Virus record (IMG/VR): IMGVR_UViG_3300049893_000693
Location: 1 to 51,729 of that record
Source: a virus
Direction: 5' to 3' (one strand)
DNA length: 51,729 nt
Part shown: positions 1-51,729 of the stretch, piece after piece
How positions within the stretch are numbered: the stretch's first letter is position 1
Layout: each line of letters opens with the position of its first letter
Made by a program: the position numbers and the translations under genes
Notes under the pieces: model-generated
The model's input: only the letters and a program-made list of their open reading frames with translations
What the model was told of the DNA's origin: nothing
Database searches by the model: none

Positions 1-186
1 TATATATACTATAGTATAGTAAGGAGTTAGATCATTTCCTAGGTAATTTTCTAGGTCATTTCCTAGAGAGTTTCCTAATATTAGGAAACTGGCCGTAGGC
101 TATGTGTTACGTCCGCACACCCTCAAACCCATTTGCGCCATATTTGGCGCATAGCTAAGTCATACCCTAGCCCGTAGGAGATTCCC
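1..186. other. AT-rich, hairpin-rich leader at left edge
   Basis: No gene is visible here. The stretch is AT-rich, contains several copies of a TTTCCTAG-like word (around 36-42, 49-54, 58-65 and 71-78) and a perfect palindrome at 70-89. It lies directly upstream of the first plus-strand gene, so it is the likely place for an early promoter or operator. I could not find a convincing -35/-10 pair. If the genome is circular this region joins 51504-51729. Confidence 0.5.
70..89. repeat. 20-bp perfect palindrome
   Basis: GTTTCCTAAT is followed immediately by its reverse complement ATTAGGAAAC, giving a perfect 10+10 palindrome with no spacer. It sits about 100 bases upstream of the first gene. A spacer-less palindrome is more typical of a protein-binding operator than of an RNA hairpin. 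Related half-sites (TTTCCTAG) lie just upstream. Confidence 0.7.
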
Positions 187-681
187 ATGCCCCTCAAAAT
201 CAACCCCAACAAGCCCTTCCCCCCGTCCATGTTCAAGAAAGGCATGCGCGTCAGGTTCCGGCGCAAGTCTGAGATGAAATACGACCCCCACCATGGCTGG
301 AATACCGACGGAGATATGGACCACCTGTATGGCAAGTCCGGCATCCTAGCCAGCCAACCCGATGCCCAGGGTGTCTATGTCGAGATTACCGGCCTCAAAG
401 GTCGAGGGGTGAAGGGCTGGGCTATCAGCACAGACATGCTCGTCCCAATTATCAACAAGCGTGAGATGAAGCGGCTGGAAGCCGAGCAGAAGCGCGAAGA
501 AGCGGCAGCGGCAGAAGCGGCCAAGATCCGGGAAGCGCAGCTTGCTATGCTACCCGCCTCGGCACGTAATGTGGTGAAGCTGCTTGAATCCACTCCCGCG
601 GCGTTCGGTTGCCAGCGCCCATATGTCATCGCCCTCTGCTCTGCCATCTTCGGCCTCGATCTGTCCAAGGTCGTGAAGTAA
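187..681 (+). CDS. hypothetical early protein with coiled coil
   Basis: A 164-residue protein that I do not recognise. It starts with ATG behind the purine-rich GTAGGAG, a good ribosome site. The N-terminal third is rich in Lys, Pro and Arg. The middle contains a charged Glu/Ala/Lys helix (about residues 96-120, KREMKRLEAEQKREEAAAAE) that looks like a coiled coil, followed by a compact C-terminal part. As the first gene of the plus-strand unit it may act early in infection, but this is inference from position only. Confidence 0.8.
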   Translation: MPLKINPNKPFPPSMFKKGMRVRFRRKSEMKYDPHHGWNTDGDMDHLYGKSGILASQPDAQGVYVEITGLKGRGVKGWAISTDMLVPIINKREMKRLEAEQKREEAAAAEAAKIREAQLAMLPASARNVVKLLESTPAAFGCQRPYVIALCSAIFGLDLSKVVK

Positions 682-685
682 TATT

Positions 686-820
686 ATGCCATCCCCCATC
701 ACCTTCCCCTCATGGCTAGAAGTCCTAGCCAGGGCCGACGAACAGTGGCAGCACCTCCTCAAAGGCCATGCCACACTTCACCAGTCATACATAGCGTGTG
801 GCTGGGTGTTAGGAGACTAG
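686..820 (+). CDS. small hypothetical protein, 44 aa
   Basis: A 44-codon reading frame starting with ATG four bases after the stop of the preceding gene and ending two bases before the next start, so it fills the gap exactly. The product begins MPSPITFPSWLEVLARADEQ and contains several tryptophans. There is only a weak ribosome site and translation may be coupled to the upstream gene. Function unknown. The tight spacing on both sides is the main argument that it is real. Confidence 0.55.
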   Translation: MPSPITFPSWLEVLARADEQWQHLLKGHATLHQSYIACGWVLGD

Positions 821-822
821 CC

Positions 823-1068
823 ATGCCCAATAAACCTCACACCCCCGACCCTCGCCCAATCAAAGGCGCCCAAGGCTGGACACAAGGCTGGACACAAGAC
901 TGGCGTACCTTAGAGTATGCCTTCAACGGCGAGGTCATTAATGTGTATGAGCCATGCGCTCACATGGTCCTGCATCCGCAGGGCGTGTTTGTCATACAAG
1001 GTCATGAAACGCTGTCCGCGTATGACCTGCACACCGGAAAGCTGATAGCCGAGAAACGTACGCGCTAA
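823..1068 (+). CDS. hypothetical protein, 81 aa
   Basis: The ATG at 823 was chosen because TTAGGAGAC lies at good distance upstream; a longer in-frame start at 712 would overlap the 44-aa gene and has no ribosome site. The product has a short tandem repeat near the N terminus (GWTQGWTQ), encoded by a repeated 12-base word. The C-terminal half (VFVIQGHETLSAYDLHTGKL) looks like a single beta-hairpin-rich domain. I do not recognise the family. Confidence 0.7.
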   Translation: MPNKPHTPDPRPIKGAQGWTQGWTQDWRTLEYAFNGEVINVYEPCAHMVLHPQGVFVIQGHETLSAYDLHTGKLIAEKRTR

Positions 1069-1097
1069 CCCTATTTCCGGCCAATTCTAGCCACACA

Positions 1098-1125
1098 AAC
1101 CATGCTAGGATACCCTAGCATGGTT
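1098..1125 (+). terminator. 12-bp perfect hairpin, possible terminator
   Basis: AACCATGCTAGG (1098-1109) and CCTAGCATGGTT (1114-1125) are exact reverse complements separated by the 4-base loop ATAC. It follows the 81-aa gene and precedes the next gene unit. There is no run of T after it, so an intrinsic terminator is only one reading; an mRNA processing site or end-protecting stem is equally possible. Confidence 0.5.
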
Positions 1126-1197
1126 CTACGCCTTTCCTGGCTATAACAGGCTAGGAATGGCAACAACACCAACCCTATCCAACCATAGAGGTATGAT

Positions 1198-1494
1198 GTG
1201 CTAGTCGTAACCATCCAACCAGTCGAATCAAAGCGGCAGTCGTGGCGAAGTACAGACCAGGAAAATAAGGAGCGGTCCATCTTCACCACCACCGTCAAAA
1301 CATGCACAGTAGAAGAGTTGGAACTGCCTCTCGTCCTCGACCGACGCCCCATGTGGCACTATGTTGAGCGCAATGGCCGCGTTAGCACATTCCATGGATC
1401 CACGCAATTCACAGTCACCATCTACACGTTAGACGACGAGGATATAATGAAGATCCAGCTAGTCGCAGGATTGACAGGATACGACACGCCATGA
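1198..1494 (+). CDS. hypothetical protein, 98 aa
   Basis: Starts with GTG at 1198, preceded by ATAGAGG at normal spacing; the nearby ATGs at 1193 and 1196 are in frames that stop at once. The product starts MLVVTIQPVESKRQ, is polar, and has a beta-rich C-terminal half (TFHGSTQFTVTIYTLDDEDI). The stop overlaps the next start (ATGA), so the two are translated together. Function unknown. Confidence 0.65.
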   Translation: MLVVTIQPVESKRQSWRSTDQENKERSIFTTTVKTCTVEELELPLVLDRRPMWHYVERNGRVSTFHGSTQFTVTIYTLDDEDIMKIQLVAGLTGYDTP

Positions 1495-1751
1495 TCTACA
1501 CCCTCCAAGCCACACCAGATGAAGTGCGGTCATATAAGACATGGGCGCGTAATACGTGCCGTACGCCGGGGGATAGAGTGTTTAGGCACAAGCCACTCAC
1601 GCAAGAACAGCGCGATAATTTGCAAGTATCCAATTCATTGTTCTGGCCATACATATGCCACGGCGATCTGTCCAGTTTTCATTACTGTGTAGGTATGGGA
1701 TGGCTATACTATCTGACGGCGTGGTCATTAGAAGACACTCCACCTACATAA
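1491..1751 (+). CDS. hypothetical protein, 86 aa
   Basis: ATGA overlap with the preceding gene. The product (MIYTLQATPDEVRSYKTWAR...) is rich in Trp, Tyr and Cys, with a hydrophobic C-terminal segment (FHYCVGMGWLYYLTAW) that could be an amphipathic or partly membrane-associated helix. I do not recognise it. It belongs to the run of short early genes of unknown role. Confidence 0.65.
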   Translation: MIYTLQATPDEVRSYKTWARNTCRTPGDRVFRHKPLTQEQRDNLQVSNSLFWPYICHGDLSSFHYCVGMGWLYYLTAWSLEDTPPT

Positions 1752-1782
1752 CCACAACCAACCCGATCCAGAAAGGATCTAT

Positions 1783-1956
1783 ATGCGCATCATTCCCTGT
1801 ACCTGTACCCACCAATTCCAAGACGAACGCTACGGAAAAGGTATGCGTTTGCATAATGAAACCATGAAAGGTGAAAAAGAAAATCGGCAGTATCGCTGCA
1901 CAGTCTGCCGTACATTGCACACGAAAAATACTCCAGGATCGAGAGCAGTCGCGTAA
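1783..1956 (+). CDS. small zinc-ribbon protein, 57 aa
   Basis: The product begins MRIIPCTCTHQFQDERYGKG and continues with MRLHN, then a C-x2-C pair (CTVC). A CxC pair near the N terminus (C6, C8) with His10 and a second C39-x2-C42 pair suggests one zinc site. Short proteins with the wording CxCxHxFQDxxYGxGxRLHN followed by YRCTVC occur in several tailed phages as conserved hypotheticals; I recall the pattern but not a proven role. AAAGGA before the ATG is a good ribosome site. It is too short to be found by length alone, but the motif makes it convincing. Confidence 0.75.
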   Translation: MRIIPCTCTHQFQDERYGKGMRLHNETMKGEKENRQYRCTVCRTLHTKNTPGSRAVA

Positions 1957-1981
1957 GACAACCCGTACAATAGGACTAACC

Positions 1982-2179
1982 GTGAAACATATCATCACTG
2001 TATCTATATGCGGCGGATTCCAAGACTATAAGGAAACATTCACATACCGCACGGAGGCTGCGGCCAAAACTAAAATGGCCCAACTAAGGGAGACAGGAGC
2101 TATGTGGGTGGAGTACAAGATAGTTGGGAGCGAGAGGGTAATATTCTCTGGACCCCTTATATGCGATAAGACCGAGTAA
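1982..2179 (+). CDS. hypothetical protein, 65 aa
   Basis: I place the start at GTG 1982, giving MKHIITVSICGGFQDYKETF..., because the longer frame upstream would overlap the zinc-ribbon gene almost entirely, and TAGGAC lies just before 1982. The product looks like a small alpha/beta protein with a central Ala/Lys helix (TEAAAKTKMAQLRETGAMWV). The family is unknown. A strong hairpin follows at 2190. Confidence 0.6.
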   Translation: MKHIITVSICGGFQDYKETFTYRTEAAAKTKMAQLRETGAMWVEYKIVGSERVIFSGPLICDKTE

Positions 2180-2189
2180 GACAGTCGTA

Positions 2190-2214
2190 CATAGCACTAT
2201 CTCATAGTGCTATG
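2190..2214 (+). terminator. 11-bp perfect hairpin, possible terminator
   Basis: CATAGCACTAT (2190-2200), loop CTC, ATAGTGCTATG (2204-2214) is a perfect stem with a three-base loop. It lies 10 bases after the stop of the 65-aa gene. Downstream sequence is TTAGCC, with no clean T run. It separates this gene from the next strongly translated gene. Confidence 0.5.
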
Positions 2215-2301
2215 TTAGCCTAGCCTTACATCGTATCGCAGGCAGCGGGCAATAACACCCGCTTGTATCTAGCCTAAACGCTAGATTTCCAGGAGGCCAT
2301 C

Positions 2302-2550
2302 ATGGCCAAGCTCATCGTCACCGCCACCAACAAGAACGGCCAGACCCTCGCGGCTGACCAGTTCCTCGCCATCTACAAGAAGGCGGAAGGTGGCCTGTTC
2401 ACCGGCAACAAGACCTATCCCACGGTCGTTGCCGCCATCCGTGCGAATGACGCCGCTGTTGGCGCCATCCGTGTGGATGACTGGCTGGCTCTGGCCAAGG
2501 AGGGAGGCATTGGCAACATCAATGCGGCCCTGGCCTCGTATTGCGGGTAA
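2302..2550 (+). CDS. small hypothetical protein, 82 aa, strong RBS
   Basis: The product starts MAKLIVTATNKNGQTLAADQ and ends in GNINAALASYCG with a penultimate cysteine. CCAGGAGGCC immediately upstream is one of the strongest ribosome sites in the window. The gene is isolated by hairpins on both sides (2190-2214 and 2601-2617), so it is probably a separate, well-expressed transcript. The family is unknown. It directly precedes the amidoligase/amidotransferase pair, so it could conceivably be related to that pathway (for example a small substrate protein), but nothing in the sequence proves this. Confidence 0.8.
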   Translation: MAKLIVTATNKNGQTLAADQFLAIYKKAEGGLFTGNKTYPTVVAAIRANDAAVGAIRVDDWLALAKEGGIGNINAALASYCG

Positions 2551-2600
2551 TGCCCGCAAACCCAACGCACAGGGTAGCGTCAAGCTAAAGTGCCGGTCTA

Positions 2601-2617
2601 GCCCCACGATACGGGGC
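2601..2617 (+). terminator. hairpin, GCCCC/GGGGC
   Basis: GCCCC (2601-2605), loop ACGATAC, GGGGC (2613-2617), followed by CTTAT. It is a likely intrinsic terminator for the 82-aa gene. Stem and loop closely match the hairpin at 15866-15884 (CCCC-ACGTTAC-GGGG), suggesting a shared phage terminator type. Confidence 0.55.
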
Positions 2618-2623
2618 CTTATC

Positions 2624-2652
2624 AAGCTACATAGCTAGTTGCTATGTAGCTT
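2624..2652 (+). terminator. 11-bp hairpin upstream of amidoligase gene
   Basis: AAGCTACATAG (2624-2634) and CTATGTAGCTT (2642-2652) are exact reverse complements with a 7-base loop CTAGTTG. It comes right after the terminator-like stem and ends 30 bases before the amidoligase start. It could be a second terminator, an mRNA 5' stem or a regulatory element. Confidence 0.45.
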
Positions 2653-2682
2653 GTCCAGTCCATACCAACCTATGGAATCACT

Positions 2683-4758
2683 ATGCCACTCAATCCAAAT
2701 ATGCGCTACCGTGATCGCCTGGGTCGTATTCATGGCCCATTTGTACCGCTATGGCAGCAATTACTTCATGATCCAGAACATAGGCGACAGCATTCTCCCC
2801 AATCCGATCGGCAGATGCGCGAAGATATACAAGAGGATCTCGTATCTACACCAGAACAATTAGCTAGACGATGGACAGAGGGACAAGTATCGTGGACTAT
2901 TACATCCGCGCATACATATTGGGGTGGTCGGCGTTTGCCAGACCTGTCAACATACAACTTAGACCTCGATAATCCCATACCAGTCAACCATCTCTCACTT
3001 GAATCCGATCCATTCCAATACGTTCCAAACCTTTCTACCCAATACGGTCTACCCCTTTCTACCCAACCCTCTTCAAATACGGAGAGCACTATGCCCGCCC
3101 CAATCCAAGTCCGTTTCGTTCCCCCACCCAGCAACGTGCCAGCCAATGCGCGGTGCGACGAAATAGGATGTATAAATCCTATTCGTGTGCGGTTCATCAA
3201 CTGCCTTGAAGACGACAAGGTATTCTATGTGTGCAAGGAGCACGGTTACCGCACCATGGCGGCACCGTTTGAGTACCGTGAAGACCTCGACGCGGTGCTG
3301 CTGTATCCATTCTACAAAGGAGACAAGCCTGTTACCAAGGCTGAGTATGAAGCGGGTACGGCGGTGTGCCCAAATTGCGGTGATCGCGTCGATGCTGCCG
3401 CACTCACCATGCCAGCACCGCAAGGCGCACTGGTGTATTCTGGCCCGCCAATCTGTCCATCGTGCCAGTCTAACTGGTTTACCACATGCCATGGATGTGG
3501 CGTGGCAATGTTGCGCAATCAGGATAATCCTGATGATAGACACTGTCCGGCTTGCGCAAGGTATCGGATCTTTGGCTCGAAGCGGCGTCCTACGCCCGTT
3601 TTCTTCAAAGCCAGCGAAGCCGATGATGCTCGCTTCACTGGCGCAGAGATCGAGTTGGAGCTTGATGGTGCATTCTCACGGGAAGAGGTGACACGCAAGC
3701 TCCTCGAACCCCTGCCTGTCGGCCTCATCCATGCAGAGGAAGACGGATCTCTCAATTATGGCGTGGAGTATGTCACCATGCCCTTGAGTGCCTCGTACAT
3801 CAACCAGAACATTGACCTGTTCCGTAAGTTCTATGACACGGCGCAGGAATACGCCAATCCGGCCAACACACGTAACAATGCTGGCTTGCATGTGCATATG
3901 TCTCGCGCTGCGATCCAGCCGAATGAAGCAGTGAAAATGGAGGAGCTTGTCACCAAGCCCGGCCTCATGCAGCGGTGGCTGCTGCATCTCACTCGTCGCA
4001 GTCCTGATCGGTTCGCTCATTGGGCGAACGCCAGTCCCGATCCTGTGGTGTTGGACACCCTGGCTCGTGGAGCACGGCCCAACGTATCGCGGTATCGCTT
4101 CCTCAACTGGCAGCCTAAGGCCACAGTCGAATGTCGCGGCTTTGCTGGCGATACGGACTTCGAGCACTTCCTTACGGCGACACAATTCGTCCGGGCTTTG
4201 CATGACTTCACCAAGTCAAGTGAGTTCGACCTGAAATGCACGGCGTTCCGTCGCTTCATCCAGAATAGTCAGTACGAAGTGCTGGCCAAGATGGATGCCA
4301 AGTTCGTCGATTCGCGTGGTTCCAATACCATCAAGGCCCAGCTCGCGCCAGGACATTTCAACCATAAGGGACATGGATACTACCTCAAGGCTGAGCCTAG
4401 TGTGTATGATGAAGCCGGATTGTGTGGGTTGAATCGTAGCAAATACGCCTCGGTCTTCGACAATCGCATGCACATTTCGCATGCCAAGCAGACCATACAC
4501 GATCCAGTCACTAATGCGACCTATATGTACTCATCTGGCACGCCAGTCGAGGTTATCCAGACGAACATCGAAGTCGGCAAAGCGCTGTCCATCACCACGA
4601 ATCGTGAACGTGTCCTCGAAGAAGCGCGAGACTACGCCAACTCGCAGCGCATTAAGTTCGGCTCTACCTGCTTCTATGTTGGGGCTTATGTGTTCAACCA
4701 GTTGGAACAGTTGCACACGATGGGTCTCATGTCAAACGAACCTAGCATGGCCGAATAA
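2683..4758 (+). CDS. putative amidoligase with N-terminal zinc clusters
   Basis: A 691-residue protein. Residues 1-136 are low-complexity and polar. Residues 158-187 hold C158/C163/C174/C184/H187, and four CxxC pairs follow (229/232, 258/261, 269/272, 288/291), a zinc-ribbon array. The catalytic part has the hallmarks of the ATP-dependent amidoligase (COOH-NH2 ligase) family related to glutamine synthetase: GAEIELE (320-326), EEDGSLNYGVEYVTMP (352-367) and GLHVHMS (401-407), then a later KATVECRGF strand. Known family members join amino groups to carboxylates on peptides or small molecules. The next gene is a class II glutamine amidotransferase, which could supply ammonia. An internal ATG at 3091 (residue 137) with GGAGAG before it may be the true or a second start. 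The substrate is unknown. Confidence 0.8.
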   Translation: MPLNPNMRYRDRLGRIHGPFVPLWQQLLHDPEHRRQHSPQSDRQMREDIQEDLVSTPEQLARRWTEGQVSWTITSAHTYWGGRRLPDLSTYNLDLDNPIPVNHLSLESDPFQYVPNLSTQYGLPLSTQPSSNTESTMPAPIQVRFVPPPSNVPANARCDEIGCINPIRVRFINCLEDDKVFYVCKEHGYRTMAAPFEYREDLDAVLLYPFYKGDKPVTKAEYEAGTAVCPNCGDRVDAAALTMPAPQGALVYSGPPICPSCQSNWFTTCHGCGVAMLRNQDNPDDRHCPACARYRIFGSKRRPTPVFFKASEADDARFTGAEIELELDGAFSREEVTRKLLEPLPVGLIHAEEDGSLNYGVEYVTMPLSASYINQNIDLFRKFYDTAQEYANPANTRNNAGLHVHMSRAAIQPNEAVKMEELVTKPGLMQRWLLHLTRRSPDRFAHWANASPDPVVLDTLARGARPNVSRYRFLNWQPKATVECRGFAGDTDFEHFLTATQFVRALHDFTKSSEFDLKCTAFRRFIQNSQYEVLAKMDAKFVDSRGSNTIKAQLAPGHFNHKGHGYYLKAEPSVYDEAGLCGLNRSKYASVFDNRMHISHAKQTIHDPVTNATYMYSSGTPVEVIQTNIEVGKALSITTNRERVLEEARDYANSQRIKFGSTCFYVGAYVFNQLEQLHTMGLMSNEPSMAE

Positions 4759-4818
4759 GCCATACTCATCTTACGTATTAAACCTCCTCATTCAACTTCC
4801 TCCAACCAAGGAAATCTC

Positions 4819-5817
4819 ATGTGTATCATCGTCTTTGTACCTCACGACTCTCAACGCCCGTCACTTGACACGCTTCGTCAGTGTTGGACTTCCAATCCTG
4901 ACGGAGCGGGCCTGATGTGGTCAGATGGTGAGCATCTGCTCCATGTCAAGGGGCTTATGACGTTGGACCACTTCTTCGATGCGTGGGATAAAGTCCCGCC
5001 CGGCGTGGCAGTAGCAGCGCACTTCAGGATTCGCTCACATGGCGCGTCCAATGCTGCCATGACGCATCCATTCATCCTGAAGGGTGGCACCATCGGGGTA
5101 ATGCATAATGGTATGATTGCCGACACTGGCTCCACCCATGGCTCCGAATTGTCTGATACGGCCATGTTCGTGAAGGATGAATTGGATAAATTGCCTCATG
5201 AATGGGAATGCAATGAAACTATCAGACGATTCCTGGCTTATCGTATTGGCGCAGGCTCAAAGCTGGTCTTCATGCGCAATGACGGCGTGGCGTGGTTCAC
5301 GAACGAGAGTGCTGGTGTATGGCATGAAGGAGTGTGGTATTCCAATACCTCCTTTCGCGTGACACGAGTACGGAGGATAAAGGCATGGAATGGGTATGGA
5401 AGCTCGTATTATGACGATGATGATCGGGACATGCCTAAGCACACGGCTTCAAAGTTTGTGGCGTTTGGTGTCAAGGATGACGAAGAGAAGTACGGCTCAG
5501 TTGTGACTGGCTCGACCAAAGGGATATTCTGGAACATGCCAGCAGGCCGATGGTGCCGAGCCGTGCAGTCTGGTAAGGGCTGCATGTTGTATGACTGGGA
5601 TTCGACTCTCCAACGATTCGTCGTGTCTGGCTACGCCGAATGGAGTAGCGTTAATAAGATGAAACCAGCATCTGGTGAAGAGAACATCTCTAGTTCAGTG
5701 GCCCGCGATCATTTCCATATTCCAGAATGGTGGGCGGAAGAGGTAGATAAGGACGATCCGGTTACGACTGCGGGCCACTTGCCTTATTCGTCATCCAACC
5801 CAGGACTCCATGTGTGA
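4819..5817 (+). CDS. class II glutamine amidotransferase-like protein
   Basis: A 332-residue protein starting Met-Cys (MCIIV), so removal of Met exposes the N-terminal cysteine nucleophile of the Ntn-hydrolase fold. Other visible hallmarks are NPDGAG (26-31), HFRIRSHG (68-75), HPF (83-85), MHNGMI (95-100) and SDT (112-114), which in this family bind glutamine and the released ammonia path. The C-terminal half (about 165-332) is not recognisable. Glutamine hydrolysis would deliver ammonia to a partner; the amidoligase immediately upstream is the obvious candidate. The ATG follows AAGGAAATCTC. The last bases overlap the next gene. I am confident of the fold, less so of the partner. Confidence 0.85.
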   Translation: MCIIVFVPHDSQRPSLDTLRQCWTSNPDGAGLMWSDGEHLLHVKGLMTLDHFFDAWDKVPPGVAVAAHFRIRSHGASNAAMTHPFILKGGTIGVMHNGMIADTGSTHGSELSDTAMFVKDELDKLPHEWECNETIRRFLAYRIGAGSKLVFMRNDGVAWFTNESAGVWHEGVWYSNTSFRVTRVRRIKAWNGYGSSYYDDDDRDMPKHTASKFVAFGVKDDEEKYGSVVTGSTKGIFWNMPAGRWCRAVQSGKGCMLYDWDSTLQRFVVSGYAEWSSVNKMKPASGEENISSSVARDHFHIPEWWAEEVDKDDPVTTAGHLPYSSSNPGLHV

Positions 5818-6526
5818 CACCATGCCCTACCCACAATACCCATATCCAGGTGATGTCTGGCAGTTAGAAAGTGGGGAGATGGTCACTATGCAAGTACCAG
5901 ACTCCTCGCGCATTTACTATGGGCCATTTAATGTCACAGCTACATTCATATTGAATGGCACTCTCTACATAGCCGGGTTTCGTAATGAAATACTAGCGGA
6001 TAACACGTATGGTCCAGTGTACCTAGCGGTAATGGCGGATAGTATGATGGGGCGGCGACTACTCACCATACGCCGCATATCTCAAGCAGATCCGGATACG
6101 TGCCCGTGGTTTAGTATGAATGTGCATACGGTATTCCAGGTACGGCATAAGATATTGACAGCGATTCAGCTAGTTAACTCCTCGTTCTATCAGGTTAGCT
6201 GGCAACTATCCAAGCGCCATCCTTTGTACTCAATTCATCCAAATGGAGTGCAGGCGTTGGATGGGCTAATTACCTGTCCTGATACCTACCGTCGGCTCGA
6301 ACAAGCGTGGCAGCGCAATTTATCTGGTGGAATGACTGATGTATGGATGTGGCGTTGTCGGTTTAACGACCCACAACTAGATAGTATGGCACCACGAATG
6401 ATTGAAGGTAACCCATGGCGCGATTTTGCGTATGCTGAAGCCATGGCCGACCGCGTGGCTGAACAACTCTTAGCCTTGGGTAAGGCCCGTGGCTATCATC
6501 CAAGGATGCCCAAATGCCCGACATAA
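5810..6526 (+). CDS. hypothetical protein, 238 aa, linked to the amidoligase operon
   Basis: Overlaps the amidotransferase by eight bases, so it is co-translated with it. CAGGACTCC precedes the ATG. The N terminus is Tyr/Pro-rich (MPYPQYPYPG), then a beta-rich region and a helical C-terminal part with several Trp and Met (residues about 160-238). I recognise no catalytic motif. By position it may belong to the same modification pathway, or be the first of the hypothetical genes that follow. Confidence 0.7.
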   Translation: MCDTMPYPQYPYPGDVWQLESGEMVTMQVPDSSRIYYGPFNVTATFILNGTLYIAGFRNEILADNTYGPVYLAVMADSMMGRRLLTIRRISQADPDTCPWFSMNVHTVFQVRHKILTAIQLVNSSFYQVSWQLSKRHPLYSIHPNGVQALDGLITCPDTYRRLEQAWQRNLSGGMTDVWMWRCRFNDPQLDSMAPRMIEGNPWRDFAYAEAMADRVAEQLLALGKARGYHPRMPKCPT

Positions 6527-6726
6527 CCATGTGCGCCGCTCTATGCGCCAGGAGTCGTCATTGCTATAGGCATGAGGATTCTGGCACCGAGCCTAATCCT
6601 GGGCGTCAGTCCTACTTTATGGGTAATCCCTGTATTGACTCATACGAGTGTTATGTGTCAATATCGACTATCCCGACTGAGCGATTGACCAAGAAGTCTA
6701 AACGTGAGGATACGCGCAATGACTAA
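6514..6726 (+). CDS. small cysteine-rich protein, 70 aa
   Basis: Starts inside the end of the preceding gene (13-base overlap). The product has C7, C11, C17, then a Tyr-Arg-His stretch, QSYF, and C39, C46. The pattern CxxxCxxxxxCYR...QSYF resembles short phage proteins of unknown function with a probable single metal site. No catalytic motif is visible. It continues the run of tightly overlapping small genes. Confidence 0.65.
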   Translation: MPDITMCAALCARSRHCYRHEDSGTEPNPGRQSYFMGNPCIDSYECYVSISTIPTERLTKKSKREDTRND

Positions 6727-7072
6727 TCCAATATCTGACACCGACACTGACGCCTTCATGGCTCGTAGGGCGCAAGACTTGCGAGATAAGGAACAGGACG
6801 ACATATATGATAAGGATACGGCACTAGAGAACCGACGCCGCACCGCCTTCATCGAGACACGAGATACCCTCGTGGCATTAATGAAAGCTAAATGGCCTAC
6901 GGAACTCGTATCATCTAATCAAGTGGCTCGGGAACTCAAGTGCTCACCTGATCTGCTATCTCGTACGGTTCGACGTTTCCCTATGTATTTCACCGTTCAA
7001 CTAGCACCAGATGCCAGTACGCGGCGCTGTACATGGTTCACTCTTCATCCACACTTAGCGAGGACAGCATGA
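6719..7072 (+). CDS. hypothetical protein with possible winged helix, 117 aa
   Basis: I chose ATG 6719 because GAGG at 6706-6709 is at proper distance; a GTG at 6704 is less well placed. The N-terminal half is very acidic (about residues 5-35). The C-terminal half (LVSSNQVARELKCSPDLLSR) reads like a helix-turn-helix: a helix, a turn with CSP, then a recognition-type helix with RTVRRF. It may be a small DNA-binding regulator. The stop overlaps the next start. Confidence 0.65.
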   Translation: MTNPISDTDTDAFMARRAQDLRDKEQDDIYDKDTALENRRRTAFIETRDTLVALMKAKWPTELVSSNQVARELKCSPDLLSRTVRRFPMYFTVQLAPDASTRRCTWFTLHPHLARTA

Positions 7073-7308
7073 TACAACAAGAATATACCATCTCATATGG
7101 CATATCAGGCATGCTGCCTGAGCCAGTACGACGCGCTATATCTAACATCGCTAGCGGACTAGAATTAGGGCATTCCTCATATTTCTATCTGTCCGAGGAC
7201 GCAATCGCAGAGGAACCTGAAGGAGATGATGCAACCATATTAACCTGGGCGAAAGCACAAAATCCAGGCGTTACGATAGAAAACCTTTTAATTAAATATG
7301 GTTGGTGA
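7069..7308 (+). CDS. hypothetical acidic protein, 79 aa
   Basis: ATGA overlap with the previous gene and GCGAGGACAGC upstream; the longer frame from 7033 has no ribosome site. The product (MIQQEYTISYGISGMLPEPV...) is acidic in the middle and ends with a Leu/Ile helix. No family recognised. Confidence 0.65.
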   Translation: MIQQEYTISYGISGMLPEPVRRAISNIASGLELGHSSYFYLSEDAIAEEPEGDDATILTWAKAQNPGVTIENLLIKYGW

Positions 7309-7311
7309 TCT

Positions 7312-7584
7312 ATGAGCTACTTCCATATCGTCAAGTCCCAGCAATCCTGGCGTGATGTCGGTAAGTACAACACAGAAAGCACCCCACGCATTGCCGTGCG
7401 TCCAGCCATTATCAGTTGGCTTCGCGCCAATCCTGCCCGCACATTTAGTGTGTATGAGATAGCCCAGCACATCACACATCGGTCAATGACGGCTGTCCGT
7501 ACCTGCCTGCTCCGATTGGCCGATGAAGGTATACTTAAATCCTTGCGGAATGATATGTTCGAAAACACTGGTAAATCGGCTTGA
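7312..7584 (+). CDS. winged-helix-like DNA-binding protein, 90 aa
   Basis: Residues about 28-78 follow a winged-helix pattern: VRPAIISWLRANPARTFSVY (helix 1 and turn), EIAQHITHRSMTAVRTCLLR (helix 2 and recognition helix), and LADEGILKSLRND as the wing. This resembles small phage or MarR-like HTH proteins used in transcription control or as replication accessory factors. It lies just before the helicase and polymerase genes. The target is unknown. Confidence 0.65.
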   Translation: MSYFHIVKSQQSWRDVGKYNTESTPRIAVRPAIISWLRANPARTFSVYEIAQHITHRSMTAVRTCLLRLADEGILKSLRNDMFENTGKSA

Positions 7585-7644
7585 TTCATTACTGATTCGA
7601 CTTATCTTGCTGGCCCAACCCACCACCATTTCCAAAAGACTCCC

Positions 7645-9987
7645 ATGCCCGAAACACTCGACCACGTTGCAGTACAACGATATATCGCCTCGGCTGGAAA
7701 TGACCTATGTCGAATTGCGCATGATAAAGCGTTGTGGGTTTCGCCTGATGATGAGGACGCATGTACGGCCTTGGATAAGCTGACGGCTTCAGTTGCCGAC
7801 CGATGGAACCCTGACAGACCACTGTCCCCATTTACGGTAGAGGTACTGACCCGCTTCATCCAGCTTTGCCCGACATTCGACCTCATACGAACACAGCATG
7901 ACACCGACCAGGACGAGTTTCACTGGGCCTGGGTGCGCCTCGTGTTCGCTGCTGCGGGGTATGAGGCGCACGGCCCTCTGGCTAGTGCGGCTTGCATGCT
8001 GTACCCCCAATGCCCCTTGTCAGTTTCAGAGAGTCGCGACGAGTGGTTGAGTGCCCTCGACTCAGCACACCGTACTTGTGGTTGGCCTGTTACGGTGGCC
8101 TTTCTACCCTGGAAGGCACTCGTTCGCGCTCTCCCTTATGTTGAACGTGACGAATATATCCCATCCACATTCGGTCGCGCTATCGCCCTACTTCACGCAT
8201 TGAAGCATGTCCGAATTGACCATGGCGAAGATAACCCACAATTCATTGTGTCATTCGGTGGGGTATCCAGCTTTGCCGCGACACGTAATAGCGCAGGTAT
8301 CCTCAGCGAGATGCGAGATACCATGTCAGCCATCACCACCATGTTAGGATACTATGGATCAAGTACTGAGAAATCCCAGTCACCGCTTCGCATTTGCTGG
8401 CGATCGCTCGCCAACCGACTTACCGCAGGGAGTTTCTTGCCTCGCCGTCCTATTGCCCAACTGCCCGGATATGTTCTGGCCGGACCCTGGTCAACAGTGG
8501 TTCCGACAACCGACACAGGACGATTCGCGCAGACTGGTCTTAGGCTGGATGGTGTATGGCTCGCCAAGGATGGTCGCATTGCCGAATATCACGGCGATGA
8601 CGAAGATGTTGTCACCTACTCCTGGAATATCAAGAATCACACGATTTTCAATACAGATCGTACACGATTCGTAAATGGTCTGCCCGAAACCTACACGGTA
8701 GGCGAGTATCCGGCTGACTTGTGGGCTAACTACTTCCCCAATCTGGATGAAGCACACTTCCCCTCGCCGCTGCATAAGCATGCATTCAGATCCCTGGTAG
8801 ACTCAATAGTTGTATCCTCCTTCCTTGTCGATGAGTTCCAGCAGTTTACTGGCGAAAAGCCTATGTTACTCTGCTTCCCCCAATCCCCGGAGATAGAAAG
8901 TTGCACAAACCAAGGCAAAACGACTGCGGCGCTGGCTATAACACGGGCCATTGTCCCTGGTATCACCCAACCAGTGAGTCTGATGACAGGTGCGTCAGCA
9001 CCGGATCAGAGGTCATTTGCCCAGCAGCTATTGCGCTACGGTACGGCCTGCATCGACGAATGGTTCCCTACCGCGAAGGACGGCCATGTCCTGAGCAACC
9101 GGAACCTCCAAGCTGCGATGACGGGCGGGAGGCTGACGATCGGCCTAGCAGGCGAGAATGCCCCTGGTGTGTCGTTACGGTATAGCCTGACCGCATCATG
9201 TAAGGCTGGCGATTTCCCCCCGGATTTGGTCAATCGCGTCATTCCAGCCTTCCTCGGCCCCCTCCCGGAAACCTCTAGGACTGGCGTAAGTGGAGATAAG
9301 CTGACCAGTGGACAGGCCAGCCTGGAGATACGACTTGCTGCGCTGCACTACATTGATTCGACCGACTTAGTAGAGTATCTAAGGTCTTGTGCCAAACCAA
9401 CTAACGCCTGGCGATACCCATGGCATCTGGCTGTAGCTACTCACATCTGCGCTACCCGGACTGGTCTGCCTATCTCAGAGGTTGAGCATGCGGTTGCCGA
9501 AGCTGTGAAGCTCATGGCTATCCGCATGCTTGACCACGCCAAGATCGCTGAAGAGTCCGGCCTCCTCACTCAGTTGCGTGAGGGTGTACATATCGAACTG
9601 CCTATTCGCGCCTTCTTCGACAACCTGACGGACGTGGATCTGCTTCAGCTAGTCCATTTGGCCGAGCCGCACGGTTCGACCATTGGTGGCGTGCGCTGGC
9701 TCACGGCATCTAGTCTGGTGAGAGCGCGCAAAGAGGCTCATGGCACTAATCGGGCTGGCGTCCTACTTGAATCAATCACCGGCCTTCGCGCTGGTATTAC
9801 TGACCGATCACTTGCACGAACCTTGCTCGTAGATGTACGTAAGACTATGAAGCCTGATGAAGCCGTGCCGCTTCCAGGCACATCATATCAGTTACGCCGA
9901 TCCTCCGAGGCTATGGAACAGCAATACGACAACAAGGTGTGGTTAAGGATCGAACCACGCCAACCAGTTAAACCAACAACGCTCTAG
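7645..9987 (+). CDS. P-loop NTPase, putative replicative helicase/primase-like
   Basis: A 780-residue protein placed immediately before the DNA polymerase. A Walker A-like segment CTNQGKTT (420-427, Lys425) is followed by a Walker B-like CIDEW (D471, E472), spacing that fits an ATPase of the helicase superfamily 3 / D5 type. The P-loop is degenerate: the usual glycines before GKT are replaced by E-S-C-T-N-Q. The N-terminal 400 residues have no motif I recognise as primase. Its role as the replicative helicase is inferred from these motifs and from gene order. The sequence before the start has only a weak ribosome site (AAAAGA). Confidence 0.65.
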   Translation: MPETLDHVAVQRYIASAGNDLCRIAHDKALWVSPDDEDACTALDKLTASVADRWNPDRPLSPFTVEVLTRFIQLCPTFDLIRTQHDTDQDEFHWAWVRLVFAAAGYEAHGPLASAACMLYPQCPLSVSESRDEWLSALDSAHRTCGWPVTVAFLPWKALVRALPYVERDEYIPSTFGRAIALLHALKHVRIDHGEDNPQFIVSFGGVSSFAATRNSAGILSEMRDTMSAITTMLGYYGSSTEKSQSPLRICWRSLANRLTAGSFLPRRPIAQLPGYVLAGPWSTVVPTTDTGRFAQTGLRLDGVWLAKDGRIAEYHGDDEDVVTYSWNIKNHTIFNTDRTRFVNGLPETYTVGEYPADLWANYFPNLDEAHFPSPLHKHAFRSLVDSIVVSSFLVDEFQQFTGEKPMLLCFPQSPEIESCTNQGKTTAALAITRAIVPGITQPVSLMTGASAPDQRSFAQQLLRYGTACIDEWFPTAKDGHVLSNRNLQAAMTGGRLTIGLAGENAPGVSLRYSLTASCKAGDFPPDLVNRVIPAFLGPLPETSRTGVSGDKLTSGQASLEIRLAALHYIDSTDLVEYLRSCAKPTNAWRYPWHLAVATHICATRTGLPISEVEHAVAEAVKLMAIRMLDHAKIAEESGLLTQLREGVHIELPIRAFFDNLTDVDLLQLVHLAEPHGSTIGGVRWLTASSLVRARKEAHGTNRAGVLLESITGLRAGITDRSLARTLLVDVRKTMKPDEAVPLPGTSYQLRRSSEAMEQQYDNKVWLRIEPRQPVKPTTL

Positions 9988-9994
9988 GGGGACG

Positions 9995-12061
9995 ATGAAC
10001 TACTTATACATAGACTTCGAGTGTAAGTATAATTCAAAAACCCTGTCCCTCAAGAAAATGACGCTTCGCAACTACTTAGCCAGCACGGCTATACTAGGCG
10101 GGGCCTTCGCGGAGAATGACGATGCCCCGATCTGGCTTACTGAAACAGACATGCGAAGCGATAGTGTGCTGTCCTACTTGCGGGAGATCGCACTATCAGA
10201 AGAGTGGACCGTTATTGCCCACAACGCAGCATTTGATTTGCGTGTGTGGCGGTATCTGCTCGATCTACCATACCCACGTCACAAGCTATGCTCACTGGAG
10301 TTGGCCTGTGCAGCGTTCCCCTGCCAACCCGGAGGCTATAGTCTCAACAATCTGTCCCGTACATTGGACCTCGGTGGACGCAAACTCGAAATCAACCTCC
10401 AAGACCACACGCCGCAAGAACTCGAAACATACTGCATTAGCGACGTGTCGCTGTGCAGAACTCTAGCCAAGCGATGTCTTGCCCGCCTCACCCCCGAAGA
10501 AATCAAGATTGCGGAGCTATGCAACAATGCAAGAGAGTTCTACTTCCATGTCGATTCGGCTCGGGTACTTGAGTCCGTACAAACACTCTCCGATGCTGCT
10601 ACATCTCACGCTGTTGCGGCCATTGACCTGGGAGACGAGGATGCATTTGGGTGGGATGGCGATGTCGTTAGGTCCGTTAAGCCTGCCGCAGTCAAGAAAG
10701 CCCTCCTCGAAAACCTAGGCTTTGATACAGCGTCCATCTCATTCAAAAAGATCAACCCGGAGAAACTTCGTGACAACCCTAAAGCGGCGACCACACTCAA
10801 AGCGATTGAACGGACGAACAAGACGCTCTCGCACAAGCGTCGAGTCGGCGCTTTCGTCGGCGCTAATGTCATCGACGTGGAGTTGGGATATTTCAGAGCA
10901 CATACAGGACGTTTTAGCTCGCCACAAGTTGGCGGGTCGAAAGGCATCAACATCCATAATCTGCCGAAACGTGATAAAACGCTTGCTAAGTCCATCAGGA
11001 CTCTGTTCAGACTCCCACCAGGATACTGCTTTGTCCGAGGAGATCTCGCCAACGTCGAGTATCGGATCGAGGGATGGCTTACAGGGTCACGCCATACAGA
11101 CGAGCTATTCCGACGAGATCGACTGGCAGATCCATATGCGGCGTTCTGGCTTGCTGCCACCGGGCAGCGGTGCAGTAAGACCGAGAATGTCGCTGCAAGA
11201 CAGCTCGCAAAGGCAGCAGTGCTTGGGCTTGGCTACGGAATGGGCCTCGCTAGGTGGGTCGAGGAACTGCTCAAGGGACTTGCAGACCCAACTTTCGGAG
11301 TCACCCTTCACGATCTGCGATCTATATCGGATGCAAACCGTTGGACCCTCCCCAACGACAAGTACGTCCGAAGCGTCCTCGTCAAGTCCCGCGCCCCGGA
11401 AGTCGTGGTGGCAGTGGCTTACCACACTAGAGAGCAGTTCCACAAACTCCATGCTGAGTTCTTTACTTGTACGCGTTGGTTGGAGAGCACTGTGTTGGAC
11501 GCTATTAGGGGCCTTGATCCTAGGGCTGGGATTGAACGAGCCTACCAACTCGCTACTGCTCCTGATCGGGGCCGTATTAATCTCCATTGGGATAGCGATT
11601 CTTTTGGTCCTTCGATCCGATCCCTCCGCGTTCAGTGTGGAGTTTGGCCAAACCCTACTGTTACATGGCGTGACCTCTGCTTTCGTGAAACGAGTATGGG
11701 TGGGTACTGTCTCCACTGTGTCCACCACGCTAAAGGGTATAGGCCGCTTACTAAGAATCTGCTAATTGAGAATGTCACACAATCTGCCGCACGCAACGCC
11801 CTATGCAAAGGACAACTAGAACTTGAAAACCTTGGATACAAATACCAACTCAGCGTCCACGATGAAATCCTACTCATTGTGCCACGTAACGAACGAGATG
11901 TGCGAGATGCCAGGGATGCATTGCTTCGGGTGTTCGGTCCGCAAAACACACTCGGATATGATTGGGCGGTCCTTATCGATCCCAACGAAATCAATGTATC
12001 CCAATCCCTCTACGAAACCCCCACAGACTGGTCTAACCTAGACCTGGAGAACTTACCATGA
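9995..12061 (+). CDS. family A DNA polymerase with 3'-5' exonuclease
   Basis: A 688-residue DNA polymerase I-type enzyme. The exonuclease domain shows DFE near the start (D7, E9) and HNAAFDL further on. The polymerase domain has motif A as GDLANVEYR (D350), motif B as R402-x3-K406-x7-Y414-G, and motif C as VHDE (H622, D623, E624). In motif A the usual Ser-Gln-Ile-Glu is Ala-Asn-Val-Glu. No 5' nuclease domain is present, as in T7-type phage polymerases. GGGGGACG precedes the ATG. It would replicate the phage genome together with the flanking helicases. The stop overlaps the next start. Confidence 0.93.
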   Translation: MNYLYIDFECKYNSKTLSLKKMTLRNYLASTAILGGAFAENDDAPIWLTETDMRSDSVLSYLREIALSEEWTVIAHNAAFDLRVWRYLLDLPYPRHKLCSLELACAAFPCQPGGYSLNNLSRTLDLGGRKLEINLQDHTPQELETYCISDVSLCRTLAKRCLARLTPEEIKIAELCNNAREFYFHVDSARVLESVQTLSDAATSHAVAAIDLGDEDAFGWDGDVVRSVKPAAVKKALLENLGFDTASISFKKINPEKLRDNPKAATTLKAIERTNKTLSHKRRVGAFVGANVIDVELGYFRAHTGRFSSPQVGGSKGINIHNLPKRDKTLAKSIRTLFRLPPGYCFVRGDLANVEYRIEGWLTGSRHTDELFRRDRLADPYAAFWLAATGQRCSKTENVAARQLAKAAVLGLGYGMGLARWVEELLKGLADPTFGVTLHDLRSISDANRWTLPNDKYVRSVLVKSRAPEVVVAVAYHTREQFHKLHAEFFTCTRWLESTVLDAIRGLDPRAGIERAYQLATAPDRGRINLHWDSDSFGPSIRSLRVQCGVWPNPTVTWRDLCFRETSMGGYCLHCVHHAKGYRPLTKNLLIENVTQSAARNALCKGQLELENLGYKYQLSVHDEILLIVPRNERDVRDARDALLRVFGPQNTLGYDWAVLIDPNEINVSQSLYETPTDWSNLDLENLP

Positions 12062-12495
12062 CGTATGACGAGCTTGCAAAAGCCTTCCCACGCGTATTCC
12101 GACACTATGATTCACAAAATACCGGGTATGGTATTGACCGTACTCGTGACGGCTATTTTGCCAGTCCGTTCCATGAGCGAGGCTTTGAGCATCCAGATGG
12201 CTGGACTCCTCTCGTCATACGGCTGGCGCAGACTCTTGAAAACCTTATGTCGGCTCATGGCGCGGACATATGGTGCGAGCAGGTCAAGAGCAAGTTTGGT
12301 GAGTTACGCTTCTACGTCGGGTATGACTACGCACCGTATGAGTTTGTTATTCGCACTGATGCCGCTATTCGGGCTATCGAATCCGAAAGCCGCCGTACAT
12401 GTGAACAGTGTGGCAAACCTGGACAACGCAAAACGTCAGATGGCTGGGTATACGTCGAGTGCGACGACTGCGCGAACAAGGCGGTGCGGGCATGA
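12058..12495 (+). CDS. hypothetical phage protein with C-terminal zinc ribbon, 145 aa
   Basis: A conserved phage-type protein of unknown function. It has a central VKSKFGELRFYV motif and a C-terminal zinc ribbon (CEQCG ... CDDC, residues about 118-139). Proteins with KFGxLRFY plus CxxCG...GW...C.C are common near phage replication genes. The gene overlaps the polymerase by four bases and the next gene by four. It may bind nucleic acid, but this is unproven. Confidence 0.75.
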   Translation: MTYDELAKAFPRVFRHYDSQNTGYGIDRTRDGYFASPFHERGFEHPDGWTPLVIRLAQTLENLMSAHGADIWCEQVKSKFGELRFYVGYDYAPYEFVIRTDAAIRAIESESRRTCEQCGKPGQRKTSDGWVYVECDDCANKAVRA

Positions 12496-12728
12496 CACTT
12501 GAAGTACGACAATCACCATGGCACAACATCAGGGCCAACGAACGGGTACTGTATCGTGAAGTTAGTCGTAGAGCATGTGGTATTGGCAGCGCGCTCGACT
12601 ACAGAGACTACCAACATGGGCCTGTGCAATCGGGCCTCGTCATTGAACACGCCCGTTCAGGACGATACATCAGATTAGACCAGAAATGGTTCGACGTTTA
12701 CGACCTCGAATTGCTGGAGGTATTATGA
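12492..12728 (+). CDS. hypothetical protein, 78 aa
   Basis: ATGA overlap with the preceding gene. The product (MTLEVRQSPWHNIRANERVL...) is basic in the N-terminal half, with a beta-rich C-terminal half ending FDVYDLELLEVL. No family recognised. It is part of a chain of very small genes between polymerase and SNF2 helicase. Confidence 0.65.
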   Translation: MTLEVRQSPWHNIRANERVLYREVSRRACGIGSALDYRDYQHGPVQSGLVIEHARSGRYIRLDQKWFDVYDLELLEVL

Positions 12729-12913
12729 CTATTGTCGATCTAATGAAACAGCACGTCTCGCCAGAGATGGCGGCTAATCCCGGCAAGGACTGCGCATGGC
12801 TAATCAAACGCATCATTAAACGCACTGGCGGGGCGGCTGATCCCGCTAGGATAACAGAATGCTGGCATATGTTCAACACCGTGAAACAAGACCTCAAGGA
12901 GAATGAAGAATGA
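12725..12913 (+). CDS. hypothetical protein, 62 aa
   Basis: ATG 12725 overlaps the previous stop and sits behind CTGGAGG, a strong ribosome site. The product is a mostly helical, Lys-rich protein (MTIVDLMKQHVSPEMAANPG...). Function unknown. Confidence 0.65.
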   Translation: MTIVDLMKQHVSPEMAANPGKDCAWLIKRIIKRTGGAADPARITECWHMFNTVKQDLKENEE

Positions 12914-13098
12914 CCCGTCCACCCTGTCCCGCTGGCGTCGATCCAGAGAATTGGCACGATGCCTGCCTTGAAGTGGAACGTCTACTCCGAGTCCTATCGG
13001 GTATGGACATTCTACTTCATACCTCCTACAATCCACACCACTACCATCTGGAACCTATGCACCAGCCTAAGACTTCTACAATTACTGAGGCCATATGA
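12910..13098 (+). CDS. hypothetical protein, 62 aa
   Basis: ATGA overlap with the previous gene and AGGAGAATGA upstream. The product (MTRPPCPAGVDPENWHDACL...) has two N-terminal Cys and a His-rich C-terminal part (YNPHHYHLEPMHQ), so a metal site is possible. No family recognised. Confidence 0.6.
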   Translation: MTRPPCPAGVDPENWHDACLEVERLLRVLSGMDILLHTSYNPHHYHLEPMHQPKTSTITEAI

Positions 13099-13247
13099 CC
13101 GGCTCATGTAATGTTTGCCATCACGATGGCACGATCTACGCAGAACATGACGCGGAGACTGGCGAGATCATCCCGTTCTGCCCAGTGTGTCTGAGTGAAG
13201 ACGTGAACACGGATACGGATATCGAATCTTCAAAGGTAGGACGATGA
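13095..13247 (+). CDS. tiny zinc-ribbon protein, 50 aa
   Basis: Runs from ATG 13095 (overlapping the preceding stop) to TGA 13247, which overlaps the helicase start. The product MTGSCNVCHHDGTIYAEHDA continues to CPVC, so it carries two CxxC pairs (C5/C8 and C29/C32), the minimum of a zinc ribbon. The perfect fit between its neighbours and the Cys pattern support it. It could be a small partner of the helicase translated immediately after it. Confidence 0.7.
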   Translation: MTGSCNVCHHDGTIYAEHDAETGEIIPFCPVCLSEDVNTDTDIESSKVGR

Positions 13248-14854
13248 CATGCCATCTGACGTACACGATAAACGGACTACCCGACGCCAGAATGCAAGCC
13301 GTATCCAGCGCAGATCGAAAGGCTTGCGCTCTGACACATGCTCTGAATGCGGCACTAAACCAGAGGCGCTTAGGTGGTCTGCTTCCTTCTACTGGCACCA
13401 TAACTCAGGCTTGCCTCGATGAACTGCACACTCACAATGTCCCCGAGTCCCGCGCCAGACTTTGGTCGGCGGGACTTGACCTCATCCGGCCAAACGGATC
13501 GGTATGCGAGACTTTCGCTGGCCGCACCCTCGACCCGTACCAAAGCGATGCTCTTCGCAGGCTTACCTGTGCCGGAGGAATCCTGGCGCTCGGCTGTGGC
13601 CTCGGCAAAACCCTTACAGCCCTATGCGCCGTCGAATATTATCAATCTCAACTAGCCACTAAGCGGTTATGGATCATATGCCCGCTCAATGCCATGTCGT
13701 CTTGGAAGCCTTACGTCTCATTCATGGACGGATGGGATGTTAAGATCATATCCATGGATTCGCTACACAAACTGGCCGCAGCGCCAGTAGGAGGAGTCAT
13801 AATATATGACGAGGCCCATCTCCTCGGCGCGTCAACAGCGCGAAGAACAAAGGCAGCACATACTACGCGAATTGCGTTCGATGTTGGCCTATGTCTCACA
13901 GGCACGTTTCTCCACGGAGGAGTCGAAAAGACTCTCTCAATGCTTGACCTTGCTATTCCAGGCGCAGCAGGCTTTGCTTCCAAGTGGAGTGCGGGCGAGT
14001 ACTTCAAGTGCCTCGTTCGAAAGAAAATCGGAACCAGAAGCGTCACCGAGATTGTCCGACCTGGGGGCGTGCAGCGCGAGCGATTATTCCAGTATCTCGC
14101 ACGTTACGTGGTCATGCTCTCCTCGTCATCTGATTCAGTACGAGCCAGCCTCACCGTACCCGACCAACACATCCACACCATCCAACTAGCCGAACCCTGG
14201 AGATCCTTACATGAAGAAGCGTCGCACGTCGCGCTCACGGAATATGACGCCACGGGTGTCCTGCCCAACGCACAGGCTACGGCGCATGCCTTGTGTCGAG
14301 CGGGTGCCGACGCTAAAATTGCCTGGATTTTCGAGCACTTGGACAATGAGGCGTGTGTCATTTACGCGCATTATCACGAGACACTTGACGCCGTACAGGC
14401 CGAACTTGAGGCTGCTGGCATTACATATGTGCGAGTTGACGGCAGCACAACCGCCAAGGAGCGTATCGAAGCGCGCGACCGTTTTGCTGACGGCACTGCA
14501 CAAGTATTTCTTGGACAGGTTGTGGCGTCAGGGATCGGTGTGGACGGCCTCCAAGAACGAGCGATTTACTCGATTTCGCTGGACCATTCCTGGCGGCCTG
14601 ACGTGTACTCGCAGAGTCTCGCACGTACCTGCCGTCGAGGACAGACCCAGGAAACTCATCACTTCGACCTTGTGGCGAACCGATTGCAGCTACACGTCTT
14701 AAATCGAATCAGAGCCGGTGAACAATTCAACGCGGAGTGCCAAGAATGGCAAGAACTTAGAACCATAACTCAAGATTTGGCTCGCAATACCTCTCCCGAT
14801 CCTACACTCACTCCTCCATGCCCCGCTACCGGCCAAGGTAGCACAGAACCGTAA
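13244..14854 (+). CDS. SNF2-type superfamily 2 DNA helicase/translocase
   Basis: A 536-residue SF2 ATPase. Walker A is GCGLGKT (K122), the DEAH box is at 189-192, motif III is LTGT (218-221), and the C-terminal RecA-like half ends in QSLARTCRRGQ (457-467), the SNF2 version of motif VI with its arginine finger. The order and spacing match phage SNF2-like helicases that accompany family A polymerases, which remodel or unwind DNA during replication and recombination. The C-terminal 25 residues are Pro/Thr-rich. It starts inside the preceding zinc-ribbon gene. Confidence 0.9.
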   Translation: MTCHLTYTINGLPDARMQAVSSADRKACALTHALNAALNQRRLGGLLPSTGTITQACLDELHTHNVPESRARLWSAGLDLIRPNGSVCETFAGRTLDPYQSDALRRLTCAGGILALGCGLGKTLTALCAVEYYQSQLATKRLWIICPLNAMSSWKPYVSFMDGWDVKIISMDSLHKLAAAPVGGVIIYDEAHLLGASTARRTKAAHTTRIAFDVGLCLTGTFLHGGVEKTLSMLDLAIPGAAGFASKWSAGEYFKCLVRKKIGTRSVTEIVRPGGVQRERLFQYLARYVVMLSSSSDSVRASLTVPDQHIHTIQLAEPWRSLHEEASHVALTEYDATGVLPNAQATAHALCRAGADAKIAWIFEHLDNEACVIYAHYHETLDAVQAELEAAGITYVRVDGSTTAKERIEARDRFADGTAQVFLGQVVASGIGVDGLQERAIYSISLDHSWRPDVYSQSLARTCRRGQTQETHHFDLVANRLQLHVLNRIRAGEQFNAECQEWQELRTITQDLARNTSPDPTLTPPCPATGQGSTEP

Positions 14855-14864
14855 GGAAAAACCT

Positions 14865-15749
14865 ATGGGTCTCGCCGACGCAGCCAAAAAGGCTGTCCCT
14901 TCCCCCTCACCCGCTAAACCCGCTGAGGTTCCGAAGGAGGCGCCCACTACGGCCCTTTCGGTTCCAGCCGCTGGCATCATGGCCGTGATTAGTGCCGCCG
15001 ATGCTGGTCAGGGTTTGCAATTCCCCCTGCTCATGGTGGCTGGCGGCGCTCAGGGCGGTACAATCGCTCCGCACAAGTCCGTCCCCCCTGAAATTGCTAA
15101 TTCCATGCCCCAGGGTAAGATGCCGATTGAAGGCATCTTCATCGGTCTCAGGACTGATCTGTCGTCCTGGCCGACTGGATATGACGACCGTGATCCGAAC
15201 GCCGAACAGCAACCGCTGTGGAGTGTGGCGGTGTCTGCGCACGATCAGGTTGGCGCACTGGCTGTGCAGGACGCATGTAAGCAGTACCAGTTCACCAAGA
15301 AAGACGACAAGGCGATTTTCGACGCGGCTAAGTCGGGTGTTGGGCACATCAAGCCCACTCTACAGATGCTCGTGTGGAGCAAGATGTTGGGCGATCTGGT
15401 GGTTGTGCAGTCACCCGCCTCGTACGAGTCCTGGATTGAGGGCTTGCGCGGCATCATGCGGCTGGCCGATCCTCAGACTGGCGCACTGAATCAGTTCCCC
15501 ATGTCCATGCGTATCACCTCAGTTCCCAGGTCGTCTAAGGCCGGTAACTCCTGGCTGGTGCATGTGTTCAGCGTGGACGTGGCTCCGAATGCGACGGGCG
15601 TGGAAATGATGAACACCTTCAAGGCTTGGCGGGCTGGACTGCCGGAAGAGAAGGTGAAGCAGGTTAACGAATGGCTCGCGGCGTCTGACCGTCCGATGAT
15701 GCCCAACATCATGGAGGCGCTGACCAAGGCGAAGACACTCAGGGCCTAG
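14865..15749 (+). CDS. unknown replication-region protein, possible ssDNA-binding
   Basis: A 294-residue protein with a Pro/Ala/Lys-rich N-terminal tail (residues 1-35), a compact alpha/beta body and a helical C terminus. GTAAGGAAAAACC before the ATG is a strong ribosome site. I recognise no catalytic motif. Its place between the helicase and the exonuclease, its good translation signal and lack of an enzyme signature would fit a single-stranded DNA-binding or annealing protein, but this is only positional inference. A structured non-coding stretch and a terminator follow. Confidence 0.75.
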   Translation: MGLADAAKKAVPSPSPAKPAEVPKEAPTTALSVPAAGIMAVISAADAGQGLQFPLLMVAGGAQGGTIAPHKSVPPEIANSMPQGKMPIEGIFIGLRTDLSSWPTGYDDRDPNAEQQPLWSVAVSAHDQVGALAVQDACKQYQFTKKDDKAIFDAAKSGVGHIKPTLQMLVWSKMLGDLVVVQSPASYESWIEGLRGIMRLADPQTGALNQFPMSMRITSVPRSSKAGNSWLVHVFSVDVAPNATGVEMMNTFKAWRAGLPEEKVKQVNEWLAASDRPMMPNIMEALTKAKTLRA

Positions 15750-15783
15750 AACCGGACTAGGACGTAAACCACCCAAGCCTCTA

Positions 15784-15861
15784 CGTATTGTTGAGAATAC
15801 GAATGCTCAACCCGGGTGCCGCACCGTAAGGCGGCGGGCGTATACGGTTTCCAATTACGCC
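15784..15861 (+). ncRNA. structured stretch upstream of the tRNA-like element
   Basis: No gene fits here, but the sequence folds. CGTATT/AATACG (15784-15789 / 15796-15801) competes with TTGAG/CTCAA (15791-15795 / 15806-15810). A bulged stem follows, CCC/GGG (15811-15813 / 15836-15838) around GCCGC/GCGGC (15818-15822 / 15831-15835), then GGCGTA/TACGCC (15837-15842 / 15856-15861). Some stems share bases, so they are alternatives. This may be a 3' UTR structure, an attenuator or the 5' part of a larger RNA ending in the tRNA-like element. Confidence 0.4.
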
Positions 15862-15865
15862 GTCT

Positions 15866-15887
15866 GACCCCACGTTACGGGGTCTTT
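15866..15887 (+). terminator. rho-independent terminator-like hairpin
   Basis: GACCCC (15866-15871), loop ACGTTAC, GGGGTC (15879-15884), then TTT. The six-base GC-rich stem and short T run fit an intrinsic terminator after the 294-aa gene. It matches the hairpin at 2601-2617 in loop and stem core. Confidence 0.6.
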
Positions 15888-15890
15888 ATG

Positions 15891-16001
15891 GGTCACATCG
15901 TCTAATTCTTCGGCCTAGTATAACGCGTTGAAGAGCCGAAACGGTTAAGTTCCAGCGATAACATGCTGGCGATGTGGGTTCGAACCCCACTGTGACCCCC
16001 A
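15891..16001 (+). tRNA. tRNA-like element with encoded CCA and enlarged centre
   Basis: The ends fold as in a tRNA: a 7-bp acceptor stem GGTCACA (15891-15897) with TGTGACC (15991-15997), a T-arm GTGGG-TTCGAAC-CCCAC (15974-15990) with the invariant TTCGA loop, discriminator C15998 and an encoded CCA (15999-16001). A 5-bp stem CCAGC/GCTGG (15952-15956 / 15965-15969) lies four bases before the T-arm, where an anticodon arm belongs, but its loop GATAACAT has eight bases. The acceptor-to-stem stretch is 54 bases instead of about 19. It contains an extra TTCGGC/GCCGAA pairing. No anticodon can be assigned safely. It may be an abnormal tRNA, a tRNA with an insertion, or a tRNA mimic. Confidence 0.55.
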
Positions 16002-16017
16002 CCCTCTAAGGAGCATC

Positions 16018-16122
16018 ATGGCTAAACTAAAGACACCACGCCGAAAACCCCCGGCGCATGAAATCTCTACTAAACGTGTGCTAGGCAAGGGCTGGCGTAA
16101 AGGTTCGCGTCATGCCAGATAA
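16018..16122 (+). CDS. basic peptide, 34 aa
   Basis: A 34-codon frame with an excellent ribosome site (CTAAGGAGCATC) right after the tRNA-like element, ending ten bases inside the nuclease gene. The product MAKLKTPRRKPPAHEISTKR continues with VLGKGWRKGSRHAR and is strongly basic, so it may bind nucleic acid. No family recognised. The ribosome site and translational overlap support it despite its length. Confidence 0.6.
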   Translation: MAKLKTPRRKPPAHEISTKRVLGKGWRKGSRHAR

Positions 16123-16915
16123 CCTATGGCGTCCACGATCAAGCACGCTGGGCGCCTATTTTCTTTGTGACTACCGTGCGGCTCTTGACCGCGCAATCTT
16201 CTATGGTGAAGCTGAAGCGATCGACGACGCGCAGGACACCAAGTATGCTGATTTCGGAACCCTCATACACTGGCGCACCCAGGAGCTAATCAATGCCCAC
16301 TTCGCGGAAGACGCAGAACCTCCAACTGCTGAACAATTTGAGTCGGCTTGTCAGTTGCATGGAGGGGACCCCGGAACTTGTCGAGATATGGTTGAACGCG
16401 TCGCTGAACGCGCTGCTCTCAGACTTGCAGGACTTGGACTCTCATGGGATGCTGAGACCCACTGGAAATCCGCCGACCTCACTGGACACATCGACTTCCT
16501 TAGTACCGACCGCGACGTAATCGTTGACCTCAAAACAACCTCGCGTAAGCCGACTCACAACCGAATCAAACCCTCACACCTGATCCAGATGGTGGCCTAT
16601 TGGTTACTCACGGATCGGACACCCACGAAAGGCTATGTCCTCTATGTTGACGCTCAGAAGTCCGCTTGGAGTCTCCTTTGTCCACTCGATTATGGAAGCG
16701 ATGGGGTACAAAATCTTGCCCAACAAGTCCAAGAGTATCTCGCGTATCTGCGGTCCCCCCGGCTTTCGGCGGCTTGTGTCCCGCGACTCGGCGCCCACTG
16801 CTCCGAAGAGTTCTGTCCCCATCGTGCTCGCTGTAAGGATTACTACGTCCCACCACCCGGCGATTTAGACGAGACCAAAGACCGTATCCCATCCCTCCTA
16901 TGCCAAGGACTGTAG
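16112..16915 (+). CDS. PD-(D/E)XK exonuclease, Cas4/RecB-like
   Basis: A 267-residue nuclease. GHIDFL (D128) and VDLKTT (D139, K141) are the PD-(D/E)XK core, with Q159 in a following helix (HLIQMVAYW) as in RecB-type nucleases, and H53 as the upstream conserved residue. A Cys near the N terminus (C19) and three near the C terminus (C230, C235, C241 in HCSEEFCPHRARC) match the four-cysteine arrangement that holds the Fe-S cluster of Cas4-type exonucleases. It would degrade DNA ends in phage recombination or host DNA breakdown. No CRISPR genes accompany it. Confidence 0.85.
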   Translation: MPDNLWRPRSSTLGAYFLCDYRAALDRAIFYGEAEAIDDAQDTKYADFGTLIHWRTQELINAHFAEDAEPPTAEQFESACQLHGGDPGTCRDMVERVAERAALRLAGLGLSWDAETHWKSADLTGHIDFLSTDRDVIVDLKTTSRKPTHNRIKPSHLIQMVAYWLLTDRTPTKGYVLYVDAQKSAWSLLCPLDYGSDGVQNLAQQVQEYLAYLRSPRLSAACVPRLGAHCSEEFCPHRARCKDYYVPPPGDLDETKDRIPSLLCQGL

Positions 16916-16916
16916 A

Positions 16917-17138
16917 ATGCCAGACAACCTTACTCACCTCATCGAACTGCTCGCTATCGCCTACACTGGCGATCCCGAGTGGATGGACATGATGCACGAA
17001 CAGCGCCAGGAGGTCCTGCGTAAGATGACGCGGGCCTTTGAGGCGCTGCAAACGTATGTGATGTCACTCCCCGAGACCGCTTTCGACCCTGTAACTCAAG
17101 CCACTACTCCAACCCCCGAGGACCCTCCACATGCCTAA
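16917..17138 (+). CDS. hypothetical protein, 73 aa
   Basis: Starts one base after the nuclease stop and overlaps the next gene by eight bases. The product MPDNLTHLIELLAIAYTGDP continues with an acidic/Met-rich helix and a Pro/Thr tail. No family recognised; translation is probably coupled to the nuclease. Confidence 0.6.
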   Translation: MPDNLTHLIELLAIAYTGDPEWMDMMHEQRQEVLRKMTRAFEALQTYVMSLPETAFDPVTQATTPTPEDPPHA

Positions 17139-17328
17139 GCGCCTTACAATCTACATGACGGACGAAGACGTTATGAAACTAGATCATCTTCAGGCTACTA
17201 CGCACTTGAAGCCGTCCCAGCTTATCCGCATGGCGCTGGCGGCACTGCCCCAGTATATCGAAGCCGCAACGGTTCCAGTTCCCGAAGCCGCAACGGTTCC
17301 AGTTCCCGAAGCCGTGGTGGAGGAATGA
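17131..17328 (+). CDS. ribbon-helix-helix-like small protein with repeated tail
   Basis: 65 residues. The N-terminal 45 (MPKRLTIYMTDEDVMKLDHL, then KPSQLIRMALAAL) fit the ribbon-helix-helix pattern: a basic beta strand, a helix, a turn, a second helix. Such proteins are dimeric DNA-binding regulators. The C-terminal tail is two copies of EAATVPVP, encoded by an exact 24-base tandem repeat. It may be a phage transcription regulator; the target is unknown. Confidence 0.65.
   Translation: MPKRLTIYMTDEDVMKLDHLQATTHLKPSQLIRMALAALPQYIEAATVPVPEAATVPVPEAVVEE
17260..17307 (+). repeat. 24-bp tandem direct repeat (two copies)
   Basis: Two identical 24-base units (17260-17283, 17284-17307) followed by a partial third (GAAGCCG). 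Each encodes EAATVPVP in the tail of the ribbon-helix-helix protein. The unit length is a multiple of three, so copy number could change without breaking the frame. Confidence 0.9.
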
Positions 17329-17329
17329 C

Positions 17330-17911
17330 ATGGACCATCCAGAGTTTAAGGGGTGGCCGTCTATCCAGCGGCTCTCCTCTGAAACCATGTATATCACGGA
17401 GAAAATAGATGGGACAAACGGTATTATTCACGTATCAGAATCCGGGACGGTACTCGCTGGTTCACGGAATAGATGGCTGTCGCAGCCGGATGGATCACCA
17501 CCATCCAGTAAATCGGACGATAATTTTGGTTTTGCCCAATGGGTCTACGAGAATACAGACGGTTTGCGAAGACTTGGACCAGGGTATCATTACGGAGAAT
17601 GGTACGGTTCAGGTATCCAACGTCGATACGGGTTATCGACGCGACAGTGGTGCAACTTTGCGTATTATAGAACGGACAGTGACGTGGTTTGGCAACAGGT
17701 TCCACTTCTTTACTCAGGCCCTTTCTCGCCCGAGGCCATCACTGAATGCGTGGAACGGCTCAGATCCACTGGGTCCGTCCTTGTACCAGGATTCATGGAC
17801 CCCGAGGGAGTAGTCGTAACCTTCAAGCATATTCCAGGCAAGTTCAAGAAGTTCTGCAAGAATGACGCGCTCCACAAGTTCCAGCAGGCGGATGCATGCC
17901 AAACACCCTAG
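17330..17911 (+). CDS. RNA-ligase-like nucleotidyltransferase
   Basis: A 193-residue protein with the motifs of covalent nucleotidyltransferases: motif I EKIDGTN (K25 would carry AMP), a following SRNRW (45-49), motif III GEWYG (89-93), motif IV EGVVV (159-163) and motif V KFK (171-173). The KIDGT spelling and small size resemble Rnl2-type phage RNA ligases rather than DNA ligases. It lacks a separate C-terminal domain, so it is a minimal version. It would seal RNA ends, for example tRNA cut by a host defence nuclease. It begins just after the ribbon-helix-helix gene. The next gene starts inside its end. Confidence 0.8.
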   Translation: MDHPEFKGWPSIQRLSSETMYITEKIDGTNGIIHVSESGTVLAGSRNRWLSQPDGSPPSSKSDDNFGFAQWVYENTDGLRRLGPGYHYGEWYGSGIQRRYGLSTRQWCNFAYYRTDSDVVWQQVPLLYSGPFSPEAITECVERLRSTGSVLVPGFMDPEGVVVTFKHIPGKFKKFCKNDALHKFQQADACQTP

Positions 17912-18435
17912 ACCATGAAGTATGGATCGGAGTTGTGGGGTATGAAGGACGATACTCCGTATCGAACTTAGGTAATGTACGCCGCGAGAACCATACTATC
18001 GTACGCCGCGACGGCGTACCGCAGAGTTACTCTCAGCGACCAATGCTTCCGGTTATCCGAGAGGATGGTAGGTATGATGTCGTAATTGGTGGGCGTAGGC
18101 AGCGTATAGCCCATTTAGTTGCTCGCGCTTTTCTCGGCCCGCGCCCGAATGGGTATGTAGTTAGTCATAAGGATGGGAACAAAACGAATGATAGGTTGAC
18201 AAATCTAGCCTATATGTCTAAATCACAAAACCAGACTAATGTCGCGGATGGCCTACATAAACATAATACTTCTGGCTATCGTGGTATTACTTTTAGTAAA
18301 GGGCAGAACATCTGGCGCGGGGTCGTTGTGGTAGAAGGTAAACGATACGGCAAATCAAGTGTAAACAAAGAGGTCGTAATAGCGTGGCGTAAACATATGG
18401 AACAAAAATACCGACTAGACCAGAGGATAGCATGA
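17896..18435 (+). CDS. HNH homing-type endonuclease (NUMOD4-HNH-AP2)
   Basis: A 179-residue modular endonuclease. The N terminus has the NUMOD4 pattern (GYEGRYSVSNLGNVRR), the centre the HNH motif (HLVARAFLG, VSHKDGNKTNDRLTNLAYMS), and the C terminus an AP2-like DNA-binding module (TSGYRGITF ... WRGVVVVEGKRYGKSS). Such genes are mobile within phage genomes and cut DNA at a recognition site to spread. It overlaps the RNA-ligase-like gene by 16 bases and the phosphoesterase by four, so it is neatly built into the operon. Confidence 0.87.
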   Translation: MPNTLDHEVWIGVVGYEGRYSVSNLGNVRRENHTIVRRDGVPQSYSQRPMLPVIREDGRYDVVIGGRRQRIAHLVARAFLGPRPNGYVVSHKDGNKTNDRLTNLAYMSKSQNQTNVADGLHKHNTSGYRGITFSKGQNIWRGVVVVEGKRYGKSSVNKEVVIAWRKHMEQKYRLDQRIA

Positions 18436-19136
18436 AACCAACCCTACTGATCTCCGATCTGCACCAGCCGCATACACACCCGGACGCTTTAGCCTTCTTA
18501 TGTAAGGTACGCGATACGTATCGAACAACCCAAACTATTTGTCTAGGAGATGAGGCAGATGGCCACGCCATATCTTTTCATACTCCAAACCCGGATCTAC
18601 GCTCACCAGGAGACGAACTAGAAGCCGCAAAGCAGGGGTTACGTAAGTTTCACGCAGAGTTTCCTCGCATGCGCTTATGTGAATCAAATCACGGTTCTCT
18701 GTACTATCGTCGGGCGATTGAGCACGGATTACCTCGCGCAGTCCTACGCAATTACGAGGAAATCTACGGTCTGCGCGGATGGAGTTGGCACCACGAAATT
18801 GTCGAAACCGTTGGTGATGGTATTCCGATTGTATTACGTCATCAATTCGGTTCTAACACAAAAACAGCTTTAGCCCGAGCGGGAGGAACCTGCATTGTAC
18901 AAGCACATTACCACTCTTCGGCAGATTGCGTATGGTATAACAGTCCTCGTGGCCGTCTGTTTGGCCTTACAGTTGGGTGTCTTATTGACTCTGCTGGCCT
19001 TGCCTTTGCTTACAATCGTCTCGATCTGGCGCGGCCTATCCTCGGTTGCGGCGTCATTGTGGACGGGCTGCCGATATTTGTTCCGATGTGGTTGACCAGC
19101 CGGGGTCGCTGGACCGGGCGGGTAAGCCATGCTTAA
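18432..19136 (+). CDS. calcineurin-like metallophosphoesterase
   Basis: A 234-residue protein with the two-metal phosphoesterase signature: SDLH (D9, H11), GDEAD (G39-D43), SNH (N86, H87) and a later AHYH. The family removes or hydrolyses phosphates from nucleic-acid ends, nucleotides or proteins. Close linkage to an RNA-ligase-like gene suggests, but does not prove, a role in trimming or healing RNA ends. ATGA overlap with the HNH gene. Confidence 0.83.
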   Translation: MKPTLLISDLHQPHTHPDALAFLCKVRDTYRTTQTICLGDEADGHAISFHTPNPDLRSPGDELEAAKQGLRKFHAEFPRMRLCESNHGSLYYRRAIEHGLPRAVLRNYEEIYGLRGWSWHHEIVETVGDGIPIVLRHQFGSNTKTALARAGGTCIVQAHYHSSADCVWYNSPRGRLFGLTVGCLIDSAGLAFAYNRLDLARPILGCGVIVDGLPIFVPMWLTSRGRWTGRVSHA

Positions 19137-19329
19137 CCTGCTGGACCGAGCGCCAGAGGACGATGAGGATACCTTCATCCGCCAGTCTATGGATATGTCA
19201 CGCCGCGTAGACTGGTATGTGTTCACCTGTTATCTTAGCAATCGTCGAGTAGTTGTATACTCCAGGACCAACCTGTGTCCGATCAGGTGTGACAAGTTCG
19301 ATTCCATGCTCCTAACAGCGTCGAGGTAA
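19129..19329 (+). CDS. hypothetical protein, 66 aa
   Basis: Overlaps the phosphoesterase by eight bases. The product (MLNLLDRAPEDDEDTFIRQS...) has an acidic N terminus and a beta-rich centre (DWYVFTCYLSNRRVVVYSRT). No family recognised. It is followed directly by a tiny membrane peptide gene. Confidence 0.6.
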   Translation: MLNLLDRAPEDDEDTFIRQSMDMSRRVDWYVFTCYLSNRRVVVYSRTNLCPIRCDKFDSMLLTASR

Positions 19330-19330
19330 T

Positions 19331-19432
19331 ATGGACGATCGTTTCCTTTTCATGTGTGGTTTAGTCCTGGTTCTCCTAGCTATCATCTACACTCCACCCC
19401 CTTCACCACCCCCATCCATGAGGCCCTCATGA
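19331..19432 (+). CDS. small membrane peptide, 33 aa
   Basis: ATG 19331 follows CGAGGTAAT, and the stop overlaps the next start. The product MDDRFLFMCGLVLVLLAIIY forms one membrane helix (about residues 5-20) followed by a Pro-rich tail (TPPPSPPPSM). Small phage membrane peptides like this are usually of unknown function. It is supported by the ribosome site, the ATGA overlap and the clear hydrophobic segment. Confidence 0.5.
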   Translation: MDDRFLFMCGLVLVLLAIIYTPPPSPPPSMRPS

Positions 19433-19653
19433 ATAAAGATCGCATCGTAGACCGCAAAAAGCAGGTTGGTGGCAATCATTACAATAAGTATAAGATCCAA
19501 CCGTGGGATGTGATATTGGCTTATAAACTAGATTATTTCGAGGGCAACACGCTCAAGTACCTGTTACGTCATAAGGCCAACAGACTGGAGGACCTAAAGA
19601 AGGCTGCCCACTACTTAGAGCAGGCCATATACAACCTAGAGGCCACGAAATAA
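19429..19653 (+). CDS. DUF3310 protein
   Basis: 74 residues from ATG 19429; a longer frame from 19354 would only read the membrane-peptide gene out of frame. The product carries the DUF3310 pattern: KQVGGNHYNKYKIQPWDVI, then DYFEGNTLKYLLRH and EDLKKAAHYLE. The family is widespread in tailed phages near nucleotide-metabolism and replication genes, and its biochemical role is not settled. Overlaps the next gene by one base. Confidence 0.88.
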   Translation: MNKDRIVDRKKQVGGNHYNKYKIQPWDVILAYKLDYFEGNTLKYLLRHKANRLEDLKKAAHYLEQAIYNLEATK

Positions 19654-20096
19654 TGCCCTTCAAGACCCCCGAAGAGCGTAAAGCGTACCAGCGCGCATAC
19701 TACAAAACCCATGCCGCTCGATATCGAGCCGCCGCGAGGGCTAGATACCAGCTAGAACGTGAAGGTAAAATCTCATACGTACGCGACTGGGTAGCGCGCA
19801 ACCGCGATAGAGTGCGTAAAACTTCCCTTAACTCGTATCTGAAACGGACATATGGTATCTCATATGAGGACTACCACGCACGGTTGGAAGCACAGGGGCA
19901 TAAATGCGCCATCTGTGGGGTTCATGCCGACGATCTGTGGAGCAAACACCGCCGCCTAGTCGTAGACCATAATCATGCCACGGGACTCGTGCGCTCGTTA
20001 CTGTGCCAGCAATGTAATACAGTGATAGGGATGGCGCGCGAGTCGCCGAGCGTTTTAACTAGTGCCATAACCTATTTGACCACGGAGCGCAAATGA
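19653..20096 (+). CDS. endonuclease VII-like Holliday junction nuclease
   Basis: A 147-residue protein with the T4 gp49 (endonuclease VII) pattern: a basic helical N terminus, then YGISYEDYHARL, C85AIC88, DHNH (105-108), VRSLLCQQCN (C118, C121). The four cysteines bind structural zinc and the DHNH is the His-Me finger active site. The enzyme resolves branched DNA before or during packaging. The terminal A of the previous stop is the first base of its ATG (TAATG). Confidence 0.9.
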   Translation: MPFKTPEERKAYQRAYYKTHAARYRAAARARYQLEREGKISYVRDWVARNRDRVRKTSLNSYLKRTYGISYEDYHARLEAQGHKCAICGVHADDLWSKHRRLVVDHNHATGLVRSLLCQQCNTVIGMARESPSVLTSAITYLTTERK

Positions 20097-20266
20097 ATAT
20101 ACACATATATGTAAGTTCAACCCCGATTAGTCCTCCAAATGACGATTGGGTAAGGTTCAATTTCCCTGAGACTAGACCTCTTCCATCCGCTAATTGGATG
20201 GGCGAGGTCTTATCTAGTGCTATAGATATACTCTTGGAGACCAAAAGTGTCGATACTAGCCATTGA
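20093..20266 (+). CDS. hypothetical protein, 57 aa
   Basis: ATGA overlap with the endonuclease VII gene; ends inside the following gene. The product begins MNIHIYVSSTPISPPNDDWV and ends with a short helix. No family recognised. The overlap at both ends suggests coupled translation. Confidence 0.55.
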   Translation: MNIHIYVSSTPISPPNDDWVRFNFPETRPLPSANWMGEVLSSAIDILLETKSVDTSH

Positions 20267-20684
20267 CTGTGACTTCAAGAAGCACTACGCGGTGGACACG
20301 ACCGGGTTGGTTTGGTTAAAGGCGTCGGACAACTGGGGCGCTCCATACCACGAATGGAGCCATTTCGACGCGATTCTATTTGAAATAGCTTCGCCAGTAG
20401 ATTATACCCCAGATGGTAACAAAGCCATCGCGTATAACAAACGGAAATGGACCATCTGGAACGTGGCTCAGGCCGTCCATCTGGCAGATGTCAATTCATG
20501 CCGCAATTTCCTGGTCGCCTCCTCCTCCCAATGGACCAAGGGCTACGACCTCAAGACGCGGCACCATATGGCTGGGTGCAAGCAGAAACAGAAGGATCTG
20601 CGCGAATGCGAAGCGATGATTTGGTTCTACAAGCAGGACCCAAGTGCCTGGGTCCCGCTACCGCAGTACTTATCCGCGCTTTAA
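20247..20684 (+). CDS. RuvC/RNase H-fold nuclease-like protein
   Basis: Starts with GTG at 20247 behind TTGGAGACC. The product has an RNase H-fold layout: SILAIDCDFKKHYAV (first strand, D7), DAILFEIASP (Glu on a central strand) and a C-terminal helix DLRECEAMIWF carrying acidic residues, as in RuvC-type resolvases. Length (145) also fits. It is the last plus-strand gene and would act on branched DNA; a second branch nuclease (endonuclease VII) is just upstream. The assignment rests on motif layout only. Confidence 0.6.
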   Translation: MSILAIDCDFKKHYAVDTTGLVWLKASDNWGAPYHEWSHFDAILFEIASPVDYTPDGNKAIAYNKRKWTIWNVAQAVHLADVNSCRNFLVASSSQWTKGYDLKTRHHMAGCKQKQKDLRECEAMIWFYKQDPSAWVPLPQYLSAL

Positions 20685-23600
20685 TCGACCATATCGGCCA
20701 GACTCTCCAGCCACATATCCTGTAGGCGGATCTGGCGCATCGCAGTAGGTCCAAGGGTTGCGCGTAGTGCGCGTTCGGCTGCCCAGCGTTCGTCACTGTC
20801 CTCACCGCCCTTGAGTTTGTCCAACAAGCGGCGGTCGAGGATGGCATTACGCAAATCCGCCGTATCTTTGTCCAGCTTGAACAGCATACGTGTGGCATCG
20901 CTAATAGCTTTTCGGCGAGCCGTGCCGTCTTTATTCTTGGCTGCGATGATTATACGTTTAGCCGCTTTGCTGACTTCGCTCAATTCGCCCATTCCGCCAG
21001 TCAATGGCCGACTCATCATATCAGGATTCTTCTCGGCCCATTTATAGAAGCTATTGGTTGCCATCCGGCGATTAGGGTCTTCTCCGATCGCCGCTGACCA
21101 GCCCAGCATATCCCGCATAGCTCCAGCGGCCGGAGTCTGATTGATCAACATACCACGACGACCTAGGACCGCGTCATAGAATCCATCATCTTCAATCGCA
21201 CCGTAGGTCTTTACTAGATCCGCAACCTTAGCACCAGGATAGCTCAGTGCCCTAATAGCATCTTCGGCCGTGAGTTTACCCGGCTTTCTAGCCGCGCCGA
21301 TCGTGTCCAGAGCCGCTTGCATAGACCCGCCAACAAAGGCTCGCCATGCGGTCTCATACACAAAGTTATCAAGATTTTCTACCTTCTGCTTAACTCCAGT
21401 CGTACCCCCACGCAGGAAGGCCAGCGCCGTGACAGTTGCCGCGCCTCCAAGGCCGAGTCCGGCGACCTTAGATAGCAGATTGGCGGCATGTCCAGTTGCT
21501 TCCCATCCCTCCCCCCGATTCATGGCCGAGACAAAGTTGTCGGTCATACGGACGAAGTTGCGCATCTGTTGTTCAGCGAATGAGGCAAACGCTGGCCCAT
21601 ATTTACGCAGCAGGCCGTATCGCTGCAAGAGACCTTGGGACGCTTTACTCGCTCCTTCACTGGTAGTAGCTTCTACGACCTTCCTAGCAAGTAAGCCCAC
21701 ATCTGATTGCTTGATCTGGCCGTCTAACATACGCATAGCCTCAGCTTCAGAGAAGCCGAGATTCTTCAGGCGGGCCATCTCGTACTTAGATCCCCGCAAC
21801 TTCCCACTTGCCATAGTCGCTGCGTAGTCCACTGCCGCGTTTGCCGCAGTGAGCGCCGAGAAGCGATTCATACTAATCTTGTGTGACATCGTACGTATAA
21901 GATTAGCCGCGACGTTCGCCGCCGAGCCACCAAGATCGACCATATCAACGGGCAGCGCCCCAATCTTTTCAGCCGCTTGACCTGATGCCCTGTATTCAGT
22001 GATCGCTTGGACTAACCCCTTAGCGAGACTCTTAGCCGGAACAGACCCAGCGTGGCCTAACACTCCAAGTGTATTACCTATGCCGCTTAACGACAGATTC
22101 AACGCTCGACCTGGAATAGTCAGAGCATTATTAAACTTATCCAGCAGTTTAGGCGTCTGCACTCCCAAGTCCCGGCCATGCAGCGACTGGAAAGCCTTAT
22201 GAATTGCCGCGCTCGCCGTGGAACCAATTTCTGCGTCTTCAAACCGCTCCATACTGGAGGGGTCCCAGGCTTTACCAAACTCCTTAATGAAGGCGATACG
22301 ATTAGCGGCGCCTCCTGTTACTTTACGGATATACGACGGTAGGTTTAGGTCCAACACCGGAATATGCTTGCCATTAACGTAGATGTCGGATGGAAACCAC
22401 TTGAAGACACGCGTCATTTCCATGGCGTCGCGTTTGATCATTGCATCACTAGCTGAGTGCCCGATCTGTTGAATCTGATCCATCCAGGCTTTGATCGCCT
22501 CGGGGTTCTCGCCATGGCGTTCCAGGGCCTTAGCAAATATCTCGCGTGTGCCCTTAGTATTCTGCAAAGCCGAAACAAACTCGTCAGTGACAAAGCGGTT
22601 AAAGCCCCGTCCACCTTCATATCCCTTAAATGTGCCTCCAAGCACTTTCTCTACCCCAGCTTTGCGCGCCCAATCACCTGTCAGTTTGTTGACAGCGTGT
22701 ATGGCTTTTACCGCTCCAGCCAGGAACGGCGAAAGCCCCGTGGTATTCCCCGTATCCAGCGCATGAAGTAAGGGACTACGTACTGCTGCCGTAGCTTTAG
22801 TCTCGATTAATTGATTATGATTGGAGGGCAACGATGCCCGCCGAACCTCTTTTGCTTTGACTAAGTTAAGGCCCGTAGATACATCTCGAATAGCCTTACT
22901 CACGGTTTCGCCCGCTTCTCCTTGCAGGCGAGACGATTCCATCTCCGTTTTGCGGATACGTTCGGCGGTCTTGGTAGCCCCAAGAGACTTCACCTGTTCC
23001 CAAGCAGATTTTACCGGACGTGTGAGGAACCCCCACGGTTTGGTTACAGTTTCGGGCGGTAGACCAGCGTGCATCTCAAGTTCCGCCCGCGCCAATCTTT
23101 CCTGTTCGGCTTGCCACGCTGCCGCGTCTTCAGCGGTTCCAGCGGGAGCGACCTCTTTCGGCGTATTCGCCTCAGCCGCCGCGCGGGCGCGTTCAGTTTC
23201 GCGCAGTCTGATTTGTTCGGCGGCGTCGTGCGTAGCCTGTGGCGTATCCACGACCTCTTCATCGAGCTTCGCCGCCATCTCTTCCTGCGCCTGCTTGGCT
23301 TTAACATCTTCCCGAGCACTACGTTCGAGGTCACTAAGACTAACGTCGCCCTCAGCCGTCGCTACAGTGTCATAGGTTTGTTTCAGTTTACGAGTAGCAC
23401 TATTACCTTGTCCGACGATTCTGGATATGGCATTCTCCAGTTTGCCGAGTTTGTCTATTGCTACTGGATCTCCTCTATCCGCGCGCGCCCGCAACTTCCC
23501 AGCCTTCTCGTACAAAGATATAAGCTGCTTTTCTTCAACTGGATTGAGGGGACCCCGTTCGACCTCTTGTGGTCCTTTAGGTTGAATGCCTTTCTTGCGT

Positions 23601-25285
23601 CTTGACTTCTCCGCTCGTGCAGCAGCCTCCGCGCGCTTCTGTTCGAGCGTTTTTGGGGTGCGCGGAGTTTTCGCTTTGGGTGGGGTCGTGGTAAGCGGGA
23701 CCGCCTCTACTTGCGGCAATCCTTCGGCGGGCTGGACCCCTGCTTCGCGGACTTCGGGTTGGACCTGGGCGGGCTGGACCCGGCCTTCGGGTTCACCGAG
23801 CGGTGCTGGAGATCCCCGCTGCCCTGGCCCGAGGTCCTCTGGCCGAGGCTGGCCTGGCGGGCTTTCAACTGCGCTGACTGGCGCTGGGGCGTTGTCCCCT
23901 TGGTTCGTGGGCGGAAGGCTTCGCTGAGGTTCATTTGGTATCTCCGGTAAAACGGGAGGTTTAGGTGGTTCTACCTGTACGGTATCACCGATATGAGTGG
24001 TCGCAGTAAGTGGTTTCGCTTCAACTGGTGGAACACCTGGCAATTCGGGCGGCGCGGTAGGTTCAGGAGTAGAAGGCGCAGTATCCTTCGGAGCACGGAC
24101 TTTCCCGCGCTCTGCTCCTACCGGTGGGGCGGGCGGTTCCATCGCTGGAGGTGCCACCGTATCTCGCGTATTCCACAAAGGCGGCTGAGTCGGTTCCGGC
24201 ACCGGAACCGTCGTATCGTACAGCGGCGGCTGTGTCGGTTCTGGCACCGGGGGACGATCCAGCCCCAACTCATTAGGCGGGACCATGCGATCCGGCATAG
24301 GTTTAGCGCGAGTCATGTCCACAGCGACCGGAGGCGCTATTTCAGGTGGCGTCACCCCAGGAGCGACTGGACGTGGTTGTGGAAGATCGACGACTACGGT
24401 ATCTCCTGTTCGTGTAGTTCCGGTGGTCTGTGGCCGTGTGCGACCTCGCCCCAAGAAGGCCATCGCTACTCCAAGCCCACCACCAATTCCAGCGGACATT
24501 GGCGTTGATCGGAGTTCTTGCATCGCTCGCTCACGGTCCCCCGCTATACCAGATGCACCCGCTGCGATTGCTGGAAAGGCTATACCGAGACCTGTCGCTT
24601 TAGCTATCGTCGGAATAAAAGCTCGAGACGGGGCCAAACCTTCCAACGCTCTCGGAAGTGCTGCTGCTGATACTCCTTCAAGTACTCCCGCTGTAGCCGA
24701 GGCATAGGGATTTGCCCCAGCTTTATCTGAATCATACATACGTGCCCCAGCTAAAGCCGGGGCTTTTATTAACGTAGCACCAGGTATCATCCAGGTAGCC
24801 AAATCACTGCCAACTCGTCCGACCTCAGCCCCGAGCGTTTCATTCTGCGCTTTTACCGCGCCGCCCATTTCGGCTAGACTGTTTGGATCGCTTTCGCCAC
24901 GCATCTGGCGGGCACCCCGTTCCAGGTCTTCGACAGTTCGGGAACCTAGTCCACCCATCACCCGCAACGTTTTAGCCCCCTGCACCACAAAATCCCCAGC
25001 CGCCTGCCTAATACCAGCACCAATCTCCCCTGGCAGTTCTGTAGTTTTACGGAAAGCTGAACTGAGGACACCTTCAGGCGGGGCAGCGCGCGAGGTCTCT
25101 AGTGGACGGGACTGCGCCCATACATCAGTGTCAAACCGTTTCTTGTTAAACTTGGGATTCGCAAATAAACCTTGCTCACTCGCGCGACTGGCCACCCGCG
25201 AAGCAATATTTTCTTGGGACAAGTCCTTGCCTTCAGAGGACAATTCTTGTTTAGCCAACTCGATGAAGCGTGAAAGATCGGGCAT
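20681..25285 (-). CDS. giant putative internal virion / DNA-ejection protein
   Basis: A 1534-residue protein, the last gene of the late unit. The N-terminal 280 residues are mixed, with Gly/Ala-rich hydrophobic stretches (ATGLGIAFPAIAAGASGIAG) that could cross a membrane. Residues about 285-600 are very Pro-rich with repeats such as PEPTQPPL. The rest is long, helical and charged. Its size, position after the adaptor/nozzle genes and the three smaller Gln/Gly-rich proteins before it fit the internal core or ejection proteins of short-tailed phages. No enzyme motif was recognised, so a hidden cell-wall-cleaving domain cannot be excluded. It shares the TTAA stop with the plus-strand unit. Confidence 0.7.
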   Translation of the reverse strand: MPDLSRFIELAKQELSSEGKDLSQENIASRVASRASEQGLFANPKFNKKRFDTDVWAQSRPLETSRAAPPEGVLSSAFRKTTELPGEIGAGIRQAAGDFVVQGAKTLRVMGGLGSRTVEDLERGARQMRGESDPNSLAEMGGAVKAQNETLGAEVGRVGSDLATWMIPGATLIKAPALAGARMYDSDKAGANPYASATAGVLEGVSAAALPRALEGLAPSRAFIPTIAKATGLGIAFPAIAAGASGIAGDRERAMQELRSTPMSAGIGGGLGVAMAFLGRGRTRPQTTGTTRTGDTVVVDLPQPRPVAPGVTPPEIAPPVAVDMTRAKPMPDRMVPPNELGLDRPPVPEPTQPPLYDTTVPVPEPTQPPLWNTRDTVAPPAMEPPAPPVGAERGKVRAPKDTAPSTPEPTAPPELPGVPPVEAKPLTATTHIGDTVQVEPPKPPVLPEIPNEPQRSLPPTNQGDNAPAPVSAVESPPGQPRPEDLGPGQRGSPAPLGEPEGRVQPAQVQPEVREAGVQPAEGLPQVEAVPLTTTPPKAKTPRTPKTLEQKRAEAAARAEKSRRKKGIQPKGPQEVERGPLNPVEEKQLISLYEKAGKLRARADRGDPVAIDKLGKLENAISRIVGQGNSATRKLKQTYDTVATAEGDVSLSDLERSAREDVKAKQAQEEMAAKLDEEVVDTPQATHDAAEQIRLRETERARAAAEANTPKEVAPAGTAEDAAAWQAEQERLARAELEMHAGLPPETVTKPWGFLTRPVKSAWEQVKSLGATKTAERIRKTEMESSRLQGEAGETVSKAIRDVSTGLNLVKAKEVRRASLPSNHNQLIETKATAAVRSPLLHALDTGNTTGLSPFLAGAVKAIHAVNKLTGDWARKAGVEKVLGGTFKGYEGGRGFNRFVTDEFVSALQNTKGTREIFAKALERHGENPEAIKAWMDQIQQIGHSASDAMIKRDAMEMTRVFKWFPSDIYVNGKHIPVLDLNLPSYIRKVTGGAANRIAFIKEFGKAWDPSSMERFEDAEIGSTASAAIHKAFQSLHGRDLGVQTPKLLDKFNNALTIPGRALNLSLSGIGNTLGVLGHAGSVPAKSLAKGLVQAITEYRASGQAAEKIGALPVDMVDLGGSAANVAANLIRTMSHKISMNRFSALTAANAAVDYAATMASGKLRGSKYEMARLKNLGFSEAEAMRMLDGQIKQSDVGLLARKVVEATTSEGASKASQGLLQRYGLLRKYGPAFASFAEQQMRNFVRMTDNFVSAMNRGEGWEATGHAANLLSKVAGLGLGGAATVTALAFLRGGTTGVKQKVENLDNFVYETAWRAFVGGSMQAALDTIGAARKPGKLTAEDAIRALSYPGAKVADLVKTYGAIEDDGFYDAVLGRRGMLINQTPAAGAMRDMLGWSAAIGEDPNRRMATNSFYKWAEKNPDMMSRPLTGGMGELSEVSKAAKRIIIAAKNKDGTARRKAISDATRMLFKLDKDTADLRNAILDRRLLDKLKGGEDSDERWAAERALRATLGPTAMRQIRLQDMWLESLADMVD

Positions 25286-25298
25286 TGTATTCCTTTAC

Positions 25299-26141
25299 TT
25301 ACTCATCTGAATACGCGGTAGCCAGATCCGCCCAAGTCGCCGCTGGTTCAGCAGTTCCGGGCGACGAACCCTGTCGGGCGATTTCATCGTCCATCTCTTT
25401 TAATTGTTCCCCAAGATTAGCTTTCTCTTCGGGCGTGAGATCCCTAGAGGTATAACGTTTGAAGATTTTATTGCGCTCTTCTCTTAGTTTATCTAGCGGA
25501 ATATTCCGACCACTCGATCCAGTTGAGGGGGTCCATTTCTTCGCCTTCTCAGCTAAAGCCTCCTTCAACTTAACATCGGCCTCAGTTCCTCGGCGTTTAA
25601 GGTCCATATCTTGCTGCCGCGAAACAAATGCCTGTCGCGCCGCCGATTCATCAGGAGACATCGAGATACGCCCCGGACTCATCGGTATCGCCCCAAAGGC
25701 CGTAGACATGAACTTTGGCGCCTCAGCCCCAGTGATAGTTGGCGCTGCTCGACCTTCAGAAATATCGACCAGCCGCTGATGAGTCTGTGAGGCGTCATGC
25801 TGCCGTTTCGTCTCCTCTAGTGTAGCGCGCTGCTGTTGTTCCATACGTTGACGATGAAGTTGGTTCTCAAACGTATCAACTTCCCGCAGTCCGAAGTCTC
25901 GTTCCGCCAGTCCACGCAGCCACTGCGACTGGTCCTGTTGTGCAGCGAACTGTTGCTGTCTAAACGCATCATCGCGCTTCTGATTCTCGAACGCCATGGC
26001 CATGCGCTGGCGATCCATGTCTTGCTGCTGTTGCTGCATACGGTTCTGCTGCATCTGCGCAGGCAGTTGCATAGAGGCGTTGATGAGACCTTGGAATCCG
26101 GCAGCGAGGCCACCTGGAGTCATGATTGCTTCGGCGTTCAT
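25299..26141 (-). CDS. glutamine-rich coiled-coil virion protein
   Basis: 280 residues, very rich in Gln, Met and Arg in the N-terminal 120 (for example QMQQNRMQQQQQDMDRQRMA), then Lys/Glu-rich. It would form a long helix or coiled coil. The composition and position between the Gly-rich protein and the 1534-residue protein suggest an internal virion protein that is expelled with DNA. Starts one base after the stop of the preceding gene (TAATATG). Confidence 0.65.
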   Translation of the reverse strand: MNAEAIMTPGGLAAGFQGLINASMQLPAQMQQNRMQQQQQDMDRQRMAMAFENQKRDDAFRQQQFAAQQDQSQWLRGLAERDFGLREVDTFENQLHRQRMEQQQRATLEETKRQHDASQTHQRLVDISEGRAAPTITGAEAPKFMSTAFGAIPMSPGRISMSPDESAARQAFVSRQQDMDLKRRGTEADVKLKEALAEKAKKWTPSTGSSGRNIPLDKLREERNKIFKRYTSRDLTPEEKANLGEQLKEMDDEIARQGSSPGTAEPAATWADLATAYSDE

Positions 26142-26142
26142 A

Positions 26143-27081
26143 TTATAGTGTCCCGTCGTCGTAGTTGTACATTGGCTGCTGGTACTGCCGAGGCTGTTGG
26201 TACTGCTGCGGTGTCTGGTAATACTGCATCATCTGATCGTGAAGTTGCTTATTCTGTGCTTGATTTTGAGCTTGCAAGCCGGATTGCTTGTACATCCCAG
26301 CACCGGAGTTAGCTAAATTAAGCCCGGCGTTAAGCATTGCGCCATACATCATCTGCTCACTACCCGCCGAGTTGGCCTTGGCCATCTGGTTCTGCGCAGC
26401 GCCCATCGCCGCCGCAAAGTCCCTATCAATCTCCGCGCCACGAATCGCCTGGAGGTTGCCGAATTGCCCAGCCTGCTGATGTAGGACACCATGCTTGAGT
26501 TGGGTGTCTTGACCAAGATTCGCGCGGGCCTGCCCCATCTGTTGTAGGGCTTGAGTATAAGCCCCTGGCAGTTGGGCGTTTAGCGCCCTACCCTGGGCAG
26601 TATTTGCCATATTGCGTGCATACGCCTGCTGGGCCGCGCTACGCAACTGGGCTTCAGGGATCTGGCTCTGAGCCGTACCCATCACGCCTTGAGCGCCTTG
26701 CAGTGCACGAGCATAGGCATTCTGCATATCTGCACCGGCGTTACGCGCCATGGCCGTACGGTTTGACATCTCACCAAGCTGGGCCTGTTGGTATTCGTTC
26801 TCGGCTTCGGCCCCGAAGCGACTGCGAATGTTGCCTTCTTCGGTCTGACGCCCCTGGTAGTTCGTCACAGCCGCACGCATTGCCTGTTCAGCCTCGTCTT
26901 GCGCACGCTGTCGTTTGCCGACCCCACGGCCTCCTAAGTAACCAGAGGCCCCTCCGACTATCGCACCGACTCCGGCCCCAATAGCCGTGCCATATCCCGG
27001 CATAATCTGTGTCCCAGTCGCCGCGCCGGACGCAGCGCCGGACGCCGCCCCGGTTCCAGCCATTCCCCATTCACTTGGCAT
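26143..27081 (-). CDS. glycine-zipper virion protein, putative ejection protein
   Basis: 312 residues. Residues 8-55 form a Gly/Ala-rich zipper (AASGAASGAATG, GAGVGAIVGGASGYLGG) typical of segments that insert into or line a membrane pore. The remainder is Gln/Ala-rich helix, ending in a Gln/Tyr/Pro-rich tail (QQYQQPRQYQQP). This fits a podovirus ejection protein that passes into the host envelope. No enzyme motif seen. Confidence 0.65.
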   Translation of the reverse strand: MPSEWGMAGTGAASGAASGAATGTQIMPGYGTAIGAGVGAIVGGASGYLGGRGVGKRQRAQDEAEQAMRAAVTNYQGRQTEEGNIRSRFGAEAENEYQQAQLGEMSNRTAMARNAGADMQNAYARALQGAQGVMGTAQSQIPEAQLRSAAQQAYARNMANTAQGRALNAQLPGAYTQALQQMGQARANLGQDTQLKHGVLHQQAGQFGNLQAIRGAEIDRDFAAAMGAAQNQMAKANSAGSEQMMYGAMLNAGLNLANSGAGMYKQSGLQAQNQAQNKQLHDQMMQYYQTPQQYQQPRQYQQPMYNYDDGTL

Positions 27082-27114
27082 ACTTACTCCGTTTGTTTAG
27101 GTAGATCGTACGAC

Positions 27115-27768
27115 TTAGCTTGCACCACTGGTACCAAAGGATCCCACAGCATTTCCAGTCGTCTGCAGCTGCTGCCCCCACAACTGACTATACATATTCT
27201 GTATAGCCTGCTGGTTCGCTATAGACTGCTGACCGATCGAGTTCATCATCGCATTGGCTTGGCTACTCGCCTGAATCCCCTGCAACTGGCCCCGCGCGCC
27301 CATATTCTGGTACGGATTACCCTGCATACCGGCGCGCTGCTGATACGCCTGCTGCAAGTCCTGTTGCCGCTGCGAGTCTGCAAGTCTAGCCGCGTTCTGC
27401 TGGGCTTGACCAAGATTGGTCTGGAACGCCTGACTTAGCCCAGCCTGGGCCTGCAAGCCTTGCGAACCACGATGGACGCCACGCTGGATATTCTGCAATG
27501 CTGTTTGAGTCTGGCCCTGCTTATACGCCGCATCCAGTCCAGGACGTACAGCGTCCATGTACCCCTTTTGAAGTTGAGGATACCACTGTTCCTGCGCATT
27601 CAGGAAGCTCTGCGTCTCGCGCTCACCACGCTGCTGGTTCTGGTAGCCCTGGTAGCCTGAGCGTAGGAAATCAAGCTGTTGGCGTGACATATTACTGGTT
27701 GGCATGCCATAGCCAGCCAGCCGCTGCTTCTGCTGGTCCATCCAGGCATTTTCAGAGAGATCGGGCAT
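27115..27768 (-). CDS. glutamine-rich virion protein
   Basis: 217 residues, rich in Gln, Ala and Gly throughout (for example NLGQAQQNAARLADSQRQQD). The N terminus MPDLSENAWMDQQKQRLAGY is charged. It is similar in style to the next two products and likely part of the same internal core or a tail component. It follows the collar fibre gene closely. Confidence 0.65.
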   Translation of the reverse strand: MPDLSENAWMDQQKQRLAGYGMPTSNMSRQQLDFLRSGYQGYQNQQRGERETQSFLNAQEQWYPQLQKGYMDAVRPGLDAAYKQGQTQTALQNIQRGVHRGSQGLQAQAGLSQAFQTNLGQAQQNAARLADSQRQQDLQQAYQQRAGMQGNPYQNMGARGQLQGIQASSQANAMMNSIGQQSIANQQAIQNMYSQLWGQQLQTTGNAVGSFGTSGAS

Positions 27769-27776
27769 AGAGATCC

Positions 27777-29171
27777 TTACAGCTTGATAATGAAGGTAAT
27801 AGCGAGACTGGGCTGCATTACGTTATGCGCCGTATTAGACCCAGTATCCTGAATGATCTGCTGGGCCGTACCATCCTCATAGGACGAGAATCCGACGGCA
27901 AAACCAGCCACACTATTCGCCGCTGCGATAGTGCTCAAGGTAGCGCCGGGGCCGTTTGCCACCTTATGGTGGTGAGCCGCGAGTTCACCTATCGTAAGAG
28001 CGTGAGCCTCTTCTCCATATTTATCAGCGATGGTCTTAGTCGTTGTGGTCTTGCTATTACCCGAAATCAGGTCCGTGTAGGTCTGCCCACCACCTGTGCC
28101 GACTGGGACCATCCCCGAGAAATTGGGCACCTTGAAGTTCGAGGCCCCGCCGGAACTACCAAAGCGCACGCCAATCGCCGCATACAGCGCCGCATAGGTT
28201 GGATTAGCCCCATCGTAGTTCGTACCGTCACACAGCACCCAACCACTAGGCGCACTGGTGCCGCCGTACATCACAATCGCGCCAGCCGGTGAGTTATTCC
28301 CAGCAATCTGAGACACCGTGGCGGCGTCAGTGCTGGCCACACCGGGAGCCAACCCAGTTATCTTGTTCGATCCCATCTGCAACGCGCCGGTCATCGCCAC
28401 GCTACCGTCTTTATTCACAAACTGCGTATACAGTTCGTTGAGCGAGGCAGTAGCCGAGGTAAGCTGGCCTACCGTGGCCGCGTCAGTATTATTCGTGCCA
28501 TCTGCAAGACTGACAATCTTCTGGCTCCCCGCGTTGAACGAGGCGGTCATGGCGACCGACCCATCCTTCTTCAGATAGTTCGAGATGGTGCCAAGGTTCG
28601 TAATAAGTAGATTCAGTTTGGTCATCACTTCGGCAAAAGCAGTCTCACCATTCGAGGCAGTGTACAATCCACCCGCATCCTCTAGTCCCACCAATGACTG
28701 GCCGTTGCCATTGGCTGTGGACTGCAATCGGGTAAGCAGCCCGGCCCCACTGGCAAAAGCCGCGATGAAGACCACATCGCCAACAGTGCGTCCAGTTCCA
28801 AGGGTGACACGCAGGTTTCCAGCATTGTCGGCCACGGTGACAGTGCTTGAGTCGATCTTTGTTCCATTGGCGAACACCTCGACATTCAACGCCGTGAAAG
28901 CCGAATCCCAGGTAATCGACGTATCGAACTGGGTCTGACTAGCCGTAGCCACGAACCGTTCGGCTCCGACTAGCGATTGCGCGGTTTCAGCCGCAAGGTT
29001 GACGAGATGCCCGGTCGAGTCAGTTATGCCACGGATCCACGAATTGATCGCGTTGACGACATCAACCGTGTTGTCCGCTTCAGTGTCCATGTCGGCGTAC
29101 GACAGCGTTTGCCCCGCCGAATTGGCCTGGGTGAAGTTAGCGATACGCGAAAGGAAGTTGGGATAAGCCAT
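27777..29171 (-). CDS. tail fibre with phage collar domain
   Basis: 464 residues from the ATG at 29171, which directly follows the previous stop (TAATATG); an in-frame TTG at 29192 is less likely. The N terminus resembles podovirus fibre anchors (AYPNFLSRIANFTQ). Two repeats of KDGSVAMTxxxxxGSxKI and DAATVxQ (residues about 206-290) are typical fibre repeats. Then a tail-collar domain (PAGAIVMYGGTSAPSGWVLC ... FKVPNFSGMVPVGTG) and a His-containing tip (AAHHHKVA). It should contact the host surface. Confidence 0.85.
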   Translation of the reverse strand: MAYPNFLSRIANFTQANSAGQTLSYADMDTEADNTVDVVNAINSWIRGITDSTGHLVNLAAETAQSLVGAERFVATASQTQFDTSITWDSAFTALNVEVFANGTKIDSSTVTVADNAGNLRVTLGTGRTVGDVVFIAAFASGAGLLTRLQSTANGNGQSLVGLEDAGGLYTASNGETAFAEVMTKLNLLITNLGTISNYLKKDGSVAMTASFNAGSQKIVSLADGTNNTDAATVGQLTSATASLNELYTQFVNKDGSVAMTGALQMGSNKITGLAPGVASTDAATVSQIAGNNSPAGAIVMYGGTSAPSGWVLCDGTNYDGANPTYAALYAAIGVRFGSSGGASNFKVPNFSGMVPVGTGGGQTYTDLISGNSKTTTTKTIADKYGEEAHALTIGELAAHHHKVANGPGATLSTIAAANSVAGFAVGFSSYEDGTAQQIIQDTGSNTAHNVMQPSLAITFIIKL

Positions 29172-29172
29172 A

Positions 29173-30819
29173 TTAGAGGTTTCCAGTGTCAAAGCGGTGA
29201 GTGAAACGGTCCATACGGAACGGTTCGGTGCCAGTCAGCTTCACAGCGACATGATTCGCTATCAATAGCGGATAGGTACGACCAGGGATGTCCGTCTGGC
29301 TTATGATAGCCGGATTGACGACGAAGGACTCATCATTCGGATCAGGCATGTACGAGATGGTCGCCTTGCCACGAACCGCGTAATCAACTATGCGCCAATA
29401 CTTCGGGATCGTATGATCCTCGCCATCATAGTACGCAAACTGGGTGGTCCATGAGAATCCAGATTCGTTCTCATACGCCGGATCGAAGATATAGATAGTA
29501 TTATCCGAGGTGAACCGGATGTACAACTGGCCGTTTAGTTCGACCATCGCATCTACCGTATTCGGCAGCGTGTAAGTCGTCCAGCCGCTCACTCCGCTCA
29601 TCGGTGAGTAGGTGAAGACGTACATGGTCGTGCCGATGGCGCACAGGTATTGCGCCCGCGCAGGCGACCACAGACTAGCAGGTTTGGGTTTATCGGTGAA
29701 GTCGATCGCGGCAGTTAGTGGCTGGATCTTAGCGCCAACGTCGCCTTCGTTCAACTGGCCAGTAGTGACGACGGCCTTGAGGCTGCGGAATCCACCCTGT
29801 GAAAAGTAGAACACGTCGCCCATGATATTGGCGATAGATCCAGGCTGCTTCGTGCCCGCACCGCCGACCACCCCGCGCAATTCGTGTTCAGCCGGGTCAG
29901 CCGAGATGTGCCACTTCTGTACCATGGTCTCGAAGAACACGACGAGCGAACCATCAAATATGCCATAACCCTGGAGCGTCTGAGTGCCACCGCTGTACTG
30001 GCTGGTTGGCAAGAATCCAGCATCCGCCTCATTCGACCAGTCACGCGGTCCATTAACACTAGAGCTAAACCATGTATCACCGCTAAACCGCTCACTCGCC
30101 CATATCTTCTGTGCCGCAGCGATGACAGCTTGACCCGGCTGGAACGGGAGGGCCACCTTCGTAGCGCGCGGCGTGTAGATCGACCCGACTACTGTTCCGG
30201 TCGTGCCAGTCCAGGTCGTATTGAGCGTCATAGTAATGCCCGACACCGAGCAGGTATAGGTCGTCGCTACTCCCTGAAACCATACGGTGCTGCCGCTCAC
30301 AACGGCTTCGGGCAATGCGGTATTAAGAGTTACAGTCGCAGATCCATTCGTCGCCGTACCAGTAAATGTAACTGGCGTCTGATCCAGATAGTGATGCTCG
30401 TACGACCGACCCTTCGCCGGGAAGCCCGGTACACTATCCCGCCCCAGTACCACATAGGTCTTGTCGTCCCACGCGGCAGCCGAAACGACTTTGTAGTTCA
30501 GGTTAGTGGCCGGTACGGCAGTCGCGCTATCACCTACAAAATCGTACGCCATCCCAGCCGGGGGCAGCGGGATAGCCGAGTTCAGCCGGAACGGGATCGC
30601 GCAACGCAATCTATTCGCCGTGACGTACAGCCCAATACTGGCAGCATCCACCTGTGCGTACGCGCGAAGCTGATCCCGACTCTTGAAACCACCACCAGTC
30701 GTAAGATCGACATTGTTGGCCACCCGCATAGCTTCAGGCGGAACGGCTTCGGCAAGCCTACGAAGATCGAGGCCCGTGAAGTTAGTTACGGTTTTATTGC
30801 CGCCGCGACGTTGAGGCAT
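29173..30819 (-). CDS. tail nozzle / tail tubular protein B-like
   Basis: 548 residues from ATG 30819, whose A is the last base of the preceding stop (TAATG) and which has GGAG upstream; an upstream TTG is ignored. The protein is beta-rich with many short strands. Its order directly after the adaptor-like protein matches the gp11-gp12 pair of T7-like phages. The C-terminal part (YDGEDHTIPKYWRIVDYAVRG) fits a nozzle protein. Named by gene order and general architecture. Confidence 0.68.
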   Translation of the reverse strand: MPQRRGGNKTVTNFTGLDLRRLAEAVPPEAMRVANNVDLTTGGGFKSRDQLRAYAQVDAASIGLYVTANRLRCAIPFRLNSAIPLPPAGMAYDFVGDSATAVPATNLNYKVVSAAAWDDKTYVVLGRDSVPGFPAKGRSYEHHYLDQTPVTFTGTATNGSATVTLNTALPEAVVSGSTVWFQGVATTYTCSVSGITMTLNTTWTGTTGTVVGSIYTPRATKVALPFQPGQAVIAAAQKIWASERFSGDTWFSSSVNGPRDWSNEADAGFLPTSQYSGGTQTLQGYGIFDGSLVVFFETMVQKWHISADPAEHELRGVVGGAGTKQPGSIANIMGDVFYFSQGGFRSLKAVVTTGQLNEGDVGAKIQPLTAAIDFTDKPKPASLWSPARAQYLCAIGTTMYVFTYSPMSGVSGWTTYTLPNTVDAMVELNGQLYIRFTSDNTIYIFDPAYENESGFSWTTQFAYYDGEDHTIPKYWRIVDYAVRGKATISYMPDPNDESFVVNPAIISQTDIPGRTYPLLIANHVAVKLTGTEPFRMDRFTHRFDTGNL

Positions 30820-31532
30820 TACCAAGCTCCGGGTGGATTCCAATCAGGCGTATACGGAATACTACGGGCACGATCCCAGTAGGCTGGTCCGTCTATCTTT
30901 CTCGACGCGACCGGGAAGCACTGAGGCGGACCCTGATTGACTCGAATGCGATCCAAGTAGCGCATATGCGCGGCCATGGCCAGTTCTATCGGCCCACCAA
31001 TGCCCAACTGCGCCTGCACCTTGATGACGGAACGCTGGATCAGCGCCTCGCCATCAACACTAGCCCGATCTGTATCATTCACCAGCCGCGTTGGGGCAAG
31101 ATAGTAATCCAGATGGAACTTGATCCACGAAGTCGCGTCTGGCGCGGGCATGAAACGAATCACGCCGTCCTGGATCGTCCAGAACCGGGGCATGCTAGGG
31201 GTCTTGTACGTGTTCTTGAAATCAACCAGGAAATCGAACTTAGGTTCATAGAATGAACCCTTATCGTTCTCAAGGTATAATCTATTAATCCCTCCCGGAT
31301 CGCAGTCGTCCGGGATATTGTAGTCGGACACGCCATCCGTGAAGTTGAACGAGGAAGTCACACTACGCCGAACCCATTCGGACTCGTAGTACAATTCATA
31401 TTGGCTCTGGTTGATTAACTCATCAACCTGAACCTGCTGGGCCGCGTTCGATGGTCCGGGCGAGCCAACGCCCGCCCGGATCATAGTCGAATTACGGATT
31501 TCCGTCAGCGTCAGTGGTAGCGATAGCGTCAT
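30819..31532 (-). CDS. head-tail adaptor / tail tubular protein A-like
   Basis: 237 residues. The N-terminal helices (VDELINQSQYELYYESEWVR) followed by an extended beta region with Trp/Phe-rich strands (IKFHLDYYLAPTRLV) resemble podovirus adaptor proteins (gp11-like), which sit between portal and nozzle. The start at 31532 overlaps the preceding gene by 41 bases; a second ATG at 31484 would avoid that overlap but loses the first 16 residues. Confidence 0.68.
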   Translation of the reverse strand: MTLSLPLTLTEIRNSTMIRAGVGSPGPSNAAQQVQVDELINQSQYELYYESEWVRRSVTSSFNFTDGVSDYNIPDDCDPGGINRLYLENDKGSFYEPKFDFLVDFKNTYKTPSMPRFWTIQDGVIRFMPAPDATSWIKFHLDYYLAPTRLVNDTDRASVDGEALIQRSVIKVQAQLGIGGPIELAMAAHMRYLDRIRVNQGPPQCFPVASRKIDGPAYWDRARSIPYTPDWNPPGAW

Positions 31533-32145
31533 CCGTCTTTACCTCGGTTGCAAGGCTCAAGCGCAGGGCCACTTCAGGGCTGACCCCAGCTTCGCACAGT
31601 TTCACGATGTCCGCACCGATGCACGAATCACGGTCGGGGAAGCCAGCCGTCTGAAGCGCGATGGCCAGCTTGGTGGATTCCTTATTGTACCTATCAATTC
31701 CGTCGAGCTTATCTTTCTTGGTCGAGTCGGTGTCCACCACGGTAGGATCTGCCGGACGCTCGAAGTCGGTCAGACCGAATACAAGGAACGACGCATGCGG
31801 GATCTTGGAAGTCTCGCGCAGCTTGCGCGAGCGCGCCAGATCCTTGTCGATCTCGCGCTCGATAGCCTTGCGCAGATCCGCCTCACCCTCCGGGAACACC
31901 ATGTCGTACATCTCTCGCCCAAACTTAGCCTGAAGCATGCGCGCTTCAGCTTCGATGCTATCAATCTGGTGATACTTGGCGTCGGGATGTGCGGTCTCTT
32001 CCAGCGGTTCAACCTTCAAGTTCTCGCCCTGCAAGCGGATACCCCACACGCGACGGTAGAACGGGGCGTAGTACGCCGGTTCCATCCGCACAAATGAGGC
32101 GTTGTTCGAGGCAACCCCGACAATGCGGGAATTGGGAATCTTCAT
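31492..32145 (-). CDS. hypothetical late protein between capsid and adaptor
   Basis: 217 residues from ATG 32145 behind CCAGGAGACG; an upstream in-frame start at 32181 is weaker. The protein is charged, with a helical middle (ARMLQAKFGREMYDMVFPEG, DLRKAIEREIDKDLARSRK) and an acidic C terminus. Position between major capsid and adaptor suggests a virion or assembly role. No family recognised. Confidence 0.7.
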   Translation of the reverse strand: MKIPNSRIVGVASNNASFVRMEPAYYAPFYRRVWGIRLQGENLKVEPLEETAHPDAKYHQIDSIEAEARMLQAKFGREMYDMVFPEGEADLRKAIEREIDKDLARSRKLRETSKIPHASFLVFGLTDFERPADPTVVDTDSTKKDKLDGIDRYNKESTKLAIALQTAGFPDRDSCIGADIVKLCEAGVSPEVALRLSLATEVKTDDAIATTDADGNP

Positions 32146-32204
32146 GGTACGTCTCCTGGTACGGACCAGTATTACAGGCAAGTGGATAAATGCAAGTAAA
32201 CAAA

Positions 32205-32233
32205 CTCCCCCGATGGACCATCCACCGGGGGAG
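32205..32233 (-). terminator. rho-independent terminator after capsid gene
   Basis: On the minus strand CTCCCCC and GGGGGAG form a 7-bp stem, extended by inner CGGTGG pairing with one mismatch, followed by TTTGTTTAC. It lies 33 bases after the capsid stop. It would limit read-through into the adaptor genes and help give a high capsid-to-connector ratio. Confidence 0.8.
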
Positions 32234-32265
32234 AACCTCGCCAGGAGTCGAAGTTTTTGGGACGC

Positions 32266-33381
32266 TTAGGACGCGATATTGACGATCGCGTTAGCGTTGG
32301 TCACGATCGGCAGCAGGGACAGCTTGCTATCCAGGCTCAGCCGGGTGATGCGCTGGTCGCCGTCGTCCATCGGGGCGCTGAAGTACTTCTTCTTGCCAGG
32401 AGCGTACGCCATCTTCCAGGTCTTGCTGTTCAGCAGGTACATGCGGCGGGTCCAGGGCAGCGACGGGGCATCCTTGGCATCCAGGATCTCGAACGTCGGA
32501 TCATGGACGATGGGGATGCCTTCGAAGTGCAGACCGCTATCCGGAATACCAATGTCATACTGACGCTTGGCGTCGCCGCTCTGCGTCATGTAGAACAGGT
32601 TGTTAGCCCGAGCATACGAGACATAGCGGTCGATAGCGCCCGCACCAGCCAGGATGAAGTCAACACCGCCACCAGTCCGCCCACGAGCGCGCAGGTTGGC
32701 CTCACGGCGAGCGGTCGTGAGAGCGCCAGCCAGAGTACCACCAGCCGCGTAGGTCGCGCCAGTGAAGTTATAGTGCTGCACTTCAGGAGTGCTGGAACGA
32801 GTCAGACCACCGATCGAGCCGCTGGTGACATAGCCGGTCGTGGCTGCGGTGGGCAGGAACGCGTCCAGACCCTGGGGCAGCTTGGGATCAGCCGAGTTGT
32901 CACGATGCAGCGTCTCGTCAAGCTGGACATCAAACTTGTCCATCATGCCCTCGACGTACTCCTCCAGGTAATTCACCATGCGGTAGGCTTCGCTCTCGCT
33001 GTCAGGCTTGGCGAAGTTCTTGCCGCGAGGCTGGTTTGGAAGCACGACGTAGCCCATGGCCTCGATGTCGTCGTGGACGATCTCGGTGCCCATATGGACG
33101 TTCGACCAGGGGTACTTGGCCTGCAATTCGATGCTGCCCTCGGAGAAGGCGAGCGGATCCTTGCGTTCCCAGCCCTGGATATCCAGACCGATATCGGTCT
33201 TGTACTTGACGATAACACCATCCGCGCCAGCGAGAGGAGCAGTGTCCTCATTGCGGGCGAGGAACGACCAGAACGGCATAGCCTTGCGGTCTACGACGAA
33301 CGGGTCGCGCTTGTTGAGTACACCGTTGTACACGGTATACGCGATTTTCTGAAGCCCCTCGGGGGTAAAGGTACTGGCCAC
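32266..33381 (-). CDS. major capsid protein
   Basis: 371 residues, starting with GTG behind GCAGGAGGTCAAC, the strongest ribosome site in the late unit. It comes right after scaffold and portal and is followed by a dedicated terminator, as expected for the most abundant structural protein. The sequence (N-terminal MASTFTPEGLQKIAYTVYNG, long acidic E-loop-like region, FVVDRKAMPFWSFL) has the look of phage HK97-type capsids, though I cannot align it. It would form the icosahedral shell. Confidence 0.85.
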   Translation of the reverse strand: MASTFTPEGLQKIAYTVYNGVLNKRDPFVVDRKAMPFWSFLARNEDTAPLAGADGVIVKYKTDIGLDIQGWERKDPLAFSEGSIELQAKYPWSNVHMGTEIVHDDIEAMGYVVLPNQPRGKNFAKPDSESEAYRMVNYLEEYVEGMMDKFDVQLDETLHRDNSADPKLPQGLDAFLPTAATTGYVTSGSIGGLTRSSTPEVQHYNFTGATYAAGGTLAGALTTARREANLRARGRTGGGVDFILAGAGAIDRYVSYARANNLFYMTQSGDAKRQYDIGIPDSGLHFEGIPIVHDPTFEILDAKDAPSLPWTRRMYLLNSKTWKMAYAPGKKKYFSAPMDDGDQRITRLSLDSKLSLLPIVTNANAIVNIAS

Positions 33382-33448
33382 GTTGACCTCCTGCGCGCTA
33401 GGCGCTTAAATCCCCGTGGCCGTGACTACATACCATAGGGACAGTTAG

Positions 33449-34504
33449 TTAAACTTTACCAGTCATCAGATCAGAGATCAGACTGGATTTCCAATCCGCG
33501 CCACTGGTGGCTGCCGAACTGGATGCGCTCGGTTTGAGCGTGCTATCCGGTTTCACCCTAGCCGCAGATGCGGGTTTGGTGTATTTCATCTGCACTTCAC
33601 GTACAGTTTCGTTGAACAGGGGAAGCCACTGGATAGCTGGGGCGCCCTGATGTTTAGTCGCAATGGTCTGGTATACCTCAGCCCGAATCTTGTCCCAATT
33701 AGGGACTTTGGTCGAGTACTGGACATCCAGCCGGTCAATCTCAAGCGAGGCCGCTCGTTCGACCGGATCAACAACTGGAGCAGCCTGAGAGGTATAGGTC
33801 GGTTCCGGCTCAGGTTCGGGCTTGTGGTACTTAGCCACAATCGCCTTAGCCTTGGCCCTCGCCGCCTCTTCGGTCATGTCCGCATTGTTCACCGCATCGG
33901 CAAACAGTTCGGTATAGACCTGTTCCTCTGGCGCGACCGCAGGTTCTGGCGCCTTCGTAGCGACTGGGTTAACCCCGATCATACGAAGTAGGTCGGACTT
34001 GGCGGTGGTATCACCTGCACGCATGCGCGCGCCCAATCCAACCCAGTTGGCCATCTCGTCCGGGGAGATCCCCGCTTGAGCACCAACTTGCGCTAGGATG
34101 TGGCCGAATTGGCCTTCTTCCTGCGTCTTCTTCAGTTTTGCTTTGAGCTTACCCCAGGCGATCTTTTCGCCTTGAGTGGCATTTTCGCCAGGACCCTGAA
34201 GTTCCTCGTCCTCTTCTGGTTCAGCCTCAACGGCTTCCTCAGTGGCAGGATCGGGAGCCTTCTCCTCGGACTTAGCCTCAGCCTCGGGGGCTTTCGGCGG
34301 TTCTGAAGGTTTGGCCTCAGCGGCCTTCTCTTCAGGTTTAGCCTCGGGGGTTGCGGGAGGGCTAGGTTCAGCGCCTTCCATCAACTCTTTTACGAGAGTC
34401 TCTTTATAGTCCGGCTGCGCCTCAGCGGCGGGTGTTGCCGCAGTATTAACACCCTGGCTCTGCTCGGTGGTGGGAGAACTCTGTGGTTCTTGCTCGTCTG
34501 ACAT
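33449..34504 (-). CDS. scaffolding protein
   Basis: 351 residues. The first half is highly acidic and Pro/Ala/Glu-rich (EAKPEEKAAEAKPSEPPKAP), the rest helical with a basic C-terminal end (SSLISDLMTGKV). Position between portal and capsid and this composition are typical of podovirus scaffolds that guide prohead assembly and leave before packaging. CCAGGAGGATAAG precedes the ATG. Confidence 0.8.
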   Translation of the reverse strand: MSDEQEPQSSPTTEQSQGVNTAATPAAEAQPDYKETLVKELMEGAEPSPPATPEAKPEEKAAEAKPSEPPKAPEAEAKSEEKAPDPATEEAVEAEPEEDEELQGPGENATQGEKIAWGKLKAKLKKTQEEGQFGHILAQVGAQAGISPDEMANWVGLGARMRAGDTTAKSDLLRMIGVNPVATKAPEPAVAPEEQVYTELFADAVNNADMTEEAARAKAKAIVAKYHKPEPEPEPTYTSQAAPVVDPVERAASLEIDRLDVQYSTKVPNWDKIRAEVYQTIATKHQGAPAIQWLPLFNETVREVQMKYTKPASAARVKPDSTLKPSASSSAATSGADWKSSLISDLMTGKV

Positions 34505-34544
34505 CTTATCCTCCTGGGGATTTTGTCAAGCAGTGTTTACTTAC

Positions 34545-36743
34545 TTATGCCTGGGTCGGAGGACCCGGCGGGAGACGGTTCATAGGACTGTTCGGGACCG
34601 CTGCGGCCCCGTCAGTAGCGACATCGCGTTTGGTCATATCTGGCGCACCACCACTAGGGCCTGCGCCCTTGTTCGGCGCCTCAGGCGGAGATCCTGGGGA
34701 CTGGCCCGGCCCACCCCCTGGGGGCGCGGCGGCTGGACCCATCATCTGCGCACCGAGGATCATCTTCTCCACCGGCTTGCGGATGTCCATGGCGTCCATG
34801 AGGTTACGTAGAATCTCGATGGCGCCGAGCGGCCCAATCGGTAGCATGAGCGACGAAGCGATCATGCCGAAGTTCTTGTACAGTTCCAGTTGCTTGGCTG
34901 CGTCAGGCTTGCCATTCAAGCCACCCTTAACCTCGATGCTGAGTTTGGTGTACAGTTCCTCGGTCGTGAGTGACGGCCACACGGTCTGTGGGCCACACAC
35001 CTGGGCTACGTACTCAGCCGGGAACACTTTGAGACTGACCTCAAGCATGTACCACAGAATGTCAGTCAAGCAACGCGCAGCCTGTATGCGGCGACGGTTG
35101 ATACCAGTCTCAGCAGACTTGGCGGCGATGGCGTCCTGTGTAGCCGTATCACCAGTACCAGTCGCGCCCTGCGCAGCCATGGGAATACCAGCCATAAGCT
35201 GCATATCCATCATCGCCATGCCGAGACCCTGCTGGAACATCCCAGCGTTATAGGGAATAGGCTGGGTCTCGTGTAGCGCCTTGTTGATCTCTTCGTGCCG
35301 TTCCAGTTCGATCACTGAGAACGGGAAGCGGTTACGGTACAGATCCTTCTCTGCTTCGGTCATCGCGTTCTTCGGAATGAAGAGCACGGGGTAGGCCGAG
35401 CGCCGAGCTTCGCGGTCGTGCGACCGCAACATGTTGATTTCGTCTTGCAGAGGCCGCATCAGTTTAGTGTCAGACAGCGGCAGTACCTGTCCCGTCACGC
35501 GATTGAACCAGAGGAAGAAAAACGGATACCACTGACGACCACATGCCTGCGGAACGTCGTTGGCCAGGAACTTCTTCATCCCATGGACCCAGACATACCG
35601 GCGCGAACTGCGGCGATCCCACATCTCCCATACGGCCACGCGATTATTCCGCTGCGGCGATTCGATGTCAGGATTACGGCGGCTAGGCTCTTCGTCTAGG
35701 TAATTGCGCTGCGTGTACAGGCCGCGCTCATCATACAGCTTCGCGCCATTGATGTCGCGCTTATTGATATTAAACTTGGAACTGACCTCGTCCGGCATCA
35801 TGTACACACGATGCGCGAGCCACGAGGCAGATAGGATATCTTCGGGCCGAGTCACGTCAGTCCACGCCCACCGGAAGTCCTCGGGCAGAATCTGATTCAC
35901 CTCGAAATTCATCTGATACGGGATCTCGCTGGATCCGAGCAAGTCAATCTCCTGACCGTCGATGATCGCCTTGGCCTTCTGGCTGCGAGGGTCCTGCGGG
36001 TCGGGGATAAGCGTAGGCATCCCGGTCATCGGATCCACGCTCGGCACCATTGGCACGTTAGCCTGCTTGATTTCCTCGGCCAACCGCTGCGCCATCCAGA
36101 TACGAATGGTCTGATCCAGATCGGTCATTTCCTTACCGAGCGGGTCATCCATAGTGAAATTACCTGAAGCAAACTCAGCCTTCAACTGGATGAGCCTAGC
36201 GACGTTGTCCTGCTGATCCGCAAAGCGCGGCTTACCAATCGGATCTTTATAGTAGTCCGTGCTGAGGTTCACCTTGAGGATGGACCAGGGATTGGTCATG
36301 GCGTCCTGAATCGCACCATCAAATACAGGGGCAAACTTCATCTGCTTGATGCAGTGCTGGAGCCAGATTTCCGCCGTCTGGGCGAACATGTCGTCCATCG
36401 GGTCTACGATGCCACCGACCTTACGAGTAGGCTGGACTTCAGGCTGCGGATCGGTCAGGCCGATGTTAGCAATAGAGGTTTGCTGGAGACGCAGGCAGTG
36501 GTTGACCGCGACGGTGTCCTGCGTCTTCAGTAACATGGACTCTTCGGCCACATACTTGCGGTCGAGTTCCATCTCACGGAAGCTATTGATGAGGAATTGC
36601 GGAGCCTGAACGAGCGAGGTGAATTTAGCCACTAGAGCCTGTTCGCCCCCGTCGCCTGACCCGCCGACGTTGACAGTAGTGCGATCGAGTTCGGCCTGCT
36701 CGATGGGCGGAGTCGGATTCATAGCGGTATCGACTGGGTTCAT
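34545..36743 (-). CDS. portal protein
   Basis: 732 residues, the size of a large podovirus portal. The visible layout is an N-terminal polar tail, a helical region with many DP/DRK motifs (FREMELDRKYVAEESMLLKT), the stretch WTDVTRPEDILSASWLAHRV common in podovirus portals, a wing and clip region, and a Pro/Gly-rich C terminus (PPGGGPGQSPGSPPEA). It would form the 12-fold ring at the capsid vertex. It is followed by the scaffold and capsid genes in the usual order. AAGGC precedes the ATG. Confidence 0.85.
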   Translation of the reverse strand: MNPVDTAMNPTPPIEQAELDRTTVNVGGSGDGGEQALVAKFTSLVQAPQFLINSFREMELDRKYVAEESMLLKTQDTVAVNHCLRLQQTSIANIGLTDPQPEVQPTRKVGGIVDPMDDMFAQTAEIWLQHCIKQMKFAPVFDGAIQDAMTNPWSILKVNLSTDYYKDPIGKPRFADQQDNVARLIQLKAEFASGNFTMDDPLGKEMTDLDQTIRIWMAQRLAEEIKQANVPMVPSVDPMTGMPTLIPDPQDPRSQKAKAIIDGQEIDLLGSSEIPYQMNFEVNQILPEDFRWAWTDVTRPEDILSASWLAHRVYMMPDEVSSKFNINKRDINGAKLYDERGLYTQRNYLDEEPSRRNPDIESPQRNNRVAVWEMWDRRSSRRYVWVHGMKKFLANDVPQACGRQWYPFFFLWFNRVTGQVLPLSDTKLMRPLQDEINMLRSHDREARRSAYPVLFIPKNAMTEAEKDLYRNRFPFSVIELERHEEINKALHETQPIPYNAGMFQQGLGMAMMDMQLMAGIPMAAQGATGTGDTATQDAIAAKSAETGINRRRIQAARCLTDILWYMLEVSLKVFPAEYVAQVCGPQTVWPSLTTEELYTKLSIEVKGGLNGKPDAAKQLELYKNFGMIASSLMLPIGPLGAIEILRNLMDAMDIRKPVEKMILGAQMMGPAAAPPGGGPGQSPGSPPEAPNKGAGPSGGAPDMTKRDVATDGAAAVPNSPMNRLPPGPPTQA

Positions 36744-36750
36744 ATAAGCC

Positions 36751-37149
36751 TTAGATTAGGTAGACGATTGCTTGAGCCGTAACAGGCGAGACGGTCGCGC
36801 CCCGTACACTAGAATACACGTCTCCGTCAGCCGGTTCGTAATACTCTTCGCCAGCAGGAACGTACGTAGCATGTGTGAAGTCTGACGAGCTAGGAGTTTG
36901 GGCCGCTCCAGTAGCAGTGTACCGTGGGCTGGTTACTTGGAAAGCTTCCCGATTTCCGCCAGTCGAGGTGTATGCTGAGATTCTGATGCCATGTAGGAAC
37001 GAGGCCCCGGCGCTGCGGTCATCCACTGGGACGAATCCAGCGGCCTTGATCAGATCGAACAGCGTCGAACCCGCCCCACCATTCTGCGCGTTACCGGGAA
37101 TGGTGATAGAATACCGGCCTATCCTAGATGCGGTAACTGGGCTGCCCAT
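36751..37149 (-). CDS. hypothetical virion-associated protein, 132 aa
   Basis: The ATG shares an A with the stop of the 49-aa membrane peptide (TAATG), so it is translationally coupled. The product is beta-rich with many Gly/Ser/Thr/Tyr, for example HGIRISAYTSTGGNREAFQV. It may be a head decoration or tail-fibre accessory protein. No family recognised. Confidence 0.65.
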   Translation of the reverse strand: MGSPVTASRIGRYSITIPGNAQNGGAGSTLFDLIKAAGFVPVDDRSAGASFLHGIRISAYTSTGGNREAFQVTSPRYTATGAAQTPSSSDFTHATYVPAGEEYYEPADGDVYSSVRGATVSPVTAQAIVYLI

Positions 37150-37298
37150 TACTTCCTAAACCTCCACATGCCACGCCGAAGTCCTAAGCCGAGACCAAGC
37201 CGGTGCCGGATAGACCGAACGACTGCGACGACACTGCCGCCGATCCCGTATAACGGGGCCAGAAACCACACACCCGTAGGTCCGATTATCCAGTGCAT
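37149..37298 (-). CDS. membrane peptide with basic tail, 49 aa
   Basis: The ATG at 37298 has GAGGG at normal spacing and follows the fibre stop at once. The product MHWIIGPTGVWFLAPLYGIG continues with GSVVAVVRSIRHRLGLGLGL and RRGMWRFRK. It has one or two hydrophobic segments (residues 3-27) and a strongly basic C terminus, the layout of a small phage holin or membrane-disrupting peptide. I do not recognise its family; the role is inference. Confidence 0.6.
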   Translation of the reverse strand: MHWIIGPTGVWFLAPLYGIGGSVVAVVRSIRHRLGLGLGLRRGMWRFRK

Positions 37299-37299
37299 A

Positions 37300-40200
37300 C
37301 TAATTACCCTCAAGAGCCTGGAACGACTGTAACGGAGTTCCTGTCCAGGTCTTAGATAGTATGACCGTTGCGGTACCTTTCAACCGCTTTTCGATTACCG
37401 CCGAGGTATGAACTTCATCAGCTTCAACCAGATCCTTGACGGTGTCAATCGCGGCAAGCTGGGCCGATTCGGTGGGGGTAAGGCCAGATACGCCAGTCTC
37501 GGCGATGAGGATGGTGTTCTTCCATACTACGTCGATGCCGCCGCCACCGCTCGACTTGACTGGGTAGGCGTCATCGGCGCGGAAGATGCGGCGGTTGTCT
37601 AGTTGGCGCAGATTCGTGGCGGTGGTGTTGTCAAGGTACAGATTAACAATCGAGTTGTTAATACGGAAGTTAGCCTGATCTATCGCGGTAATACCGCCAA
37701 CGAACTCTTGGATACCTTGGTCGCTTTCGAGATTATACGACCACCATGCGTACATGTCCGCAATGTTGAAGTTGGCTGCGACTGTGACGTTCACCTCGTC
37801 GTTGACATAGTCTGCGGCGAATCCCGTAACCGTACTCCCATCAATGCCGAGCGCAACGTACACAACGTCTACTTCCTGCCCAGCTAGTACCGTCCAGCCA
37901 GACGACGAGGCGACAACTGTAGTAACGTAGGTTAGATATCCTCGCTTGTGTATCGTCACTCGCACGGTATCGCCAGCCGTGTAGTCTGTGCCTTCCGTAT
38001 AAGTATCGCTATAGCTAGTACCAGGAGTACCGAGATAGATTTCGGTGTCTGTGGTCACGTTGTAGACGCGGACCTTGCTGCCAGACACGATATTGGTGAT
38101 CGTGGCCGAGCCGACAGTAGGAGGCGTGCCATAGGTTCCATCGTCGGACTGGAAGCGGGTGAAGTCAGGGTGCGGAGTGCCACCAGTGCGGATGACGCGA
38201 ATGCCGACAAGATCATCTGGACTGTTATGGAGGATACCTCGCAGAGTCTCATAAGACGCTCCATTATCCAATACCATCTCAGGCCAGAAGAATGGTTCCT
38301 TGCCTTGAAACGTGGCGTCTTGAGCGAGGTTGTAATTGAGCCAGCGCAGGATCGTATCACCGGAATTGGCCGCGCTGTCTGTGATAGTGACGCTATAGTT
38401 CTTTGCCCCGTCGCCCGCGTCCCAAGACACGGGAGAAGCGCTATCATCAGTCAAGGTAAGGTTCGTCGCTGACGGATCGCCAAGCGTAAGGCCGTCAATC
38501 GCCGACATCGTGAGGGTGATGATGTAGAGGACTGGCTCCATCGTAGCGATGCCGTACACAGTAAGCACGTCAGTCTCGGCTTGCCGGTATCCGTTCCTCT
38601 GCACCTTGAATTGCAGATTGCTGCGCTTGTTGAAATTGCCGTGCGTGGCATCACCGTACATTTTGATAATTTCGTTTACATTGCCCGTAGCGCGAGCATC
38701 AGCTATCGCACCAGACCCAAGCTCATACTCAGGTTGCGATCCGGCGACTACGCCTTGCGAGAGTATGCCGACGAACTCAGCCGTCACAACTTCCGCTGCG
38801 CTCAAGTAGCGAACGCCGCCGCCTGTCATGTTCGTGATAGACGCGTCTGTTGCACCTTCCGCGCCATTAAGCAGGAATAGAGATGTGGCACCATTCATGC
38901 TGAGATTGAACGGGGTATTTCGTAGGCTCGTCTCGCTGATGAACGAGTCAATCATCAGAGAGTACACGTCACGGATGTTCGGTCCCCACGTCGGCACTGT
39001 CAGTTGATTATTAGCGCGGCTCCAGCTTGCGTCGGTCGTGTAGGTCAGGCCGTGGGCAGCGTTGTAGTTGTAGTCCGTGACCATCGTGAACGGCTGCGAC
39101 ATCGTACCTGACAGCACCACGCCCGTCAGTCGCTGCGGGATGAATCCCGCCTTTTGCGCCACGATGTCCACCGTTTCGCCGCTATGGGTATAGACTAGGC
39201 TTGTTCCGGTAGTTGAAGCGAGGACGGTCTGCGTACCAGTCGTGAAGATTTGCAGTAGTGTATTTGTTTCGGTGCTGGTGACCGTGATGTCCGCCGTGGG
39301 CACGACAATAGAAACGGTAGCCCCTGCGCTGGTGATGTCGCCAGCCGATAGCGATGTCGTTCCGGCGACGGTGATGGTGACGGTTCCAGTCGTCTTCAAG
39401 ACGTGGATCTTGTCGGTTCCAGGTGTGCCCGAGAAAGTAACATCGGTAAGCGTGAACGCCGTCACCGACGTACCTAGCTCGATATGATATCCAGCCGACG
39501 TGCCGGTAAGGTCAATTGTCGTCCTGGTCATTGACGAATTGGTGTCGAACTTGATTGCAGCTTGGGTTGATGTCGCCAATGTCTCCGTGATTACACAATC
39601 GACAACCGCCGCTCCTTTTGCGTCTATAACCTCGCTACCAATTACGGATATACCGGTAAAAGGGACACCCGTTTTCCAGGTTAGCTTTGTTCCGCGTGCG
39701 ATCCATCCCTGCGTGTAGGTCGTCGCGCTAGTGCTGTAATCCGCGTGCAAGGTAATGTTGATTATTTTAGCCGACGACACCGGCCATTGCCGTAGGTCAA
39801 TCGTATCAGATGCGCTTGCCTTGAAGGTGATGGTGTTGACAAGAGAATCGACAATATAGTTTTTGACGAGATACGGGTATTCAACAGATGCGGCCACACC
39901 TGCAAACGTAGTTATATTGGTTCCATCCCCGATCTGAACGTCGGTGCACCATACATCCTGTAATTCGCCTTGCGACGATGCACGGAAACCGTCACCGAAC
40001 CCATTAAGGTAACGCGATACCTCTCTTGGGGTCAACCCTCCGGTCAGGATTAGCGGGGCGGCCTTGGCCAGACCAGTCAGCGTCACATAGCGTGTTGCGG
40101 TGTTGGTTCCGCTTCTTTTCCACACAAGCCCGAAATACTTGATATCCGTGATATCTAATACACCGCTGGAATCAATCAGTGGTAGTTTGGTAAACTCACC

Positions 40201-41490
40201 GTGAAACATCGTTACATTGGTTGCGTTGGCACCGCCAGAGGATGATGCAGGCGGGTAGTACGTCCTGCGATACGCCCAATTTCCTGCACTGTCTTCAAGG
40301 TACATTCCGAAAGTTGCAGGTGCGATGTTCATTCCAGTCTGACCATACCCGACTGTGAAGACACCGCTAAGGTCAGCAGACGATAAAGCTGAGATTACAA
40401 ACCCATAATATAGCGCACCATTAGCCGGGTGCGCGTGAGCCACCGCAGCCCACGAAATAAAGCCGCCAGCAAACGGTGGGGATGGGATTCTCTGCGTTTC
40501 GTCCAGGGTAAGCGTGGTAAAGGCGTCTGTGTTTACTCCTAGAAAGGAGGCTCTCCTTGTAGTAATCTGCGCGACTGACGACGCGGGATCGGAAGTCCCG
40601 AACCTTTTGACGTATTCAATCCCGCCAGTTGCTATCGGCGCTTTTCGCCCACCACTTTTGTTGCGTAGGACAAAACGTACAGATAAATAGCGCACGTTTG
40701 CCGAGCTTGTTATTGTCTCTGACGCTATAGCCGCCGCCGTGCCCTGACCGAATGCCTGCGAGAATATCACCCTACCGGTTTGATTGTACAGGACGTTCTG
40801 CTTGCGAGTCGTGATATTGTAATAGGTGTTACCTGCTTGCTGCATGATCGTATCTACGATCAGACCACCGTTGTTCGCCGGGGTTATCGTAGCGAGCACG
40901 CACGACGTTGTGACAGAGTTTCCAGAATGTACTATTTGCGCCGGGGCCTTTTTAACGGTAACGTTTGACACCGTTGTTGATGCAGCCGTCGCCAAGGTGG
41001 CAGTCCCCGCGCCAACAGATGAGACATACGCCAGCAGGTTCGCTCCAGACACCCCAGCCCCTGGCACCATGATGGTGACGCCTGCCACGAAATCACCAGT
41101 GGCACCAGAGAAGGTCAGTGTCGTTGAACCGGAATTGATAGACCCCGTGCAAAGCGTTACGTCGGTTACATCGAACGGGGCCGTTCCATCAACGTCCCGG
41201 TATATTTCAGCCCCGACAGTGAAAGCGACTGGCGACGCTACGCTAACCGTAGGGTTTGGTTCATTCGCACCCGCTATCTTATAGCACGCGCCGAAACGGC
41301 AAACGGCGGAGGTGCCCTGCTGTGCCACGAACTCCGTGTATCCGGCAGGGTATGTGATTACATGCGAGTTGGTTTCATTGACGAATAATACAATGAGATC
41401 GCCTGCCTTTGTCTCTCCAATGTCAACCTCGACCGACGATACCGTCGTATCCTCTTGCGCCGTGAGAATTGCGTTGACGAGGTATGCCAT
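37300..41490 (-). CDS. giant putative tail fibre or receptor-binding protein
   Basis: About 1396 residues from ATG 41490 (a GTG codon precedes it in frame). The product is Thr/Ser/Gly/Val-rich, mostly beta sheet, with repeating strands (for example VTITVAGTTSLSAGDITSAG) as in fibres and right-handed beta-helix proteins. I recognise no catalytic tip. Its size, composition and its place in the late unit suggest an adhesin that touches the host. The ribosome site is partly buried in a hairpin (41492-41516). Confidence 0.72.
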   Translation of the reverse strand: MAYLVNAILTAQEDTTVSSVEVDIGETKAGDLIVLFVNETNSHVITYPAGYTEFVAQQGTSAVCRFGACYKIAGANEPNPTVSVASPVAFTVGAEIYRDVDGTAPFDVTDVTLCTGSINSGSTTLTFSGATGDFVAGVTIMVPGAGVSGANLLAYVSSVGAGTATLATAASTTVSNVTVKKAPAQIVHSGNSVTTSCVLATITPANNGGLIVDTIMQQAGNTYYNITTRKQNVLYNQTGRVIFSQAFGQGTAAAIASETITSSANVRYLSVRFVLRNKSGGRKAPIATGGIEYVKRFGTSDPASSVAQITTRRASFLGVNTDAFTTLTLDETQRIPSPPFAGGFISWAAVAHAHPANGALYYGFVISALSSADLSGVFTVGYGQTGMNIAPATFGMYLEDSAGNWAYRRTYYPPASSSGGANATNVTMFHGEFTKLPLIDSSGVLDITDIKYFGLVWKRSGTNTATRYVTLTGLAKAAPLILTGGLTPREVSRYLNGFGDGFRASSQGELQDVWCTDVQIGDGTNITTFAGVAASVEYPYLVKNYIVDSLVNTITFKASASDTIDLRQWPVSSAKIINITLHADYSTSATTYTQGWIARGTKLTWKTGVPFTGISVIGSEVIDAKGAAVVDCVITETLATSTQAAIKFDTNSSMTRTTIDLTGTSAGYHIELGTSVTAFTLTDVTFSGTPGTDKIHVLKTTGTVTITVAGTTSLSAGDITSAGATVSIVVPTADITVTSTETNTLLQIFTTGTQTVLASTTGTSLVYTHSGETVDIVAQKAGFIPQRLTGVVLSGTMSQPFTMVTDYNYNAAHGLTYTTDASWSRANNQLTVPTWGPNIRDVYSLMIDSFISETSLRNTPFNLSMNGATSLFLLNGAEGATDASITNMTGGGVRYLSAAEVVTAEFVGILSQGVVAGSQPEYELGSGAIADARATGNVNEIIKMYGDATHGNFNKRSNLQFKVQRNGYRQAETDVLTVYGIATMEPVLYIITLTMSAIDGLTLGDPSATNLTLTDDSASPVSWDAGDGAKNYSVTITDSAANSGDTILRWLNYNLAQDATFQGKEPFFWPEMVLDNGASYETLRGILHNSPDDLVGIRVIRTGGTPHPDFTRFQSDDGTYGTPPTVGSATITNIVSGSKVRVYNVTTDTEIYLGTPGTSYSDTYTEGTDYTAGDTVRVTIHKRGYLTYVTTVVASSSGWTVLAGQEVDVVYVALGIDGSTVTGFAADYVNDEVNVTVAANFNIADMYAWWSYNLESDQGIQEFVGGITAIDQANFRINNSIVNLYLDNTTATNLRQLDNRRIFRADDAYPVKSSGGGGIDVVWKNTILIAETGVSGLTPTESAQLAAIDTVKDLVEADEVHTSAVIEKRLKGTATVILSKTWTGTPLQSFQALEGN

Positions 41491-41491
41491 C

Positions 41492-41516
41492 ACCCACCCC
41501 GCTTGCCAGGGTGGGT
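41492..41516 (-). promoter_or_regulatory. hairpin covering the fibre gene's ribosome site
   Basis: ACCCACCC (minus-strand 5' side 41516-41509) pairs perfectly with GGGTGGGT (41499-41492), a GC-rich 8-bp stem ending directly at the fibre start codon. The GGTGGG that would act as ribosome site lies inside the stem. It may restrict translation of the giant fibre. Confidence 0.5.
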
Positions 41517-41548
41517 ACGGATTACTGCACCTATCTCGTTACGTGGCA

Positions 41549-42034
41549 TTACGCCTTAGCGATGAACGCTTTCAACTCTGCGATCTTCGCTTCCCGTTCA
41601 AGCAGGGTTTTGTGAGCCTGTTCCGCTGCACTCTGCAACTGCTTGGCCATCTCCATAGCCTTGCGTCCATCAGTTTCATGGCGACACTTGGCGTGGTCAG
41701 CTTCAGCACACTCAGACTTCAACTTGGCGAGCCTAGCCTCTTCAACCTCGACGGCCTTGGCGTAGCGGGACTTGATCTCGGCATTAGACTGCTCGATGGT
41801 CTTGATTACGTTCGCGCGAAGCTCTTCGAGGTCCTTAGCCATGAGAGCCTTGGCCTCAGCGGTGTGGGCCTCGGCGTCTTTGGCTTCCTTCTCGGCCTTG
41901 GCCAGCCTAGCCGCCACGGACGACTGTGCTTCGGCGGCAACGATACCCGCCTCACAAGCCGCGATGAGTGCCGCGATGCGCTGCTGTTCAAGTTTAAGGA
42001 GGGCAAGATGGTCAGACAGGGGATTGGCTGGCAT
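41549..42034 (-). CDS. coiled-coil protein, 161 aa
   Basis: Almost entirely Ala/Glu/Lys/Arg helix, for example AARLAKAEKEAKDAEAHTAE and KSRYAKAVEVEEARLAKLKS, with a Cys/His pair near residue 105-125. A long parallel coiled coil is likely. It is placed between the small membrane proteins and the fibre, so it might be a spacer, fibre chaperone or structural rod. No family recognised. Confidence 0.7.
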   Translation of the reverse strand: MPANPLSDHLALLKLEQQRIAALIAACEAGIVAAEAQSSVAARLAKAEKEAKDAEAHTAEAKALMAKDLEELRANVIKTIEQSNAEIKSRYAKAVEVEEARLAKLKSECAEADHAKCRHETDGRKAMEMAKQLQSAAEQAHKTLLEREAKIAELKAFIAKA

Positions 42035-42036
42035 GG

Positions 42037-42648
42037 TTAGGCTTTCTTATTAGTCGAGAGCGCGGTCGCGAGGACGGCAAGACTCTTCAAGGTATCAGGG
42101 GTAATAGTGGTACGAATGTGCTCAGGAAGTGCGGCGTGATTCATCACAACCCATTCAATTACCGGCGTTGCAAGTTTAGCGGCTGAAGTGACTTCGGTTG
42201 AAATAGCTTCGGCTTGTTTCTGATTACGGTTGGCTATGATCTCCCACACCATGTCAGCGGTCTTACCTACTAGCGGACCAAGTCCAGGAATACCAGGTGC
42301 CACGCGGCCCACACCCCACAGCACAGCCAAAGCAGTACCAGTAAGAAGGCCCCAAGGAGATGAAGGAGTAGGTTCGGGCGGGGCGGCATCGCTGTACTGC
42401 TTGACGTTAGCCGCAATCTGCTGCGGTGTCATTGCGGGGGCGGGCAGTGCGGCGAATGGCTCGTTAATCGCCGCAAGTTGGTAATGTATTACCGAGTCGA
42501 GCGTCTGTTTTGCCTCAACCAGCTTATTCACGTCAATCAGGATAGCCGCCGCTTTCGTGCCAGCGATGCCATCAGCCGCCGCCTGCTTCTGCTCACGCGA
42601 AGCACAGCTAGTGAACAGAAGAGCTAGGATAAGTGTATACTTCAGCAT
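42037..42648 (-). CDS. putative lipoprotein with membrane segment, 203 aa
   Basis: The N terminus MLKYTLILALLFTSCASREQ is a lipoprotein signal with the likely acylated cysteine at 15. A second hydrophobic stretch (LLTGTALAVLWGVGRVAPGI) lies in the middle. Phages use such proteins as outer-membrane spanins or as superinfection exclusion proteins, or they may be virion parts. The neighbouring small membrane proteins suggest a lysis or envelope module. Function unproven. Confidence 0.7.
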   Translation of the reverse strand: MLKYTLILALLFTSCASREQKQAAADGIAGTKAAAILIDVNKLVEAKQTLDSVIHYQLAAINEPFAALPAPAMTPQQIAANVKQYSDAAPPEPTPSSPWGLLTGTALAVLWGVGRVAPGIPGLGPLVGKTADMVWEIIANRNQKQAEAISTEVTSAAKLATPVIEWVVMNHAALPEHIRTTITPDTLKSLAVLATALSTNKKA

Positions 42649-42687
42649 GGCGCAAGCCTAGATGGTAAGTTAACAAATGCAAGCCTA

Positions 42688-42921
42688 TTAGTCTGATCCG
42701 GCTTTATCCTTTACTACTAACGCCACAGTGGAACCGATATGACGTTCTACGACCGCAGTCAGTCTATCAACCTTCTCAGATAAGTCAGTGAATCGAAGCG
42801 CATATGTCGTAAAGGTTCCGCCGAGCACAAAGGCAGCTACGAGGATAGTGACGATTGTCCCCATCGTGAAGCGTATAGGTTGGTCGGGGGACACAGTCGG
42901 ATCGTTAGGATGTCTGCCCAT
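42688..42921 (-). CDS. single-membrane-helix protein, possible holin or inner spanin
   Basis: 77 residues: a cytoplasm-like polar N terminus, one membrane helix (MGTIVTILVAAFVLGGTFTT, about 20-39) and a heptad-type tail (LSEKVDRLTAVVERH). This resembles class III holins or inner-membrane spanins. It overlaps the next upstream gene by 17 bases. No endolysin gene is visible nearby. Confidence 0.62.
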   Translation of the reverse strand: MGRHPNDPTVSPDQPIRFTMGTIVTILVAAFVLGGTFTTYALRFTDLSEKVDRLTAVVERHIGSTVALVVKDKAGSD

Positions 42922-43072
42922 TGGTCGGCTCCTTCACTTCTTTAGGGGTCGTAATAGTGCTGAATGCCTCATTAGCCATTTTGACAAACCCAACTCGAAC
43001 GCTAGGCGTTAGAGTCGAAGCATAATCGGTCATAGCCTGCTGGATAAACATGAGGGCTTCGTTGATCTGCAT
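42905..43072 (-). CDS. hypothetical protein, 55 aa
   Basis: The ATG at 43072 lies behind CCAGGAGAACTCC, a strong ribosome site. The product MQINEALMFIQQAMTDYAST continues with a short helix and a Lys/Pro/Thr-rich tail. The stop is within the next gene, so they are coupled. Function unknown; part of the small membrane-related cluster. Confidence 0.6.
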   Translation of the reverse strand: MQINEALMFIQQAMTDYASTLTPSVRVGFVKMANEAFSTITTPKEVKEPTNGQTS

Positions 43073-43085
43073 GGAGTTCTCCTGG

Positions 43086-43403
43086 TTAAATAATAGGCGG
43101 AATGCTTGTCAGGTCAGCGACTTGTGCGGGGCCATCTACAGCGTTCACGCCTGCGGCCCATGATGCGATCCATTCGATAACTTGCAAGCCAGTAATACCC
43201 CCATAGGTCACGTCAATAAGGGCTTCGATGGGCGTTGAGCGCATGAAGTTCTTGATCGGCTGGCCCATCACCGTTCCGTAGACCGGGCGCAGCGACTGGT
43301 ACACGTCCACCCGCTTGTGGTCGGGGTCTTGATTGCGGATGACGATTTCCTCCGTCCGAGCCTTGACGGTCGTGGGGAGGTTTATGAGGATGTCGTCGGG
43401 CAT
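43086..43403 (-). CDS. hypothetical protein, 105 aa
   Basis: I chose ATG 43403, which follows AAAGGACCCGCC; an upstream start at 43427 would run into the end of the fibre gene. The product (MPDDILINLPTTVKARTEEI...) is mixed alpha/beta. No family recognised. Confidence 0.65.
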   Translation of the reverse strand: MPDDILINLPTTVKARTEEIVIRNQDPDHKRVDVYQSLRPVYGTVMGQPIKNFMRSTPIEALIDVTYGGITGLQVIEWIASWAAGVNAVDGPAQVADLTSIPPII

Positions 43404-43413
43404 GGCGGGTCCT

Positions 43414-46400
43414 TTAGGTTGATGCAAGAAGTTTGTAGGTGGTACCGTTGATGGTTATGGTCACATATCCGGTAGCCGTGGGCGGCGTAGCAGAATACGT
43501 CCCTAGCGCCCATCCGTAATTTCCACTGAACCCTGCGTAGACCACCGTTTCTGAAAACACCCAATCTTTGGACCACACTTTTCCGCCGCCGATTTGGACC
43601 TCTCCAGACGCCACGGAAGACGGAGAGGCCCCTCGGCACACGGTTACGCCTGTACTAAGCCACTCTATCGGATAATTATTGTCCGTTCTATTGTAGAGGG
43701 CCAACGCATTAGCGGTGTTACCGTTAAGATAGAACTCCCACCTCCGACCACTAGCCGCTGTATCGCCAAGGATAAGCCCTGGGCCTCCACCATTCTGCGC
43801 GGACCATACACGTCCGCCGCCAATCTTCACTTCTCCAGACGCCACAGACGAAGGCGCTGATCCAGTGAACGTTACCGCTCCCAGCGCATTGATCTGATCG
43901 CTTGCACCGCTGCCGTGCGAACTGGCGTGTGGGGCGACCGCTGCCGTTCCGCCACCTGGAACCGTGCTGCTAGTGCGATAGTCGGTCGCGCTAATGAAGG
44001 TTGGCGAGCCGCCCTGGTTCCGGTAGATCACACGGTAGAGCAGTTTCAATTCTTGCAGACTCAGACCGGTCCATGCCGCAGTCGCAGTCGATAAGGCTGC
44101 CTGGGCGTCAGTCAGCGTGGCGTATTCGGTAGTCCCGACGCGAATCCAGATTGGACTGGTGGTGTCGGTCGTAGCGTACACATCGTTGATGACGTATTTG
44201 CCCGAGGCCACGTTCGTTGCGGTTCCTGCGCTGTCGAATTGCAATGTCCCACCACTCACCAGATACGGCGTCGATTCAGTGGTAAAATACATCGCGGAAT
44301 TGGTCCCGCTATACCGCCATAGACGACAGGTGGTTGACGTTCCTGAGGCGGTGAAATTAATGTCCTCGTCGTGGATCACGCCTTGCGTAATCGACAATGT
44401 TGTATTGTCGAAAGTTCCAGACAGCCCCGTCTCATACCGTGTGCCGATGGTCTTGTGCGCCCACAGATGCCACGGCAGGTTTCGTCGTGCCCCGTGTCGT
44501 TCCTCGTTGATGGCATATACCGTTGTCGGATGGTAGTAATAGATCGTGGCCACGGGAATGGTCGTCGTCAGCAAGAGGTCCCATGGATTCGTACTCTGTA
44601 CCAGATTCGGCACACCATTGGTGACTTTGAATGAGATGAAGTATAGTCCTGACGCTGCTGGAAGCGTGCAGGAATCCTCTGCTAAATCATATTCGCGCCC
44701 CTCGTACCATATCTTGAAGGTGCTACCAGTAGGCGAGATCGTGAACACGCGGAAGGTCGGGTCGAAGCTGTATGTTGCGTCTGTTCGGCTATCGAACCCC
44801 TGTTGCCGGTGGAAGTCCTGATAGTGGACTCCGTTGTCGATGTGGACGAAGATGGTTCCGTCGACCGTGCTGTTAAGAGCATAGCCAACAATCACGCGAT
44901 GATTCGGGAATGCTGGTTCGACGTTGGTCAAACCGCCCGCCACAGTCGGGGACAGATAGAGTACGTCGCCGTCTGCGAATCCCATAGTATTGATTCCACG
45001 CACCAACCCAAGAACCGTTACATACCCCTCCGCATTATTTGCGGTATCAGCGGTCACGACGCCGATGGTATGGTGCGGAGAATCCCCGGTGTCTCCGATG
45101 GCCAAGGCCATGCTAGGCCGGTTGCCTTGCGCCCCGTCCACGTAGACGACCTGCCCGTTGGTTATCGTGCCGCCCGTTTTGTTGACGCAGCGGACCCAAT
45201 TCTCTTGGCCGACCTGCAACGTCGCTCCTGAGATTTCAGATTGCAAGGACAACGTGTGATCGACGCTGTCCCAATACATCCGGCCTTCGAGATGCGCCGG
45301 AACCACTGATGGGGTTAATTGAAAATACCCATGCGCTGCGACAACCCCTCCACCTATCTGTACCTCGCCAGGGTCTACTGTTACTGGTATTCCGCCACGA
45401 AACCGCGCCGTTTTAGTTGCGTGGTGGAAATCTAAATAGAAGTCGGTTCCTGGCGCTGTGCCGACACTGAGGATAGCCCCATTGATTATAGTTCCTCCAC
45501 CGATACTCGTCTGGTTGGAAATCCAAGCTGACGGTTTTTGCCCCGTGATTTCCGCATAGTCATACCACTTGGCGAGATTCCCGCCGTGACCAGCGAAGCG
45601 CATCCCCTCTGGCATCAGCTCGAAGGATACGTCTAGGTGTCCAGCCTCACTATTGCTGATGCCGATGTGCGCCAACTGATACCCAATTTTGCTAGCAAAC
45701 ATCAAGTGCATGCCGTCCGATGCGAACCCCGCTGCTGGAGGTTGCAGGATGATACCGCACGTTCGTGGCTCGCCGCCACCGGGACGGGTTATTGTGTCCC
45801 CACCAAACACACGAAGGCCGCCGCTCGCCCAAATCTTGCCGCCACCGATTCGCGTTTCTGCCGTCAGGGTTATTCCGACCCCCGGTGTAGATACCGGCCC
45901 GCCACCAAGGAACTGCGCCCATTTCGTGTCGTTGTCGAAGATAGCATAGGCCGAAGCAGTCGGCAACGCGCCGACGCCCAGGGTTTCCCCGGCCAAGACC
46001 ATGCCGCCGCCAAGCTGGACTTCAGAAGTAGTAAGAATCGTGGGAGCAAAACCTAATACATGCTGCCGCTGTGTGAAGGTCTGTTCCCGCTCCAGCAACG
46101 CCATCGTGCCGCTAAAATCGGGGATCGAGATTGTCCGGGCCTGTGACAGATTCGCTTTAAGCGTCAAGTCCGCGTTCACGATATCAGTAACTAGATGCTC
46201 CAGATCCAGTTCAACCTTGCCCGCATCGCCATCGAACAATCTAACCCAGTTCCGGCCAAACGCCGACATATCGGTAATCTGGTCAGTTGTGATTGAAATA
46301 GGCCCAGTACTGCCAGATCCAGATCCAGCAGTACCAGGATTGATTAGAATACGCGTAGCTGACGTGGCTTTACCAATCGACCCACCAACCACCAATACAC

Positions 46401-46617
46401 CATCCGTTCCACATCCATAGCCAGTACCAGGAACCAGACTAGCCAATTTCAGTTCAGCTTCCCCAACAGTCTCAACACTAAACCTATCCCCATCCTTTAC
46501 ACTCGTGACAATACCATCCGGCGTATCGCTAGGCTGTGCCAACCGGTATTTACCCGACTCAGACACCACCCAACGATACGCCGAAAGGCCATGCGAAGGC
46601 TGATATACACTCCGCAT
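43414..46617 (-). CDS. repeat-containing fibre protein
   Basis: 1067 residues, beta-rich. At least six copies of a motif like EVQIGGGKVW are spread along the chain (VQLGGGMV, TRIGGGKIW, TSIGGGTI, VQIGGGVV, VKIGGGRVW, VQIGGGKVW). The two C-terminal ones are also very similar in DNA around 43579-43615 and 43808-43845. Such repeats are typical of trimeric fibres. The C-terminal region includes beta-hairpin repeats and Thr/Tyr-rich strands. It is likely a tail fibre or spike that binds the host surface; no enzyme domain recognised. Confidence 0.78.
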   Translation of the reverse strand: MRSVYQPSHGLSAYRWVVSESGKYRLAQPSDTPDGIVTSVKDGDRFSVETVGEAELKLASLVPGTGYGCGTDGVLVVGGSIGKATSATRILINPGTAGSGSGSTGPISITTDQITDMSAFGRNWVRLFDGDAGKVELDLEHLVTDIVNADLTLKANLSQARTISIPDFSGTMALLEREQTFTQRQHVLGFAPTILTTSEVQLGGGMVLAGETLGVGALPTASAYAIFDNDTKWAQFLGGGPVSTPGVGITLTAETRIGGGKIWASGGLRVFGGDTITRPGGGEPRTCGIILQPPAAGFASDGMHLMFASKIGYQLAHIGISNSEAGHLDVSFELMPEGMRFAGHGGNLAKWYDYAEITGQKPSAWISNQTSIGGGTIINGAILSVGTAPGTDFYLDFHHATKTARFRGGIPVTVDPGEVQIGGGVVAAHGYFQLTPSVVPAHLEGRMYWDSVDHTLSLQSEISGATLQVGQENWVRCVNKTGGTITNGQVVYVDGAQGNRPSMALAIGDTGDSPHHTIGVVTADTANNAEGYVTVLGLVRGINTMGFADGDVLYLSPTVAGGLTNVEPAFPNHRVIVGYALNSTVDGTIFVHIDNGVHYQDFHRQQGFDSRTDATYSFDPTFRVFTISPTGSTFKIWYEGREYDLAEDSCTLPAASGLYFISFKVTNGVPNLVQSTNPWDLLLTTTIPVATIYYYHPTTVYAINEERHGARRNLPWHLWAHKTIGTRYETGLSGTFDNTTLSITQGVIHDEDINFTASGTSTTCRLWRYSGTNSAMYFTTESTPYLVSGGTLQFDSAGTATNVASGKYVINDVYATTDTTSPIWIRVGTTEYATLTDAQAALSTATAAWTGLSLQELKLLYRVIYRNQGGSPTFISATDYRTSSTVPGGGTAAVAPHASSHGSGASDQINALGAVTFTGSAPSSVASGEVKIGGGRVWSAQNGGGPGLILGDTAASGRRWEFYLNGNTANALALYNRTDNNYPIEWLSTGVTVCRGASPSSVASGEVQIGGGKVWSKDWVFSETVVYAGFSGNYGWALGTYSATPPTATGYVTITINGTTYKLLAST

Positions 46618-46630
46618 GTTTTACCTGCTA

Positions 46631-47242
46631 TTAGCGGACGTTAGCAGGAACGATATTCGCAATCGCCGCACCGTTCTTCAGGAAGTCAGTAGCCTTGATG
46701 GTGTAGACGGTATTGGCCGTCAGATTACCACCAGTATGCTGCACAATAGCATTGGGGTCAGGGATGATAATCTCAAGCCACTTACCGGCAGCCAGAGTAT
46801 CGCCAGTCGTGATGCCGGTGCCGTTGATCTTCCACTCACCAGCGCCGGGAGTCGCATCTGAACCCTTACGCAGAAGCAGGGTCGCATCGACTTCCATGCC
46901 GCGCTCTTCAGGCAGCACAAGCGCGATAGCCTGGAGGTAGTTGGCCGCAGTGATCGAGGCATCAGCGGTGGTCGGATAGGTCACGCCAGTCGGAGCGGTC
47001 GGGAGAGTGAAGGTCGTCGCCGAGCCGTCACACTTGAACCGGAACACGCGCTGGGGCGAATTGATACGACCGGGGTGATTGACACCATACAGAGTGGCCG
47101 CGCCGGGCGACCAGACAGTCAAACGCTGATCGGACGTAAACGCGCGAATACGCCGATTGAACGCGGCGCTAGTAGCGCCAGTGGCAGTGAGGGAGAGCGT
47201 GAGAGCAACGGGATTGGTGCCCACACCAGTGTTAAGAGCCAT
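46631..47242 (-). CDS. hypothetical structural protein, 203 aa
   Basis: Beta-rich protein with many Thr/Ala/Gly residues, for example NPVALTLSLTATGATSAAFN and DATLLLRKGSDATPGAGEWK. The clear upstream AAGGAGGCCGTC suggests strong expression. It is placed between the fibre and the terminase, so it may be a fibre-associated, head-decoration or tail protein. No family recognised. Confidence 0.68.
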   Translation of the reverse strand: MALNTGVGTNPVALTLSLTATGATSAAFNRRIRAFTSDQRLTVWSPGAATLYGVNHPGRINSPQRVFRFKCDGSATTFTLPTAPTGVTYPTTADASITAANYLQAIALVLPEERGMEVDATLLLRKGSDATPGAGEWKINGTGITTGDTLAAGKWLEIIIPDPNAIVQHTGGNLTANTVYTIKATDFLKNGAAIANIVPANVR

Positions 47243-47326
47243 GACGGCCTCCTTATTTGGCGGGGCGTGCCCGCGAGTGATACCGCTGGCTATAGCCTAC
47301 GGCACCGTCATGCTACAGTCCAGGAT

Positions 47327-47362
47327 AGATATGCAAGCACTAATTTACATTAGTCAACTAAT
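47327..47362 (-). promoter_or_regulatory. possible minus-strand promoter with palindrome
   Basis: Upstream of the 203-aa gene the minus strand reads TTGACT (47357-47352), 17 bases, then GCATAT (47334-47329). The first box is good, the second poor. The first box is inside a perfect palindrome ATTAGT-CA-ACTAAT (47349-47362), which could be an operator. This could allow higher expression of the fibre and structural genes than of terminase. Confidence 0.3.
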
Positions 47363-47580
47363 TTAACCAGGAGGATCTGGTACCCTGGTATTACCTCATC
47401 AGCCTTGCGTTTTATGCCTGCACCAAAGTAGAGCCACATTTGTCCATCATGTCGTTGGTACGCCTTCCACTCCCGGTACTGCTTGTACTGCTGAGAGGAC
47501 AGCACGATGTAGACACCATGCTTGTTCACGACAGGCTTGGCCCCTTGGGGTAGTTCGATAGTCCTCCACTCTGCGGCCAT
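47350..47580 (-). CDS. hypothetical protein, 76 aa
   Basis: The ATG overlaps the terminase stop (TAATG), so translation is coupled. The product MAAEWRTIELPQGAKPVVNK is basic and includes a Tyr/Gln/Lys-rich helix (SSQQYKQYREWKAYQRH). No family recognised; possibly a packaging accessory by position. Confidence 0.65.
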   Translation of the reverse strand: MAAEWRTIELPQGAKPVVNKHGVYIVLSSQQYKQYREWKAYQRHDGQMWLYFGAGIKRKADEVIPGYQILLVKLVD

Positions 47581-49148
47581 TACTTCCTCCGCATCTTATA
47601 CGCCGACCCGTTGAGTCGCCTGAACGGTGCCTCATCGTTTCGGGTGATGTCGCTCGTACGGGCGATCATGTACTCGTGGGTCCAAATCTTACGACCATCC
47701 TTATCGCGCGTCTCATCTGGCCCTTCTGGCTCTTTTGGCTTAGGCGGGGGTATCACGTCCATGTCGAGGGCCAAGAACCCATTAGCCAGCGCGTCTACAA
47801 GATCGTCCTCACCCTCTGACTCTGGCATGAACTGAAGCAGTTGGGGCTTTAATGTATGGGTGTAGAAATCACCTTCGGGGAAAAAGACTTGTCCAGCCTC
47901 CATACGCGCCCGAAAAGCGTGGGCGTGGACGTGTTTTGCGGCAGTTCTACTGTGCCTAGATAGCGAAACATACCACTTTTGCTTGGACATTTCAGCCCTA
48001 AACACGGGTTCCAGAGTGGACTGAATCGGCCCCTTTTCAGTAGCCAGGACCCTAGATTTTAGGGTTTTAGCGAGTTTTATGGTCTTTTCTACTGAGTCGA
48101 GTGACTCGAACCGCCCATAATGGATGGTAGGGTGGATATAGACATTCCCCTTATGGTCCACTCCCAGCGCCACCACGGCGGTATGGTCGGCTGTGGTCTT
48201 GGTAGACACAGCGTAGTCAGCCGCGACGAGCCACCGCAACTCAGTATCTTCAGGCAGGGTCTGGTATGTACGGAAGTGCTTGGCTTGGAAGAACCCGCCC
48301 TCTTCGATATACGGGCTACACTGATACATAGAGGCCCACACCCTAGGCGGGAGGGACTTCTTCAGCATAGCGGCTTCAGATGCTGGGTATCGCTCTGGAT
48401 GCAGTACCTCGCCCTTCTTCCGATACAGTTCGTCTACCTTGGCTTCCTCGGGGAACTCGTAGACAATCCAGTTCTCGTGAGAATGGTCTCTAAGAACGCG
48501 TCCAATAAGGTCGTCCACATGCCAGCGTGTGGCAGTAATGATAACACCACCGCCAGGATGAAGGCGAGTGCGAGCGACAGAATTATACCACTCACCAGCG
48601 CGATCTCGAATAAGCTGAGAATCAGCATCTTGCTGATCTTTGCAATAGTCGTCAATACAGAGGATGTGCGCGCCCATGCCCGTGAGCGCACCTCCAATGC
48701 TTGTGGATTTATACATGCCTCCGAGCTTCGTACGAACGAAGTCTGCGGCATTGGATCGGGGGTCGAGTTTGACATCGAATAGGTCCTGATATACGGGGTT
48801 ATTGAGGAGTTCACGGACTTCGCGCCCAAAGCCGTCGCTGAGGTCCTGCCCATATGTAGCAGTGATCCACTCCCACTCAGGATGCTTGGCCAGGACGTAG
48901 GGGGGCAGCTTGCGCGACACGATTTCAGACTTGCCACGGCGCGGCGGGCAGGTGAGAATGAGCCTAGGCGACTTCTTCTGCTCTACGCCTAGGATGAAGT
49001 CGTCAAGCAGTTCACACAGCCGGGTATGGAACCAGCCAGCCTTGTACTCACGGTGGAACAGTTGGATGAACGGCAACAGGGACCGTCTGGCCATCTCCCG
49101 GTTAAGGAGTTCCAGATCCAACGCCGCCACCATCTCATTGTGGTCCAT
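47580..49148 (-). CDS. terL: terminase large subunit
   Basis: 522 residues. The ATPase domain has Walker A CPPRRGKS (67-74, K73) and Walker B ILCIDD (162-167, with D166/D167). The nuclease domain follows, with AADYAVS (D311), ATEKG (E371) and a late DDLVDA (449-454) that fit the RNase H-like metal site. It packages DNA into the prohead through the portal. The ATG overlaps the upstream stop. The type of genome end it makes cannot be told from this sequence. Confidence 0.93.
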   Translation of the reverse strand: MDHNEMVAALDLELLNREMARRSLLPFIQLFHREYKAGWFHTRLCELLDDFILGVEQKKSPRLILTCPPRRGKSEIVSRKLPPYVLAKHPEWEWITATYGQDLSDGFGREVRELLNNPVYQDLFDVKLDPRSNAADFVRTKLGGMYKSTSIGGALTGMGAHILCIDDYCKDQQDADSQLIRDRAGEWYNSVARTRLHPGGGVIITATRWHVDDLIGRVLRDHSHENWIVYEFPEEAKVDELYRKKGEVLHPERYPASEAAMLKKSLPPRVWASMYQCSPYIEEGGFFQAKHFRTYQTLPEDTELRWLVAADYAVSTKTTADHTAVVALGVDHKGNVYIHPTIHYGRFESLDSVEKTIKLAKTLKSRVLATEKGPIQSTLEPVFRAEMSKQKWYVSLSRHSRTAAKHVHAHAFRARMEAGQVFFPEGDFYTHTLKPQLLQFMPESEGEDDLVDALANGFLALDMDVIPPPKPKEPEGPDETRDKDGRKIWTHEYMIARTSDITRNDEAPFRRLNGSAYKMRRK

Positions 49149-49528
49149 TACGCTACTCTCGCCACGGACTTGATGAAGGAGGTAGGAATCATGAATCTGC
49201 CTTGGGTTTGGGTGTCAGCCGCGATGGACTGGGCCAGGGTGATGAAGTCAGGCTTCTGGTCAATAAGGAATCCTACCGATACGATCTCTACTGGTCGGAC
49301 TTGCTTGGAGTCTTCCATATCCTTCCACGCTGGCTCATCTGGCGCGTCGTCCTGCGTCGCGTCGAGCCATGTAATACGTACGACTTTATATACGGACTTG
49401 GGCGGCTGCGACTTGCGCAGCTTTGGCGGCTGCTTCGTCGCGGAGCTTGATGAGGTCGGCGAGCGGGAGACTCTTGAGCACTTGCGATTTGCGAGCGATT
49501 TCGTCAAGGGAGGATGATGATGGCGCAT
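49148..49528 (-). CDS. conserved phage protein upstream of terL; start uncertain
   Basis: The frame's conserved part begins at YKVVRITWLDATQ and continues to PVEIVSVGFLIDQKPDFITL and ends RFMIPTSFIKSVARV, a layout I know from many short phage proteins beside terminase genes (role unknown). The nearest ATG (49528) lies 143 bases inside the neighbouring gene and would add about 45 Ser/Pro/Lys-rich residues of out-of-frame sequence. No ATG or GTG lies closer to the conserved part. A CTG about ten codons before it, another rare start or a +1 frameshift from the upstream gene is possible, so the true N terminus is unclear. Confidence 0.6.
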   Translation of the reverse strand: MRHHHPPLTKSLANRKCSRVSRSPTSSSSATKQPPKLRKSQPPKSVYKVVRITWLDATQDDAPDEPAWKDMEDSKQVRPVEIVSVGFLIDQKPDFITLAQSIAADTQTQGRFMIPTSFIKSVARVA

Positions 49529-49754
49529 CGGTTGCCTTTGCTTGTGGAACGGTTTTGTCGGTGAGGTACTTCAGCGCGTCATAGCGCATCTGTGGGGTGG
49601 CTGGGGTAGCGTCTGGCGTAGGATGGCCGTGGCTGTCGAGGATAGGCATGGTACCAGTCAGCGCGATCTGCGTAAGCATACGTATGAAGGCTTCGGTTGG
49701 AAGCGACATACGCAGCGATTCGAACGACTGCATGGTGGTTGGGATTATTGGCAT
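49386..49754 (-). CDS. putative small terminase-like protein
   Basis: 122 residues, helical, with QMRYDALKYLTDKTVPQAKA in the middle and an Ala/Lys/Gln-rich C-terminal helix. Length, helical character and its position two genes before terL suit a small terminase subunit that recognises the packaging site. I recognise no clear helix-turn-helix. Overlaps the preceding gene by ten bases. Confidence 0.5.
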   Translation of the reverse strand: MPIIPTTMQSFESLRMSLPTEAFIRMLTQIALTGTMPILDSHGHPTPDATPATPQMRYDALKYLTDKTVPQAKATDAPSSSSLDEIARKSQVLKSLPLADLIKLRDEAAAKAAQVAAAQVRI

Positions 49755-50266
49755 GGATCAGGGTCCAATACTATTGGTTCGGCTGGGTCGGGCGTGCTAG
49801 AGGAGTCTGGAGAGTTAGACGTGGCTGGCTTGTCGGGCACACGACTGTAGCCTGGATTGGGTATGGTGGATGGTAGGACTGGGGTACGGTTGAGCACGAC
49901 TACCCGCTCTGCCGACAGCAGTTTGGCATGGGCCTGGACCGAGCGGTTGTACTCTACCATGCACTGGTGCACGATCTGCCACATCTTATCTAACAAGGCA
50001 GTCGGCTCTGCGAAGGCGGCGTGTGGGATGGGGTCGGTGTTGTCTGCCAGGGCGTACCGCTGTAGGTTGCGGAGTGCGAGTTCGTACAGATTACGGTACT
50101 GGAGAAGGATTTGCAGGGCAGGTTGATCTGGCGGGGCGAACATGGTCTTACCCGCGCCGAATAGGATAACTTTGAATGAAGCGGCGACTTTAGATAGGGA
50201 TGCCTCGGTGCGATCCTCCACTTCAGGTATCATCATACGCGGCAATTTGGGCATGCTAGGCAGCAT
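49745..50266 (-). CDS. hypothetical protein at start of the late unit, 173 aa
   Basis: First gene of the minus-strand unit. The product (MLPSMPKLPRMMIPEVEDRT...) is helical in the middle (LLQYRNLYELALRNLQRYAL) with a Pro/Ser/Asp-rich tail. Two ATGs four codons apart (50266, 50254) both lack a good ribosome site, so the start is uncertain. Position next to the terminase genes suggests a packaging role, unproven. Confidence 0.65.
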   Translation of the reverse strand: MLPSMPKLPRMMIPEVEDRTEASLSKVAASFKVILFGAGKTMFAPPDQPALQILLQYRNLYELALRNLQRYALADNTDPIPHAAFAEPTALLDKMWQIVHQCMVEYNRSVQAHAKLLSAERVVVLNRTPVLPSTIPNPGYSRVPDKPATSNSPDSSSTPDPAEPIVLDPDPCQ

Positions 50267-50293
50267 TGCAACGATCGGGGGGATTGCAAGCCA

Positions 50294-50350
50294 AGTATAG
50301 CCAAAATGAGCTATACTCGGCTAGACTTAGTTAGACTTGGCTGGACTTAT
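50294..50350 (-). promoter_or_regulatory. putative late promoter with 10-bp tandem repeats and palindrome
   Basis: A perfect inverted repeat AGTATAGC / GCTATACT (50294-50301 / 50310-50317) puts a -10-like TATACT on both strands. Next to it are three 10-base units in tandem (50321-50330, 50331-50340, 50341-50350: CTAGACTTAG, TTAGACTTGG, CTGGACTTAT), repeating once per helical turn. On the minus strand these lie about where -35 and upstream activator sites should be, just before the late genes. No normal -35 box is seen, so an activator may be needed. Confidence 0.4.
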
Positions 50351-50492
50351 TAGGTGTTACAACCTCATACTAGTTCAGATTTTGATCCGCGCGGTATTGA
50401 GGCCGTGTTAAGTACGCCCAGCCGCCCGGCTCGACTAACCCCCCGGCGTACCCCACCCCTGACCAGTCTGACCAGCCCCAATAGCTTGTATG

Positions 50493-50508
50493 GTGTCATT
50501 ATTGACAC
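50493..50508. promoter_or_regulatory. inverted repeat, possible operator
   Basis: GTGTCA, four bases TTAT, TGACAC: a perfect 6-bp inverted repeat typical in size of a dimeric repressor site. A TTGACA-like box overlaps its right half, but I see no good -10 box at the right distance. Confidence 0.4.
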
Positions 50509-50542
50509 ACTATGGGTAGGACGTGTGACGTATGAGGGTATT

Positions 50543-50740
50543 ATGGATAGCGACAACAAAGCGCGGCGGGCTGGACGGAAGCCCGACGTACCGATCGGAG
50601 AAATCCCCCGACAACAAGGGGGCGGGGTATGCCTCAAACCTGGGCTTACTCTGTGGTCCGACCACGGGAACGGTGCTGCGCCTTCGAGACTTGCGGCGGG
50701 TTCTAAACCGCCACATCGTCTGATCCCTGCCCTAGGCTGA
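50543..50740 (+). CDS. possible small basic protein, 65 aa
   Basis: ATG 50543 has TGAGGGTATT upstream. The product MDSDNKARRAGRKPDVPIGE is basic and Gly/Pro-rich, and the frame could also be extended to 50354 without support. Its C-terminal third has no clear fold and runs into the structured block. I consider it only moderately likely to be translated. Confidence 0.35.
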   Translation: MDSDNKARRAGRKPDVPIGEIPRQQGGGVCLKPGLTLWSDHGNGAAPSRLAAGSKPPHRLIPALG

Positions 50741-51006
50741 CAGTGCTTTACTGCGGCACGATACCCTAGGGACAGTGCGACCGGTAGTCATGGTGATTGC
50801 CAGACGGTCGCACAAGGCACACTAGGGCGGAACGCTCGTCCTAGTCCTAAGTCCTGCAATCCCGTGCGCGGGATTGGTGCAAGCCGTCCGGTGAACGGCA
50901 TCGCTAGACAATCGCATCCCTAGGAAACCCTCGTACCGTCCGAACGGTGCTCGCAAGCCCTAGGGTTTGACGAGTCCGAATGGCTTAGGACACTCAAGCC
51001 TAAGCC
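50741..51006 (+). ncRNA. candidate structured RNA or DNA element
   Basis: Between 50741 and 51062 there is no gene, yet perfect stems are dense: GTGCGACCG/CGGTCGCAC (50775-50783 / 50805-50813, 9 bp) enclosed by CCCTAG/CTAGGG (50764-50769 / 50822-50827); CAATCCCG-TGCG-CGGGATTG (50857-50876); GCCGT/ACGGC (50883-50899); GTACCGT-CCGA-ACGGTGC (50933-50950) enclosed by AAACCC/GGGTTT (50925-50930 / 50963-50968); GGCTTAGG/CCTAAGCC (50982-50989 / 50999-51006). Tetraloops and nested stems look like a folded RNA on either strand. A packaging (cos/pac) or protein-binding DNA site is the alternative. It matches no RNA family I know. Confidence 0.5.
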
Positions 51007-51062
51007 TTTCGATGCTCGCCAATCCAGGCAAGCCCTATGCGCCAACCGCGCAGGAGTATCCC

Positions 51063-51503
51063 ATGCCTTCTACCCTCGCCCCCACCCTGGAACAGTCCGC
51101 CACCAATGCCGTGGAGGTCCAGACCCCTGATGTCGTGGTCCTGGCGTCTACCGAGAAATTGAGCGCCAGCGAGGCTGGCAAGGTCGCCAAGCGCGCCGGT
51201 CATCTCGTCTTGGATGCTGGTGATGCGCTTGTGGTCGTCCGTGGCGACAGCGCCTTGGCCACCAATGTCGAATCCCGTCGAGGCCTCCGCAATTATGACA
51301 AGGTCATGGACAGCTTCGACAGTGCCACACCCGCCAGCATCCGCGCCGCGTGTGATGGCGCAAAGGCCCATCTCATGGATATGGTCAAAGCGACCAATGA
51401 AGCGGCCTTTGCGGCGCGGCGTGACATGCTGAATCAAGCCGCATCAGCCACTGGTTGGCGTCGCACGGTCCTGTTGCGCATGGCGCTCAAGGGCCTGAAG
51501 TAA
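51063..51503 (+). CDS. hypothetical early protein, 146 aa
   Basis: ATG 51063 follows GCAGGAGTATCCC, so this start is preferred to 50967. The product is mainly helical with a Val-rich strand region (GDALVVVRGDSALATN) and a basic C-terminal end (GWRRTVLLRMALKGLK). It is transcribed away from the late unit and, if the genome is circular, would be the first gene of the plus-strand unit. No family recognised. Confidence 0.75.
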   Translation: MPSTLAPTLEQSATNAVEVQTPDVVVLASTEKLSASEAGKVAKRAGHLVLDAGDALVVVRGDSALATNVESRRGLRNYDKVMDSFDSATPASIRAACDGAKAHLMDMVKATNEAAFAARRDMLNQAASATGWRRTVLLRMALKGLK

Positions 51504-51515
51504 GTCTAGCCATCC

Positions 51516-51559
51516 GCATCATACTACCCAAGCCCTACTAGGTTAGTGTAGTATGATGC
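51516..51559 (+). terminator. 12-bp hairpin after the 146-aa gene
   Basis: GCATCATACTAC (51516-51527) and GTAGTATGATGC (51548-51559) are exact reverse complements, with a 20-base loop that can itself fold (CCCTACTAGG). It starts 13 bases after the stop. A terminator or processing stem is likely; no long T run follows. Confidence 0.5.
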
Positions 51560-51578
51560 TATTACGTTTGACGATTCT

Positions 51579-51619
51579 CATGCGCCAAGTCTGACTTGAC
51601 GCATGGATGATCGCCATGC
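51579..51619 (+). repeat. two overlapping, mutually exclusive inverted repeats
   Basis: CATGCG-C-CAAGTC-T-GACTTG-A-CGCATG (51579-51605) is a 27-base near-perfect palindrome with one mismatched pair. Its right end overlaps a second hairpin GCATGG / CCATGC (51601-51606 / 51614-51619). Both cannot form together, as in attenuators, or they may be adjacent protein-binding sites. Confidence 0.6.
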
Positions 51620-51649
51620 ATCCTCACGCTCTAAAAGTGTCCTAACCTA

Positions 51650-51676
51650 AAAAGGTATTATTTCTTAATACCTTTT
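51650..51676. terminator. AT-rich hairpin with flanking A and T runs
   Basis: AAAAGGTATTA (51650-51660), loop TTTCT, TAATACCTTTT (51666-51676), then CACTTTTTAGG. The 11-bp stem has A-rich sequence before it and T-rich after, so it could end transcription from either direction. Confidence 0.5.
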
Positions 51677-51697
51677 CACTTTTTAGGTAAAAAACGA

Positions 51698-51729
51698 TTG
51701 AAACTCATGGCCCAAGGTTTGTTATGACT
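51698..51729 (+). promoter_or_regulatory. weak candidate promoter at right edge
   Basis: TTGAAA (51698-51703) followed after 19 bases by TATGAC (51723-51728). The first box is one base off the bacterial consensus, but spacing is long and the second box weak. If the genome is circular it would point toward the first gene at 187. Confidence 0.22.

Follow-up and report, generated by a model that had tools for sequence, protein, structure and literature searches.

Dense folding at the divergence point of a podovirus-like phage genome: a candidate structured 5' leader

Structured 5' leaders and hairpin-bounded mRNAs have precedents in phages, such as the leader of T4 gene 32 and the RNase III-processed mRNAs of T7. 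The element described here lies at positions 50725-51012 (+ strand) of virus record IMGVR_UViG_3300049893_000693, the whole 51.7-kb stretch of which was analyzed and is referred to as the window. It shares with the T4 and T7 examples a structured, putatively transcribed non-coding stretch before a ribosome site and a strong hairpin behind the gene, although it is longer and denser than they are. A second comparison is with the put RNAs of HK022, which are about 70 nt in length and consist of two stem-loops, with putR located some 270 nt downstream of its start site (PMC9378689). Here too an early transcript would carry a hairpin pair in its leader, beyond the promoter; however, the put copies are conserved in sequence, whereas the element spans about 290 nt, has about seven predicted stems and has no sequence match.

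Two further classes of phage RNA deserve mention. GOLLD is often >800 nt, and GOLLD and ROOL are often found near tRNA islands (PMC12286853). The element resembles them as a candidate densely folded phage RNA of unknown function, but it is only about 290 nt long, no tRNA genes were found in the 51.7-kb window, and it has no Rfam match. With phi29-type pRNA it has in common that a phage whose genes are podovirus-like carries a candidate structured RNA, and again there was no Rfam match, nor were genes for phi29-type protein-primed replication seen in the window. Our check for RNA families covered Rfam, including pRNA, GOLLD, ROOL and riboswitches, and gave no match at the gathering threshold or at E-values up to 5, either for the element or for its counterpart in a related phage; this agrees with the preliminary description of the region, made from the sequence, which proposed an undescribed RNA as one reading.

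Position and folding strength of the element

The genome is organized as two gene arms that diverge between positions 50266 and 51063. The + strand arm, which is probably early by analogy with similarly arranged phages, carries genes for a DNA polymerase, an SNF2-type helicase, a nuclease and an RNA ligase, and the - strand arm carries the portal-, capsid-, tail- and terminase-region genes. The element was correctly placed at this divergence point in the preliminary description, which had bounded it at 50741-51006. That core holds, but about 50725-51012 describes the element better; its natural left edge is near 50725 because a CCCTAGG arm at 50730 pairs with 50771.

On the + strand the predicted minimum free energy of 50741-51006 was -118.1 kcal/mol, compared with -91.5 ± 4.8 kcal/mol for 200 dinucleotide shuffles (z -5.61), and none of the 200 folded as well; all such statistics are thermodynamic predictions. 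Perfect stems, counted when 7 or more consecutive Watson-Crick pairs enclosed a loop of 3-35 nt, numbered four in 50741-51006 and five in 50725-51012, compared with 0.40 and 0.45 in shuffles, and the observed count was reached by 0 of 1000 shuffles, confirming the original claim of pairing far above chance. The + strand z-score was -5.5 to -5.6 for 50741-51006 and 50741-51012, and the - strand also folded better than chance (about -3.7 to -3.9; -3.93 for 50741-51006). No ORF of 60 residues was present inside 50741-50966. Neighboring stretches gave weaker signals, with z -1.16 for 50546-50740, -3.3 for 50267-50545 and -1.3 for the downstream ORF at 51063-51503. A fixed-frame scan of the whole genome found the same local excess at 1041, 2161, 51521 and 46481, in other spacers as well as in a small number of coding regions. 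The element is thus not unique, and what sets it apart is its length; the other structured spots are mostly one or two long perfect hairpins, whereas the element has about seven stems in a row.

Stems and competing pairings

The stems we found pair at 50730/50771, 50775/50813, 50821/50845, 50857/50876, 50883/50899, 50925/50968 and 50977/51011. Three of these were predicted in transcripts of all lengths that we tried, with pair probabilities between 0.76 and 1.00: a two-part stem-loop of 8 + 8 bp with two G-U pairs at 50775-50813 (0.76-0.97; inner stem GGUAGUCA/UGAUUGCC), a 10-bp stem-loop with G-U pairing at 50821-50845 (0.96), and a 13-bp stem-loop with one mismatch at 50977-51011 (0.91-1.00). 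The perfect 8-bp stem at 50857-50876, which has the 4-nt loop UGCG, is subject to competing pairings and reached only 0.19-0.36. It is the single independent hairpin with a clear 4-nt loop, most other loops being 3-9 nt or holding stems, and the several tetraloop-size loops reported earlier were therefore not borne out.

The remaining pairings depend on where the RNA is taken to start. A long-range helix of 8 bp (50765-50772/50917-50924) encloses nested stems and has a pair probability of 0.96 if the RNA starts at 50740. Its alternative is a local hairpin with CCCUAGG/CCUAGGG arms at 50730-50771 (hairpin HA), and in a transcript from 50546 (leader 50546-51062) the helix is replaced by HA, with a pair probability of 0.98 in the full leader, together with a second local hairpin with CCCUAGG arms at 50918-50965 (HB; 0.42-0.83 in transcripts from 50546). 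The enclosure of stems by further stems, also reported earlier, thus stands for the shorter RNA, in which the long-range helix forms, and gives way to HA and HB in the full leader; the 50925/50968 stem encloses an inner stem of its own.

Underlying these two pairing modes are four CCTAGG palindromes, at 50731, 50765, 50919 and 50959. These are four of the 11 CCTAGG sites in the genome and fall inside 235 nt, an arrangement with a chance probability of about 1e-4, although the clustering is only partly independent evidence because the sites are themselves stem arms. The clustering would suit a role of the region as DNA, as a replication origin or as protein-binding palindromes able to form cruciforms, and both the better-than-chance folding of the - strand and a set of short direct repeats with a 10-bp period (TAGACTTAGT-like), located by a tandem repeat finder at 50315-50353, would fit as well. 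We nonetheless regard a DNA element as quite unlikely: the CCTAGG clustering is partly the same observation as the stems, the related phage shows no such clustering in its element, the + strand fold beats the - strand fold in both phages, and GC skew has no clear turn at the divergence point. The 50315-50353 repeats could be an operator. At the matching place the related phage (L002 2600-2710, - strand) has two copies of a repeat of roughly 40 bp (AAAAGTTNGATTTTTNGTGCGGCCGGGAG), and the repeats of the two phages are possible operators or origin repeats.

The corresponding region in a related phage

Viral-contig scans of IMG/VR with TerL (of the window and of L002), the 49745-50266 gene, the DNA polymerase, the capsid protein, the downstream ORF and the stem pattern identified one close relative, IMGVR_UViG_3300021182_000017, with 80% identity in TerL, 69-70% in the DNA polymerase and 86-87% in the capsid protein. 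Five more viral contigs, compared by TerL alone, had 21-39% identity. There were 57 stem-pattern matches in viral contigs, in which similarity was confined to the pattern; genome-contig scans found no relatives, and there was no DNA match among phage records. Judged by capsid and portal proteins, the closest isolates were Microcystis phage Mae-Yong1326-1 and Rhizobium phage RHph_N65, which at 23-27% identity are too distant for an RNA comparison.

At the same divergence point the relative has a structured stretch of 258 nt with z -5.3 to -5.8 on the strand corresponding to that of the element (other strand -3.8). Its last hairpin abuts an AGGAG, followed by an ORF of 154 residues with a strong hairpin behind it (z -6.7), and the promoter-proximal part of its leader is unstructured (z -0.3). 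In the fixed-frame scan of the relative, a frame at 45501 (reverse) holding part of the leader ranked second among 365 positions, the first being a frame over the end of the 154-residue ORF. G-U pairs outnumbered A-C mismatches 6 to 1 on the strand matching that of the element, whereas the whole leader of the window gave 2 G-U to 5 A-C; this strand test, clear in the relative and unclear in the window, gives partial support only. Alignment of the two elements was no better than that of shuffles, a structural-profile alignment of hairpin order was at chance level (146 of 300 permutations as good), and the 154-residue ORF has no similarity to the ORF at 51063-51503. What the two phages have in common is therefore place, rough length (260-290 nt), orientation of the stronger fold and layout of neighbors, without a demonstrable common fold. 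The proposal of an undescribed RNA fares well in that the fold beats shuffles, the + strand is favored and the second phage is equally structured, but its status as RNA is a reading of the fold.

The lack of conservation in sequence and hairpin order would suit a neutral origin, in which hairpins, whether terminators, processing sites or mobile palindromes, build up in the spacers of this lineage and are more numerous here just because this spacer is the longest; the comparable excess in the spacers at 1041, 2161 and 51521 points the same way. Such accumulation would hardly account for the similar length and identical place of the element in both phages, or for the unstructured promoter-proximal half of the same spacer in each, and we give it very little probability.

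We hold an equally low opinion of a packaging signal (pac or cos) or a pRNA-like RNA for the terminase, which had been raised earlier on the grounds of adjacent terminase genes. The TerL gene is less than 2 kb away, and on the right of the element each contig runs on for just 0.7-2 kb. However, terminase genes lie 1.2-3.4 kb from the element, and TerL, which matches ordinary TerL families, begins at 49148, 1.6 kb off, with the gene at 49745-50266 between them, so the terminase is not immediately adjacent. Both ends of the relative's contig (L002 1-400 on the left, L011 19500-20000 on the right) carry degenerate CTCG[CT]ACTCG repeats, inside which its assembly probably breaks, so the contig ends may be assembly artifacts; on the - strand of the left end these repeats encode SRSYSRSY-like peptides. 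Rfam pRNA did not match, the element directly precedes a ribosome site and ORF in both phages, and its sequence is unconserved despite TerL being 80% identical, whereas one would look for stronger conservation in a terminase target.

A candidate leader for the first rightward mRNA

The first rightward ORF (51063-51503, + strand; ATG at 51063) encodes 146 residues without a known family, and no relatives of it were found in the viral-contig or genome-contig scans. It begins 50 nt from the end of the element. In between are a small UGCGC/GCGCA hairpin at 51038-51052 and, immediately after it, an AGGAG ribosome site at 51052-51056; behind the ORF there is a strong hairpin at 51516-51559 (z -7.1), a candidate site of 3' processing or termination. 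In both phages, then, a non-coding fold immediately precedes the ribosome site of an ORF. We also considered an anti-ribosome-site helix (50851-50856/51050-51055) and set it aside on a computed pair probability of zero, although that computation was one base out of register.

Upstream of the element, two promoter-like tandem motifs (TTGACACACTATGGGTAGGAC, then TGTGACGTATGAGGGTATTATG) at 50502-50545 (+ strand), which presumably mark the start of a rightward transcript, have a match at the corresponding site in the relative. Alignment of this stretch between the phages scored 37, and one of 100 shuffles did as well. The pattern TGTGAC-N6-GGGTATNATG matches exactly at the second motif and occurs exactly once in the relative (L002), at the corresponding place, although the match is non-independent since the pattern was derived from those two sites. 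The promoter-like region has no match to the sigma-70 consensus, and predicted sigma-70 promoters are absent from it. By eye, GACACACTATGGG (50502-50522) looks like a promoter for a T7-type RNA polymerase, but the large ORFs that were compared with Pfam and PHROG gave no match to a phage polymerase of this type. The promoter-proximal part of the leader (50546-50724) holds short hairpins, and structure over 50546-50740 is at chance level.

From the folding excess and its location, the presence of an ORF preceded by a ribosome site, and the equal layout in the second phage, we infer that the element serves the first rightward mRNA, which is probably early, as a structured, untranslated 5' leader, an explanation to which we assign an even chance of being right; transcription of the leader, its direction, its promoter, its early timing and its function belong to this inferred part. 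Transcription would begin near 50500-50545, at the promoter-like motifs kept in the relative, and the last 290 nt of the leader would form a chain of hairpins ending just ahead of the ribosome site of the 51063-51503 ORF, with the strong hairpin downstream of that ORF closing the unit. The leader may insulate and stabilize the first mRNA against ribonucleases and set translation of the first gene, and the competing CCTAGG pairings would allow it two folds. A leader accounts for the position, strand preference, ribosome site and 3' hairpin in both phages, and the unstructured promoter-proximal part in both (z -1.2 and -0.3) places the signal at the ORF-proximal end. We rank control of stability or translation first among leader roles because it makes the fewest demands. 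Against a leader are the indecisive G-U test in the window, the unshared hairpin order, the unrelated downstream ORFs and the absence of sigma-70 promoters. In the full leader the ribosome site is predicted to be hidden, a prediction that depends on pairing over a 400-nt range and does not recur in this form in the relative. Overall, the preliminary interpretation is partly supported: the structural anomaly is well supported, and the explanation that fits it best is an ordinary one.

The most interesting rival is a cis-acting antiterminator or polymerase-modifying RNA like HK022 put, whose nascent hairpins would bind RNA polymerase and permit read-through of early-gene hairpins. The presumed early promoter lies upstream of the element, HA and the stem that follows it make up a pair of directly adjacent stem-loops within 86 nt (50728-50813), about 185 nt past the motif, and strong hairpins that might need to be read through follow the first ORF in both phages and several other genes in the window. 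These hairpins, however, mostly lack T-runs and may not be terminators, no equivalent stem-loop pair is recognizable in the relative, and neither a sequence match nor an Rfam match was obtained, leaving this role fairly unlikely in our judgment. Rather unlikely, too, is a separate small non-coding RNA acting in trans (a regulator, decoy or anti-defense RNA) in place of a leader. Its compact dense fold would be set apart from the unstructured upstream part, but we found nothing resembling a terminator in the interval that separates element and ORF, and in both phages no more than 50 nt pass before the ribosome site and ORF.

Returning to a leader, it is also conceivable, though again rather improbable, that the two elements represent a new, fast-evolving class of leader RNA whose place, length and degree of folding persist while the sequence does not, and which acts on the host transcription machinery (antitermination) or escapes a host nuclease at the onset of infection. 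If place and folding are indeed kept without sequence, searches based on sequence would miss such elements, and the first rightward gene of these phages would be under RNA-level control. A leader, if confirmed, would be one not described before, located where a phage lineage without a cultured close relative has its main switch point.

Some minor observations concern other parts of the window. A cluster of amidoligase, glutamine-amidotransferase-like and GMP-synthase-like ORFs (weak Pfam matches) at 2683-6526 perhaps specifies a pathway for nucleotide or peptide modification. An ORF of 82 residues at 2302-2550 is 61% identical in the related phage, and its coding sequence itself folds unusually well, with z of roughly -4 to -5 for the - strand. 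Lastly, several rightward ORFs are followed by near-perfect hairpins of 12-19 bp, mostly without a T-run; long hairpins behind ORFs lie at 1098-1125, 2189-2215, 2623-2653, 51516-51559, 51579-51605 and 51648-51678, and could be unusual terminators or RNA-processing sites.
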